A stretch of DNA of 52,305 bases from positions 1 through 52,305 of the forward strand of contig CAMSTM010000004.1 in assembly GCA_947063675.1 (NCBI GenBank). Direction: 5' to 3'. The notes under the pieces are model-generated. The model was given only the letters and a program-made list of their open reading frames with translations. It did not search any database and was not told the origin of the DNA. Shown here one piece after another: positions 1 through 52,305 of the stretch. The position numbers and the translations under genes are program-made. The stretch's first letter is position 1. Each line of letters opens with the position of its first letter. The stretch is from an uncultured Lachnospiraceae bacterium. Its GTDB lineage: Bacteria; Bacillota; Clostridia; Lachnospirales; Lachnospiraceae.

Positions 1-103
1 CATTGCCCTTTTTTTACATTTATTTCGATTTTTATTCTGTCCACATAACGATTCCTTTCTGTGCTGCGTTTGACGTTGTAACAAATAATATAAAGAAAGA
101 CAG

Positions 104-132
104 TTAAAAAAGCAAGGCTTTTGTGGTACAAT
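104..132 (+). promoter_or_regulatory. candidate sigma-A promoter for the ASKHA gene
   Basis: A -35-like TTAAAA (104-109) and a -10 TACAAT (127-132) are separated by 17 bases and lie about 45 bases upstream of the first start codon. The -35 box is a weak match, so this is a moderate prediction. Bases 1-100 are AT-rich and show no gene I can support. Confidence 0.4.
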
Positions 133-176
133 GAATTGCGCCATACGCAGGCAGGTAAGGATGTAAAGGAATATTT

Positions 177-1619
177 ATGGAAAAATTCGGAAACCGGTGT
201 CCGGGGTGCAGGCGGGTTAGCTGTGACGGCTGCGGTATTTATCAGAAAAAGACAGCCCCCGGCAGCGGGGAAATATATCTAAATAAACTGAATACGAATA
301 AGCAGATAAGGGAGGAATTTCCCAGGGGTTTTGAGATAGAGCCGGGGGAGGGCATTGGAATTTCCTTTGACGTGGGAACAACCACCCTGGCAGGGATGCT
401 CTGGGATTTAAAGGGCGGGATTCTTCTCGGTGCGGAAACGGCGGCGAATCCTCAGGCTGTTTTCGGTGCGGACGTTATCAGCAGAATCAGGGCAGCAGGC
501 GAGGAGGCGGCTCTGAAAAAAATGCAGAGTCTGCTGGTGGAGAAGCTGGACGGTATGGCGGAGTCGCTTGGTGCGGCAGCCATTCAAAGGGCGGTCTTTG
601 TGGGAAATACCGCCATGTGTGAAATCCTGCTGGGAATCAAACCTGAGGGACTCGCTACCGCCCCCTTTGTCCCGGACTATGAAAAGACAGTGGCGATAAA
701 AGGGAGCAAACTGGGATTTCGTTTTCTGGAGAATACAGATATCATTGTGTTGCCGCCAATAGGAGGTTATGTGGGCTCCGATGCATTGGCGGTTTACGGC
801 TGTGTGAGCAGACAGGAGCCGGAGGGGCGCATTCTGGCGGTGGATATCGGAACCAACGGGGAAATTCTTTTACAGTGCGGCGGGGAAAACGGGAACCGTA
901 AAGGAGGCTTCGCCTGCTCGGCGGCGGCAGGGCCTGCTCTTGAGGGCGGAGCCGTCAGTCAGGGAATGCGGGCGGCGGATGGAGCCATAGACAGGGTTTC
1001 CATAAGCGGCAGTTTTCCCATGCAGGACATTGTTTGCCATGTGCTGGGGGAGATATCCCCGTCAGGTATCTGCGGTTCCGGCCTGGTGGACGCGCTGGCG
1101 GTGCTCCTAAAGACAGGCGTTCTGGACGATACGGGGTATATGCGTAGTCCCGGCGAGGCAAGGCTTGCAGGCGTTCCGGGGAGGATTTGCCGGAGAATCA
1201 GGTCAGGAGAAGACGGATGCAAGTTTCTCCTGACAGAGGAAGCCAATCCGGTTTATCTGACGGCAAAGGACGTGCGTCAGCTGCAGATGGCTGTCAGCGC
1301 GCTGCGCTCAGGGATGGAGATTTTATTAAAAAAAGCCGGCATTCAGGCGAAGGAGCTTGACAGAATTTATCTGGCAGGCGCTTTCGGGTGCTATATCAGA
1401 AAGGAAAGCGCTCTCTCGGCCGGTCTTTTGCCAAAGGTTTCGGAGGAAAAGGTGGTTCAGGCCGGGAACCTTGCCGGCGTGGGAAGCGCCATGGCGCTGC
1501 TTTCAAAGCCGGCGCTGGAACGAATGGAGCAGGAATGCGGAACGCTTGAGCATGTGGAGCTGGCGGAGGAAGAGGAATTTAAGGAACAATTTCTGAGGCA
1601 CCTGAATTTCAACTGCTGA
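177..1619 (+). CDS. RACo-like ASKHA domain protein (DUF4445)
   Basis: This 480-residue protein resembles the C-terminal ASKHA/DUF4445 part of reductive activators of corrinoid proteins (RACo), ATPases that reactivate corrinoid methyltransferases. Seen in the sequence: nucleotide-binding segments GISFDVGTTTLAG (about residue 61) and LAVDIGTNGEI (about residue 222), an ICGSGLVDA motif near residue 300, and an IYLAGAFGCYI motif near residue 400, all characteristic of the family. The N-terminus carries a short cysteine cluster (CPGC, CDGC within the first 21 residues) instead of the full 2Fe-2S ferredoxin domain of classical RACo. AAAGGA lies 8 bases before the ATG. No corrinoid methyltransferase gene is adjacent, so the partner protein is unknown. 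Family assignment is firm; the physiological role is inferred. Confidence 0.8.
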   Translation: MEKFGNRCPGCRRVSCDGCGIYQKKTAPGSGEIYLNKLNTNKQIREEFPRGFEIEPGEGIGISFDVGTTTLAGMLWDLKGGILLGAETAANPQAVFGADVISRIRAAGEEAALKKMQSLLVEKLDGMAESLGAAAIQRAVFVGNTAMCEILLGIKPEGLATAPFVPDYEKTVAIKGSKLGFRFLENTDIIVLPPIGGYVGSDALAVYGCVSRQEPEGRILAVDIGTNGEILLQCGGENGNRKGGFACSAAAGPALEGGAVSQGMRAADGAIDRVSISGSFPMQDIVCHVLGEISPSGICGSGLVDALAVLLKTGVLDDTGYMRSPGEARLAGVPGRICRRIRSGEDGCKFLLTEEANPVYLTAKDVRQLQMAVSALRSGMEILLKKAGIQAKELDRIYLAGAFGCYIRKESALSAGLLPKVSEEKVVQAGNLAGVGSAMALLSKPALERMEQECGTLEHVELAEEEEFKEQFLRHLNFNC

Positions 1620-1686
1620 AACATTTTTCCGGCAGTAACGTGATATTCGGAGAAATCAGATAAAAATACAGGAAGAGGGGATAGAA

Positions 1687-2487
1687 ATGGACAGAAGTTT
1701 TTTGAAGGGAAAAAAAAGAATTGTGGTAAAAATCGGAACCACGACAATTACCCATGTGGATACGGGGCATTTGAACCTGATTAAAATGGAAAAGCTGGCG
1801 AGGGTCTTAACGGATATCAGAAATCAGAATAAGGAAATCGTCATTGTGTCCTCCGGGGCAATCGGGGCGGGGAGAAAAGCGCTGGGGATGCAGCACAGGC
1901 CCCGCAGCCTTGCGGAAAAGCAGGCCTGCGCTGCGGTGGGACAGGCAAGGCTTATGATGATTTATCAGAAGCTTTTTGCGGAGTATAATCAGACCATCGC
2001 GCAGATTCTGATAACCAAAAGAACGATGACCAACGAAATCAGCAGATGCAATGCGGAAAATACTTTTCGTGAGCTTTTAAATCTTGGGGTGATTCCTATT
2101 GTAAATGAAAACGATACGGTTTCCACAGACCAGATTCAGGACGAAAATTTTGGCGACAATGATACCCTTTCCGCGCTGGTTGCCCGGATGGTTTCGGCGG
2201 ATATGCTGATACTTCTGTCGGATATTGACGGCCTCTACACCGACGACCCCAGAAAAAACGCGGACGCCGGATTTATCAGCTGTGTGGAAAAAATAGACGA
2301 AAAATTATCCTCCTATGCCAAGGGAGCAGATACTTCCTTTGGCACGGGAGGAATGACCACCAAAATTGCGGCGGCTCAGATTGCCGGGGAGGCCGGCGTG
2401 GATATGGTTATCGCCAACGGCGACGATGTGGTAAATATCAGCCGGATTCTGGAAGGAAAAGAGGTCGGCACGCTGTTTAAAGCGTAA
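1687..2487 (+). CDS. proB: glutamate 5-kinase
   Basis: Predicted to phosphorylate L-glutamate to gamma-glutamyl phosphate, the first committed step of proline synthesis in the cytoplasm. The amino-acid-kinase fold is clear: VVKIGTTTI at residues 14-22, VSSGAIGAGRKALG near 55-68, the glutamate/ATP-site segment IVNENDTVSTDQI near 138-150, LLSDIDGLYT near 177, and FGTGGMTTKI near 218. At 266 residues it is a short form that ends after the kinase domain and lacks the C-terminal PUA domain found in the longer E. coli-type enzyme. No proA follows; the next gene is convergent. It sits 67 bases downstream of the ASKHA gene with an AGGAAGAGGGGA ribosome-binding region, so co-transcription is possible. 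Confidence 0.93.
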   Translation: MDRSFLKGKKRIVVKIGTTTITHVDTGHLNLIKMEKLARVLTDIRNQNKEIVIVSSGAIGAGRKALGMQHRPRSLAEKQACAAVGQARLMMIYQKLFAEYNQTIAQILITKRTMTNEISRCNAENTFRELLNLGVIPIVNENDTVSTDQIQDENFGDNDTLSALVARMVSADMLILLSDIDGLYTDDPRKNADAGFISCVEKIDEKLSSYAKGADTSFGTGGMTTKIAAAQIAGEAGVDMVIANGDDVVNISRILEGKEVGTLFKA

Positions 2488-2574
2488 AGACAGCCCGGCG
2501 CCCTGCCGGATATCTGTGCAGGCCGACCAGGCCGTAAGCTGCCTCCGAAACAGCGCCGGCAAAGGCGGCATGAT

Positions 2575-3816
2575 TCAGGATAACCGGTGGATAAAAAGCC
2601 CGCTCCGCAGCTTCGGCTCAAACCAGGTAGATTTGGGAGGCATAAGGAGCCCGGCGTCGGCAACGGAGAGGAGCTCATCTATGGAGGTGGCATACATGGA
2701 AAAAGCAATTTCCATGTCATGGGCTACCCGGCGTTCCAGCTCGTCAAGCCCACGGATACCTCCTACGAAGTCGATTCGCCTGTCGGTTCTTGGGTCCTCA
2801 ATGTTCAGTATGGGAGAGAGCAGATAATCCTGTAAAATGGAAACATCCAGCCCAGCTACCGGGTGGGCGGAGCGCAAAGCCTCCCCGGCGGTAAGCAGAT
2901 ACCAGTTTCCGGCAAGGTACATGCCGAAAGTACCCTTTCCGGCCGGGGCAACCTGCTCTTTTCCTTTGCATTCAACAGAAAAACCGGCTTTCCTGACAGC
3001 GTCAATGAAACTCTCCGGCGAAAGAGCGTTTAAATCCTTTACCACCCTGTTATAAGGCATGATGGAGAGCTGGTCGTCGGGAAAAAGCACCGACAGAAAG
3101 CGGTTATATTCTTCATTGCCTGTACAGTCCGGGATTTCCGCACGGCGTTTTTGCCCTACCCTGACAGCGGAGGCGCAGCGGTGATGGCCGTCTGCTATGT
3201 AGGTGCACGGGATTTCCATAAAGAGGGCTTCCAGCCGGGAAATCACAGAAGCGTCCGATATGCGCCATACCCTGTGGGAGATGCCGTCCGGGGAAACAAA
3301 GTCATATAATAAGGGCTGTAATTTTGCCGTACTTACAATTTCATTAATCTTCTGACAGGAACGGTATGCCAGAAAGACAGGGCCTGTATGGGCGTTCGTG
3401 ACGTCCACATGGCGGATGCGGTCAAGCTCTTTATCTTCTCGGGTATTCTCGTGCTTTTTAATCAGATTATTCTCATAATCCTCCACAGAAGAACAGGCAA
3501 CGATTCCGGTCTGGGAACGGCCGTCCATAGTGAGCTCGTAAATATAATAACAGGGAACGTCTTCCATAATAAAGGAACCGTCTGATATCAGATTATCTAA
3601 AATTTCTCTGGCTTTCGCGTAAACCTCAGGGGCGTAAATGTCCGTACCGGCAGGAAACTGAGTTTCCGCCCGGTCGATTTTAAGGAAGGACAGGGGTTCC
3701 TTTTGCACTTCTATGAGAGCCTCATCCCTGCTGTAGACGTCATAGGGAAGGGCGGCAATCCGGCCGGCCAGCTCCGGTACGGGGCGGATACTTTGAAATG
3801 GGGTGACTTTTGGCAT
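2575..3816 (-). CDS. DUF1015 family protein
   Basis: This 413-residue protein has the DUF1015 signature: the N-terminal segment VTPFQSIRPVPELAGRIAALPYDV, a histidine-rich ADGHHRCASA motif near residue 210, and a C-terminal FVGGIRGLDELERRV segment. The family is widespread in anaerobes and its biochemical function is not established; conserved histidines and the compact single-domain length suggest an enzyme. A GGAGGA ribosome-binding site precedes the ATG. It converges on proB with 87 bases between stop codons; I see no clear U-tailed terminator in that gap. Family call is confident, role unknown. Confidence 0.85.
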   Translation of the reverse strand: MPKVTPFQSIRPVPELAGRIAALPYDVYSRDEALIEVQKEPLSFLKIDRAETQFPAGTDIYAPEVYAKAREILDNLISDGSFIMEDVPCYYIYELTMDGRSQTGIVACSSVEDYENNLIKKHENTREDKELDRIRHVDVTNAHTGPVFLAYRSCQKINEIVSTAKLQPLLYDFVSPDGISHRVWRISDASVISRLEALFMEIPCTYIADGHHRCASAVRVGQKRRAEIPDCTGNEEYNRFLSVLFPDDQLSIMPYNRVVKDLNALSPESFIDAVRKAGFSVECKGKEQVAPAGKGTFGMYLAGNWYLLTAGEALRSAHPVAGLDVSILQDYLLSPILNIEDPRTDRRIDFVGGIRGLDELERRVAHDMEIAFSMYATSIDELLSVADAGLLMPPKSTWFEPKLRSGLFIHRLS

Positions 3817-3893
3817 GAGGATTCCTCCGTTTTGATTATTTTATGCTTTTTCAACAGATTGTTTATTGTTACAGGTTTGCAGAAGCCTGCCCG

Positions 3894-4997
3894 CTAATCC
3901 CATAAGTTTCCAAGATATTTATCCTCTATCCCGGCAAGACGCTGCTTTACCTTAAGGGCCTTGAAGATACTTTCACGAAGCAGGTCTATAAGAGAGCAGA
4001 CGATATATACGGCAACTGCGGTGAGAACGATGAGGGCCGTTTCCAGAGGGACGGGGAAAAGCGCATAATGGGAAAAATTCTGTTCTAAAAGATAATTCCA
4101 TATCTGCGGCTGGCCGTGAATGATATAGACGCTGAAAGCCGCCGGTGCAAAAAGCCTGATAATTTTGTTGACGCTCCCGGAGGTTTGTAGTCTTTCAAAC
4201 AACAGCAGAAGAAAAATTCCGGCGGCCAGCATAAAAGGCGAGGTGTGGTAAATGAGATAATTTCCGCCAAAGGATGACAGCACGGGAATGAATCCGGTTT
4301 CCGCCGCAAGCCTGGACAGCCACATGATAAGAATCATCACTGAGTATCCGAGGAACAGCTTCGCGCAGCCGGATGTTTTAAACAGGCCGTACTTTCCGAT
4401 ATAACCGCCGATAATATATAATATCATCAGCCACCATGCGTTTGAGGACACGCCGAAAACATCTTTTCCGGGCAGGGTCTGCAAAACGGTAAAGGTAACG
4501 GCAAGACAGATTACAACGGCGCCAAGCTGTTTTTGATTCAGTTTGTTTATGGCGGGATTCAGCAGGGGGAGAAACATAAATAAGGCAAAATAAGCCGTAA
4601 AATACCAGTAGTAGCCGCTGAGCGTGGGCAGAAAAGCCCTTACCCAGTCCCGGAGAGTTACCGAGCCGGGAACAAAAACAGCAAAAATCAGGGTGATGCC
4701 TGCCGTGTAGAAAATAACCCGAAGCCACAGCAGAATAATATTATGATACCGGTATTTTGAATGGATTCCCACATAGCCGGAGATGAGGGCATAACAGTTT
4801 ACGGAGCAGTAGCCGACAATTTCCAGAAGCCATGCGGCTTTATACTGCGGGGACATGAATTCCACCGTTTCCAGAATGCCGCCCGGCCCTAAAATATGGG
4901 CGATGACCACCAAAAGCATTGCCAGCATCCGCAGAGCGTCTATGCCGTAATTGCGCCCGCCTTTTGCCGGCATGGCTGTATTACATTTTACATTCAT
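3894..4997 (-). CDS. acyltransferase 3 family membrane protein
   Basis: An integral membrane protein of about 367 residues with roughly ten hydrophobic segments and the acyltransferase-3 N-terminal signature: YGIDALRMLAMLLVVIAHI, where the histidine after the first membrane span is the expected catalytic residue. The family transfers acetyl or other acyl groups to sugars of cell-surface polymers; the acceptor here cannot be read from sequence. I place the start at 4997 (MNVKCN) because GGAG lies 7 bases before it; an in-frame ATG at 5012 would sit upstream of that site. It follows barstar by 73 bases on the same strand and may be co-transcribed, but a functional link is not implied. Confidence 0.8.
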   Translation of the reverse strand: MNVKCNTAMPAKGGRNYGIDALRMLAMLLVVIAHILGPGGILETVEFMSPQYKAAWLLEIVGYCSVNCYALISGYVGIHSKYRYHNIILLWLRVIFYTAGITLIFAVFVPGSVTLRDWVRAFLPTLSGYYWYFTAYFALFMFLPLLNPAINKLNQKQLGAVVICLAVTFTVLQTLPGKDVFGVSSNAWWLMILYIIGGYIGKYGLFKTSGCAKLFLGYSVMILIMWLSRLAAETGFIPVLSSFGGNYLIYHTSPFMLAAGIFLLLLFERLQTSGSVNKIIRLFAPAAFSVYIIHGQPQIWNYLLEQNFSHYALFPVPLETALIVLTAVAVYIVCSLIDLLRESIFKALKVKQRLAGIEDKYLGNLWD

Positions 4998-5070
4998 TTT
5001 TATTCTCCACACATTTTTTTCGGGTCTGAATTGCGGGACTTGAAAGCGCCGCGTGATGAGAAGCGGCGGG

Positions 5071-5340
5071 TTATTCCGCTGCCCATCCTATCAGAGGATT
5101 GTCATTGGCTGCCCTCTGAATCACTTTTTCCAGAAGCAGGGCATAATTCCCGAGATGCTCCCTTAAAGCGGCCTCATTCACAAGCCTGATTTCCGCATCC
5201 TCATGAAAATCGGTCAGGCAGTCGTACAAAGCGTCCAGATTGCCGCCGTACCAGCCGGGAAAATTCAGATTTTCCGCCAGAGTTTTGTGAAGCGCTTCTT
5301 TGTCTGTAATTTTGTTCCCATCTAATATACAAATTCGCAT
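5071..5340 (-). CDS. barstar-family ribonuclease inhibitor
   Basis: This 89-residue protein matches barstar across its length. Barstar is a cytoplasmic inhibitor that plugs the active site of barnase. The inhibitor helix reads WYGGNLDALYDCLTD at residues 30-44; the aspartates equivalent to barstar Asp35 and Asp39 are Asp36 and Asp40. The residue matching Tyr29 is Trp30, and the position matching Glu76 reads Arg in my alignment from memory. It lies 60 bases downstream of the barnase-like gene on the same strand, so it is the presumptive cognate immunity protein, keeping toxin that has not yet been exported inactive. AGGTG precedes the ATG. Confidence 0.9.
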   Translation of the reverse strand: MRICILDGNKITDKEALHKTLAENLNFPGWYGGNLDALYDCLTDFHEDAEIRLVNEAALREHLGNYALLLEKVIQRAANDNPLIGWAAE

Positions 5341-5400
5341 AATTTCACCTGTCTGTATCGGCGTTGGCTTGCCGCGGTATTTTCAAAATTTTACGTGTTT

Positions 5401-6126
5401 TTAATCGTCAGTGTCTTCTCCGTATAAGAGCTCAAAGGATTCATAGTGGTCTTCCGTATAGTAAATAAGACCGTCGTTGGAAAATACAATGCGCCTGGCT
5501 CCCCGTTTATCAGCGCCCAAGGTGTCGATATCGCATTCCGTATAGGTCCGTCCCTCTTTTTCCGGCAGCAGTCCTTCATAATTGCCGAAACGGCTTCCCC
5601 CGATACACATGCCCGGCGCATAGGGCTCCAGGGAGCCGCCCGGCCATCCCAGCTTTTCCGCTTCCTTTTTGGTTATAAAATTGGAAGGCAGATGGCCGTA
5701 GAGGTGAATATAACAGGCGACATCGTCTTTGGATGTGTAGGTGCCGTTTTCGTCCAGTGCCGGCGTTTCCTCTGCCGGTGATTCCGGGGGAGCGGAGGCA
5801 TCTGCCTTGCCCTCTTCCGGCGTCCCCTTTTCATCTTTGATTTCCGTGTCTTTTGCAGAAACGTCAGTTTCCGGTTTCTCCGGGGCCGTTGCTGTGCCGG
5901 TTTCCGTACTCTCTGCCTGAGGCGCTGTCGGGGTCTCTGCGGATTCAGAGGGAGGACTTTCTTCGTCATCCTCATCCGAGGTATTTTCCACATCGGCAAT
6001 TGAGCTGTCTGCGGAAGCTTCGTTTGCTGCTGCCTGTGTCTGCGGGACGGTATTGCGGGAAGACGCGCAGCCGGCCAGTAAAAGGGATAAAAGGAATATG
6101 GTAAAAATATTGAGGCGTTTCTTCAT
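5401..6126 (-). CDS. barnase-type ribonuclease lipoprotein
   Basis: A 241-residue predicted secreted guanyl-preferring RNase anchored as a lipoprotein. Residues 1-20 form a signal peptide with lipobox LAGC (Cys20). Residues 21-127 are a low-complexity stalk rich in Glu, Ser, Thr, Pro and Ala. Residues 128-236 align with barnase along its length. Barnase catalytic and substrate residues are present: Lys153 (K27), Glu197 (E73), Arg208 (R83), Arg212 (R87) and His227 (H102), the last in TEDHYESF. Barnase Arg59 is replaced by Tyr183. The catalytic set suggests an active enzyme. It is followed by a barstar gene, so this is a toxin-immunity pair. The tether suggests display on the outer face of the membrane, either for contact-dependent killing, RNA scavenging, or release by proteolysis; which of these applies is inference. 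Confidence 0.88.
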   Translation of the reverse strand: MKKRLNIFTIFLLSLLLAGCASSRNTVPQTQAAANEASADSSIADVENTSDEDDEESPPSESAETPTAPQAESTETGTATAPEKPETDVSAKDTEIKDEKGTPEEGKADASAPPESPAEETPALDENGTYTSKDDVACYIHLYGHLPSNFITKKEAEKLGWPGGSLEPYAPGMCIGGSRFGNYEGLLPEKEGRTYTECDIDTLGADKRGARRIVFSNDGLIYYTEDHYESFELLYGEDTDD

Positions 6127-6177
6127 TTTTCATTTTCTCCGTTTTTCATTATTGCCTTTTTCAGGCGGATTTTCTTC

Positions 6178-6206
6178 ATTATATATGGAAGGGATTGATA
6201 TTACAA
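6178..6206 (-). promoter_or_regulatory. sigma-A promoter for the barnase-barstar operon
   Basis: On the minus strand TTGTAA (plus-strand 6201-6206) and TATAAT (6178-6183) are separated by 17 bases, about 50 bases upstream of the barnase start codon. The match is good. Confidence 0.65.
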
Positions 6207-6430
6207 GATGATTCAGATTTTTAGAATGTGTCGTATGGGGATTAGGGGCGCGCAAGGGACGCACGAAGTCAGGGAAGCATTCCTCGTGCTGTCTCTGGGT
6301 AAATGACTGCAGTATTATAGGATGCTATTGTTAAATTGTGCATAATTAATAAATTCACAAGACAAGTTGCAGATAATTACAGCATGTTTGTAAAATATAT
6401 TGAAAGTACATTCCATAGAATGTGTGTTTA
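6207..6430. other. intergenic stretch without a recognised gene
   Basis: Between the divergent barnase and nanE promoters I see no open reading frame with a plausible start and ribosome-binding site, and no strong hairpin. Bases near 6240-6300 are GC-richer than the AT-rich remainder. Confidence 0.5.
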
Positions 6431-6459
6431 TTGAAAATAAAATACAAAAAATTTATAAT
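6431..6459 (+). promoter_or_regulatory. sigma-A promoter of the nan-type operon
   Basis: TTGAAA (6431-6436) and a perfect TATAAT (6454-6459) are separated by 17 bases, 67 bases upstream of nanE. The predicted start point is near 6466, immediately beside the palindrome at 6468-6481. Confidence 0.75.
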
Positions 6460-6467
6460 GGTTATAG

Positions 6468-6481
6468 TTGAAAGCTTTCAA
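6468..6481. promoter_or_regulatory. 14-base palindromic operator
   Basis: TTGAAAGCTTTCAA is a perfect dyad placed just after the -10 box, spanning the expected transcription start. That position would block initiation when occupied. The most likely ligand is the RpiR-family regulator encoded at the end of the same operon (12616-13452), but this pairing is inferred from context. Confidence 0.6.
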
Positions 6482-6525
6482 ACTATTGGATTGGTATCCG
6501 CTGAAGGCGGATAAGAGGTATACGG

Positions 6526-7224
6526 ATGAAAGATATTGAATGCCTTAGAGGGAAATTAATTGTTTCGTGCCAGGCGCTTCCCCATGAACCGCTGTTTTCT
6601 TCCTTTATTATGGGACGGATGGCGCAGGCGGCGCAGGAAGGGGGTGCGGCGGGAATCAGGGCGAACACGCCGGAGGATATCAGAGAAATCAGATTAAGGG
6701 TTGGTTTGCCGATTATAGGGATTATCAAGCAATGCTATGAAGGGAGCGACGTCTATATCACGCCTACGATGGCGGAGGTGGACAGGCTGAGGGAGGTAAG
6801 GCCCGAAATCATTGCGGTCGATGCCACAAAGAGCCCCCGCCCATTGGGGATAACGCTGGAGAATTTTGTGGCGCAGATAAGGGAAAAATATCCCGGACAA
6901 CTGTTGATGGCAGATTGCTCCACTGTGGAGGAGGCAATCCATGCGGACGAAATCGACTTTGATTTTATCGGAACGACTCTGGTGGGATATACCAGGCAGA
7001 GCAGGGGGGATGATTTAAGTAAGGATGATTTTGCAATTTTGAGGAAAATACTAAATAGTGTGCGGCATCGGGTGATTGCAGAGGGAAAAATCGATACCCC
7101 ACAAAAAGCGAGAAGGGTGATAGAAATGGGCGCCTTCAGTGTTGTGGTAGGCTCAGTGATTACACGTCCCCAATTTATAACGAGGACTTTTGTGGAAGAA
7201 ATAGAAAGGGAAAATAACTTATGA
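6526..7224 (+). CDS. nanE: N-acylglucosamine-6-phosphate 2-epimerase
   Basis: Predicted to interconvert N-acetylmannosamine 6-phosphate and N-acetylglucosamine 6-phosphate in the cytoplasm, feeding amino sugars into central metabolism. The 232-residue TIM barrel shows family motifs: [13 protein letters not shown] near residue 11, [12 protein letters not shown] near 41, IIGIIKQ near 63 (catalytic Lys region), [10 protein letters not shown] near 127, [10 protein letters not shown] near 145, [11 protein letters not shown] near 180 (catalytic Glu region) and [10 protein letters not shown] near 203. It is first in a six-gene operon that also encodes an importer and a ROK kinase, which fits ManNAc or sialic-acid catabolism. 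Its stop overlaps the next start by 4 bases. Confidence 0.93.
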
Positions 7225-8417
7225 ACAAAGAATTGTACCGGGATTCCATCCAAAAGGGTCTGGGATGGATAGAGAAAAATATGCTGACGATTTATGACGG
7301 TTATAACGGCATGTATGAGCGGATACGTATTGATAAAAAAATCAGGACGAATTGGGTGCGTCCCGATGGAAACACCGAACTGGCAAAGCTCCTTACCTTT
7401 GCAGAGTATTTTGGAAATGAAAAGAAAGCTGCTGAAAGATATGAGACCACAGTACGCTGGCTACAGAGAGCCCAGGACGATAATGTAAGGTCGGCATGGT
7501 ACGGTTCCTTTCCGTTCTTTCTTGTAGACGGTTATGACGACCGTCATGAGAGTAGCCAGGTGCGTTTTCAGAATGATAACGGAAAAATACTCCTGTACAT
7601 GGTACAGATTTACGACAGGAATAAGGACGAGAGAATGCTTGAAATGGCGAAAAAACTTGCAGATTACTGGACAGCCATTCAATTGGAGGAAGGGTATTTT
7701 TTCCGTGAGGACGGTAAAACCTGCAGATTTTATAAAGGCCCCTGTTTTGTACTCTGGCCTGCTGTCGGGCTGTTGCTGCTCGGGAGACGCACCGGCGAGA
7801 GCCGTTATACGGAAGCCGCAAAACGCGGACTTGCTTATGCAATGGGATTAATTAATGAAAGGAACCGTATGACAACCTCCTACGAGCTGGACAAAACGGA
7901 AGACTGGCGTCCTGCGTCTTCGGAAAGCGCAATTGCGCTGTATGTTTTCAGCCTTGCCTACAGGGAAACCGGAGATGCTTCTTATAAGGAAGCGGCGCAG
8001 AAGGTGGCGTCCTATGTGCTTAAACTGCAGGATGAGGGCGGCGCGATTGTGAACTGTCTGCCAGAGGAGGTGGGGAAGGGGTCGGACCTTCAGACCACAC
8101 CGGAGCTTTGCGATATGGTTTACACTCAGGGCTTTGCATTGATGGCTCTGGCAGAAGCCGCCCGGGCGTTTGAAGAAAACAGATTCCGGGAAGCGGCAGG
8201 GAAACTGGCGGATTTTCTGGTGTCGGTTCAGTGTTCCAATGAAGGGCCGATTTTAGACGGCTCATGGAGAGGCTCCTATAATATAAAAACAAAGGAATGG
8301 GACGGCAGGGCGAACCAGAATAATCCCATTGACGAGGGCGGTAAATATTCTGCCTATACGGGCTGGTGTACGATTCCCATTATGCAGGGATTGGCCATGC
8401 TGTTGGAAACGGAATAA
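7221..8417 (+). CDS. (alpha/alpha)-barrel, six-hairpin-like enzyme, unassigned
   Basis: This cytoplasmic 398-residue protein has no signal peptide or membrane segment. Its pattern is that of an (alpha/alpha) six-hairpin barrel: repeated paired helices such as [32 protein letters not shown] and [16 protein letters not shown], alternating with loops rich in aromatic and acidic residues ([59 protein letters not shown]). This fold occurs in glycosidases such as the GH88/GH105 groups and in N-acylglucosamine 2-epimerases; I cannot assign it to either. Translational coupling to nanE (ATGA overlap) and the following sugar importer suggest it acts on an imported ManNAc- or sialic-acid-containing glycan. 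Confidence 0.6.
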
Positions 8418-8465
8418 AGAGGAAATGCAGAAAGGCCGTTTAAGGCGGCAAAAGGAGGAAAGACT

Positions 8466-9854
8466 ATGAGAAAAGGAACAAAATTGATAGCGGCAGGATT
8501 GATTCTCTGTATGTTATCCGGGCTGGTCGGATGCGGGAGCGGGCCGGAAGACAAGGGGGCAAAAGCTGATGAAGGGGGCGGAACAGAAACGGTAAACGCC
8601 GCGGAAGAAGAGGAAAATATGCAGGCGGAGGAAAACGCTGCAAATGATTCCGGTGAAAAAGAGACAGTTGAATTCTGGTATCTCTGGGGCGGAGATGAGG
8701 AAAAGGCTCTGCTGGAAGCAATTGATTTATATAATGCCTCCCAGGACAAATATTTTGTGAAGGGAACTATGTGCGATATGCAAAAGCAGGCAGCGGGTAT
8801 GGCAGGTTCTTCAGGTCCGGATGTCACAGATATCATTGACCTCAGCGTTTCAGGCCTGGCTTCTAAGGGGGCATTGGAAGATTTGACACCTTACATTGAA
8901 AGAGACGGCTTTGACCTTTCCGCATTTAACAGTGCCGCAATGCGGCTCTGTGATTATGAGGGAAGCACCTATGGGCTTCCGCTGAACGCAATGTCCAACA
9001 TGGTTTATTACAATAAGGCTGCTCTGGAGGAAGCAGGAATTACCGAGCTGCCCGAAACAATGGACGAGCTGATGGATGCGGCTATAAAACTGACGAAGTT
9101 TGATGCAGAGGGAAATATCACACAGATGGGCTGGCCGTTAGATATGACTTCAGGCGTTATATTTGCACATATGGCAAATCATTTTGGGGCGACATGGGTA
9201 AGTGAGGATAAAACCAGCGCCACCTGCGACGAGGAAGCCATGATTGCAGCATATCATTTTATGTTGGAATATGTAGACGCAGTAGGGGGAGCGGACAAGA
9301 TTCTGAAATTCAGCGATTCTTATGATTCCGCCAAGGCAACTTCGGAGGACCCTCTGTTTACCGGTAAGCAGGCGCTGCGAATGGACGGCATGTATCTGAC
9401 CAATATTATTACCAAAAGCGGATATAGTATAGATGACTTCGGCGTGTTCCCTCTGCCCTACTGGCAGGAAAATCCGGAACTGAAGGGTGTTGCAAGTATT
9501 ACGTCCAGTATTTTCATAATGCCGAAGAATGCAAAGAATAAAGAGGGCGCATGGGATTTCATGAAATGGGTTCATTCTGACGAGGGTATGACATTTATTT
9601 GTTCCAGATTCCAGAATGAGGCGTCCAGAACCACGCTCCTTGGAAACGATGAGCTGAAGGCGGTGAATCCTTTGTACGGGCAGTTTGTTGAAAATGATGC
9701 AAAGAATCCGGTATCGATTTTCCCTTCGGTGAAAAATTCTGATATGTATATGCAGGAACTCAGTTCTGTCACTGATGCCATATTCAGGGGTACGATGACG
9801 CCTGAAGACGGAATGAAGCAGTTGAAAGCAAAAATTGACCCTCTGTTAAAGTAA
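8466..9854 (+). CDS. ABC transporter sugar-binding lipoprotein
   Basis: A family-1 extracellular solute-binding protein of 462 residues that would capture an oligosaccharide or amino sugar outside the membrane. Residues 1-22 are a signal peptide with lipobox LVGC (Cys23), followed by an acidic linker to about residue 63. The mature domain begins with TVEFWYLWGGDEEKALLEAIDLYN, a typical opening for the family, and contains YGLPLNAMSNMVYYNKAALEEAG near residue 170. Two permease genes follow and no ATPase gene is present, so a shared MsmK-type ATPase encoded elsewhere is expected. The operon context suggests sialic acid, ManNAc or a related glycan as substrate. AAAGGAGG lies close before the ATG. 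Confidence 0.9.
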   Translation: MRKGTKLIAAGLILCMLSGLVGCGSGPEDKGAKADEGGGTETVNAAEEEENMQAEENAANDSGEKETVEFWYLWGGDEEKALLEAIDLYNASQDKYFVKGTMCDMQKQAAGMAGSSGPDVTDIIDLSVSGLASKGALEDLTPYIERDGFDLSAFNSAAMRLCDYEGSTYGLPLNAMSNMVYYNKAALEEAGITELPETMDELMDAAIKLTKFDAEGNITQMGWPLDMTSGVIFAHMANHFGATWVSEDKTSATCDEEAMIAAYHFMLEYVDAVGGADKILKFSDSYDSAKATSEDPLFTGKQALRMDGMYLTNIITKSGYSIDDFGVFPLPYWQENPELKGVASITSSIFIMPKNAKNKEGAWDFMKWVHSDEGMTFICSRFQNEASRTTLLGNDELKAVNPLYGQFVENDAKNPVSIFPSVKNSDMYMQELSSVTDAIFRGTMTPEDGMKQLKAKIDPLLK

Positions 9855-9876
9855 GAAAATACGGATGGATTTTTGG

Positions 9877-9911
9877 CGGGCGGTAAAGTACATATTTTTA
9901 CCGCCCGTTTT
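9877..9911 (+). terminator. intercistronic hairpin between binding protein and permease
   Basis: An 11-base-pair perfect stem (9877-9887 with 9897-9907) encloses a 9-base loop and is followed by only four T residues. It fits a partial terminator or an mRNA-stabilising hairpin that lets the binding protein be made in excess of the permeases, as in malE-type operons. Read-through is expected because the operon continues. Confidence 0.7.
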
Positions 9912-9936
9912 AAAAAAGGAATTTGGAGAATAGGAA

Positions 9937-10866
9937 ATGGAAAAACAAAAAAAGAAAAGCTTGAAACGGAAACTTCGCAGAGAAATGTCAGGATTATTGT
10001 TTGCAGCTCCGTGGCTTATTGGATTTATTGTGTTCAGCATGGTTCCGATTATCCTGTCAATGTATTACAGCCTGTGTTCCTACAATTTGTTTACAGAACC
10101 GGTACTTGTGGGGCTGGTAAATTATAAGAGCCTGTTTTCTGACCGCATGTTCTGGAAAAGCGTTTACAATACCCTGATTTTTACCCTGATGTTTGTGCCG
10201 ATGCAGATTCTTCTCAGCATCTGTGTCGCTGCATTGCTGAATTTCAATATCAAAGGACAGTGGTTTTTCAGGACGGTGTTTTATGTGCCTTCCATTCTTC
10301 CCGTGGTGGCGGCCACTATTTTATGGAGATGGATTTACAATTATGAATATGGCCTTGTCAACAACCTTTTAAATATGCTTCATCTGCCGTCTGTGTTGTG
10401 GATGCAGGACCCTCAGTGGACAAAGCCGGCTCTGACCATCATGGGGCTGTGGGGGAGCGGGAATGTGTTCATTATTTTCCTGGCGGCGATGAAGGATGTT
10501 CCGCAAATGTACTATGACGCGTCAAGAATCGACGGGGCAAATTCCTGGCAGAGATTTAAATATATCACGCTTCCCAGCATCACCAATGTGATTTTTTATC
10601 AGATTGTTATGGGAATCATCGCGGCGCTTCAATATTTTACCCAGGCATATATCCTTATGTCCGGCTATCTGGCAAATACGCCCACAGGTCCGGAGGATTC
10701 CATGCTGTTTTATGGTATGCAGATTTTTTACAAGGCCTTTTACTTTTTCGATATGGGCGGTGCAAGCGCAATGGCATGGCTTTTGTTTGTAGTTGCCGCC
10801 GTGATAACGTCGCTGTTGTTTAAGACTTCCGCAAAATGGGTGGTCTATGGCGGGGAAGGAGATTGA
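9937..10866 (+). CDS. ABC sugar transporter permease (MalF/UgpA type)
   Basis: A 309-residue inner-membrane permease with six hydrophobic spans. It has the conserved cytoplasmic EAA-type loop, here YYDASRIDGANSWQRFKYITLPSI near residue 190, which docks the ATPase. It pairs with the next gene to make the heterodimeric pore for the binding protein encoded upstream. Lys/Arg-rich residues 2-16 precede the first span at about residues 21-42. The stop codon lies 4 bases before the start of the second permease, which indicates tight coupling. Confidence 0.9.
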   Translation: MEKQKKKSLKRKLRREMSGLLFAAPWLIGFIVFSMVPIILSMYYSLCSYNLFTEPVLVGLVNYKSLFSDRMFWKSVYNTLIFTLMFVPMQILLSICVAALLNFNIKGQWFFRTVFYVPSILPVVAATILWRWIYNYEYGLVNNLLNMLHLPSVLWMQDPQWTKPALTIMGLWGSGNVFIIFLAAMKDVPQMYYDASRIDGANSWQRFKYITLPSITNVIFYQIVMGIIAALQYFTQAYILMSGYLANTPTGPEDSMLFYGMQIFYKAFYFFDMGGASAMAWLLFVVAAVITSLLFKTSAKWVVYGGEGD

Positions 10867-10870
10867 TGTC

Positions 10871-11701
10871 ATGATAAAGAAAAAATGGAATACAGGAATG
10901 ATAGTCCGGTATCTTGTAATTTTTGCAGTAAGTCTTGCCTTCCTTCTTCCCTTTATCTGGATGATTTTATGCTCCTTTAAAACGGAACGGGAACTGTTCA
11001 CCACACCGGTTGTATTTTTGCCGGAAACACTGAGATTTGAGAATTACAGGGATGCGGTCACCCAGATTCCCTTTTTAAGATTTACAATGAATACCGTGTA
11101 TATTTGCGTACTGTCTATTTCAGGCGTACTGCTTTCCGGCTCTATGGTTGCCTTTTCCGTATCCAAATTGAAATGGCGGGGAAGAGGACTGGTCTTTACA
11201 CTGGTGATTGCCAGTATGATGATTCCCTATCAGGTTACCATGATTCCAATTTATATGGCGTGGAACCAGCTCGGGCTGGTGGATACCTATGTGCCGTTAA
11301 TTCTGCCCTGTTTTTTCGCGCCGTCTCTGTACGTATTCCTTCTTCGGCAATTTTTCCTCACAATTCCCGATTCCCTGATGGACGCGTCAAAAATTGACGG
11401 GGCTGCCGATTTTCGAATCTGGTGGGATATTATGATTCCGTTGTCAAAAGGGATTATGGATACAGTCGGAATTTTCGTGTTCGTATATACCTGGTCGGAC
11501 TTCATGGGGCCCTTGCTTTATATCAATTCCATGGAAAAAAGGACACTGTCTCTTGGAATGACAATGTTCTTAAGCGAGCACGAAGTAAAATGGGGGGCGC
11601 TCATGGCAGCGTCCGCGATATTTAACTTTATCATTATTATTCCCTATCTGTGCTGCCAGAAGCAGCTTGTTAATTCCGTGAAATTGTCAGGTTTTAAATA
11701 A
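10871..11701 (+). CDS. ABC sugar transporter permease (MalG/UgpE type)
   Basis: The second permease, 276 residues with six predicted spans and an EAA-type loop (LMDASKIDGAADFRIWWDIMIPLSKG). I choose the ATG at 10871 because AAGGAG at 10856-10861 lies 9 bases before it; a longer in-frame start at 10847 would overlap the previous gene by 20 bases and leave this ribosome-binding site inside the coding region. It completes the importer with the genes at 8466 and 9937. The C-terminal QLVNSVKLSGFK ending resembles the usual KGLTAGAVKG-type ending of the family. Confidence 0.88.
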   Translation: MIKKKWNTGMIVRYLVIFAVSLAFLLPFIWMILCSFKTERELFTTPVVFLPETLRFENYRDAVTQIPFLRFTMNTVYICVLSISGVLLSGSMVAFSVSKLKWRGRGLVFTLVIASMMIPYQVTMIPIYMAWNQLGLVDTYVPLILPCFFAPSLYVFLLRQFFLTIPDSLMDASKIDGAADFRIWWDIMIPLSKGIMDTVGIFVFVYTWSDFMGPLLYINSMEKRTLSLGMTMFLSEHEVKWGALMAASAIFNFIIIIPYLCCQKQLVNSVKLSGFK

Positions 11702-11716
11702 GGTTGGGAGGATTTT

Positions 11717-12646
11717 ATGGGGAAGCAGTATATATGTGTGGACATTGGCGGAACCTTCATCAAGCATGGGCTTGTCAGCCGGACAGGGGACTTCCTTCAC
11801 AAGGGCGCTGTAGAAACGGAAAGTAAAAAAGGGGCTTCGGCAATATTGGAAAAAGTAGACGGGATTATTCAGAATTATTTACCGGGCAGGGAAACGGAAG
11901 GCATCTGTCTGTCCACTGCCGGAATTGTGGATGCTGATGAAGGAACCATAATTCATGCCAATGCTAATATTCCGAATTATGCAGGAACAAATCTGAAAGG
12001 ATATTTTGAAGATAAATATGGCATTCCGTGCGAGGTGGAAAACGATGTAAACTGTGCGGGACTGGCGGAGAGCGTTTCCGGGGCGGCAGCAGGAAAAAAG
12101 ATTGCATTTTGCCTTACTGTAGGAACAGGGATTGGAGGGTGCCTTGTGGTGGACGGAAATATTTTTCATGGGGGAAACAACTGCGCCTGCGAGGTGGGAT
12201 ATATGAAGTCCGGGAAAGGGAGCTTTGAACCGGAAGGCACGGTAAGCATGCTCGTTGCCGAGGCAGCCCGCAGAAAAGGAGAGCCGCTTTTTGCGTGGAA
12301 CGGAAAACGTGTGCTTTGTGAAGCAAAACGGGGAGACAGGGACTGTATAGATGTGTTAGAATATATGACAGCGGTATTAGGAGCGGGAATCGCCAATGTA
12401 TGCTATGTCGTCAATCCGGAAATCGTCGTGCTGGGGGGAGGTATCATGGGAAAAGAGTATGAGGATTTGCTGTATCCCAGAATAAGAACGGCAATGGACA
12501 GCCATTTAATCCCGATTATCGCACAGCAGACAGAATTGAAAATGGCGGTACACCGCAACGATGCCGGAATGCTGGGGGCTTTTTATCATTTCAGGAAACG
12601 CCGGGAGAAGGAACAGTGGAAAATAAATCAATTATCCCTATTATAG
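11717..12646 (+). CDS. nanK: ROK-family sugar kinase, probable N-acetylmannosamine kinase
   Basis: A 309-residue ROK kinase: phosphate-1 motif VDIGGTFIKHGLV at residues 8-20, catalytic segment VENDVNCAGLAE near 103, and phosphate-2 motif TVGTGIGGCLVVDG near 134. The zinc-binding CXCGXXGC cluster of many ROK proteins is absent; the corresponding region reads YMKSGKGSFEPEGTVS. Co-location with nanE makes phosphorylation of N-acetylmannosamine to ManNAc-6-phosphate the likely reaction; glucose or N-acetylglucosamine kinase activity cannot be excluded. GTTGGGAGG lies about 10 bases before the ATG. The 3' end overlaps the regulator gene by 31 bases. Confidence 0.8.
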   Translation: MGKQYICVDIGGTFIKHGLVSRTGDFLHKGAVETESKKGASAILEKVDGIIQNYLPGRETEGICLSTAGIVDADEGTIIHANANIPNYAGTNLKGYFEDKYGIPCEVENDVNCAGLAESVSGAAAGKKIAFCLTVGTGIGGCLVVDGNIFHGGNNCACEVGYMKSGKGSFEPEGTVSMLVAEAARRKGEPLFAWNGKRVLCEAKRGDRDCIDVLEYMTAVLGAGIANVCYVVNPEIVVLGGGIMGKEYEDLLYPRIRTAMDSHLIPIIAQQTELKMAVHRNDAGMLGAFYHFRKRREKEQWKINQLSLL

Positions 12647-13452
12647 AATCAAAATATGACAGCTTTACCAATACAGAAAAGACGGTGGCGGATTTTTTTA
12701 TACACAATACGGAGCAAATTGATTTTTCTGCAAGCAATATTTCAAAAATTATTTTCACTTCGGAAGCCGCTTTGTCGCGTTTCGCCCGGAAATGCGGCTA
12801 CAGCGGCTACAGGGAATTTAAATACTTATATGAGCGTTCCATTGCAGGCAGGCCGGGAATCAGGAAGGCCAATGTTTTGCCTGTACTTAATGTGTATCAG
12901 GAACTGATTTCCAAGACTTACAGTCTTGTGGACGAGGCCCAGATTAACCGGGTGGTGGAAGCGGTCTACAAAAAGAAAAGGATTGTGGTCTGTGGTGTGG
13001 GAAGCTCCGGTCTGGCGGCTCAGGAAATGGAGAACCGATTCATGCGGATTGGCGTGGACATTGACTCTCTGCAGGAATATGACAGAATCCGTATGAAAGC
13101 CGCGTCGATTGACGAAACCGATATGATACTTGGTATCAGTGTGAGCGGAACCTCGGAGTCCGTTCTGTTTTTATTGCAGGTTGCCCGGTCGAAAGGCGCC
13201 GGAACAGTGCTTATTACGGCCAATAACAAAGCGGCTTTTAAGGAGGTGTGCGACGAAGTTATTTTAATTGCCTCTACAATGCATCTGGAAGCAGGTAACA
13301 CGATTTCGCCGCAGTTTCCCGTCCTTGTTATGGTGGATATTCTCTATTATGAGTATTTAAGCCGCAATACCAAAGAAAAGAAAGCAATTCATGAGGATTC
13401 TCTCCGTATGCTGAATTCAAAGGGATTTCCGGTAAATCAAAAACTTTTATAA
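12616..13452 (+). CDS. RpiR-family transcriptional regulator with SIS domain
   Basis: A 278-residue regulator with an N-terminal RpiR helix-turn-helix (residues 1-75: TEKTVADFFIHNTEQIDF, SEAALSRFARKCGYSGYREFK) and a C-terminal SIS phosphosugar-binding domain (IVVCGVGSSGLAAQEMENRF near 118; GISVSGTSESVLFLLQVARS near 174; TISPQFPVLVMVDILYYEYL near the end). RpiR proteins sense phosphosugars and control amino-sugar operons. Its place at the end of the nanE-nanK operon makes it the probable controller, with the palindrome at 6468-6481 as candidate operator. The start is a GTG preceded by GAGAAGGA, inside the kinase gene. Confidence 0.9.
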   Translation: MENKSIIPIIESKYDSFTNTEKTVADFFIHNTEQIDFSASNISKIIFTSEAALSRFARKCGYSGYREFKYLYERSIAGRPGIRKANVLPVLNVYQELISKTYSLVDEAQINRVVEAVYKKKRIVVCGVGSSGLAAQEMENRFMRIGVDIDSLQEYDRIRMKAASIDETDMILGISVSGTSESVLFLLQVARSKGAGTVLITANNKAAFKEVCDEVILIASTMHLEAGNTISPQFPVLVMVDILYYEYLSRNTKEKKAIHEDSLRMLNSKGFPVNQKLL

Positions 13453-13460
13453 AAAACCCC

Positions 13461-13489
13461 TTGCATCTTCCCCAAACATCGTGTATACT
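13461..13489 (+). promoter_or_regulatory. sigma-A promoter of the S10 ribosomal operon
   Basis: TTGCAT (13461-13466) and TATACT (13484-13489) are separated by 17 bases, just after the RpiR stop codon. Transcription would start near 13496 and produce a leader of about 325 bases before rpsJ. Confidence 0.7.
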
Positions 13490-13495
13490 AATAAA

Positions 13496-13820
13496 CGCTG
13501 TGGCATGATAGCGAAGAAGCGAGAGGTTGCTGCAATGCCGAAAGGCGCTGCAGGTTTTCCGTGGAGCGAATGTCAAGAGGCGCAGTCATATGAGCTGAGC
13601 CAAAGAACCTGACGGCAAGTCACTGTACAAACATATTGTCTGCGCAGGGCTGCAGAAACGCAGTACCTGATAAGCAGAAACGCGGGCGTTAAGCGTGCCG
13701 GATAAGTATGCGGGAAACCGCATTTGGTTTACGGGAAGGCATGACACGCACGGCAGAGTGTACAGTCACCGCTTGTCGTACTTAAATTTTAAAAAGTGCG
13801 AAAAGGAGGCGACTTTTTTT
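13496..13820 (+). promoter_or_regulatory. long structured 5' leader of the S10 operon
   Basis: This 325-base stretch holds no credible gene but several hairpins. One has arms at about 13530-13540 and 13543-13553 closed by a GAAA loop with a small internal loop. Another is a perfect 6-base-pair stem with GAAA loop at 13708-13723. There is no T-run, so it is not a simple terminator. Length and position fit an autoregulatory ribosomal-protein leader; L4 is the known regulator of S10 operons in other bacteria, and firmicute L4 leaders have been proposed, but no binding site can be proven here. AAGGAGG at 13803-13809 serves rpsJ. Confidence 0.5.
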
Positions 13821-14138
13821 ATGGCAAGTCAAGTAATGAGAATCACACTCAAGGCTTATGACCATCAGCTGGTTGATGCGTCTGCCAGAAAAATCATCGA
13901 AACTGTTAAGAAGAATGGCTCTCAGGTGAGCGGACCGGTACCCCTTCCCACAAAGAAAGAGGTTGTTACTATTTTAAGAGCGGTTCACAAGTATAAGGAT
14001 TCCAGAGAACAGTTCGAGCAGAGAACCCACAAGAGGCTGATTGATATCATCACACCTACACCCAAGACAGTTGATGCCCTGCAGAGACTGGAGATGCCGG
14101 CCGGTGTGTATATTGATATTAAGATGAAGACAAAATAA
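13821..14138 (+). CDS. rpsJ: 30S ribosomal protein S10
   Basis: S10 belongs to the head of the small subunit and, with NusB, takes part in antitermination of rRNA transcription. The 105-residue product shows the family pattern: [31 protein letters not shown] near 36, and [14 protein letters not shown] near 60. The reading frame is open further upstream to 13695, but the ATG at 13821 follows AAGGAGG and starts the protein at the usual position, so the extension is leader sequence. It is the first gene of the S10-spc-alpha cluster. Confidence 0.96.
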
Positions 14139-14229
14139 GTTCTTCAAAACGCGGAGCTTCCGCGTGCAACCCCTGACACTAGAATGGCCCGATATGGGCC
14201 CGCTGTAGAAATTAATTGGAGGTAAAGAA

Positions 14230-14913
14230 ATGAAAAAAGCTATTTTAGCTACCAAAGTCGGAATGACTCAAATCTTCAACGAAGACGGAAGTCTGATTCC
14301 TGTAACCGTGCTTTCAGCCGGTCCTTGTGTTGTGACACAGATTAAGACTGTTGAGAACGACGGCTACAGTGCAGTACAGGTCGGATATGCCGACAAGAAA
14401 GAAAGAATTGTCAATAAGGACAAGGGCGGAAGAAAGGAAATCGTTCACAGGCACGGCGTTGGCAAGGCTCTGAAAGGCCACTATGACAAAGCCGGCGTTT
14501 CCTGCAAGAGATTCCTCCGCGAGTTCAAGTTTGACAATGCGGAAGAGTATACGCTTGGAAGCGAAATCAAGGCTGATATGTTTGCAGTCGGCGATATGGT
14601 TGACGCGTCCGCCATTTCCAAAGGTAAAGGATTCCAGGGCGCAATCAAGAGACATGGACAGCACAGAGGTCCCATGACCCATGGTTCCAAGTTCCATCGT
14701 CATCAGGGTTCTAACGGCGCCTGCTCCTCACCGAGCCGTGTATTCAAGGGAAAAGGGATGCCCGGTCACATGGGATGCGTAAAGGTGACAGTACAGAACC
14801 TTGAGGTTGTAAGGGTGGATGCCGAGAAGAATCTGCTTCTCATCAAAGGCTCCGTGCCCGGGCCGAAGAAGGGGCTTATTACAATCAAAGAAGCTGTGAA
14901 GGCTGCAAATTAA
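14230..14913 (+). CDS. rplC: 50S ribosomal protein L3
   Basis: L3 is an early assembly protein of the large subunit whose extended loop reaches the peptidyl transferase centre. The 227-residue product has the N-terminal [23 protein letters not shown] and the long basic loop [27 protein letters not shown] (within about 137-165), both diagnostic. It is slightly longer than the roughly 210 residues common in the family because of extra sequence around residues 70-100. TTGGAGGTAAAGAA precedes the ATG. A 91-base gap separates it from rpsJ. Confidence 0.96.
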
Positions 14914-14943
14914 GCAGTCAGATGAAAGGAGGACCATAAAGAG

Positions 14944-15564
14944 ATGGCAAACGTATCTGTTTATAATATGGAAGGCAAAGAAGTCGGCACGATGGAATTA
15001 AACGATGCGATATTCGGTGTGGAAGTAAATGAGCACCTGGTACACATGGCGGTTGTGCAGCATCTTGCCAATAAGCGTCAGGGAACGCAGAAAGCGAAAA
15101 CCCGTTCCGAGGTTTCCGGCGGCGGAAGAAAGCCCTGGAGGCAGAAAGGAACCGGCCATGCAAGACAGGGTTCCATCAGAGCGCCTCAGTGGAAAGGCGG
15201 CGGCGTGGTATTTGCGCCCGTGCCGAGAGATTATTCTTTCAGAATCAATAAAAAGGAAAAAAGAGCGGCCCTTAAGTCCGTACTCACAAGCAGAGTGGCG
15301 GGCGGCAAGCTGATTGTTGTCGATGAGCTTAAGATGGACGAGATTAAGACCAAAAAGTTCAAAGCGGTTATGGATAACCTGAAAGTAAGCAAGGCGCTGG
15401 TTGTTCTTCCCGAGGTTGACGAAAAAGTGGTTCTGTCCGCAAGAAACCTTCCCGCCATTGACACGACAATAGTTCAGACGATGAATGTTTACGATATCCT
15501 GAAAGGCGACACGCTGGTTCTTACAAAGGGCGCGGTAGCCAAGATTGAGGAGGTGTTTGCATAA
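14944..15564 (+). CDS. rplD: 50S ribosomal protein L4
   Basis: L4 lines the peptide exit tunnel and in several bacteria also represses its own S10 operon. The 206-residue product contains the characteristic basic loop [19 protein letters not shown] near residues 60-78 and the [22 protein letters not shown] segment. Macrolide-resistance changes usually map to this loop; here it reads as wild-type-like. The stop overlaps the start of rplW by one base, indicating coupling. Confidence 0.96.
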
Positions 15565-15863
15565 TGGCAGCAATTCAATATTATGACGTAATCCTTAAAC
15601 CGGTTATCACCGAAAAAAGTATGGCCGGCATGGCGGATAAGAAATATACCTTCCTTGTTCATCCCGAAGCAAACAAGACGATGATTAAGGAAGCCGTGGA
15701 AAAGATGTTCGAAGGCGCAAAGGTGCGCAAGGTTAATACCATGAACATCCAGGGAAAGAAAAAAAGGCGCGGCGTCGTAGAAGGCAGAACGGCAAAGACA
15801 AAGAAAGCAATGGTATGGCTGACGGAAGACAGCAAGGAAATTGAAATTTTTGCCGGCTTATAA
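15564..15863 (+). CDS. rplW: 50S ribosomal protein L23
   Basis: L23 sits at the exit of the peptide tunnel and docks trigger factor and signal recognition particle. The 99-residue protein shows [17 protein letters not shown] at the N-terminus, the family signature [24 protein letters not shown] in the middle, and a C-terminal [17 protein letters not shown] strand. Its ATG overlaps the rplD stop by one base, and GAGGAGGTG lies just upstream in rplD. Confidence 0.96.
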
Positions 15864-15924
15864 AAGAAAAGGATATGCACACATAAGTGCGATATGAAAT
15901 GAGAGCTTGAAAGGAGATAAAGTC

Positions 15925-16767
15925 ATGGGAATCAAGACATATAACCCATATACACCTTCCAGAAGAAATATGACCGGTTCCGACTTTGCCGAGATTACAA
16001 AGTCAAAACCCGAAAAATCACTGGTAGTGTCTTTAAAGAAAAATGCCGGTCGTAATAATCAGGGAAAAATTACCACCAGACATCGCGGCGGCGGTGCCAG
16101 AAGAAAATACAGACTTGTTGATTTTAAGAGAAATAAAGACGGAATGCCCGCAACGGTAATCGGCATTGAGTACGACCCTAACCGTTCGGCAAACATCGCT
16201 CTTATCCGTTATGAGGACGGCGAAAAGTCCTATATCATTGCTCCTGAAGGGCTGACAGACGGAATGAAGGTTATGAACGGCGCCGATGCGGAAGTGAGAA
16301 TCGGCAACTGCCTTCCTTTAGCCGCTATTCCTGTCGGTACTCAGGTGCACAATGTTGAATTATATCCCGGAAAGGGCGGCCAGATGGTTCGTTCCGCGGG
16401 AAACAGCGCGCAGTTAATGGCGAAAGAAGGAAAGTATGCTACTCTTCGTCTTCCTTCAGGCGAAATGAGAATGGTGCCTATCGTATGCCGCGCAACGGTT
16501 GGAGTTGTAGGCAACGGCGACCATAACCTGGTTAAGGTCGGCAAGGCGGGACGCAAGCGCCACATGGGCATCCGTCCTACGGTACGCGGTTCGGCTATGA
16601 ACCCTAACGACCATCCTCACGGCGGTGGTGAAGGCAAGACGGGAATCGGACGTCCGGGTCCTTCTACACCTTGGGGCAAGCCTGCTCTTGGACTTAAGAC
16701 CCGTAAGAAGAAAAAAGCTTCTGATAAGTTAATCGTAAGAAGAAGAGACGGCAAGGCTATCAAATAG
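15925..16767 (+). CDS. rplB: 50S ribosomal protein L2
   Basis: L2 is needed for subunit association and peptidyl transferase activity. The 280-residue product carries [15 protein letters not shown] at the start, the RNA-binding region [17 protein letters not shown] near 55, and the highly conserved [18 protein letters not shown] near 222, which contains the histidine implicated in peptidyl transfer. I place the start at 15925, after AAAGGAGAT; the frame is open to 15907 but that start would precede the ribosome-binding site. Confidence 0.96.
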
Positions 16768-16786
16768 TTAAGGAGGAGAGAAGAAA

Positions 16787-17068
16787 ATGGCTAGATCACT
16801 GAAAAAAGGACCTTTTGCAGATGCAAGTCTGCTTAAAAAAGTGGATGCGTTAAATGCGTCAGGACAGAAACAGGTTATCAAGACCTGGTCCCGTCGTTCT
16901 ACAATCTTCCCTTCTTTTGTGGGACACACATTTGCGGTACACGATGGAAGAAAACATGTGCCGGTATATGTAACGGAAGATATGGTTGGACATAAGCTGG
17001 GCGAGTTTGTGGCAACCAGAACCTATAGAGGACACGGCAAGGACGAGAAGAAGTCCAGAGTAAAGTAA
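16787..17068 (+). CDS. rpsS: 30S ribosomal protein S19
   Basis: S19 binds the head of the 30S subunit with S13 and contacts A- and P-site tRNA. The 93-residue product matches the family throughout: [42 protein letters not shown] near 35-58, and [20 protein letters not shown] near the C-terminus. AAGGAGGAGAG precedes the ATG, 19 bases after rplB. Confidence 0.97.
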
Positions 17069-17084
17069 GACAGGAGGTTTTATC

Positions 17085-17489
17085 ATGGCAAAGGGACATA
17101 GAACTCAAATTAAGAGAGAGAGAAACGCGCAGAAAGATACAAGACCTTCAGCTAAGCTATCTTACGCAAGAGTGTCTGTTCAGAAAGCATGTTTCGTATT
17201 AGATGCTATCAGGGGCAAGAACGTGGAAACCGCTCAGAGTATTTTGGAATACAATCCCAGATATGCTTCCGGCGTTATCAAAAAATTATTAGAGTCCGCG
17301 CGTGCAAATGCCGAGTATTTGTACAGCCAGGACCCTACTAAGTATCCGAATCCGGAAAACCTTTATATTGCGGAATGTTATGCAAATAAGGGGCCTACAA
17401 TGAAGAGAATTAAACCCAGGGCACAGGGCAGGGCTTACAGAATTGAAAAGAGAATGAGCCATATTACAATTGTACTGGATGCGAGATAA
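17085..17489 (+). CDS. rplV: 50S ribosomal protein L22
   Basis: L22 spans the large subunit and lines the exit tunnel with its extended hairpin. The 134-residue product has the N-terminal [25 protein letters not shown] block and the C-terminal hairpin [19 protein letters not shown] plus [10 protein letters not shown]. It is longer than the roughly 110-residue minimal form because of an N-terminal basic extension (residues 1-20) and a short insert around [23 protein letters not shown] precedes the ATG. Confidence 0.96.
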
Positions 17490-17512
17490 TCGGAAAGGAG
17501 AAAAATAATTTT

Positions 17513-18184
17513 ATGGGACAGAAAGTTAATCCTCACGGCTTAAGGGTCGGCATCATTAAGGATTGGGATTCTAAATGGTATGCAGAAGCGGACTTTTCTG
17601 ATTTTCTTGCGGAAGATTATGAAATCAGAAAATTCCTTAAAAAGAAATTATACAGTGCCGGAATTTCCAGAATCGAAATCGAGAGAGCTTCGGACAGGGT
17701 AAAGGTTGTTATTTATACGGCAAAGCCCGGCGTGGTCATCGGCAAGGGCGGCGCTGAAATCGAAGTGACCAAGAAAGAGCTTTCCAAAATGACCGGAAAG
17801 AAAGTTCTGGTTGATATCAAGGAAGTAAAAAGACCTGATAAGGATGCGCAGCTTGTTGCTGAGAACATTGCCCAGCAGCTTGAAAACCGTATTTCTTTCA
17901 GACGTGCTATGAAGTCCTGTATGGGAAGAACCATGAAGAGCGGCGCTCTCGGTATCAAAACTTCCGTTTCCGGACGTCTTGGCGGCGCTGATATGGCCCG
18001 TACAGAGTTTTACAGCGAGGGTACAATTCCCCTTCAGACACTGCGTGCCGATATCGATTATGGATTTGCAGAAGCAGACACAACCTACGGCAAGGTAGGA
18101 GTTAAGGTTTGGATTTACAAGGGCGAGGTATTGCCTGCCAAAAAGAACGAAGAAAAGACAGTGCAGGAAGGGAGCGATAAATAA
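17513..18184 (+). CDS. rpsC: 30S ribosomal protein S3
   Basis: S3 guards mRNA entry to the 30S subunit together with S4 and S5. The 223-residue product begins [17 protein letters not shown], carries a KH-type RNA-binding motif [18 protein letters not shown] near residue 75, and the C-terminal S3 domain [22 protein letters not shown] and [16 protein letters not shown]-like region near 190-205. GGAAAGGAG precedes the ATG. The stop shares bases with the rplP start. Confidence 0.96.
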
Positions 18185-18621
18185 TGTTAATGCCTAAAAG
18201 AGTTAAACGTCGTAAGCAGTTTCGTGGCTCCATAAGAGGAAATGCAACCCGCGGCAATAAGATTAATTATGGAGACTTCGGTATTGTTGCATTAGAGCCG
18301 TGCTGGGTAAGGTCTAACCAGATTGAGGCTGCCCGTATTGCTATGACTCGTTATATCAAGCGTGGCGGTAAAGTATGGATTAAGATTTTCCCTGACAAAC
18401 CGGTAACGGCAAAGCCCGCTGAAACACGTATGGGTTCCGGTAAAGGTGCTGTGGAATATTGGGTAGCGGTTGTTAAGCCTGGACGCGTAATGTTTGAAAT
18501 CGGAGGAGTTTCCGAAGAACTGGCAAAAGAAGCGTTGCGTCTTGCAACACATAAGCTCCCTTGCAAATGTAAGATTGTTTCTAAGGCGGACTTGGAAGGT
18601 GGTGCATCTAATGAAAACTAA
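18184..18621 (+). CDS. rplP: 50S ribosomal protein L16
   Basis: L16 organises the A-site region of the large subunit and contacts tRNA. The 145-residue product begins [17 protein letters not shown], as is standard for the family, and contains [25 protein letters not shown] near residues 52-72 and [19 protein letters not shown] near 82. The ATG overlaps the rpsC stop (TAATG), and its own 3' end overlaps rpmC by 11 bases, so translation of rpsC, rplP and rpmC is linked. Confidence 0.96.
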
Positions 18622-18817
18622 AAAATATGTAGAAGAGCTTCAGGCAAAATCTGTTGCGGCACTGTCAGAGGATTTAGTGGCCGCAAAAAAGGAACTTTTC
18701 AATTTGAGATTCCAGAATGCAACTAACCAGCTTAATAATACCGCAAGAATTAAAGAAGTGAGAAAGAATATCGCAAGAATTCAGACAGTCATCACCCAGA
18801 AGCAGAAGGAAGCGTAA
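18611..18817 (+). CDS. rpmC: 50S ribosomal protein L29
   Basis: L29 is a small helical protein near the tunnel exit beside L23. The 68-residue product reads [18 protein letters not shown], then [18 protein letters not shown] and a C-terminal [14 protein letters not shown] helix, typical of the family. I start it at the ATG at 18611, inside the end of rplP, because GGAAGGTGG lies just before it; the open frame reaching 18494 is overlap with rplP. Confidence 0.94.
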
Positions 18818-18895
18818 GGACGCGGTTTCCGGGGACGGATTTAAGGCGGAAAGCCGTTATGTTGCTGGATTGTCAAAGAAAGGAGACGAGACGTC

Positions 18896-19153
18896 GTGGA
18901 AGATAGAAATTTGAGGAAAACACGTACCGGTAAGGTGGTCAGTGATAAAATGGATAAGACAATTGTTGTCGCAATCGAAGAGCGTGTAAAGCATCCTCTT
19001 TACAAAAAGTTCGTAAAGAGAACATATAAGCTGAAAGCGCATGATGCGAACAATGACTGCAATATCGGTGACACGGTTAAAGTGATGGAGACAAGACCCT
19101 TATCCAAAGAAAAGAGATGGAGACTTGTGGAAATCATTGAGAGAGCAAAATAA
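18896..19153 (+). CDS. rpsQ: 30S ribosomal protein S17
   Basis: S17 is a primary 16S rRNA-binding protein with an OB fold. The 85-residue product carries [23 protein letters not shown], then [18 protein letters not shown] and [21 protein letters not shown], all diagnostic. The start codon is a GTG at 18896, preceded by AAAGGAGACGAG. A 78-base gap from rpmC shows no hairpin of note. Confidence 0.95.
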
Positions 19154-19186
19154 GATTGTTCAAAATAATTCGGAAGGAGAATTAGC

Positions 19187-19555
19187 ATGATTCAACAGGA
19201 AAGCAGACTGAAGGTCGCTGACAATACAGGTGCAAAAGAAATTCTTTGCATCAGAGTTATGGGCGGTTCCACAAGAAGATATGCAAGTATCGGTGATGTG
19301 ATTGTTGCTACGGTTAAAGATGCAACACCAGGCGGCGTTGTAAAAAAAGGCGATGTGGTTAAAGCAGTAGTTGTCCGTACCGTTAAGGGCGCCCGCCGTA
19401 AAGATGGTTCTTATATTAAATTCGATGAGAATGCTGCTGTTATCATTAAAGATGATAAGACCCCCAGAGGAACGCGTATTTTTGGACCGGTGGCAAGAGA
19501 GCTTCGTGATAAACAGTTTATGAAAATTGTTTCTCTGGCTCCCGAAGTATTATAG
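19187..19555 (+). CDS. rplN: 50S ribosomal protein L14
   Basis: L14 sits at the subunit interface and forms inter-subunit bridges with 16S rRNA. The 122-residue product begins [18 protein letters not shown] and carries [22 protein letters not shown] and the family signature [30 protein letters not shown] near 60-90. GGAAGGAGA precedes the ATG. It lies 33 bases after rpsQ and ends in the ribosome-binding site of rplX. Confidence 0.97.
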
Positions 19556-19567
19556 GAGGTGCTTGGC

Positions 19568-19879
19568 ATGGCAACTTTAAAGATTAAAAAGGGCGATACC
19601 GTTCAGGTAATTGCCGGCAAGGATAAAGGAACAGAGGGAAAAGTGGTTTCCGTTGATGCTAAGAAGCATAAAGTCGTTGTGGAAGGCGCAGGCATGATTA
19701 CCAAGCACGCAAAACCTTCAGCAGCGAACCAGAATGGTGGAATTATTCAAAAAGAAGCGCCCATTGATATTTCAAACGTGATGTATGTTCACAAGGGAAA
19801 ACCTACAAGAGTAGGCTTCAAATTTGAGAACGACAAGAAGGTGCGTTTTGCAAAGTCAACGGGTGAAGTGATTGATTAA
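19568..19879 (+). CDS. rplX: 50S ribosomal protein L24
   Basis: L24 is one of the two assembly initiators of the large subunit. The 103-residue product contains a KOW motif near the N-terminus (KIKKGDTVQVIAGKDKGTEGKVV) and the ITKHAKPSAANQNGGIIQKEAPI segment. I use the ATG at 19568, 8 bases after AGGAGGT; the in-frame start three codons earlier would overlap that site. Confidence 0.96.
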   Translation: MATLKIKKGDTVQVIAGKDKGTEGKVVSVDAKKHKVVVEGAGMITKHAKPSAANQNGGIIQKEAPIDISNVMYVHKGKPTRVGFKFENDKKVRFAKSTGEVID

Positions 19880-19903
19880 TTCTTGGAAAGGAGAACCCAA
19901 AGC

Positions 19904-20443
19904 GTGAGCAGACTTAAAACGATATATAATGAAGAAATCGTAGATGCTATGATTAAAAAGTTCGGATATAAGAATATTATGGAAGTGCCGAAGCTTGACA
20001 AGATTGTAATCAACATGGGCGTTGGCGAAGCAAAGGAAAATGCCAAGGTGTTGGAATCCGCAGTTAAGGACCTTGAGATTATCTCCGGTCAGAAGGCGGT
20101 AATTACAAAAGCGAAAAAGTCCATTGCAAACTTCAAAATCAGGGAAGGGATGTCCATCGGATGTAAGGTTACCCTGCGCGGGGAAAAGATGTATAATTTC
20201 CTTGACCGCCTGGTAAACCTGGCGCTCCCCCGTGTGCGCGACTTCCGCGGCGTGAACCCCAATTCCTTTGATGGCAGAGGAAACTACTCGCTGGGCATTA
20301 AGGAGCAGCTCATTTTCCCTGAAATCGAGTACGATAAGATTGATAAAGTAAGAGGAATGGATGTCATTTTTGTCACAACAGCGAAGACAGACGAAGAAGC
20401 ACGTGAATTGTTAAGATTATTCAATATGCCATTTGCTAAGTAA
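19904..20443 (+). CDS. rplE: 50S ribosomal protein L5
   Basis: L5 binds 5S rRNA and contacts P-site tRNA. The 179-residue product shows [19 protein letters not shown] near 32-50, [24 protein letters not shown], and the conserved [25 protein letters not shown] near 115-140. The start is taken as GTG at 19904 (first residues MSRLKTIYN), after GAAAGGAGAA; an in-frame TTG at 19883 lies upstream of that site and would add seven unmatched residues. Confidence 0.94.
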
Positions 20444-20457
20444 AAGGAGGTAAGTCC

Positions 20458-20643
20458 ATGGCTAAGACATCAATGAAGATTAAACAACAGCGTAAACCTA
20501 AATTTTCCACAAGGGCGTATACTCGCTGTAATATTTGTGGTCGTCCGCATGCTGTTCTTAGAAAATACGGTATCTGCAGAATTTGCTTCCGTGAATTAGC
20601 ATACAAGGGCCAGATTCCCGGCGTTAAGAAAGCCAGCTGGTAA
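20458..20643 (+). CDS. rpsN: 30S ribosomal protein S14, zinc type
   Basis: The 61-residue S14 is the zinc-binding form: cysteines 24, 27, 40 and 43 form the CXXC-X12-CXXC site. S14 assembles late in the head of the small subunit. A zinc-independent paralogue is often encoded elsewhere under zinc control, but none is seen here. The product ends [11 protein letters not shown], as is usual. AAAGGAGGT precedes the ATG. Two tandem hairpins follow the stop codon. Confidence 0.97.
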
Positions 20644-20645
20644 CA

Positions 20646-20692
20646 GCTTCGTGCAGGCACGAAGCCGTTTGGAAATTTGCTTTGCAAATTTC
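20646..20692 (+). promoter_or_regulatory. two tandem hairpins in the rpsN-rpsH gap
   Basis: The first hairpin has an 8-base-pair perfect stem (20646-20653 with 20658-20665) and a 4-base loop. The second has a 9-base-pair perfect stem (20672-20680 with 20684-20692) and a 3-base loop. Neither has a following T-run. They may stabilise or process the mRNA, or bind S8, which represses the spc operon in E. coli; the binding role is speculative. Confidence 0.6.
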
Positions 20693-20740
20693 GTGTGGTA
20701 AAGGCCGAAGCGGCATTTATATATTTAAGGAGGAAAGAAA

Positions 20741-21142
20741 ATGACAATGAGCGACCCTATTGCAGATATGCTTACAAGAATCCGTAATGCAAATACTGCA
20801 AAACATGATACAGTAGACGTTCCCTCTTCCAAAATGAAGCTGGCTATCGCTGAAATTCTTCTGGAAGAAGGCTATATAAAGAAATTTGACGTGATTGATG
20901 AAGGCAGCTTTAAGACTATCCGTATCGCGCTTAAGTACGGCGTTGACAGAAACGACAGGATTATCAGCGGCTTAAAGAGAATATCCAAACCGGGACTTCG
21001 TGTGTACGCCGGCAAGGAAGAGCTTCCCAGAGTTCTTGGCGGACTTGGAATCGCAATCCTTTCCACCAACAAGGGAGTGATTACCGACAAGAAGGCAAGA
21101 GAGCTGCAGGTAGGCGGCGAGGTGCTTGCATACGTATGGTAA
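20741..21142 (+). CDS. rpsH: 30S ribosomal protein S8
   Basis: S8 is a primary binder of the 16S central domain and the translational repressor of the spc operon in E. coli. The 133-residue product starts [17 protein letters not shown] and ends with the signature [29 protein letters not shown] followed by EVLAYVW. AAGGAGGAAAG precedes the ATG. The tandem hairpins at 20646-20692 lie in its 5' flank. Confidence 0.97.
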
Positions 21143-21264
21143 CGGCGTCGGGTTTTAACCGGCAGGGGAACCCGTAAAAGCATGAAAACCGCTCAGGCGC
21201 AGGGCAGATACGGTTTTCAAAAATGAAGCAGATTGTTACAGCAAATATAACAGGAGGTACGGGC

Positions 21265-21807
21265 ATGTCACGTATAGGAAGAATGCCAATCGCGATTCCC
21301 GCGGGAGTTACCGTGGAGGTTGCAGAAAATAATAAAGTGACTGTAAAAGGTCCTAAAGGAACGCTGGAGAGAGTGCTCCCCGGTGAGATGGAAATCAAGG
21401 TTGAAGGAGCGGAGGTTACCGTTGCAAGACCGAATGATTTGAAGAAAATGAAATCTTTGCACGGCCTTACAAGAACACTTATCAACAACATGGTTATCGG
21501 TGTTACTGAAGGCTATCAGAAGAAACTTGAGGTTAACGGCGTTGGTTACAGGGCTGCAAAGTCAGGCAGCAAATTAACCTTATCCCTGGGATATTCACAT
21601 CCGGTAGAGATGGTTGACCCCGAAGGCGTTGAAACGGCAGTGGAAGGTCAGAACGTTATTATCGTCAAGGGAATTGACAAAGAAAAAGTTGGCCAGTTTG
21701 CAGCTGAAATCAGAGACAAGAGAAGACCTGAGCCTTATAAGGGCAAGGGCATCAAGTATGCTGATGAGGTAATCAGACGTAAAGTTGGTAAAACTGGTAA
21801 GAAATAG
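21265..21807 (+). CDS. rplF: 50S ribosomal protein L6
   Basis: L6 lies near the factor-binding site of the large subunit. The 180-residue product starts [15 protein letters not shown] and contains [16 protein letters not shown] and the C-terminal signature [28 protein letters not shown]. The ATG at 21265 follows AGGAGG; the reading frame extends to 21223 but the additional residues do not match the family. A 122-base gap after rpsH shows no clear structure. Confidence 0.96.
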
Positions 21808-21824
21808 ATAAGGAGAGTGTAAAG

Positions 21825-22193
21825 ATGGTTAATAAAAAGTCAAGACAAGAAGTTCGTGTTAAAAAACACATGAGAATACGTAACCGTATTAGCGGTACAG
21901 CTGAAAGACCTCGTCTTGCAGTATATAGAAGTAATAATCATATGTATGCTCAAATTATTGATGATGTGGCTGGCAGCACTCTGGTTGCGGCCTGTACCCT
22001 TGAAAAAGAGGTGAAGGAGCAGCTTGAAAAGACTAATAACGTGGATGCGGCAGCTTATCTGGGAACGGTAATCGGCAAGAGAGCCATGGAAAAGGGTATC
22101 GAAACCGTGGTTTTTGACAGAGGCGGTTATTTATATCACGGAAAAATCGCAGCTTTAGCCGATGCGGCCAGAGAAGCCGGGCTGAAATTCTAG
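21825..22193 (+). CDS. rplR: 50S ribosomal protein L18
   Basis: L18 is a 5S rRNA-binding protein in the central protuberance. The 122-residue product carries a basic N-terminal tail, then [31 protein letters not shown] and the C-terminal [28 protein letters not shown], both standard. AAGGAGAGTG precedes the ATG, 17 bases after rplF. Confidence 0.97.
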
Positions 22194-22212
22194 GAAGGGA
22201 GAAACACAACAC

Positions 22213-22722
22213 ATGAGACGTACAATCATCGATGTCAGCGGCATGGAATTAACTGAAAAAGTAGTTGCCATCAAGCGTGTAACCAAGGTTGTTAAGGGTG
22301 GACGTAATATGCGTTTTACCGCTCTGGTGGTAGTTGGAGATATGAATGGCCATGTTGGCGCCGGCCTTGGAAAGGCAACGGAAATTCCCGAAGCAATCCG
22401 CAAGGGAAAAGAGGATGCAATCAAGCATCTTGTTGCTGTTGCAATTGACGAGCATAAGAGTATTACACATGATTTTACAGGTAGATTTGGTTCCGCTTCC
22501 GTTTTATTAAAGAAGGCACCCGAAGGTACAGGTATTATTGCCGGCGGTCCCGCGCGTATTGTCTGCGAGCTTGCCGGAATCAAGAATATCCGTACAAAAT
22601 CTCTGGGCTCCAATAATAAACAGAACGTAGTGCTTGCTACGATTGCAGGATTAAATGCGCTTAAGACGCCTGAAGAGGTGGCAAGAAAGCGCGGTAAATC
22701 TGTGGAAGAGATAATGGCATAG
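22213..22722 (+). CDS. rpsE: 30S ribosomal protein S5
   Basis: S5 helps maintain decoding accuracy and mRNA unwinding with S3 and S4. The 169-residue product has the double-stranded RNA-binding-like N-terminal fold with [23 protein letters not shown] near 19-41, [20 protein letters not shown] near 44-63, and the C-terminal [22 protein letters not shown] near 110. Variation in the 20-30 loop is linked to spectinomycin resistance; nothing unusual is seen. GGAAGGGAGA precedes the ATG. Confidence 0.97.
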
Positions 22723-22733
22723 GAGGGAAGATA

Positions 22734-22928
22734 ATGGCAGAGCAAAAGAAGTTGAAAATCACATTGGTAAAATCTCCTATCGGGGCAGTTCCCAAGCACA
22801 GGGCTACCGTAGAAGCCATGGGACTTAGAAAGCTGAATAAGACAATCGTACTGCCTGACAATGCAGCTACAAGAGGTCAGATTCAGCAAATCAGACATTT
22901 AGTCAAGGTTGAAGATGTTGAAGAATAA
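22734..22928 (+). CDS. rpmD: 50S ribosomal protein L30
   Basis: A 64-residue L30, a small large-subunit protein. It shows [33 protein letters not shown] with the family spacing and ends [21 protein letters not shown] precedes the ATG, 12 bases after rpsE. L30 is absent from some bacterial lineages, and its presence here fits Firmicutes. Confidence 0.96.
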
Positions 22929-22948
22929 AGGATAAGGAGGTGTCAGCA

Positions 22949-23395
22949 ATGGGTATTGAATTATCAAGCTTAAGCCCGGCAAAAGGGTCTACGCATCATG
23001 ATTTTAGAAGGGGCCGCGGACACGGTTCAGGAAACGGCAAGACTGCCGGCAAGGGACATAAGGGCCAGAAGGCACGTTCCGGAAGGACCAGGCCGGGTTT
23101 TGAAGGCGGTCAGATGCCTTTATACAGGAGAATTCCCAAGAAAGGATTCACCTGCCCGAACCATAAAGAAATTGTGGCAATTAATTTAGGGGTATTGAAC
23201 GATAAGTTTGAAGACGGTGCAGTAGTTGATGTTAACGCATTAATTGAATCCCGTGTTATTAAAAATCCTAAGGACGGTGTAAAAATCCTTGGAAACGGCG
23301 AAATTACCAAGAAGCTTACAGTAAAAGTAAATGCTTTCAGTGCATCCGCAAAAGAAAAAATTGAAGCTGTTGGTGGAACTGCAGAGGTGGTTTAA
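22949..23395 (+). CDS. rplO: 50S ribosomal protein L15
   Basis: L15 is a late assembly protein of the large subunit. The 148-residue product has a glycine- and arginine-rich N-terminal arm ([26 protein letters not shown]) and the [17 protein letters not shown] segment near residue 50, both diagnostic. The ATG at 22949 lies 10 bases after AAGGAGG; a GTG three codons earlier is an unlikely start. Its stop overlaps the secY ATG. Confidence 0.96.
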
Positions 23396-24708
23396 TGTTT
23401 ACAACCCTAAAAAATGCATTTAAAATTAAAGAAATAAGAAAAAAATTATTATTTACGCTGGGAATGCTTGTTGTGATTCGTTTAGGGTCACAGCTCCCGG
23501 TTCCGGGCGTGGACAGACATTACTTTTCCAACTGGTTCGCACAGCAGACAGGAGATGCGTTTAATTTCTTTGACGCGTTTACGGGCGGTTCCTTTTTAAA
23601 CATGTCGATTCTGGCATTGAACATTACGCCGTATATCACATCATCGATTATTATGCAGCTTCTGACGATTGCCATTCCAAAGCTTGAGGAAATGCAGAAA
23701 GAAGGGGAAGACGGAAGAAAGAAGATTGCTTCCATCACCCGTTATGTGACTATAGCCCTGGCGCTGATTGAGTCAACTGCAATGGCGGTTACCTTTGGCA
23801 GAGGCGGACTTTTGGAGAATTATAACTTCCTTAACGTAATTACAGTTATTGCGGCGCTTACCGCAGGCAGCGCCTTTCTTATGTGGCTTGGTGAGAGAAT
23901 CACGGAAAGCGGCGTCGGAAACGGTATTTCCATTGTCCTTGTAATTAACATTATTTCAAGGATTCCTCAGGATATCACACAGCTCTTTGAGCAGTTTGTA
24001 TTTGGAAAAGCGATTGCGGTGGGAGCGGTTGCGGCGCTTATTATTCTGGCGATTATTCTGGCGATGGTGGTATTGGTTATCATCTTAAACGATGCCACAC
24101 GTAAGATTCCCGTTCAGTATGCGAAAAAGGTTCAGGGGAGGAAAATGGTGGGAGGACAGACTTCCTCCATTCCCATGAAGGTGAATACCTCGGGCGTTAT
24201 TCCGATTATCTTTGCATCTTCGCTGATGCAGCTTCCCGTAATCGTATGCGGCTTTGCCGGATATAAGGGAACCGGCTTCTGGGCGCATGTTTTAAGAGGT
24301 TTGAGCTCCAGCAACTGGTGCAATCCCAGGGAGCCCGTCTACTCGATTGGGCTGGTGGTATATATCGCTCTGGTTATATTCTTTGCGTATTTTTATACCT
24401 CCATTACCTTTAACCCGATTGAGATTGCGGAGAACATGAAAAAACAGGGCGGATTTATTCCGGGTATCAGGCCCGGCCATCCCACCAGCGAGTATCTGAC
24501 AAAGATTCTTAACTATATTGTATTCATTGGAGCCGTTGGTCTTACCATAGTATGCGTAATTCCTTTTGTTTTCAACGGAGTGTTCGGCGCTCAGGTATCC
24601 TTTGGCGGAACCAGCCTTATCATTATTGTCAGCGTGGTTCTCGAGACGATTAAGCAGATTGAGTCACAGATGCTAGTGCGCAACTATAAAGGATTTTTGA
24701 ACGATTAA
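23395..24708 (+). CDS. secY: protein translocase subunit SecY
   Basis: The main channel protein of the Sec translocase, 437 residues with about ten membrane spans. Diagnostic segments include LGSQLPVPGVD near residue 30, LNITPYITSSIIMQLL near 75 (family signature 1), and MVGGQTSSIPMKVNTSGVIPIIFASSLMQLP near 250-280; the cytoplasmic loop AENMKKQGGFIPGIRPGHPTSEYL near 347 contacts SecA and the ribosome. Translation is coupled to rplO by a TAATG overlap. Confidence 0.97.
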   Translation: MFTTLKNAFKIKEIRKKLLFTLGMLVVIRLGSQLPVPGVDRHYFSNWFAQQTGDAFNFFDAFTGGSFLNMSILALNITPYITSSIIMQLLTIAIPKLEEMQKEGEDGRKKIASITRYVTIALALIESTAMAVTFGRGGLLENYNFLNVITVIAALTAGSAFLMWLGERITESGVGNGISIVLVINIISRIPQDITQLFEQFVFGKAIAVGAVAALIILAIILAMVVLVIILNDATRKIPVQYAKKVQGRKMVGGQTSSIPMKVNTSGVIPIIFASSLMQLPVIVCGFAGYKGTGFWAHVLRGLSSSNWCNPREPVYSIGLVVYIALVIFFAYFYTSITFNPIEIAENMKKQGGFIPGIRPGHPTSEYLTKILNYIVFIGAVGLTIVCVIPFVFNGVFGAQVSFGGTSLIIIVSVVLETIKQIESQMLVRNYKGFLND

Positions 24709-24803
24709 GACTTTGGCAAGGCTGTAGCCTGTAAATACTTTCCGCAAGGCGGATGCATATAAGATACAGTGAGCATGCGCTTTTCCGGTGAGGAGAACAG
24801 ATG

Positions 24804-24830
24804 CCCCGCAGTTTCGCTGCGGGGTATTTG
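24804..24830 (+). terminator. hairpin between secY and adk
   Basis: An 8-base-pair GC-rich stem (24804-24811 with 24817-24824) with loop TTTCG is followed by TATTTGG. The T-run is poor, so this is more likely a partial terminator or processing site than a full stop between spc genes and adk-map-infA. Confidence 0.5.
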
Positions 24831-24865
24831 GTTAACAGGAAAGCAGCGCAGAAATGAGGGAAAAA

Positions 24866-25510
24866 GTGAAAATAATTATGTTAGGTGCGCCTGGCGCCGG
24901 AAAAGGCACGCAGGCAAAAATGATTTCGGAAAAGTATAATATTCCTCATATATCCACAGGCGATATTTTCCGGTTCAATATCAAAAACGGAACCGAACTG
25001 GGAATGGAAGCAAAAAAATACATGGACCAGGGGCTCCTTGTGCCGGACGAACTGACCGTGAAGATTCTTCTTGACAGAGTTGCAAAGGATGACTGCAAAG
25101 ACGGATATGTCCTGGACGGCTTTCCGAGAAACATCCCGCAGGCTGAAGTTTTAGATAATGCGCTGGGTGAGATTGACGATAAAATTGATTTCGCCATTGA
25201 CGTTGACGTTCCGGATGAAAATATCATAAAGAGGATGAGCGGGAGACGCGCCTGCATCAACTGCGGAGCTACCTATCATATGGAAAATATTCCTCCGAAG
25301 AAGGAAGGAATTTGCGACGACTGCGGAGCGGAGATTGTTTTGCGGGACGATGACAGACCGAAAACCGTGGGTAAACGGCTGGATGTCTATCATGAGCAGA
25401 CGCAGCCCCTTATTGACTTTTACCAGGCCAAAGGGATTTTAAGGACAGTGGACGGAACCATTGACATGAAGGATGTGTTTGCGGCAATCTGTGATATTCT
25501 TGACAGGTAA
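24866..25510 (+). CDS. adk: adenylate kinase
   Basis: Balances AMP, ADP and ATP in the cytoplasm. The 214-residue long-lid form shows the P-loop GAPGAGKGTQAK at 7-18, HISTGDIFR near 28, the core DGFPRN at 84-89, and a zinc-binding LID with cysteines 130, 133, 150 and 153. I choose the GTG at 24866 since it gives the standard MKIIMLGAPG start and follows GAGGG; an ATG at 24854 would add four residues and is the alternative. The secY-adk-map-infA order is typical of Firmicutes. Confidence 0.95.
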   Translation: MKIIMLGAPGAGKGTQAKMISEKYNIPHISTGDIFRFNIKNGTELGMEAKKYMDQGLLVPDELTVKILLDRVAKDDCKDGYVLDGFPRNIPQAEVLDNALGEIDDKIDFAIDVDVPDENIIKRMSGRRACINCGATYHMENIPPKKEGICDDCGAEIVLRDDDRPKTVGKRLDVYHEQTQPLIDFYQAKGILRTVDGTIDMKDVFAAICDILDR

Positions 25511-25539
25511 CTGTTACAGGAAAGGCAGGGAGCTTTGAA

Positions 25540-26310
25540 ATGGCGGTAACGGTTAAATCAAAACGGGAAATAGCGTTGATGCGCGAAGCCGGAAGGATTC
25601 TGGCGGAGGTTCATTCAAGGCTGGGAAAGGCCATAGAGCCGGGAATGTCCACCCTGGATATTGATACTCTCGGAGAAGCGATGATACGCAGCTACGGATG
25701 TGTGCCGAATTTTTTAAATTATAATGATTACCCGGCTTCCATATGCGTTTCCGTAAACGATGAGGTGGTACATGGAATTCCTTCTGCAAAGAGGATTTTG
25801 AAGGAAGGGGATATCGTAAGTCTGGATGCAGGGCTTATTTATGAAGGATATCATTCCGACGCTGCCCGCACATATCCGGTAGGCAGAATAAGCAAGGCGG
25901 CGGCAGAATTGATTAGGGTGACAAGGCAGAGCTTTTTTGAGGGAATAAGATATGCCCTGGCCGGCAATTATCTTTACAGCATTTCCAATGCAATTGACTC
26001 CTGCTGCAGGGGATACGGTTATGGAGTGGTGAGGGACCTGGTAGGCCATGGTATTGGAACCAGCCTCCACGAGGAGCCGCAGATACCCAATTTCCGGCAA
26101 TGGCGCAGAGGAATCCGGCTGCGTCCGGGGATGACCCTTGCCATAGAGCCTATGGTAAATATGGGAAGCTATAAGGTTGAATGGCTTGAGGACGGCTGGA
26201 CGGTGGTTACACGCGACGGCTCGCTCTCTGCACATTATGAAAACACAGTACTGATAACGGATGGAAAGCCGGAGATTCTTACGCTTTTGCCGGGCAGGCA
26301 TGAGGATTAA
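25540..26310 (+). CDS. map: type I methionine aminopeptidase
   Basis: Removes the initiator methionine from new proteins. The 256-residue enzyme has all five metal ligands of the pita-bread fold: Asp96, Asp107, His170 (in VGHGIG), Glu203 (in IEPM) and Glu234 (in HYENTV). His79 in VVHGIP is the conserved substrate-contact histidine. There is no N-terminal SH3-binding or zinc-finger extension. It lies 29 bases after adk with GGCAGGGAG before the ATG. Confidence 0.96.
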   Translation: MAVTVKSKREIALMREAGRILAEVHSRLGKAIEPGMSTLDIDTLGEAMIRSYGCVPNFLNYNDYPASICVSVNDEVVHGIPSAKRILKEGDIVSLDAGLIYEGYHSDAARTYPVGRISKAAAELIRVTRQSFFEGIRYALAGNYLYSISNAIDSCCRGYGYGVVRDLVGHGIGTSLHEEPQIPNFRQWRRGIRLRPGMTLAIEPMVNMGSYKVEWLEDGWTVVTRDGSLSAHYENTVLITDGKPEILTLLPGRHED

Positions 26311-26376
26311 AAAATCTGCGGAATTTGAAATCCGATAGTTACGCCGCCCACGGCGGTATGATGGAAGGTGCAGATT

Positions 26377-26649
26377 ATGACAGGATTGTTTGCCATATCC
26401 AGGGCGGGACATGACAAAGGGCAGATGTATATCGTAATAAAGGAAGACGGGGATTTTGCATATCTTTCAGACGGTAAAACCAGAAAGCTGGAAAACCCTA
26501 AGAAAAAGAACAGGAAGCATCTTCAAATAGTAAAAACAGACACGGATAAAGTCCTTCTGGAAAAGATTAGGAACGGACAGATTATATATAATGAAGAAAT
26601 AAAACGCGCTGTAAAATTAAGGACAGGAGGTTGCAATGTCAAAGGCTGA
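26377..26649 (+). CDS. KOW domain-containing RNA-binding protein
   Basis: A basic protein of 90 residues whose N-terminus is KOW-like ([19 protein letters not shown]), resembling eukaryotic/archaeal L14e-type proteins. Genes like this are regularly found between map and infA in Clostridia and are annotated as putative RNA-binding or ribosomal-like proteins; the exact role is unknown. GGAAGG lies 8 bases before the ATG at 26377, so I prefer it to an in-frame GTG at 26368. The 3' end overlaps infA by 14 bases. Confidence 0.8.
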
Positions 26650-26854
26650 TGTGATTGAAATTGAAGGAACTGTGGTGGAGAAGCTCCCTAATACCATGTT
26701 TCAGGTAGAACTGGAAAACGGACACAGGGTGCTGGCACATATTAGCGGAAAATTAAGACAGAATTTTATCCGTATTCTCCCCGGCGACAAGGTTACCTTA
26801 GAGCTTTCGCCCTATGATTTGAGCAAGGGAAGAATTATCTGGAGAGATAAATAA
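26636..26854 (+). CDS. infA: translation initiation factor IF-1
   Basis: IF-1 occupies the ribosomal A site during initiation. The 72-residue OB-fold protein reads [28 protein letters not shown] and ends [26 protein letters not shown], matching the family along its length. AGGAGGTTGCA precedes the ATG, within the end of the KOW gene, so the two are translationally linked. Confidence 0.97.
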
Positions 26855-26859
26855 TTTTC

Positions 26860-26888
26860 TTGCAATAAACGTTATTTCATGCTATAAT
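26860..26888 (+). promoter_or_regulatory. sigma-A promoter for rpmJ and the alpha operon
   Basis: TTGCAA (26860-26865) and a perfect TATAAT (26883-26888) are separated by 17 bases. They start immediately after infA and 33 bases before rpmJ. This gives rpmJ-rpsM-rpsK-rpsD-rpoA-rplQ an independent promoter within the cluster. Confidence 0.75.
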
Positions 26889-26920
26889 GTAAAACGGTCT
26901 TTTTTGAAAGGAGGTTTAAC

Positions 26921-27034
26921 ATGAAAGTTAGATCATCAGTAAAACCGATTTGCGAAAAGTGCAAAATTATTAAAAGAAAAGGACGTATCAGAGTAATCTG
27001 TGAGAATCCCAAGCACAAACAGAGACAAGGATAA
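26921..27034 (+). CDS. rpmJ: 50S ribosomal protein L36
   Basis: The smallest ribosomal protein, 37 residues, with the zinc-binding pattern of the C+ form: cysteines 11 and 14 and Cys27, with His32 as fourth ligand. It reads [20 protein letters not shown] and ends with a basic tail. AAAGGAGGT lies 6 bases before the ATG. Because of its length it is easily missed in annotation. Confidence 0.95.
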
Positions 27035-27182
27035 TCCACTGCAAATTGCCTGAGGGCATGGTCTGGCGGAGCTGCCGCCGGAAGAATAAAGCAGGAGGTT
27101 CTTGTCCAATTGTGTTTAGCCAATATAATTGTACGAAAGAGCCTTAGTGATTACTTCTTGGTTCGTGAAGAATTTCGCGTAA

Positions 27183-27219
27183 AATCGGAAAATCCGATTG
27201 GGCACAAGCTGCCCCAATC
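27183..27219 (+). promoter_or_regulatory. overlapping alternative hairpins before rpsM
   Basis: One hairpin pairs 27183-27189 with 27193-27199 (7 base pairs, 3-base loop). A second pairs 27196-27204 with 27210-27219 (9 base pairs with one bulged C). They share bases 27196-27199, so only one can form at a time. They lie in the 235-base leader between rpmJ and rpsM and may be part of a ribosomal-protein-responsive switch; S4 is the known regulator of alpha operons, but binding here is untested. Confidence 0.5.
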
Positions 27220-27269
27220 AATTAGTATCGACGCATAAAAATGCGTAAAAGAAAATGGAGGAAACGTAA

Positions 27270-27638
27270 ATGGCTCGTATTGCAGGTGTTGATTTACCGA
27301 GAGAAAAACGTGTGGAAATTGGGCTTACCTATGTTTACGGGATTGGAAGAACCAGTTCCAACAAAATCCTGGAAAAAGCAAAGGTTAATCCCGATACCCG
27401 TGTCAGAGAGCTGACAGATGATGAAGTTAAGAGAATCAGCGAGGTTATCGAAGCTGATTACATGGTGGAAGGCGACCTTCGGAGAGAAGTTGCCATGAAC
27501 ATCAAGAGACTTCAGGAAATCGGATGTTACAGGGGAATCCGTCACAGGAAAGGTCTGCCTGTACGTGGACAGAACACAAAGACAAACGCAAGAACAAGAA
27601 AAGGTCCCAAGCGTACTGTTGCTAACAAGAAGAAATAG
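27270..27638 (+). CDS. rpsM: 30S ribosomal protein S13
   Basis: S13 lies in the 30S head and bridges to the large subunit. The 122-residue product begins [26 protein letters not shown] and ends with the basic signature [46 protein letters not shown] precedes the ATG. It opens the alpha-operon proper after a 235-base structured leader. Confidence 0.97.
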
Positions 27639-27695
27639 TCCGGGACAAAGTGCAGGAAACAATTCATTAAGTTTAAAGAAAGTAGGTTAGTTTAA

Positions 27696-28094
27696 ATGGC
27701 AGCAAAAAAAGTTACGAAAAAAGTGACAAAAAGACGTGTCAAGAAAAACGTTGAACGTGGACAGGCACATATCCAGTCTTCATTTAACAACACAATTGTT
27801 ACATTGACAGACACAGAAGGAAACGCCTTAAGCTGGGCAAGTGCCGGTGGTCTTGGTTTTAGAGGTTCAAGGAAATCTACTCCCTATGCAGCGCAGATGG
27901 CAGCGGAATCAGCAGCTAAAGCGGCTATGGTACATGGTTTAAAGACAGTTGACGTTATGGTTAAGGGCCCCGGTTCAGGACGTGAAGCGGCAATCCGTGC
28001 TCTTTCCGCGTGCGGACTGGAAGTAACCAGTATCAGGGATGTGACGCCTGTTCCTCATAACGGATGCCGTCCGCCGAAGCGCCGCCGCGTATAG
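27696..28094 (+). CDS. rpsK: 30S ribosomal protein S11
   Basis: S11 helps form the mRNA exit cleft on the platform of the small subunit. The 132-residue product has a lysine-rich N-terminal tail and then [46 protein letters not shown] and ends [21 protein letters not shown], the family signature. The ribosome-binding site (AAAGAAAGTAGG) is weaker than its neighbours. Confidence 0.97.
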
Positions 28095-28215
28095 TCGCGA
28101 AATATCAAAGCAATATTAACAGTTGGAAGAAGGCGCAGCGCGCTGTAAACAATATCACGGGGAAAGAAAAATGTGTTGCTTTCTTTCCTGTCCGGTCATT
28201 ATGGAGGTAAAAATA

Positions 28216-28809
28216 ATGGCAGTAAACAGAGTACCTGTATTAAAAAGATGTAGAGCACTTGGCCTTGACCCTGTATTTTTGGGATATGACAAAAAGTCCA
28301 ACAGAACAAATGCAAGGGCAGGCAAAAAGGTAAGTGAGTATGGTCTTCAGCTCAGAGAAAAGCAGAAAGCCAAATTCATTTACGGCGTACTGGAGAAACC
28401 CTTCAGAAATTACTACGAGAAAGCTGACAGAATGAAAGGCATGACCGGTGAAAACCTGATGGTTATGCTTGAGAGCAGACTTGACAGCGTTATTTTCCGT
28501 ATGGGATTTGCCAGAACAAGAAGAGAAGCAAGGCAGATTGTCGGCCATCAGCACATTCTTGTAAACGGAAAGAGAGTTCAGATTCCCTCTTATTTGATTA
28601 AGGCCGGGGATGTGATTGAAATCAGAGAAAAATCCAAGTCTTTACAGAGATACAAGGATATCCTTGAAGTAACAGGGGGAAGACTGGTTCCTGAGTGGCT
28701 TGAGGTAGACCAGGAGGCATTAAAGGGAACAGTTAAGAACCTTCCTACGAGAGAAATGATTGATGTTCCTGTAAATGAGATGCTTATCGTTGAGTTATAT
28801 TCCAAGTAA
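28216..28809 (+). CDS. rpsD: 30S ribosomal protein S4
   Basis: S4 nucleates 30S assembly and represses ribosomal-protein mRNAs. The 197-residue product has an S4 RNA-binding domain ([43 protein letters not shown] near residues 87-130) and ends [10 protein letters not shown]. The ATG at 28216 follows TGGAGGTAAAAA; the frame is open to 28123 but that extension does not match the family. In Bacillus rpsD stands alone; here it is inside the alpha operon. Confidence 0.96.
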
Positions 28810-28880
28810 ACATTAAATGCCGCTTGGCGGCGTTCCATCACAGGAATTAGTTTCGTTGTTCGTAAAGGAGGGTATTTGCA

Positions 28881-29840
28881 GTGTTTGATTTTGAAAGACC
28901 AAATATTGAGGTGGCAGAGATATCTGAGGATAAAAAATATGGCAGATTTGTCGTAGAACCTCTGGAAAGAGGCTATGGTATCACCCTTGGCAACTCTCTT
29001 AGAAGAATCATGCTTTCATCATTGCCCGGCGCCGCTGTTAGCCAGGTTAAGATTGAGGGCGTGCTTCATGAATTCAGCTCCATTGAAGGCGTTAAGGAAG
29101 ATGTGGCTGAGATTATTATGAACATCAAGAGCCTTGCCATCAAAAACAACAGTGATACAAACGAGCCGAAGACTGCATATATAGAGTATGAAGGGGAAGG
29201 TGTCATCAAGGCATCTGACATTCAGTACGACCAGGATATTGAAATCCTTAATCCTGACCTTACAATTGCGACCTTAAATGGCAAAAATACCAAGCTTTAC
29301 ATGGAACTGACCATCACAAAAGGCAGAGGCTATGTGAGCGCTGATAAGAATAAAGGTGAAGATTTACCTATCGGTGTTATAGCGGTAGATTCCATCTACA
29401 CGCCTGTTGAGAGAGTGAATGTCACTGTCGAAAACACGCGTGTCGGTCAGATTACAGACTTTGACAAACTGACGCTGGATGTCTTTACAAACGGAACGCT
29501 GGTTCCTGACGAGGCGGTCAGTCTGGCTGCAAAAGTACTTAGCGAACATTTAAGCCTTTTCATTGATTTGTCCGAAAACGCCAAGACGGCAGAAGTCATG
29601 GTGGAAAAGGAAGAGGATGAAAAAGAAAAGGTACTGGAAATGAGCATTGACGAGTTGGAATTGTCAGTCCGTTCATATAATTGCTTAAAGAGAGCTGGTA
29701 TTAATACAGTTGAAGAATTGACAAACAAGACTTCTGAGGATATGATGAAAGTCCGCAACCTGGGACGCAAGTCATTGGAGGAGGTTTTAGCGAAACTGAA
29801 AGAACTGGGACTGCAGTTAAATCCCAGCGAGGAAGCGTAA
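28881..29840 (+). CDS. rpoA: DNA-directed RNA polymerase subunit alpha
   Basis: The 319-residue alpha subunit dimerises to nucleate RNA polymerase. The N-terminal assembly domain shows [23 protein letters not shown] near residue 33 and spans to about 230. An acidic linker leads to the C-terminal domain (about 255-312), with [26 protein letters not shown] and [21 protein letters not shown], which contacts UP elements and activators. The start is a GTG after AAAGGAGGG. Confidence 0.97.
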
Positions 29841-29994
29841 TCCATTGTGCAGCGCATGGCAGTAAAGCCAAAGAGTATGTCCTGCGTTCTCATAAATGGT
29901 TTATATCAGCATTCGGTAAGTAAGTCCAAAGAGCGTAGCCGAATGTACCATGAAGGAGAGGCAAAAGCCACTCCACTGAGAAAGGAGCCGAAAA

Positions 29995-30531
29995 ATGGCA
30001 AAATACAGAAAACTTGGGAAAACATCTTCCCAGAGAAAAGCATTACTCAGAAATCAGGTAACCGCTCTTATTTATAAAGGGAAAATCATTACCACACAGG
30101 CCAGAGCAAAGGAAGTTCAGAAAATTGCTGACGGACTTATCGCCCTTGCCGTAAAGGAAAGAGATAACTACGAGATGGTTAAGGTTTCCGCTAAAGTTCC
30201 CTTAAAAGATAAGGACGGAAAGAGAGTAAAAGAAGTAGTAGACGGAAAAAAAGTTACGAAGTATGAAATCGTAGAGAAGGAAATCAAGAAGGATATGCCT
30301 TCCAGACTGCATGCAAGACATCAGCTTCTCAAGGTTTTATATCCTGTGACGGAAGTTCCCGCTACAAAGGCCGGAAGAAAGAGAGGCACAAAGAAAGTAG
30401 ATTTGGTTGCCAAGCTTTTTGACGAGTACGGTCCTAAATATGCAAACCGCAACGGCGGTTACACAAGAATTATCAAAATCGGACAGCGCAAAGGCGACGG
30501 AGCACTGGAAGTAGTTCTTGAGTTAGTTTAA
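29995..30531 (+). CDS. rplQ: 50S ribosomal protein L17 with internal insertion
   Basis: L17 lies near the tunnel exit. The ends match the family: MAKYRKLGKTSSQRKALLRNQ at the start and NGGYTRIIKIGQRKGDGALEVVLELV at the end. The product is 178 residues, compared with about 120 in Bacillus; residues about 56-103 form a lysine-rich insertion (DKDGKRVKEVVDGKKVTKYEIVEKE region) between the first helices and the LHARHQLL segment. Insertions like this are common in Lachnospiraceae-type L17, in my recollection. AAAGGAG precedes the ATG. A strong terminator follows 10 bases after the stop. Confidence 0.95.
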   Translation: MAKYRKLGKTSSQRKALLRNQVTALIYKGKIITTQARAKEVQKIADGLIALAVKERDNYEMVKVSAKVPLKDKDGKRVKEVVDGKKVTKYEIVEKEIKKDMPSRLHARHQLLKVLYPVTEVPATKAGRKRGTKKVDLVAKLFDEYGPKYANRNGGYTRIIKIGQRKGDGALEVVLELV

Positions 30532-30541
30532 AAGACTTTTA

Positions 30542-30566
30542 CCCCGCATGAAAATGCGGGGTTTTT
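30542..30566 (+). terminator. intrinsic terminator after rplQ
   Basis: An 8-base-pair perfect GC-rich stem (30542-30549 with 30554-30561) with GAAA loop is followed by five T residues. It closes the ribosomal protein cluster. Confidence 0.9.
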
Positions 30567-30581
30567 GCTTCATTGTTATAC

Positions 30582-30608
30582 AAAAAAACGGCCTGCTATA
30601 AGCAGGCC
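30582..30608 (-). terminator. intrinsic terminator of the perR-rbr-rubredoxin operon
   Basis: A 7-base-pair stem (30590-30596 with 30602-30608) is followed on the minus strand by seven T residues (30582-30588 read as A on the plus strand). It lies 34 bases after the rubredoxin stop codon. Confidence 0.85.
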
Positions 30609-30641
30609 GCCGTTTTATCCTCTTTACTTCAATAATTAAAT

Positions 30642-30815
30642 TTAGTTATAATTATCGATGCAGGGCTGGAACATATCCTTGCTTACTCCGCAGAGGGGGC
30701 AGCACCAGTCGTCCGGAATATCTTCAAAAGCGGTTCCAGGAGCGATTCCATGTTCAGGGTCGCCTTTTTCAGGGTCATAGGTATATCCGCAGGGATTGCA
30801 AAAATATTTCTTCAT
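30642..30815 (-). CDS. rubredoxin
   Basis: A 57-residue iron-sulfur electron carrier. Its single iron is held by Cys6 and Cys9 ([10 protein letters not shown]) and Cys39 or its neighbour with Cys42 ([13 protein letters not shown]); the [14 protein letters not shown] stretch is classic rubredoxin. An extra cysteine is present at position 38 or 39 and another at 52. It lies 63 bases downstream of rubrerythrin on the same strand and probably donates electrons to it in peroxide reduction. AAAGGAG precedes the ATG. It is short and easily overlooked. Confidence 0.93.
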
Positions 30816-30878
30816 TTCAGATTTCTCCTTTCAGTATATGCATATTTAAGATATATGAAAAAATTCAGAAAAATATTC

Positions 30879-31418
30879 TTAGCTGAAATATCTCTTAAGA
30901 AGTCCTTCAAATGCCTTGCCGTGTCTTGCCTCGTCACGAGCCATCTCATGTACGGTGTCATGGATTGCGTCAAGATTTGCTGCTTTAGCTCTCTTTGCAA
31001 GGTCGAATTTGCCGGCTGTTGCACCGTTTTCAGCTTCCACTCTCATCTCGAGATTCTTCTTTGTGGAATCGGTAACAACTTCGCCTAACAGCTCTGCAAA
31101 TTTAGCGGCATGTTCTGCCTCTTCGTAAGCAGCTTTTTCCCAGTAGAGTCCGATTTCAGGATAACCTTCTCTGTGTGCAACTCTTGCCATTGCAAGATAC
31201 ATACCAACTTCTGTACACTCACCGTTGAAGTTTGCGCGAAGGTCAGCCATAATATCCTCGCTTACACCCTTGGCAACGCCTACCACATGCTCGGCAGCCC
31301 AGCTCATCTCGCCGCCCTGAGCGGTGAATTTCTCAGCGGGAGCGTTACATACAGGACACTTCTCCGGTGCCGCGTCTCCTTCGTGAACATAGCCACATAC
31401 CTGACATACAAATTTCAT
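30879..31418 (-). CDS. rbr: rubrerythrin with N-terminal rubredoxin domain
   Basis: Reduces hydrogen peroxide in anaerobes using a diiron site. The domain order is reversed compared with classical rubrerythrin: the rubredoxin-like center comes first (Cys5, Cys8, Cys21, Cys24), followed by the four-helix ferritin-like domain with ExxH motifs at about 100-103 and 163-166 and further glutamates at about 67 and 128-130. Length is 179 residues. It lies 36 bases after the perR-like gene and 63 bases before rubredoxin, in one operon for oxidative stress. GGAGAAAAGA precedes the ATG. Confidence 0.94.
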
Positions 31419-31454
31419 AATTCTTTTCTCCTTTTCTTTATAAAAATAATTTCA

Positions 31455-31868
31455 TCAAATGCAGTCCGCGTCGCAGATTGACATTTGTTGTTTACTGCAG
31501 CTTTCGCAATGGCCGTAAAAATAGGTGGTCTGTCCTTTGATATCGCCTTTAAAACTCTTGCGGGCATTTTCGATTATATGTTCCATAAAAGGAAAGTCAA
31601 AATCGGAAACCTCTCCGCATTCCAGGCAGACAAAGTGATAATGGGGCGAAGTGTCATAATCAAAATGGTCCGCGCCGTCTCCTATCCTGAGCCTTGCAAT
31701 CTCACCGATATCGGCAAGCAAAGTCAGATTCCGGTACACTGTTCCCAGACTGATATTGGGAAAAGATTTGCGCACATTCATATAGACGACATCCGCAGTA
31801 GGATGGTCTTTTCTTGTGGACAAAAATTCTTTTATGGAATCCCGCTGTTTGCTATGCTTTAAATTCAT
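31455..31868 (-). CDS. Fur-family regulator, PerR type
   Basis: A 137-residue metal-dependent repressor that senses peroxide. The winged helix covers residues 1-70 (LGTVYRNLTLLADIGEI is the recognition region). The metal-sensing part has HFDYDTSPHYHFVCLECG (about 68-85), with Asp70, His76 and His78 as candidate iron ligands, and structural zinc cysteines 81, 84, 121 and 124. Fe-based oxidation of PerR histidines is the known peroxide switch. It is first in the operon with rubrerythrin and rubredoxin and has a PerR-like box at its promoter, so autoregulation is expected. Fur or Zur specificity cannot be fully excluded. Confidence 0.88.
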   Translation of the reverse strand: MNLKHSKQRDSIKEFLSTRKDHPTADVVYMNVRKSFPNISLGTVYRNLTLLADIGEIARLRIGDGADHFDYDTSPHYHFVCLECGEVSDFDFPFMEHIIENARKSFKGDIKGQTTYFYGHCESCSKQQMSICDADCI

Positions 31869-31889
31869 ACTTATTCCTTAGTTTAAAAT

Positions 31890-31902
31890 AGTAATCATTA
31901 CT
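31890..31902. promoter_or_regulatory. PerR-like operator box
   Basis: AGTAATCATTACT is a perfect 6-1-6 inverted repeat that resembles the PerR consensus (TTATAATNATTATAA). It lies directly after the minus-strand -10 box and 22 bases before the perR start codon. Confidence 0.7.
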
Positions 31903-31905
31903 GAT

Positions 31906-31933
31906 ATTATATTCCTTTTAGCGGGAAAGTCAA
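31906..31933 (-). promoter_or_regulatory. sigma-A promoter of perR-rbr-rubredoxin
   Basis: On the minus strand TTGACT (plus 31928-31933) and TATAAT (31906-31911) are 16 bases apart. The PerR-like box at 31890-31902 covers the expected start point. Confidence 0.75.
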
Positions 31934-31994
31934 GGCAATTTATAAATTTTTTATAGTTTCATGGATTCTTTAATAAGCCGCCCTCTACGCTATG

Positions 31995-32003
31995 TGGTAT
32001 AAT
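31995..32003 (+). promoter_or_regulatory. extended -10 promoter for the sensor kinase operon
   Basis: TGG immediately precedes a perfect TATAAT (31998-32003), forming an extended -10 element 58 bases before the kinase start. No good -35 box is present, which is normal for this class. Confidence 0.5.
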
Positions 32004-32061
32004 CTTCATAAAGGACAAAGCCGGGCTGCATGCCCTGCCTGCCCTGACAGGGAGAATTACC

Positions 32062-33540
32062 ATGAAATTTAAAACCAGAATAATCATCACTTTTTTGACA
32101 ATAATTCTGCTTCCGCTGGTGCTTGCCAGTACCGCGTTTTTAGTTATCGGAGGAGCGCTTATCCATGAGATGGAGGAATACGGGTTCCGCAATGAGGATT
32201 ACAACATGCTCATTGACCCTACGCACGCTTCCCGGGTAATTTCCAGTGAAATATTTCAGCAGGCAGAGGAACTGCTGAGAGAGAATACGGAAGGACTGGA
32301 AAACATGGATGTTCTTTCGGACATCAACGAAAAGATTGAAAACAAATCTTCTTATATCATTGTTCGCAGAAACAATCAAATTTATTACACCGGAAACGAA
32401 TTGGCCGCAGAGCAGATTTTTGACAGACTTCCGGAATTTGAAGGAAAAGAGATTAATCAGGAGCTGGAAGAAAGCCTGTACTTTGACGATATGAAAAAGC
32501 TGGTAAGGCAGATGGACTTTTACTTTGCAAACGGCGACGAGGGAAGCCTTTTTGTGATTTCCCGAATGAACTCCATTTTGTCGAAAAGGCTGTTCATTGA
32601 TATGGCGATTGCCATTATGGTTATCCTTATATTTACCAGTATGTTTCTGACGAACTGGATTAGCCGGGGCGTTTTTATCCCGATTAACCAGCTAAACATT
32701 GCCATGCAGAATATTGCGGAAGGAAATCTGGAATACATGCTTCCGGACAATGGAGAGGGGGAGATTGGAGAGCTTTACCGGAATTATGAGGATATGAGAC
32801 TGCGCCTTAAAGAATCGACGGATGAAAAGATTTTTGCGGAAAAGCAGAACAAGGAGCTGGTCAGCAACATTTCCCACGATTTAAAGACGCCCATCACCGC
32901 GATAAAAGGCTATGTGGAAGGAATTATGGACGGTGTGGCGGATACGCCTGAAAAAATGGACAAATATATCAGAACCATCTATAATAAAGCTAACGATATG
33001 GACCGCCTGATTAATGAGCTGACGGTGTATTCCGGGATTGATTCCAACAGGATTCCCTATCATTTCCACAGAATCAATGTTTCGGAGTATTTCGGCGATT
33101 GTATTGAGGAAGTGGGACTTGATTTGGAGTCTAAAAACATATCCCTTGATTATTCCAATCTGGCAGCGCCGGGGACGGTGATTATTGCGGACCCGGAGCA
33201 GTTAAAGCGGGTGGTAAATAATATTATCAGCAACAGCGTCAAATATCTGGATAAACCCAAAGGGGAAATTGATATCCGTATTCTGGATGAGATAGACGCC
33301 ATACGCGTTGAGATTGAGGACAACGGAAAAGGGATTGCGGCCAAGGACCTGCCAAAGATATTCGAGCGCTTTTTCCGGACGGACGCGTCACGAAATTCTT
33401 CGCAGGGAGGAAGCGGTATCGGTCTTTCCATCGTGAAAAAAATTGTGGAGGACCATGGAGGCTATATCTGGGCAACCAGTAAAGAAGGCGAAGGCACCTG
33501 TATGCACTTCGTTATAAGAAAATATCAGGAAGCGGAATAA
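32062..33540 (+). CDS. sensor histidine kinase
   Basis: A 492-residue membrane kinase. Span one covers about residues 7-32, the extracytoplasmic sensor about 33-175, span two about 176-198, and HAMP about 200-252. The dimerisation/phosphoacceptor helix contains SNISHDLKTPITAIKG with His272 as phosphorylated residue. The ATP domain shows the N box (NNIISNSVKYLDK), G1 (EDNGKGIAA), F box (FERFFRTD) and G2 (GGSGIGLSIVKKIVEDHGG). It is intact and followed 21 bases later by its response regulator. The signal is unknown. Confidence 0.92.
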   Translation: MKFKTRIIITFLTIILLPLVLASTAFLVIGGALIHEMEEYGFRNEDYNMLIDPTHASRVISSEIFQQAEELLRENTEGLENMDVLSDINEKIENKSSYIIVRRNNQIYYTGNELAAEQIFDRLPEFEGKEINQELEESLYFDDMKKLVRQMDFYFANGDEGSLFVISRMNSILSKRLFIDMAIAIMVILIFTSMFLTNWISRGVFIPINQLNIAMQNIAEGNLEYMLPDNGEGEIGELYRNYEDMRLRLKESTDEKIFAEKQNKELVSNISHDLKTPITAIKGYVEGIMDGVADTPEKMDKYIRTIYNKANDMDRLINELTVYSGIDSNRIPYHFHRINVSEYFGDCIEEVGLDLESKNISLDYSNLAAPGTVIIADPEQLKRVVNNIISNSVKYLDKPKGEIDIRILDEIDAIRVEIEDNGKGIAAKDLPKIFERFFRTDASRNSSQGGSGIGLSIVKKIVEDHGGYIWATSKEGEGTCMHFVIRKYQEAE

Positions 33541-33561
33541 ACACAGCGGGAGGAAAGGAAG

Positions 33562-34251
33562 ATGAGCAGAATTTTAATTATTGAGGACGAAGAGGCAATC
33601 GCAGATTTGGAGAAAGATTATTTAGAGCTCAGCGGATTCGAGGTACAGATTCGGAATCAGGGGGACGAGGGACTTCAGGCCGCTCTGTCGGAAAAATTTG
33701 ATTTGATTGTGCTTGATTTGATGCTGCCGGGTATGGACGGGTTTGAAATCTGCAAGCGGATTCGCGAGGATAAAAATATTCCGATTATCATGGTATCGGC
33801 CAAAAAGGATGATATCGATAAAATAAGAGGGCTTGGCCTTGGGGCGGACGATTATATGACAAAGCCTTTCAGTCCCAGCGAGCTTGTTGCCAGAGTAAAA
33901 GCGCATATGGCAAGATATGACAGGCTGGTGGGCTCCAATCAAAAGAACAACGATATTATTGAAATCCGTGGAATCCGCATTGACAAGACAGCCAGAAGGG
34001 TTGTGGTGGACGGAGTGGAGAAAGCGTTTACCGGCAAGGAGTTCGACCTTCTGACATTCCTTGCGGAGCATCCCAATCATGTGTACACAAAGGAAGAGCT
34101 TTTCAGGGAAATCTGGGACATGGATTCCATTGGCGATATTGCCACCGTGACGGTGCATATCAAAAAGATACGGGAAAAAATAGAATATGATTCCGCAAAG
34201 CCTCAGTATATTGAGACGATTTGGGGAGTGGGTTACCGGTTTAAGGTGTAA
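33562..34251 (+). CDS. OmpR-family response regulator
   Basis: A 229-residue transcriptional regulator. The receiver domain (1-118) has the acidic pocket IIEDEEAIADL, phosphoacceptor Asp52 (IVLDLMLPGMDG), and conserved Lys near 102 (MTKPFSPSELVARV). The C-terminal winged helix (about 130-227) shows GKEFDLLTFLAEHPNHVYTKEELFREIW and ends IWGVGYRFKV. It pairs with the kinase encoded immediately upstream. GGAGGAAAGGAAG precedes the ATG. Target genes cannot be deduced. Confidence 0.93.
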   Translation: MSRILIIEDEEAIADLEKDYLELSGFEVQIRNQGDEGLQAALSEKFDLIVLDLMLPGMDGFEICKRIREDKNIPIIMVSAKKDDIDKIRGLGLGADDYMTKPFSPSELVARVKAHMARYDRLVGSNQKNNDIIEIRGIRIDKTARRVVVDGVEKAFTGKEFDLLTFLAEHPNHVYTKEELFREIWDMDSIGDIATVTVHIKKIREKIEYDSAKPQYIETIWGVGYRFKV

Positions 34252-34299
34252 TAAATTACAGATGATATTTTATAATATATTGCGGCCGAAGGGCCGGGG

Positions 34300-35043
34300 A
34301 TGGGATATTCTGTGTTAAAGAACATTATTTATGAGGATGAACATATCATAGTGGTTTTTAAGCCGGCGGGAATCGCCACCCAGACAGCCAGATGCGGCCA
34401 GCAGGATATGGTGAGCGAGCTGAAAAACTACCTGTTTCAGAAGTCCGGTGCGGGAAAGGGAGAACCCTATCTGGGAGTGGTGCACAGACTGGACCAGCCG
34501 GTGTCGGGGCTTTTGGTGTTTGCCAGAACCAGGCAGGCCGCTTCGGAGCTTGGCAGGCAGCTTCAGAACGATAAACTGAAGAAGAACTACTATGCGGTAG
34601 TCTGCGGAAGGCCGGTAAAAGAGTCCGGCAGGCTGGAAAACTATCTTTACAAGGACGGCAAAACCAATCACTCCATAGTGGCGGATAAAAACACGCCGGG
34701 AGCCAAAAAAGCGGTTTTGGATTATCAACGGGTGAATACCCTTATGGTACTGGAGGAAAGTATGGAGAAGGAAGCGGAGATTTCTCTGATAGACGTTTCT
34801 CTGCTTACAGGACGCCACCACCAAATCAGGGTTCAGCTTTCCCATGCGGGAATGCCGATTCTTGGCGACGGAAAGTACGGAAGTCCCATATCAAGGGAGC
34901 TTGGCCGGATAACGGGTTGTAAAAGCGTGGCCCTGTGCGCATACAGGCTCGGCTTTTGGCATCCTTTGACAAAGAAAGCGCTCTCCTTCGAAAAGAAGCC
35001 GGAGGAAGAAATTTTCCTTCCATTCTTTACCACGGAAATTTAG
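34300..35043 (+). CDS. RluA-family pseudouridine synthase
   Basis: Isomerises uridine to pseudouridine in rRNA or tRNA. The 247-residue product carries the catalytic motif GVVHRLDQPVSGLLVFART with Asp65 as the nucleophile, the KPAGIATQ motif near 21, and LLTGRHHQIRVQLSHAGMPILGDGKYG near 168. There is no N-terminal S4 domain, which distinguishes it from RluD-like enzymes and makes it more like the short RluA/TruC group. Exact target unknown. The kinase-regulator pair ends 48 bases upstream. Confidence 0.9.
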   Translation: MGYSVLKNIIYEDEHIIVVFKPAGIATQTARCGQQDMVSELKNYLFQKSGAGKGEPYLGVVHRLDQPVSGLLVFARTRQAASELGRQLQNDKLKKNYYAVVCGRPVKESGRLENYLYKDGKTNHSIVADKNTPGAKKAVLDYQRVNTLMVLEESMEKEAEISLIDVSLLTGRHHQIRVQLSHAGMPILGDGKYGSPISRELGRITGCKSVALCAYRLGFWHPLTKKALSFEKKPEEEIFLPFFTTEI

Positions 35044-35129
35044 AAAAATACAATTCATATTTCAGGTGAAATTACCCATACTAGCAATAGCGTTTGAAGC
35101 AATCTGGCAAAGTGTGGGTGATTTTTATT

Positions 35130-36191
35130 ATGTTAAAAGTAAATTTAACAAATACAGGAAGAAAATATCTTGTGGCGGCAGTGGTGAGCGTACTGGTATA
35201 TCTGGCGATGAAGTACCTCAGCCCGATTGCATCGCCTTTTATTTTGGCCTTTTTATTGGCCGGCCTTTTAAATCCGCTGGTTCGGATGCTTCACAAAAAG
35301 ATAAAAATCCGCAAGCCGGTTCTGGCCGGCCTTATTTTATTTCTTGTCAGCATTCTGCTTATAGTGCTGGTGTGGGCGCTGATGGTAACGCTTCTTACAA
35401 ACGGCGGAAGGCTGGCAGGGGAACTGCCGGATTATCAGGAGGAATTTGGTCTTTTGCTGGGGGATTGCTGTAATATGATGGAGCGGCAGTTCGGAGTGGA
35501 CGGCGTTCAGATTGAAAAGTTTGTGTTGGAGCAGGTAAATATATTTATCGAAAATCTGGAGGTAAAAGTACTGCCCGCCATTATGGGGAAATCCATGGAT
35601 TATGCAAAAAATATCATAAGCTTTGTGAGTTTCTTTGTCGTGATGCTGATTGCGGTACTGCTCATTATGAAAGATTATGACAGGGTTATGGCAAAGCTGC
35701 GGGATGAGGAAGAGCTGCAGGGAGTAAGGGAAGTCGGAAAAAAGGTGATTCTCTATGTCAGGACATTTATAAAGGCTCAGATAATTATATTGTGCATTAT
35801 CAGTACCGTGTGCGCGGCTGCACTGGCGCTTATGGGTATGCAGGGAGGCATCTTTTACGGCATTCTGACGGGAATCATGGATATGCTTCCTTTTATCGGT
35901 ACGGGCATTATGCTGGTTCCGCTGGCACTGTTTCGCTTAATAAACGGAAGTTACCTGCAGGCGGTTTTATGCCTGTGCCTGTATGCAGTCTGCGCGCTGA
36001 TTCGGGAGTTTTTGGAGCCAAAACTGATAGGAGAGCGGATAGGCGTGTGGCCTGTGGGCATTTTGTTTGCGGTATTTGCAGGCATCCATCTTTTCGGCGT
36101 GTGGGGAATTATCAAAGGACCGTTATCGCTGGTGATTATCTGCGAAACAAGCAAATACTGGTGGGGAAAGCTGGAGGAAGCGGAAAAATAA
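35130..36191 (+). CDS. AI-2E family transporter (PerM/YtvI-like)
   Basis: An integral membrane protein of about 353 residues with seven to eight hydrophobic segments. Features of the UPF0118/AI-2E family are SPIASPFILAFLLAGLLNPLVRML near the N-terminus, the conserved cytoplasmic region and YGILTGIMDMLPFIGTGIMLVPLALFRLINGSY near residue 250. The family exports small molecules, including autoinducer-2 in one case, or acts in sporulation or osmotic control; the substrate here is not known. I favour the ATG at 35130 (MLKVNLTN); the frame can open at a TTG at 35094 but neither start has a strong ribosome-binding site. Confidence 0.8.
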   Translation: MLKVNLTNTGRKYLVAAVVSVLVYLAMKYLSPIASPFILAFLLAGLLNPLVRMLHKKIKIRKPVLAGLILFLVSILLIVLVWALMVTLLTNGGRLAGELPDYQEEFGLLLGDCCNMMERQFGVDGVQIEKFVLEQVNIFIENLEVKVLPAIMGKSMDYAKNIISFVSFFVVMLIAVLLIMKDYDRVMAKLRDEEELQGVREVGKKVILYVRTFIKAQIIILCIISTVCAAALALMGMQGGIFYGILTGIMDMLPFIGTGIMLVPLALFRLINGSYLQAVLCLCLYAVCALIREFLEPKLIGERIGVWPVGILFAVFAGIHLFGVWGIIKGPLSLVIICETSKYWWGKLEEAEK

Positions 36192-36247
36192 TAACGGTAA
36201 AGAAGAAAGGCGAAAGAAAAACAAAAGAGAAACGATAGGCAGGGTAT

Positions 36248-36276
36248 TTGCAGGTAAAGGATTTCCCTGTTATACT
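36248..36276 (+). promoter_or_regulatory. sigma-A promoter for the O-antigen-ligase-like gene
   Basis: TTGCAG (36248-36253) and TATACT (36271-36276) are separated by 17 bases and lie about 45 bases before the GTG start. Confidence 0.6.
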
Positions 36277-36320
36277 GTAAAAGTAGTTTCATAAAATGGC
36301 TTAAGGGAAGAGGATAAGCG

Positions 36321-37958
36321 GTGGATAATCAGGAAAAGAAGGGATTTCCCGGAAAGTTTTTTCATAATAAAACGGGACTGAAGGCATGGGGAGAGCTGTT
36401 TTGTACGGCTTATCTGTTGCTGATGTTCGGCGTGTATCCTTTTTATATGGAGCAGGGATACGTGGACATCGGGGAGGCAAAGTACCGGTTTTTTATCTAC
36501 TGCTCGCTGGCAGCGCTGGCCATCCTGGGAACCATCGGGGCGTGCCGTTATGCGAAAGTGTTGGGACAAAGGATAAAGAGGTGTGAGCCCTATCTGTTTT
36601 GCTGGGAGAATGTGACGGCTACGGATTTGTTTGTACTGTTATACGCCACGGAACTTTTTATCTCCTACGCGCTGTCCGGCTATCGTGAGGAAGCGCTCTG
36701 GGGCACGGAGGGGTGGCATATCGGACTTGTTCCCCTGCTTACCCTGTGCGGCCTTTACTTTTTAATATCTCGTTTTTTTGACGGTAGGGCGCTTGTCTGG
36801 TATGTAAGCGTGGCGGCGTCAGGGACAGTGTTTGTGCTGGGAATCCTGGACCGGTTTTCCGTTCACCTGATTCCTCTTAAAATCAGACAGCCGGCATTCA
36901 TTTCCACCCTGGGAAACATCAACTGGTTTTGCGGATATTTAACGGTGCTTGCGCCGATTGGCATTTACATATTTTTGTTTTCGGAAAAAAATGCGGAAAG
37001 CGGTGGCAGCGGTTCCTCTTTCGGACGGAGAGGAAAAAAGTGGTTTGCGGCATGTTATGTGGTAATTGCCTTTATGGCGGGATTCTGTCAGGGCAGCAGC
37101 AGTATCTTTGTGTTTTTTGCCGCACTGTTTTACATATTGTTGTGGATGGCAGTGGAAAAAAGAGCGTGGTTTGCAAACTGGTGCCTGCTGGCCGGTCTTT
37201 GGGGATTTGCGGCGCAGCTTGTGAGAGCCATGCGGATTCTGATGCCGGGACGGTATAACTATGAGACGGACAACTGGTGCGCTTATCTGACCGACTCCAA
37301 TATAACGCTGCTGATGGGAGCGGCGGCGTTTTTGTGCTTTGCATGGATGAAAAAAAGAGAAGCCGCCGGAGAAAAAAGAGCGGCCGGCGAGGCCGAATAC
37401 GCCAGCATAATAAAGACGGTACGCAGAGTAATGGCGGTCACGCTGGCGGCAGGTATATTTCTGTGGCTGGGATTGATTTGTTTTTTTACACTAAGGGGAA
37501 ACGCTAACCAGTTCTTTGACGGCGCCTTTTACTTCGATGAACACTGGGGAAACGGAAGGGGAGCGGCGCTGAAAGCCGGGGCAGAGATGTATGTCCAAAT
37601 GCCTTTCGGAAAAAAGGTTATCGGCACAGGGCCGGACTGTTTTTCCGCCTATGCCTATTCGCTGCCTAAGACAGCAGGGAGCCTGAGGGAAAGTTTTGGC
37701 GCCGACAGGCTCACAAACGCCCACAATGAGCTTCTGACCGGTCTTGTGAACACGGGAATAGCGGGCGTTATTTTATATTTGGGAATCTTTGGCTCATTTA
37801 TTTTAAGGCACGCAAAGAAAGGAACTTTCTTTTCCCGCATGGCGATTGTCTGTATTTTCTGCTATCTGGCGCATAATATGGTGAGCTTTGCCCAGGTGCT
37901 GAATGTGCCTTTTGTGTTTTGGGTTATGGCGATGGGGGAGAGGCAGAAGCGGGAATGA
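36321..37958 (+). CDS. O-antigen ligase/Wzy-like membrane protein
   Basis: A 545-residue protein with about a dozen hydrophobic spans. The C-terminal third has the hallmark of the Wzy_C/O-antigen ligase family: a large loop ending in TNAHNELLTGLVNTGIAGVILYLGIFGSF. Such proteins link or polymerise glycan chains on the outer side of the membrane; in a Gram-positive cell the target may be a capsule, teichoic acid or other wall glycan. The start is a GTG after GGGAAGAGGA. The stop codon overlaps the ATG of the following Abi_2 remnant (ATGA). Confidence 0.8.
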   Translation: MDNQEKKGFPGKFFHNKTGLKAWGELFCTAYLLLMFGVYPFYMEQGYVDIGEAKYRFFIYCSLAALAILGTIGACRYAKVLGQRIKRCEPYLFCWENVTATDLFVLLYATELFISYALSGYREEALWGTEGWHIGLVPLLTLCGLYFLISRFFDGRALVWYVSVAASGTVFVLGILDRFSVHLIPLKIRQPAFISTLGNINWFCGYLTVLAPIGIYIFLFSEKNAESGGSGSSFGRRGKKWFAACYVVIAFMAGFCQGSSSIFVFFAALFYILLWMAVEKRAWFANWCLLAGLWGFAAQLVRAMRILMPGRYNYETDNWCAYLTDSNITLLMGAAAFLCFAWMKKREAAGEKRAAGEAEYASIIKTVRRVMAVTLAAGIFLWLGLICFFTLRGNANQFFDGAFYFDEHWGNGRGAALKAGAEMYVQMPFGKKVIGTGPDCFSAYAYSLPKTAGSLRESFGADRLTNAHNELLTGLVNTGIAGVILYLGIFGSFILRHAKKGTFFSRMAIVCIFCYLAHNMVSFAQVLNVPFVFWVMAMGERQKRE

Positions 37959-38308
37959 AAAACAGTGATAAGGCTCAGATAGCTAAGAGTATATATGGGG
38001 TTAATTATCAGATTATGGATAGCTGGCTAAGGTGCCTTACAGATTTGCGCAATCGCTGCGCCCATTACTCCCGATTGTATTATTGGATTTTTCCGGCAAT
38101 TCCAAAGATGCCGTCAGGTGAAAAACACGTCTACACAAGACGTTTATTTTCCCAGATACTTATGCTTAAATTTATGTATCCCGATAAAGAAAAATGGGAC
38201 GATGAGTTTTTTAAACCGATGGTCAAAATGATAAATAAATATAAAGGAGATATCTCTCTGAAGCATCTGGATTTTCCATACAATTGGAAGTCTATGGTGA
38301 AACAGTAA
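37955..38308 (+). pseudogene. C-terminal remnant of an Abi_2-family (AbiD/F) protein
   Basis: This frame encodes 117 residues beginning MKNSDKAQIAKSIYG. The block WLRCLTDLRNRCAHYSRLYYW is the hallmark of the Abi_2 (AbiD/AbiF) family of abortive-infection proteins, and its RNxCAHxxR core resembles the RxxxxH motif of HEPN RNases. Intact proteins are about 300 residues, so roughly the N-terminal 60 percent is missing. The frame begins inside the stop codon of the upstream membrane gene, which looks like a deletion or recombination junction. It lacks a convincing ribosome-binding site. I regard it as inactive, though the HEPN-like catalytic part remains. Confidence 0.7.
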
Positions 38309-38402
38309 ATAATTAATGAAATGTTACCAGCCCTTTAATATTAATTAGCATTTCACCAAAGCCTGTGGTAAGATAGAAAAAAATACCTCAGGAGGTGCAA
38401 GC

Positions 38403-39128
38403 ATGAACGAAAGCCCGGAGTCTGTTTCAATTATAGGAGGTGCGGACGGCCCCACCGCAGTTTTTCTGGCGGGAAAGATGGGGGGCGGTTTTAAAACAGG
38501 AATCATTATCTTTGTGACAGCCATGCTGATACTGGCGGCGGTGATGGTTCTGTGGAAACCTGGCGTGAAAACGAAATACCGGTTTATCAGGCTGTCTGCG
38601 GGGAATCTGCTAATCCACCTCATGGACGGCCTTGTGACCTTTGTGAATACGCCGGATTTGGCGAGGGAGGGAAATATTCTGGTGAGCAGATTCGGTTTTG
38701 GATGGGGAGCGCTGTTTACGGCCAATCTTTTGGGATTTTTGCTGGTGGTACTGATGGCGTGGAATTTTAACAGGTATGAATATCCCAGGATTCCCTCAAA
38801 AAGCGTTTTTGATTATTATATGAAGCTGTTTTATGGGGAAAATTATAAGCCCTCCTGGTTCTGGTTCAAATTTTGCAAAAAGTTCCGGCCCATGTTTGCT
38901 CTTGTGAGTTATGCCGCTTACTGGGGGCTGACTGCGGGAGCGCCGGTGTTCGTGATTGGATGGCTGCTCCATATGGCGGGCATTTATCCTTTCTGGTTCA
39001 GCAGTACTAAAATAGCATGCGTTGTTTATGTGGCGGTGGCATTCGGATGTATTTATAAGTGGGCAAGGGACGGATATAAATTGAGCGGCGGCTGTGTGCC
39101 GGAGGCGGAAAAAGGAGGAGACAGATGA
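38403..39128 (+). CDS. membrane protein with Na+-decarboxylase beta-subunit motif
   Basis: A 241-residue membrane protein with about five hydrophobic segments. The first 25 residues contain SIIGGADGPTAVFLAGKM, which matches the conserved GGADGPT motif of the beta subunit of sodium-pumping decarboxylases (OadB/GcdB type), where it lies in the ion channel. The rest does not resemble the roughly 400-residue beta subunit. Segments near 30-50, 90-120 and 170-220 are hydrophobic. CAGGAGGTG precedes the ATG, and its stop overlaps the next start by 4 bases. Function unknown; a small ion-related membrane protein is the best guess. Confidence 0.6.
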   Translation: MNESPESVSIIGGADGPTAVFLAGKMGGGFKTGIIIFVTAMLILAAVMVLWKPGVKTKYRFIRLSAGNLLIHLMDGLVTFVNTPDLAREGNILVSRFGFGWGALFTANLLGFLLVVLMAWNFNRYEYPRIPSKSVFDYYMKLFYGENYKPSWFWFKFCKKFRPMFALVSYAAYWGLTAGAPVFVIGWLLHMAGIYPFWFSSTKIACVVYVAVAFGCIYKWARDGYKLSGGCVPEAEKGGDR

Positions 39129-40189
39129 GATATCAGGTTTACGCGGGGGCTTATACGGATAAGGAAAATCAGGACGGTATTTTCCAGTTGGAGTTGGATA
39201 CAGAGAAAGAAACGCTGCGGATTGTTCGGACTTACCGGGAATGCGACAGCCCGTCCTTTCTTGCAGTAACGCCGGATTATCTTTATGCGGTCAGTGAACG
39301 TGAGGACAGTAATGAGGGAATGGTCAGCGCCTACCGGAGAAACCGGGAAAACGGGGAACTGCATTTTATCAATTCTATTGTTACCCGGGGGACTGCCATG
39401 TGCCATATTAATGTGTGGCCGGACGGACGGTATTTTTCCGCGGCAAATTATATGAGCGGAAGCGTCTTTACAGGAAAGATTCGGGAGGACGGTTTCCTTG
39501 GCGGAGTATGCGCGTTCTGCCAGCATGAGAGCACAGGAGCGGGGGCAAATCCCGTCAGACAGGACGGGCCTCACGTGCACTGTACGCAGTTGTCAGAGAA
39601 CGGCAGAAGGCTATATGTGGCGGACCTTGGGCTTGACAGGGTATTTTGCTACGATATCGGGAAAGACGCCTCATTGACGCCGGCAAAAGAGAGAGCGCAG
39701 ATTCATCTTCCGGCGGGGGAAGGGCCCCGGCATCTGGTTTTCAGAAATCAGGGGAGATTTTTATATCTGACGGCGGAGCTTGGAAATAAGGTGTTTGTGT
39801 ATGAGACAAAAGACGGCGGAGAGACTTATGAAAATATTCAAACGGTGAGTACGCTGCCGGACGGGTATAAGGGAGAGAATACTGCGGCGGATATTCATTT
39901 TTCCAGGGACGGGAGATTTCTCTATGTCTCCAACCGGGGAATGGACAGCATTGCGCTGTACGAGGCGGATAAGGAAAGCGGTCTCATCGAAACAAGAGGG
40001 GTTTACGAGGCTTTTGGGCGGTGTCCGAGGAATTTTTGTATTACGCCGGATAACGGATATGTGCTGATTGCCAATCAGGAGAGCGGGAATGTGGCTCTGT
40101 GTAAAAGAGATATTTCTGCCGGCGGGATATGCGGAAAAGCGGATGAGGTGAGGATTCCGCGGGTGGCTTTTATTACTGTTGCGGAATAG
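39125..40189 (+). CDS. lactonase family beta-propeller protein
   Basis: A 354-residue seven-bladed propeller of the 6-phosphogluconolactonase (Pgl/YkgB) type. Diagnostic segments are YAGAYTDKENQDGIF at the start, DGPHVHCTQLSENGRRLYVADLGLDRV near 140-165, GEGPRHLVFRNQGRFLYLTAELGNKV near 195, and DIHFSRDGRFLYVSNRGMDSIALY near 258. It may hydrolyse 6-phosphogluconolactone in the pentose-phosphate pathway, but many homologues have other or unknown lactone substrates. It is translationally coupled to the membrane protein upstream, with AAAGGAGGAG before the ATG. Confidence 0.88.
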   Translation: MRYQVYAGAYTDKENQDGIFQLELDTEKETLRIVRTYRECDSPSFLAVTPDYLYAVSEREDSNEGMVSAYRRNRENGELHFINSIVTRGTAMCHINVWPDGRYFSAANYMSGSVFTGKIREDGFLGGVCAFCQHESTGAGANPVRQDGPHVHCTQLSENGRRLYVADLGLDRVFCYDIGKDASLTPAKERAQIHLPAGEGPRHLVFRNQGRFLYLTAELGNKVFVYETKDGGETYENIQTVSTLPDGYKGENTAADIHFSRDGRFLYVSNRGMDSIALYEADKESGLIETRGVYEAFGRCPRNFCITPDNGYVLIANQESGNVALCKRDISAGGICGKADEVRIPRVAFITVAE

Positions 40190-40212
40190 TCAAAACGGCG
40201 GCGGGGAACCAG

Positions 40213-40529
40213 TTATTGCTTAATCTTGCGCTGATAATTCTCTGACTGATGGAATATACCAGTCACATTAACAATATTGCCTTTCACATTGAAAACAACG
40301 ATAAGTTCATTTGTGGAACAATTGCCTCATGGCAATCTTTACTTGCCAAATATGTATTGCTGCTGAGTGGAAATTGAAGAGGATTTTCTTCCAGACGCCC
40401 ATACACATTTTCAATTCCACTCAGCAGATGTTGGGCGGCCAGCTCATTTTTCAATCTAAATAACAGGTGATATATAAGCTGGTCAAGCAATTTGTCAGCA
40501 TACTCTGTGATAATCAGCTTATAAGCCAT
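40213..40529 (-). pseudogene. RelE/ParE-type toxin, frameshifted
   Basis: The frame from 40529 encodes a RelE/ParE-like toxin beginning MAYKLIITEYADKLLDQLIYHL and containing KDCHEAIVPQMN; it then ends after a few out-of-frame residues at 40284. If one base is restored near 40313-40318 the reading continues as LIVVFNVKGNIVNVTGIFHQ and ends QRKIKQ at 40213, the expected C-terminus of the family. So a single-base deletion has inactivated the gene, removing the last beta strands that usually bear catalytic residues. The start overlaps the antitoxin stop by 11 bases. Confidence 0.8.
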
Positions 40530-40779
40530 ATTTTGCCCTCATTTCTGTCAGAGCAGTTCTGGCATCTTTTATCTGTCCAGTTTCCAGTTGTTTTTCAGAT
40601 ATTTCAATATCTCTATACATAGAAAGCCGTTTCATGATATTTTCATATATTTCCATGCTCATGATTACCATGTCTCCATATCCATTTTTTGTAATGTAAA
40701 TGGGTTCATCGGCTTTATGGCACATATCAGAAATCTCTGATGTATTTTTCAAATCTTTGACAGGTATAATTTGTGGCAT
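40519..40779 (-). CDS. Phd/YefM-family antitoxin
   Basis: An intact 86-residue antitoxin. The N-terminal DNA-binding fold reads MPQIIPVKDLKNTSEISDMCHKADEPIYITKNGYGDMVIMS, which is the classic Phd/YefM pattern; the C-terminal half (ISEKQLETGQIKDARTALTEMRAKYGL) is the disordered region that would wrap the toxin. It likely represses its own promoter together with the toxin. The ATG at 40779 follows AAAAGGAAG; the frame is open much further upstream but without family match. Its partner toxin is frameshifted. Confidence 0.88.
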   Translation of the reverse strand: MPQIIPVKDLKNTSEISDMCHKADEPIYITKNGYGDMVIMSMEIYENIMKRLSMYRDIEISEKQLETGQIKDARTALTEMRAKYGL

Positions 40780-40803
40780 TATATCAACTTCCTTTTGGGA
40801 TAA

Positions 40804-40832
40804 ATTATACCATAATATTGTCATTTTCTCAA
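40804..40832 (-). promoter_or_regulatory. sigma-A promoter of the toxin-antitoxin pair
   Basis: On the minus strand TTGAGA (plus 40827-40832) and a perfect TATAAT (40804-40809) are 17 bases apart, about 25 bases upstream of the antitoxin ATG. Confidence 0.7.
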
Positions 40833-41016
40833 TCAGTTTTTCAGATAATGCATTTTCTCGGATAAATGGATAAGGATGCGGAAACAGGAGAAGAAAGTAA
40901 ATTGAAAGATTCTGCTGCAAGGATATAAAGAAGATATACAAAATTGCTATATTATACAGCAAAAGCCGGCTTTTACAGCTGCGATACTGCCGGGCAAAAG
41001 GGGGAGGAACAAAAGG

Positions 41017-41499
41017 ATGAAATATCGAATGCTTCTGGTGGAGGACGACGACCGGATAAGAGAGATAGTGGAGGATTACTTTTCGGCCCATAAAAATATT
41101 CCAGGAGCCAGAAATCTGGGGGAAGAGGATGAGATTACCGTTATCAGTGCAAAAGACGGAGACGAGGGGCTTGTGCGGATTGCGGAGGGAGGAGATATGA
41201 AGATGGGAAAACACAGAAAAAAGAAGGTAAGCTTTGGAAGAATCTGGATTGCAATCGCCCTTCCGGTAGTTGCCCTTACAATAATTGCACTGGCAATTAT
41301 GTCAGAGCTGCTGCTCACGGCGCTGTTTATACAGGAGGAGCCTCTGGCATCCGAAGTTGCCTATGAGACTGCCCTGCGCTTAAAGGAGAGAGAGTTGTCA
41401 TCCCCTAAGGGATGCTCGGATATTCTTAATCTGGAAAAAAGTCAGATGGTGGCGGTTTTATATGATGAACAGGGAAATCGACTGGTGAGTCGGATATAA
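41017..41499 (+). pseudogene. response regulator fragment fused in frame to a histidine kinase N-terminus
   Basis: The 160-residue frame begins as a receiver domain (MKYRMLLVEDDDRIREIVEDYFSAH) but loses the phosphoacceptor aspartate and the whole DNA-binding domain after about residue 57. It runs straight into a kinase start, MKMGKHRKKKVSFGRIWIAIALP, which has its own ribosome-binding site (GGAGG at 41184-41188) and ATG at 41197. A membrane span follows, then part of an extracytoplasmic domain, and the frame ends at 41499. Continuation in another frame (ISGYGNRRHIGKENYSILL) shows a frameshift near 41487. An internal deletion of about 500 bases best explains the fusion. Confidence 0.75.
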
Positions 41500-41504
41500 G
41501 CGGG

Positions 41505-42333
41505 TATGGTAACCGGCGGCATATTGGAAAAGAAAATTACAGCATTCTTTTAAACCGGCTGAAAGAAATCCCGATGACCGACCGTCGGGAGAGAGCGGGG
41601 ATAGAAGGCGTGGATTTATTCGGCGTCTCTTTATGAGGAGCGGATTCTGGCGGAGGAGTACTACAGAAATACGTCGAATGCGCTGGCTCATGATTTGAAA
41701 ACGCCGCTGATGGCAATATCAGGATATGCAGAGATTATGCAGGAGGATATGTACTCTGAAAAGCGAAATTATTATGCGGAGGGGATTTTAAAAAGTGTAT
41801 CGGTGATGTTTTCTATTATAGAAAACATACTGGAGCTTGCCAGACTGGAAAATCTGCGAATGCTTCTGGCCAGGGAGAACATTATCCTGCCAGAGCTGAT
41901 AAAGGAGGTTATGAAACAGTTTCAGGTGGAAATCCGGTTGAAGGAGCTTAAGGTTTCTCTGGAAGGAGAGGAGGACGGCTTACGCATCTGGGCGGACAGG
42001 TCTTTGATGAAAAGGGCACTGGAAAATCTGATTGGCAATGCAGTAAAATATACGCCAAAGGGGCATGAAATTATAGTAACGGAAAATATGAAATGCTGTG
42101 AGATTAAGAACACGGGTGTTATGATTCCGGAAGATAAGCTGCCTTATGTGTGGGAGCCTTTTATAAAGGGGGAAATCGCAAGAACGGAAATAAACGGAAC
42201 GGGAATCGGGCTTACGATTGAAAAGGAAATTATGGATTTGCACGGATTTAACTGTGAAATCAAAAACGGAGATAACTGCGTAATCATGACAATAGATTTC
42301 GGGGAGCCGCGGGGAAGTAAGGGCGTCGGATAA
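41505..42333 (+). pseudogene. remainder of the degraded histidine kinase
   Basis: From about 41505 the kinase ectodomain continues in one frame to a TGA near 41634. After a second frameshift the kinase core continues: LYEERILAEEYYRNTSNALAHDLKTPLMAISGYAEIM (phosphoacceptor His in ALAHDLKTP), N box LENLIGNAVKYTPKG, and GTGIGLTIEKEIMDLHG near the end. The longest clean open part starts at the internal ATG at 41695, past the phosphoacceptor histidine. No HAMP domain is seen, so a further deletion is possible. The ATP domain looks undamaged, suggesting recent decay. Confidence 0.75.
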
Positions 42334-42391
42334 AGAGACACAGATTACATAAAGAGGTCAAAATCAACATATAAGAAAGTCAAAAACAGGA

Positions 42392-42430
42392 TTGCCCCCG
42401 AAAGCGGAAACAGTTACAATGAAAGTAACT
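42392..42430 (+). promoter_or_regulatory. candidate promoter with inverted repeat before the first GH3 gene
   Basis: TTGCCC (42392-42397) and TACAAT (42415-42420) are 17 bases apart. An inverted repeat AGTTAC/GTAACT (42412-42417 and 42425-42430) overlaps the -10 box and could be an operator. This is 68 bases before the gene. Confidence 0.45.
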
Positions 42431-42487
42431 AAAATGCGAAGAGGCATGGCAATGTCTTAAGCGTAACGAAATCAGGAGGATAAGAAC

Positions 42488-44911
42488 ATGGAGAAATGGA
42501 CACGCGCCTTATATCAGCCGGGACTTCCTTTAGGGGAAAACGGGGAAAGGCTCACAGGCTCAAAGGGGCATATCGAGCTTTCGAAGGAAGCGGCAAAGGA
42601 AGGTATGGTGCTGCTTAAAAACAGAGGGAACATTCTGCCTCTTAAGAGGGGAGCGAAGGTTGCGCTCTTTGGCAAGGGCACTTTTGACTATGTAAAGGGC
42701 GGCGGCGGAAGCGGCGATGTGACGGTGGCTTATATCCGCAATCTGTACGAAGGATTGAAGCTGCAAAAAGATAATATCAGCATATTTGAGCCGTTATGCG
42801 ATTATTACAGAAAAGATGTGGAGAAGCAGTATGCTGAAGGGAATGTTCCGGGTATGACCGTGGAGCCGGAAGTGCCGGAGGATTTGCTTGCCCTTGCAAA
42901 GGCTTATACGGACACGGCAATCATTTCCATCTGCCGTTTTTCCGGGGAAGGCTGGGACAGAAAGAGTGTTATCGACACGGAAAACAAGAACATGTGGGAC
43001 GACGAGCGGCGCATGACGGAGCTTTCCGCAAAGATTTTTGCCGACGGCGACTTCTGCCTTTCCAGGGAAGAGGCGGCTATGGTAGATGCCGTGAAGAAGA
43101 ATTTTGCACATGTGATTGTGGTTATGAACGTTGGCGGCATGGTTGACACCTCATGGTTTGTGGACGAGGACGCTATCGGAGCGGTTTTAATGGCATGGCA
43201 GGGCGGTATGGAAGGCGGTCTGGCGGCTGCGGAGCTGCTTGTGGGAAAAGGAAACCCTTCAGGAAAGCTTTCCGATACCTTTGCAAAGACGCTGGAGGAT
43301 TATCCATCCACCTACAATTTCCATAAGTCCAGAGACTACGTGGATTACACGGACGACATTTATGTGGGGTATCGTTACTTTGAAACTGTACCCGGCGCTG
43401 CGGAAAAGGTAAATTATCCCTTTGGTTTCGGCCTGTCCTACACCACTTTTAAAGTAAAGGCAAAAGACGCCAAAGTGAAAAAGGGAAACATCAGTGTGGA
43501 AGTGCATGTGACCAATACCGGAAGCGTTGCGGGAAAAGAAGTGGTACAGGTTTATTTCGAGGCTCCTCAAGGAAAACTCGGAAAGCCCAAAAAGCAGCTC
43601 ATTGCTTTTGCAAAGACAAGACTTCTTGCGCCGGGAGAGACGCAGAGAGTTTATTTAAGCTTCCCTGTGGAGGAAATGGCCTCCTACGACGACCTGGGCA
43701 AGGTACAGAAGTCTGCCTTTGTACTGGAAAAGGGAGAGTATCTTTTCCATGTGGGAACCTCGGTCCGGGATACAAAGGAGCTGGATTTGACCTATACGGT
43801 GGAGGAAGACGTTGTGGTGCGGCAGCTTGAAAGCCGTCTGGTTCCGTCTTCCCTTGCAAAGAGAATGCTTTCTGACGGAAGCTATGAGGAACTGCCTGTG
43901 ACTGAGGCAAACGACCCCGATTCGGGGGAACTGGAAAGAATTTCCAAGGATTTGCTGGAAGGCTACGCGCCGGCTGTCAGGGAAAGAGAACGCTTCCAGC
44001 TCTGGAAAGAGCCCTATAAAGCCGGGGTACATACTTTGATGGAGGTTGTGGAAGGAAAACTTTCCGTGGATGAATTTCTGGCTCAGTTAACGGATGAGGA
44101 AATGGCGCATATTCTGGGCGGCCAGCCCAATATGGGGGTTGCCAATACTTTCGGATACGGCAATCTGCCCGAGTACGGGGTGCCCTCCATTATGACGGCC
44201 GACGGCCCCGCAGGACTTCGTATCGCGCCCCAGTGCGGCGTGAACACCACATGCTGGCCCTGCTCCACCCTTCTTGCGTGCAGTTGGAACGCGGAAGTGA
44301 TTGAAGCCGTAGGCGCGGCAGGCGGAGCGGAAGTGAAGGAAAACAACATTGCCATGTGGCTGACTCCGGCAGTCAATATTCACAGAAGCCCTCTGTGCGG
44401 CAGGAACTTTGAATACTATTCGGAAGACCCTTATCTTGCCGGAAAACTGGCAAGCGCAATGGTAAAGGGCATTCAGTCCAACCATGTGGGCGCGACCGTA
44501 AAACATTTTGCTTTCAACAATAAAGAAACTAACCGTAAAAACAGCGATTCCAGAGTATCGGAACGCGCGGCAAGGGAGATTTATCTGAAAGCCTTTGAGA
44601 TTATTGTGAAGGAATCCGACCCTTGGTCGATTATGACTTCCTACAACATTATCAACGGCCACAGGGCTTCCGAAAGCGTGGACCTGCTGGAAGGGATTCT
44701 CAGAAATGAATGGGGATATGAAGGCTGCGTGACTACGGACTGGTGGACCTGCGGCGAGCATTACAAGGAAGTAAAGGCCGGAAATGATGTGAAGATGGGG
44801 TGTGGTTATCCCGAGCGTCTGCTCATGGCTCTTGAGAAGGGCTGCCTTACCAGAGAGGAAATGCACGCCTGCGCAAAGAGGATTATCAATCTGATTCTGA
44901 AAATAGACTGA
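42488..44911 (+). CDS. glycoside hydrolase family 3 protein, inverted domain order
   Basis: An 807-residue cytoplasmic enzyme (no signal peptide) likely to be a beta-glucosidase or related GH3 hydrolase. The GH3 C-terminal domain comes first (EAAKEGMVLLKNRGNILPLKRGAKVALFG near 35-65, then GKLSDTFAKTLEDYPS), followed by a fibronectin-III-like domain (GFGLSYTTFKVKAKDAKV to about 445). The TIM-barrel catalytic domain is last (about 520-807): VPSIMTADGPAGLR, RNFEYYSEDPYLAGKLA, KHFAFNNKETNR, and the nucleophile Asp751 in VTTDWW. Such swapped order is known from Butyrivibrio and Ruminococcus beta-glucosidases. CAGGAGGATAAG precedes the ATG. Confidence 0.92.
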   Translation: MEKWTRALYQPGLPLGENGERLTGSKGHIELSKEAAKEGMVLLKNRGNILPLKRGAKVALFGKGTFDYVKGGGGSGDVTVAYIRNLYEGLKLQKDNISIFEPLCDYYRKDVEKQYAEGNVPGMTVEPEVPEDLLALAKAYTDTAIISICRFSGEGWDRKSVIDTENKNMWDDERRMTELSAKIFADGDFCLSREEAAMVDAVKKNFAHVIVVMNVGGMVDTSWFVDEDAIGAVLMAWQGGMEGGLAAAELLVGKGNPSGKLSDTFAKTLEDYPSTYNFHKSRDYVDYTDDIYVGYRYFETVPGAAEKVNYPFGFGLSYTTFKVKAKDAKVKKGNISVEVHVTNTGSVAGKEVVQVYFEAPQGKLGKPKKQLIAFAKTRLLAPGETQRVYLSFPVEEMASYDDLGKVQKSAFVLEKGEYLFHVGTSVRDTKELDLTYTVEEDVVVRQLESRLVPSSLAKRMLSDGSYEELPVTEANDPDSGELERISKDLLEGYAPAVRERERFQLWKEPYKAGVHTLMEVVEGKLSVDEFLAQLTDEEMAHILGGQPNMGVANTFGYGNLPEYGVPSIMTADGPAGLRIAPQCGVNTTCWPCSTLLACSWNAEVIEAVGAAGGAEVKENNIAMWLTPAVNIHRSPLCGRNFEYYSEDPYLAGKLASAMVKGIQSNHVGATVKHFAFNNKETNRKNSDSRVSERAAREIYLKAFEIIVKESDPWSIMTSYNIINGHRASESVDLLEGILRNEWGYEGCVTTDWWTCGEHYKEVKAGNDVKMGCGYPERLLMALEKGCLTREEMHACAKRIINLILKID

Positions 44912-44963
44912 GAATGTCTGCGGATGTCTGAAACGGACAGGAATTTTGTGAAAGAGCAAGCAC

Positions 44964-45611
44964 ATGTCTGAACAGGATTATTTTAAAAGCGCGCTGGCCG
45001 ACTTTACCTTTGAGGCGGCCAGCGGCGGCGCAATCCGTCATCTGGCGGATTTGGGATACACGGTAAAACAGATTACGGAGCAGCTCTCGTTTCCCACCCC
45101 TTACCGGCGGGTACAGAAAGCGGTCCGGGAGCGGCTCCTTGAAACCGGCGTTCTGCTTTCACAGGAGCCGGGAAGCGGCAGGGGAAATGCCCCGTCTTCG
45201 GTTTACGTGGTGGATTACGACAAATACGGCCGAACCAGCTTCCGGCGGGCAAGGGCATCAGAGGAAACGCCGGAAAAGATACTCTGGCGGGAGCGGACCT
45301 TTGATGATAAAAAAGACGGGAGGCTGGCTGGGTATCTTGCGGAAAAGTGCGGGGAAAACGGGGAGGAGAAGTCCTTTGTTTTCTGCGATTTCGGGTTAAA
45401 GATGGAAAAAGAGCCGGCCTTGTTTGAAAGGACCGTGCAGGTTCTTGACGAGAGGGCAAGAGATTATATTTACGGGCTTTTTCAGGGGCAAAGAGCCTGC
45501 TACCACAGACTGAACGGGCGTATGCGGGAGATTGTGGCAGCGCTGTATGAGAAAGAAGAATATCACAGTACATGTTATTTTATAAAGACACAGGAGAAGG
45601 TTGTCTTTTGA
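44964..45611 (+). CDS. protein of unknown function between two GH3 genes
   Basis: This 215-residue soluble protein is not one I recognise. Residues 18-60 (SGGAIRHLADLGYTVKQITEQLSFPTPYRRVQKAVRERLLETGVL) look like a helix-turn-helix with a following recognition-like helix. The middle is charged and the C-terminal part includes RARDYIYGLFQGQRACYHRLNGRMREIVAALYEKEEYHSTCYFI. There is no signal peptide or membrane span. It follows the first GH3 gene by 52 bases and precedes the second, on the same strand, with only a weak AAGAG before the ATG. A DNA-binding regulator of the neighbouring genes is possible but unproven. Confidence 0.55.
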   Translation: MSEQDYFKSALADFTFEAASGGAIRHLADLGYTVKQITEQLSFPTPYRRVQKAVRERLLETGVLLSQEPGSGRGNAPSSVYVVDYDKYGRTSFRRARASEETPEKILWRERTFDDKKDGRLAGYLAEKCGENGEEKSFVFCDFGLKMEKEPALFERTVQVLDERARDYIYGLFQGQRACYHRLNGRMREIVAALYEKEEYHSTCYFIKTQEKVVF

Positions 45612-45647
45612 GAAAGAAACATGGTTATAAAAATGGAGGAAAAAGCA

Positions 45648-48142
45648 ATGAGCAGAGTAATAAAAGAGAGAAGCTTTACGGGAACTAAGAGTCCGGAGCC
45701 TCAGCCCTACGAGGCGCCTCACCGGGAGCTGGCGAGGAAGGCGGCCCGCGAGGGAATTGTTCTTCTGAAAAATGAAGGCCATGTGCTTCCCTTAAAGGAA
45801 GCAGGGTGGCTCTTTTCGGCGCGGGCGCGGGAAAGACCATGAAGGGCGGCACCGGTTCCGGCGATGTGAACGAAAGGGAGGCTGTTTCCATTTATCAGGG
45901 AATGGTGAACGCGGGATTTCAGATTACCACAGCAGACTGGGTAAAAGAATATGATAAAATTTATGACGACGCGCGGATTGCATGGCGTGACGAGATAGTT
46001 GCAAAGGCAGCCGGCAACGCCATGAAGTTTTTCAACGTTTATTCGTCGATTCCTTTCTATCCTCCCACGGGACCGAAGGCGGAAAAGACAGATACGGATA
46101 CCGCAATTTATGTCATCAGCCGGATTGCCGGAGAAGGCAGCGACCGCTTCAATAAGGCGGGAGATTATTATCTGACAGATGAAGAAAAGGAAATGCTGAA
46201 GGATATCTGTGAGAATTATGAAAAAGTTATTGTTGTGGTAAACACCGGCGGTCTGGTGGATTTATCCTTTATGGACGAGTATGACAACATCCGCGGACTT
46301 CTTTATATTGTGCAGCCGGGTATGGAGGGCGGAAACGCGTTTGCCGATGTGATAAGCGGAAAGGTCAGTCCAGGCGGAAAGCTTACGGACAGTTGGGCTT
46401 TTTCCTATGAGGATTATCCCAATTCCGGGACATTTTCCCATAATAACGGCAATGTGGACGACGAATATTACGAGGAAGGCATTTACGTGGGCTACCGCTA
46501 TTTTGACGCTTTCGACGTGCCGGTGCGCTACGGCTTCGGCTATGGAATTTCCTATACGGATTTTCAGGTGGAAACATTGAGCGTTTCCGTGGAAGGCAAG
46601 GAAAAACCGGAAGTGAACGTGCTGGTTAAAGTGACGAATACGGGGAAAGAATACAGCGGCCGGGAAGTGGTTCAGGTTTATGTGTCTGCTCCGGAAGGAA
46701 AACTGGAAAAGGAATACCGCAGACTTTGCGGCTTTGCCAAGACAAAAGAACTCGCGCCGGGAGAGAGCGGAGAGCTGACGGTCAGCTTCCCCGTCTACCG
46801 GATGGCTTCTTACGAGGAAAGCACGGCGGAATGGGTATTGGAAGCAGGCGCTTACGGCGTTTGGGTGGGCAATTCCCTTGGAGAAAGCAGGCTTTCGGGA
46901 ATGCTGCAGCTTGCAGAGAGAAAGACGCTTGTAAAGGTGGACAATATCTGCCCGCTGAAGGCCGAACTGAAAGAACTTTCCCTTTCGGAGGAGAAACGCA
47001 AAGCCCGCTATGAGGCATGGGTACAGGAAGGAAAAGAAAAAGGGCTTTCTATGACGGAACTTAATCTGTCGGCGGTTACAACCGAAGTGATTGATTATGC
47101 GGACGCGCCGGAAGACGCGGAGGAAGAGGCCGTTAAATTAGTGGATAAGCTGACCGTGGAACAGATGATTCTGCTTGCCACTGGCGACCCGGGGAAGGGA
47201 CAGGGAAGCAACCTGGGAGCTGCGGGTATTTCCGTTCCGGGCTCGGCGGGGGAAACCAGTTCCTGCGCAAGAGAGCAGGGCATTGCAAGTATTGTCCTGA
47301 CAGACGGACCGGCAGGACTCCGTTTGAACTCCACCTACTACGTAAAGGACGGACAGATTGTGAAGCTGCCTTTTGAGGCAAGCGTGGAGCATGGAATTTT
47401 CGCGCCGGATAAAGAATATGAGGGTGAGAAATATTATCAGTACTGCACGGCAATTCCCGTGGGAGCCTTGCTGGCACAGAGCTGGGACGAGGAGCTGATT
47501 GAGGAAGTGGGAAAAATCATGGGCGACGAGATGATTCGCTTCAGCACCGATTTGTGGCTGGCGCCGGGAATGAATATCCACAGAAATCCTCTCTGCGGCA
47601 GAAACTTCGAATATTATTCGGAAGACCCGCTGGTAAGCGGAAAGATTGCGGCGGCCATGACGAGAGGCGTCCAGAGCGTGGCCGGATGCGGAACGACGAT
47701 TAAGCATTTTGCCTGCAACAATCAGGAGGACAACAGAAAGGGAAGCAACAGCATCCTTTCCGAGCGCGCGTTGCGTGAGATTTACTTAAAAGGCTTTGAA
47801 ATCGCGATTAAGGAATCCCATCCGCTGTCCATTATGACAAGCTACAACCTGATTAACGGCGTCCATGCCGCGAACAATTACGACCTCTGCACGAAAGCGG
47901 CAAGAAAAGAGTGGGGATTCGACGGCGCGATTATGACCGACTGGACCACCACCGAGAACGATAAGGACTGTACGGCAGCAGGCTGTATGAGAGCAGGAAA
48001 CGATTTGGTTATGCCGGGACAGCCCGCCGACCATGAGAATATCCGCAAGGAGCTGGCGGAAGGAACCCTTTCGGAGAAAGAACTCAGAGACTGTATTGTG
48101 AGACTGGTACGGGTAATTTTAAAGTCGAATAAATATGAGTAA
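45648..48142 (+). pseudogene. second GH3 glycoside hydrolase, inverted order, one frameshift
   Basis: A paralogue of the upstream GH3 gene. The first frame, from the ATG at 45648 after TGGAGGA, encodes SRVIKERSFTGTKSPEP and AREGIVLLKNEGHVLPLKEAG, then runs out of frame at about 45805. The second frame resumes at VALFGAGAGKTMKGGTGSGDV (45806) and continues for 778 codons to 48142 through all domains: GGKLTDSWAFSYEDYP, FGYGISYTDF (fibronectin-III-like), VLTDGPAGLRL, RNFEYYSEDPLVSGKI, KHFACNNQEDNRKG, and the nucleophile Asp in IMTDWTTT. One missing base explains the break. The rest is unblemished, so it is either very recent or a sequencing error. Confidence 0.82.
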
Positions 48143-48175
48143 ATTTGTGTAAAATTGGCAATTGACAATTTGCAA

Positions 48176-48204
48176 TTGACAAATTTGCAGAGCAGTGTTA
48201 GTAT
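48176..48204 (+). promoter_or_regulatory. sigma-A promoter of thrS
   Basis: A perfect TTGACA (48176-48181) and TAGTAT (48199-48204) are separated by 17 bases. The -35 area sits in a short direct repeat (GCAATTGACAA occurs twice between about 48157 and 48182). Confidence 0.7.
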
Positions 48205-48210
48205 GCAGAT

Positions 48211-48560
48211 AAATAAAAGAAAAGCTGTGACGGAAATAAGTAGCGTTTGGGAAGCATCCAGAGAGAACGGCGTCTGGTGGAAGCCGTTTATGCGGAAAAT
48301 ACGTGAAAACCATTCCGTAGCTGCGCCGCCTAAGGCATATGCCAAAGGCTCATGCAAAAACATGAGCCGGAGCATAAAAAGCTGTTAAGCGCCGCCGTGT
48401 GCCCACGTTATAGGGATAGGATTTGCCGATAGGCTGCGCAGGCATGTTTGCTGCCGGTAAAGCGGAGTGTCAGGCGGAATCTGAAGTGAAAAATTAAGGT
48501 GGAACCGTGCGTAAGGCACCCTTAGATATACGTTTAAGTGTATCTTGGGGTGCTTTTTTG
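48211..48560 (+). ncRNA. T-box leader controlling thrS
   Basis: The conserved T-box sequence AAGGTGGAACCGTGC is at about 48496-48510, directly before a terminator hairpin. Upstream lies a stem-I-like region with the family's GAGAG and GGTGG loop elements near 48262-48281. A candidate threonine specifier ACC is at 48309-48311, in an A-rich bulge (GAAAACCATT). Known mechanism: uncharged tRNA-Thr pairs with the specifier and T-box bulge and favours the antiterminator, so thrS is transcribed when threonyl-tRNA is scarce. The specifier is inferred from codon identity and position. Bases 48143-48210 contain only the promoter; 48561-48682 show nothing beyond the thrS ribosome-binding site. Confidence 0.88.
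48516..48559 (+). terminator. T-box attenuator terminator
   Basis: A 16-base-pair stem including G-U pairs (48516-48531 with 48538-48553) with a 6-base loop is followed by six T residues. It is the termination-competent form of the T-box leader. Confidence 0.85.
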
Positions 48561-48682
48561 CGCGGGCAGAGAGCCGGGCGCGGGTGCTTGCACACGCATC
48601 CGGCGAACGCCGCGGCAGCGAGGCGAAGCCGAGCGATGAGAACTGAGAGCCGAAGCGGAACTAAAATCAGGAGGGATTGTTT

Positions 48683-50440
48683 ATGAAAGTGTTACAGAGA
48701 AACGGACAGGCAATTGAAGGAAATTTTGAGCAAAAGGAAGTCAGGGAGGCGTTCTGGCATACCAGCGCCCACGTGTTGGCGCAGGCGGTAAAGCGTCTGT
48801 ACCCGGATACGCAGTGCGCCATAGGGCCGGCTATTGAAAACGGTTTTTATTATGATTTCGACTTCGGTTTTCCTTTTACGGAAGAAAATTTAGGGGACGT
48901 GGAGAAGGAAATGCGGAAAATCGTAAAGGAATCACTGACGCTGGAGGTTTACGAGGTTTCCAAAGAGGAAGCCATAGCTTATATGAAAGAAAACGGCGAA
49001 AACTGGAAGCTGGAGCTGATAGAAGGTCTTTCGGAGGGCGAGCGCATCAGCTTTTACCGTCAGGGGGACTATGCGGAATTTTGCGCCGGGCCTCATATCA
49101 CGAATACGTCGCTGATTAAGGCATTTAAGCTTCTGTCCATTGCCGGGGCTTACTGGCGGGGAGACGAACACAATAAAATGCTGACAAGAATTTACGGGAT
49201 ATCATTTCCGAAAGCTTCAGAACTGGAAACATACCTTACGCAGTTGGCGGAGGCGAAGGCCAGGGACCACAGGAAGCTGGGAAAAGAGCTGGGGCTGTTT
49301 GCGCTTATGGAAGAGGGGCCGGGATTTCCTTTTTTCCTTCCGAAAGGGATGGTGCTGAAAAATCTGCTCATTGATTACTGGAGAAAGATACATGAGCGGG
49401 AAGGCTATATGGAAATTTCCACGCCCGTTATGCTGAGCAGGGAGCTGTGGGAGACTTCCGGGCACTGGGAGCATTACCGGGAAAATATGTATACCTCGGT
49501 GATTGACGGGGAGGATTTTGCCATCAAGCCCATGAACTGCCCCGGCGGAATGCTGGTGTATAAGATGGAACCCCGTTCCTACAGGGAATTGCCCATGCGG
49601 CTGGGGGAGCTGGGCGTGGTTCACCGGCATGAAAAGTCCGGGCAGCTTCACGGCCTCATGCGTGTGAGAAGCTTTACGCAGGACGACGCTCACATTTTTA
49701 TGACACAGGAGCAGATTGTAGGGGAGATACAAAACGTTGCAAGGCTGATTGACGAGTTTTATACGAAATTCGGTTTTACTTATTATGTGGAGCTGTCCAC
49801 GAAGCCGGAGGACAGCATTGGCAGCGAGGAGGAATGGGAGCTGGCAACGGCGGCGCTGGAGAACGCCATTAAAGGAATGGGGATTCCCTACACGGTGAAC
49901 GAGGGGGACGGAGCCTTTTACGGGCCCAAGCTTGATTTTCATCTGAAGGATTCCATTGGCCGTACCTGGCAGTGCGGAACCATTCAGCTTGATTTTCAGC
50001 TTCCACAGCGTTTTGAAGCGGAGTATGTGGGAGCGGACGGGGAAAAGCACCGGCCCATTATGATTCATAGAGTGGTGTTTGGCTCCATCGAACGGTTTAT
50101 CGGCATTTTAATCGAGCATTACGCGGGTAAGTTCCCTGTGTGGCTCTCGCCGGTTCAGGTAAAAATTCTCCCGGTGTCGGATAAATATCTGGATTACGGG
50201 GAAAAGGTGATGGCGGAGCTTAAGAGCCGGAACGTTCGGGTTGAGATGGACGGGCGAAATGAAAAGCTGGGATATAAAATCAGAGAGGCGCGGCTTGAAA
50301 AGGTTCCTTATATGCTGATTGTGGGGGAGAAAGAACAGGAGAATAACACGGTGACGGTAAGGCGCCGTGACGGGGAAGAAGGGAAACAGGATTTGGGAGA
50401 GATGAGAGTGGAGGAGTTTGTAGAAAAAGGTTTTACCTGA
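48683..50440 (+). CDS. thrS: threonine--tRNA ligase lacking the TGS domain
   Basis: Charges tRNA-Thr. The 585-residue product starts directly with the editing-domain region: HTSAHVLAQAVKRL (His26, His30) and FCAGPHI near residue 137 form the zinc-like editing site. The class II core follows with PKGMVLKNLLIDYWRKIHE, MNCPGGMLVYK, and RVRSFTQDDAHIF, then WQCGTIQLDFQLPQRFEAEYVG and a C-terminal anticodon-binding domain (SPVQVKILPVSDKYLDYGEKVM). Classical enzymes are about 640 residues with an N-terminal TGS domain, absent here. The ATG at 48683 follows AGGAGGG; the frame extends two codons upstream to a TTG. A T-box controls it. Confidence 0.95.
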   Translation: MKVLQRNGQAIEGNFEQKEVREAFWHTSAHVLAQAVKRLYPDTQCAIGPAIENGFYYDFDFGFPFTEENLGDVEKEMRKIVKESLTLEVYEVSKEEAIAYMKENGENWKLELIEGLSEGERISFYRQGDYAEFCAGPHITNTSLIKAFKLLSIAGAYWRGDEHNKMLTRIYGISFPKASELETYLTQLAEAKARDHRKLGKELGLFALMEEGPGFPFFLPKGMVLKNLLIDYWRKIHEREGYMEISTPVMLSRELWETSGHWEHYRENMYTSVIDGEDFAIKPMNCPGGMLVYKMEPRSYRELPMRLGELGVVHRHEKSGQLHGLMRVRSFTQDDAHIFMTQEQIVGEIQNVARLIDEFYTKFGFTYYVELSTKPEDSIGSEEEWELATAALENAIKGMGIPYTVNEGDGAFYGPKLDFHLKDSIGRTWQCGTIQLDFQLPQRFEAEYVGADGEKHRPIMIHRVVFGSIERFIGILIEHYAGKFPVWLSPVQVKILPVSDKYLDYGEKVMAELKSRNVRVEMDGRNEKLGYKIREARLEKVPYMLIVGEKEQENNTVTVRRRDGEEGKQDLGEMRVEEFVEKGFT

Positions 50441-50505
50441 AGCTGTGTTTTGAAAATATAATGACAGAAAAACAGGAATAGGAATTAATGGTTTATATAA
50501 CTAGA

Positions 50506-50523
50506 GCTATTAGTAATAATAGC
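50506..50523 (+). repeat. short inverted repeat after thrS
   Basis: A 7-base-pair perfect stem (50506-50512 with 50517-50523) with a GTAA loop, AT-rich and without a T-run. It marks the start of the AT-richer segment but is too weak to call a terminator. Confidence 0.4.
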
Positions 50524-50607
50524 CAAAAAGGAAGTGGCGGCGAGGGGGGAGAATTGGTAAATATTTATCAAATATATGAGAAAAACCATGGATTTGTAAG
50601 AATTTTG

Positions 50608-50616
50608 TGGTATAAT
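50608..50616 (+). promoter_or_regulatory. extended -10 promoter for the RelA/SpoT-like and HD genes
   Basis: TGG directly precedes a perfect TATAAT (50611-50616). Transcription would start near 50623, so the ATG at 50622 would be at the very end of the message and the ATG at 50643 is the more likely start. Confidence 0.55.
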
Positions 50617-50642
50617 TTGCTATGATAAGCGGAGAAGAAGGA

Positions 50643-51596
50643 ATGGAAAATTCAGAACAAGAGCAGTTATATGTTAGGCAATATGAAGATAACTTAAACA
50701 AGTATGAAAACTTTTGCATTTATTTAGAAAGCCAGCTTAGGGAAGTTATAAAGGAAATGGATGTTTCTTACTATGAACTAAGTTATCGAATTAAAACATT
50801 GGATTCTATTTTGGAAAAAGCAGAAAGAAATTCCTTATCTATGTCGGAAATCTATGATGTTATTGGTTTTCGTATTGTTACGTTGTTTAAACGTGATGCG
50901 TCTGCCATTTGTGATGTTGTCCGAAAAGTATTCCGGGTTGTATGGGAAAGTGATAAAGCAGAAGGAAAGCCTGCTGATACATTTGGGTATTTATCTGTCC
51001 ATTTTCAAATTAAATTACCTGGAGAGTGGCTTCATGCGCCAACCACCCGTGGCTTTGCTGGTGTGGAAGCCGAGTTGCAAGTCCGGACTTTCAGCCAGCA
51101 TATTTGGGCGGCATCTTCACATCTCTTGCAGTATAAGATGGAGTCTGTCATACCTTATGTGATGCGTCGTAATATTAATCGTTTATCAGCTGTTCTGGAA
51201 ATTGTGGATGATGAGTTGGAATCCATTTTAAAAGCAAAGGAGGGATATCAGTCATATTTGTTGGAAACATCTTGCAGGGAAGATGAGCAGTCAGAAATCC
51301 TTTTGGATAGCATCCTCCTGGAACATATTTTAGATGAGGTTTTTGAGGGGGAAAATAAAAGACCGCAGGAACCTTTTGATGATTTGCTAAATGAACTGTT
51401 TTTTTGTGATATAAGAACAGTAGGACAGCTTAAAGAGCTTCTTTCCAGTGAGCTGGAAAGTATTCAGAAAAAGGAAGATAAGAAAAAGAAAAATAGTGGC
51501 AAAGCATTTTACAGTTATGCAGGCAGGCTAAGAATTGCAATGCAAGCGCATTTTCCCGGTATATACGAAAAAATGCGTATGGAATACTATAAATGA
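50643..51596 (+). CDS. RelA/SpoT-domain nucleotide synthetase-like protein
   Basis: A 317-residue soluble protein with a (p)ppGpp synthetase-like fold and no HD hydrolase domain, TGS or ACT domain. Synthetase motifs are all present: YRIKTLDSILEK (Arg49, Lys51, Ser55, Lys59), YDVIGFRIV (Asp72, Gly75, Arg77), FGYLSVHF (Tyr116, Ser118, His120) and EAELQVRTFSQHIWA (Glu144, Gln146, Arg148). The C-terminal 150 residues are helical and end in a charged KKEDKKKKNS stretch. Family members make (p)ppGpp, or as ToxSAS toxins make (p)ppApp or pyrophosphorylate tRNA. GGAG precedes the ATG at 50643; an ATG at 50622 is the alternative. The stop overlaps the HD gene by 4 bases. Confidence 0.85.
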   Translation: MENSEQEQLYVRQYEDNLNKYENFCIYLESQLREVIKEMDVSYYELSYRIKTLDSILEKAERNSLSMSEIYDVIGFRIVTLFKRDASAICDVVRKVFRVVWESDKAEGKPADTFGYLSVHFQIKLPGEWLHAPTTRGFAGVEAELQVRTFSQHIWAASSHLLQYKMESVIPYVMRRNINRLSAVLEIVDDELESILKAKEGYQSYLLETSCREDEQSEILLDSILLEHILDEVFEGENKRPQEPFDDLLNELFFCDIRTVGQLKELLSSELESIQKKEDKKKKNSGKAFYSYAGRLRIAMQAHFPGIYEKMRMEYYK

Positions 51597-52261
51597 AAAA
51601 TAGGGGATTAAATGAAATGATAGATGCAGACGATACCAGTGTATTCAGAGACCCCATTCACGGACTGGTTCTCGTATATCCCTGGGAACGAAAATTAATT
51701 GATACGGAAGAATTTCAAAGACTTCGCCGAATACATCAACTTAGCATGACATACCTGATTTACCATGGGGCAGAACATACCAGATTTGGGCATAGCATTG
51801 GCGTGATGCATATTGCCGGGCGTGTAATGGAGCATTTGAGAAAATTTGAACCATTAAAAAGTTTGAGCGAGAACATATTTTTTGAGAAAAAGGCCTTAGT
51901 ACGCATGGCAGCACTCCTTCATGATATTGGCCACGGTTGTTTCTCACATGTTGGAGAAAATGAAACTAATATTTATCCTGCTTTAAGCGACCCGGTTAGT
52001 GGAGAAATGGTATCTGGCCACGAAGTTTATACCCGATGTATTATCAAGGAAAAACTGTCAAAAATAATCGAAGAGTTCTGGCCAAAGTCGGCGGAACGCA
52101 GTATGGTAGAAGATATTCTGATGATTCTCAGCCAAGGTTCCAGTGACCCCACTTATCGATTTTTTGATGATATTATCAGCGGCCAGTTGGACTGTGATAA
52201 AATGGATTATCTTTTAAGAGACAGTCATTATTGTGGAGTCGAGTACGGTGTTTTCGATTAG
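51593..52261 (+). CDS. HD phosphohydrolase (SAMHD1/dGTPase-like), C-terminally truncated
   Basis: A 222-residue HD-domain protein starting in the stop codon of the synthetase-like gene (ATGA); an alternative start is ATG 51617 after AGGGG. The N-terminal part matches the COG1078/SAMHD1-type dNTP triphosphohydrolases: FRDPIHGLVLV, EEFQRLRRIHQL, GAEHTRFGHSIGV. The catalytic set is visible: His67, His110-Asp111 (LLHDIGHGCFSHVGE) and Asp200 (SGQLDCDKMDYLLRDS). The frame stops at TAG right after EYGVFD, where relatives continue for about 200 residues. So the catalytic core is complete but the C-terminal half is missing, either natural or a recombination junction at the window end. Confidence 0.8.
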   Translation: MKNRGLNEMIDADDTSVFRDPIHGLVLVYPWERKLIDTEEFQRLRRIHQLSMTYLIYHGAEHTRFGHSIGVMHIAGRVMEHLRKFEPLKSLSENIFFEKKALVRMAALLHDIGHGCFSHVGENETNIYPALSDPVSGEMVSGHEVYTRCIIKEKLSKIIEEFWPKSAERSMVEDILMILSQGSSDPTYRFFDDIISGQLDCDKMDYLLRDSHYCGVEYGVFD

Positions 52262-52305
52262 TCTTGGGTCTGTTACTTTTATTTGCATACTTTTATTGTC
52301 ATAAT

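Follow-up and report, generated by a model that had tools for sequence, protein, structure and literature searches.

A small alarmone synthetase gene overlapping a truncated SAMHD1-type HD phosphohydrolase gene at the end of a Lachnospiraceae contig: possible left part of a mobile defence cassette

We studied a stretch of 52305 bases from an uncultured Lachnospiraceae bacterium (hereafter the window), which is a complete contig of a 3.74 Mb genome in 272 contigs. At its right end an intact gene for a RelA/SpoT-type synthetase overlaps by 4 bases a gene for a SAMHD1-type HD phosphohydrolase, and this second gene is cut inside. Both genes are whole in G1126, a single-contig genome of another genus, where an antitoxin-like gene follows them, which suggests a rare mobile defence cassette that attacks nucleotides. 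Our leading, still tentative, reading is that the window holds the left part of such a three-gene cassette, in which the hydrolase would be the main effector, the third protein its brake and the synthetase a second attack. The cassette is probably anti-phage, with the synthetase probably contributing either an activity of its own or a signal. The features identified in the window were:

50608 to 50616, + strand: likely promoter of both genes, an extended -10 element (TG-G-TATAAT) read from the sequence by eye
50643 to 51596, + strand: RelA/SpoT-type small alarmone synthetase, 317 aa from the likely start (Pfam, PADLOC and phrog matches, orthologue)
51593 to 51596, + strand: ATGA overlap of exactly 4 bases between the synthetase stop and the HD start (sequence)
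51593 to 52261, + strand: HD phosphohydrolase gene of the SAMHD1/EF1143 type, front half only, the first 222 of about 520 aa (EF1143 match, orthologues)
52262 to 52305, no strand: final 44 bases of the contig, where either an inserted element or the assembly ends

Upstream of these features, thrS ends at 50440 and is followed by the extended -10 element and then by the synthetase and HD frames. The longest synthetase frame (50622-51596) encodes 324 aa, against 317 aa for translation from position 50643, also an ATG. The latter is the likelier start, because the extended -10 element stops 5 bases short of the ATG at 50622; a GGAG is located 8 bases 5' of the ATG at 50643, and the start of the orthologous synthetase of G1126 agrees with this position. 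The original prediction had placed both genes under a single extended -10 promoter. The element is present when the sequence is read by eye, but it was absent from the output of a two-hexamer promoter scan, which presented 8 promoter-like sites versus 6.3 +/- 2.4 expected, i.e., no excess. The GC content was 37.4% in the synthetase gene and 40.5% in the HD frame versus 50.6% in thrS immediately upstream, in agreement with the AT-richer composition noticed before, and the parts of the cassette were similarly low in GC in the window's genome and in G1126. A relative with 92% identical thrS DNA had no cassette at that place. The simplest account of the shared low GC, the differing sites in the two genomes and the thrS-matched relative without the genes is a mobile accessory cassette.

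The synthetase is a stand-alone protein whose RelA/SpoT domain has its catalytic residues intact. It matched Pfam RelA_SpoT (4.4e-19), PADLOC PDC-S33 (5.2e-13, over residues 34-164 only) and phrog_9640 (5.8e-35), and the last two were matched by all 25 members of the aligned synthetase family. The residues invariant in 24 aligned relatives, including R56, K58, D79, R84, Y123, H127, E151, Q153 and R155, are kept in the window protein, so that an intact synthetase overlapping the HD gene by 4 bases, as first proposed, is confirmed. The closest solved structures were RelQ/YjbM and RelP, and the PDB profile scores were 5.4e-35 for YjbM, 4.9e-8 for CapRel and 0.0023 for FaRel2. In a tree of 208 sequences, with low deeper support (0.36-0.83) and with CapRel, FaRel and PhRel sequences left out, the window synthetase paired with the G1126 protein (support 1.0) inside a 14-member clade (support 0.994), 10 of whose 12 other members come from IMG/VR viral contigs. 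Both proteins were set apart from the three further RSH proteins of the window's genome and from the RelQ-like group; on this tree, a clustering of the synthetase with housekeeping RelQ/RelP enzymes was rejected.

Like the toxSAS enzymes (FaRel, FaRel2, PhRel and CapRel), the protein is a solo small synthetase of the RelA/SpoT type with a C-terminal extension; it is encoded in accessory, phage-linked DNA and has a similar length (the CapRel chain has 373 aa). Unlike them, it has a catalytic domain that profile comparison places nearer to RelQ/YjbM than to CapRel/FaRel2, and structure comparison nearer to RelQ/RelP than CapRel, its group does not conserve the YXXY motif, and its neighbour is a dNTPase-type HD protein. 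A single YXXY was found in the window synthetase, at 209-212, and is missing in the G1126 orthologue; beyond residue 200 the motif was present in 7 of 26 synthetases, the window protein counted, at differing positions. The AlphaFold model (pLDDT 87.6) presented only helices in its predicted C-terminal part, and Foldseek comparison of this model with CapRel gave a TM of 0.33-0.38. Self-inhibition of the CapRel kind is disfavoured by the non-conserved YXXY, the helical C-terminus and these TM values; the protein differs from CapRel in having neither a conserved YXXY neutralisation motif nor a C-terminal region that fits a pseudo-zinc finger.

Eight loci of the synthetase group (L182, L183, L184, L185, L186, L188, L189 and L190) adjoin one common gene, which encodes a phage portal protein in the five that were tested, and in L185 terminase and scaffold genes come next after the portal gene. 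This gene order (portal, terminase, scaffold) is presumably that of P2-like phages. Such phages carry defence genes at hotspots, according to PMC9122126, and it is possible that the shared portal-side position of the close synthetase relatives is a defence-cargo site of P2-like prophages. Bacterium UASB270 (L159) has two synthetases of the family within 1.2 kb (3028-4110 and 5243-6322), and the 8.1-kb genome of a filamentous Vibrio phage, PQ189320.1 (L022), has one at 3941-4951, annotated as a hypothetical protein with the note Nucleotidyltransferase. The relA gene of phage P1 did not by itself lower fitness, as stated in PMC10865808, which calls for caution in presuming that the synthetase is toxic.

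The HD protein aligned over residues 16-222 with PDB 2o6i/4lrl (EF1143; 3.7e-30) and belongs to the SAMHD1/EF1143 branch, and no RelA/SpoT-type HD model or structure was among its matches. Like the EF1143 and SAMHD1 dNTPases, it retains four metal ligands: H67, H110, D111 and D202 align with H66, H110, D111 and D183 of EF1143, the list of ligands being that in PMC8177086; the published numbering is inferred to differ from that of the chain by 24 residues, which fits all four. As a member of this family, the HD enzyme should hydrolyse dNTPs. Unlike those dNTPases, the window protein has no second half and is encoded in an operon with a synthetase. The gene is truncated: its product ends at 222 aa, whereas three orthologues, 75-77% identical to it across these residues, reach 518-525 aa and run on beyond its last residue, D222, and most HD relatives align to D222, or within a few residues of it, and then extend further. 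The window copy lacks the HD-associated region; in the orthologue of G1126 this region (PF19276) starts at residue 225. The assignment of the gene to the dNTPase type thus stood as to its branch, but what had been read as a gene is only the front half of one.

The HD stop codon is located 44 bases before the contig end. Another strong match to these last 44 bases was absent from the rest of this genome, from 59 relatives, from viral contigs and from plasmids, and the final 47 bases were unlike HD sequence in all forward frames, as judged by eye. A search of the assembly with a relative (L066) did not reveal the rest of the HD gene at E values up to 1; a match could have been missed because this query is diverged. 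The window's copy is probably non-functional. Elsewhere, in L074 (G215:C60), an HD domain was found within an open frame of 1569 aa, apparently a fusion.

The synthetase was searched for in 60 relatives and in 392 genomes of the order, and the HD protein in 392 genomes of the order; a scan of genome contigs gave no confirmed relative. A one-motif scan for synthetases covered the best 80 of at least 325 genome loci and the best 80 of 102 viral loci, a motif scan for the HD protein covered 29 viral loci, and in plasmid and phage records the surroundings were examined for 8 of the 42 with a synthetase match and 8 of the 53 with an HD match. Locus flanks were mostly 1.5 to 5 kb, shorter near contig ends. 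Within these limits, no HD gene stood beside the synthetase in 214 further synthetase loci, which encode 205 distinct proteins and include RelQ/RelP-like enzymes, and no synthetase stood beside the HD gene in 64 other HD loci (61 distinct). An HD search of 398 genomes of the phylum gave 29 other loci, 28 of which were read, and none of these had a synthetase.

An HD search within the bacterial family (397 genomes) then yielded three close orthologues (G1136, G1126 and G1025). The synthetase, the HD gene and a 178-aa gene stand in a row in G1126: the synthetase (311 aa, 56% identical to that of the window) is 24 bases before the HD gene, whose product has 521 aa (75% identical). The flanking genes are other than those of the window, and the 178-aa gene is followed, at a distance of 2.5 to 5.8 kb, by type I-C cas3 and cas5 genes (L355, 11132-15417), with a 326-aa gene just ahead of them. 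G1136 presented the HD gene and a small gene without a synthetase, and G1025 the HD gene alone, in 6.7 kb of downstream sequence examined; tblastn with both synthetases found no synthetase trace in either HD locus. The adjacency is therefore present in two of the four genomes in which this HD orthologue is known. Among 255 genomes around G1126 (at least 10 of its genus) there was no other close HD orthologue, G1136 and G1025 not being among the results of that search.

Because a second genome has these two genes side by side and in the order of the window, the pairing goes beyond chance. The recurrence sought after the original prediction was found, but narrowly, in view of the 214 synthetase loci without it; in the PDC-S33/phrog_9640 family no other locus except that of G1126 has an HD neighbour. 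The matches listed in a literature search, mostly papers free of subscription, included no RelA/SpoT synthetase adjoining a dNTPase.

The third gene begins 97 bases 3' of the HD gene in G1126, and in 36 of 45 loci with the closest HD genes examined a gene of this family comes after the HD gene. The fold, as seen for one family member, is that of the C-terminal domain of the antitoxin DarG, and the family matches the C-terminal half of DarG only, with weak sequence similarity. The likeness to DarTG is confined to this domain: the partner is, unlike DarG, a stand-alone domain beside an HD enzyme, its gene lies outside the window, and no DarT or macro domain was present among seven L355 proteins scanned. 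A SAMHD1-type HD gene with a stand-alone DarG-CTD-like gene is apparently a widespread pair without a name. Such loci are, among others, L066-L073, L094, L262-L264, L266, L280, L326-L328, L330-L333, L335-L342, L354, L355 and L358-L360. In the more distant HD loci L275, L277, L084 and L091 a weakly similar gene of 166-171 aa is located directly upstream of the HD gene instead, and in L357 (6374-8425) a stop splits the HD gene into two frames next to an intact DarG-CTD-like partner. In Bacillus subtilis, ywfO is presumably followed by ywgA.

A Priestia megaterium plasmid carries the HD-partner pair in ordinary-looking surroundings and the HD gene of a Staphylococcus aureus plasmid has no DarG-CTD-like partner; therefore, the HD gene is not necessarily a defence gene. 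The literature matches listed, again mostly papers free of subscription, included no Panacea or DarG-like protein as the partner of an HD dNTPase. The terms 'HD domain', 'dNTP' and 'SAMHD1' do not occur in the main text of PMC8832971, on Panacea; in that of PMC10440598 'dNTP' occurs once, and 'HD domain', 'SAMHD1' and 'DarG' are absent. A third gene likely lies beyond the contig end and is missing in the window. Judging from its fold and position, the DarG-CTD-like partner probably restrains the HD enzyme, and it is more likely the antitoxin-like part than the HD protein is.

In the cassette as we tentatively read it, the SAMHD1-type hydrolase would degrade dNTPs and starve phage DNA replication, and the DarG-CTD-like protein would keep it in check up to infection. 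The synthetase, co-translated with the hydrolase, would make the second attack, on purine nucleotides, by transferring pyrophosphate from ATP to GTP/GDP, to AMP/ADP/ATP or to tRNA ends, and both attacks combined would stop growth and phage production. The enzymatic activities are predicted here from family membership, and the toxicity, the control by the partner, the anti-phage function and the joint action of the first two proteins are supposed. The adjacency in G1126 strengthens the earlier proposal of a linked defence-type module, but the genomes are few: synthetase and HD gene adjoin in two only, and G1136 and G1025 count against a unit.

The most credible alternative, in itself unlikely, is that two independent accessory genes, a phage-derived single-gene synthetase and an HD-partner pair, each of which could act by itself, happen to be co-carried in defence islands. 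Since the synthetase relatives are single genes, in phages as elsewhere none of them with this HD neighbour at 214 loci, synthetase and HD gene may merely travel together; HD-partner pairs are common without a synthetase, and G1136 and G1025 have none at this place. Against independence, order and strand are conserved across two genera despite the 56% and 75% identities and the differing flanks, and the two genes overlap by 4 bases in the window or are separated by only 24 in G1126.

About as unlikely is the reading that the synthetase signals to the HD enzyme, its nucleotide product toggling the dNTP hydrolase via allosteric sites, as sensor or brake and effector. It is modelled on Clover, which consists of the dGTPase CloA and the nucleotidyltransferase CloB, whose product p3diT restrains the dGTPase, and which occurs in proteobacteria, Bacillus, Clostridia and Myxococcia (PMC12265719). 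As in Clover, an HD-class dNTP hydrolase is encoded with a nucleotide-making enzyme, a likeness of families, CloA itself not being compared. Guanine nucleotides act at an allosteric site of EF1143 and SAMHD1, as given in PMC8177086, which favours signalling, as do the adjacency and the overlap, which favour a fixed stoichiometry of synthetase and HD protein. On the other hand, the synthetase is of the RelA/SpoT type and CloB of the Pol-beta type, two HD orthologues have no neighbouring synthetase, control is already available from the protein partner, and the window copy of the HD protein stops before its second half. The cassette is not Clover, because the partner enzyme of Clover is a Pol-beta-type nucleotidyltransferase, and the orthologous G1126 locus also differs in its DarG-CTD-like third protein; by analogy, Clover may be regarded as its nearest working counterpart. 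More doubtful still is a three-part circuit like that of Clover, in which an alarmone-like signal from the RelA/SpoT enzyme would gate the SAMHD1-type dNTPase and the free DarG-like domain would hold the dNTPase inactive.

The original prediction had also considered a type IV toxin-antitoxin pair, in which the HD protein removes a toxic alarmone made by the synthetase. This is now highly improbable. In its favour, FaRel has a small alarmone hydrolase as its neighbouring antitoxin (PMC11782079), and the substrates of HD enzymes are phosphorylated nucleotides. However, the HD neighbour here is not of the small-alarmone-hydrolase (RelA/SpoT) type, since it matches models and structures of the dNTPase branch; its family mostly occurs without a synthetase and with another partner, DarG-like and usually downstream. 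The role of alarmone-hydrolase antitoxin was accordingly dropped for the HD protein, and the making and removing of a toxic nucleotide gained nothing from the second genome. Least credible of all is a decaying remnant, with an inactive cut HD protein and a leftover or extra housekeeping-like synthetase: the HD gene is truncated and its remainder was not found in the assembly with the L066 query, but the frame and catalytic residues of the synthetase are intact, the contig end may be an artefact of assembly and not damage, and G1126 has the intact triple.

If the cassette acts as one unit, alarmone synthesis and dNTP destruction would be joined in a single anti-phage system, and the stringent-response enzyme family would be linked to SAMHD1-like immunity. 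The pair of HD and DarG-CTD-like proteins would offer a testable answer to the question of how bacterial SAMHD1-type enzymes spare their host.
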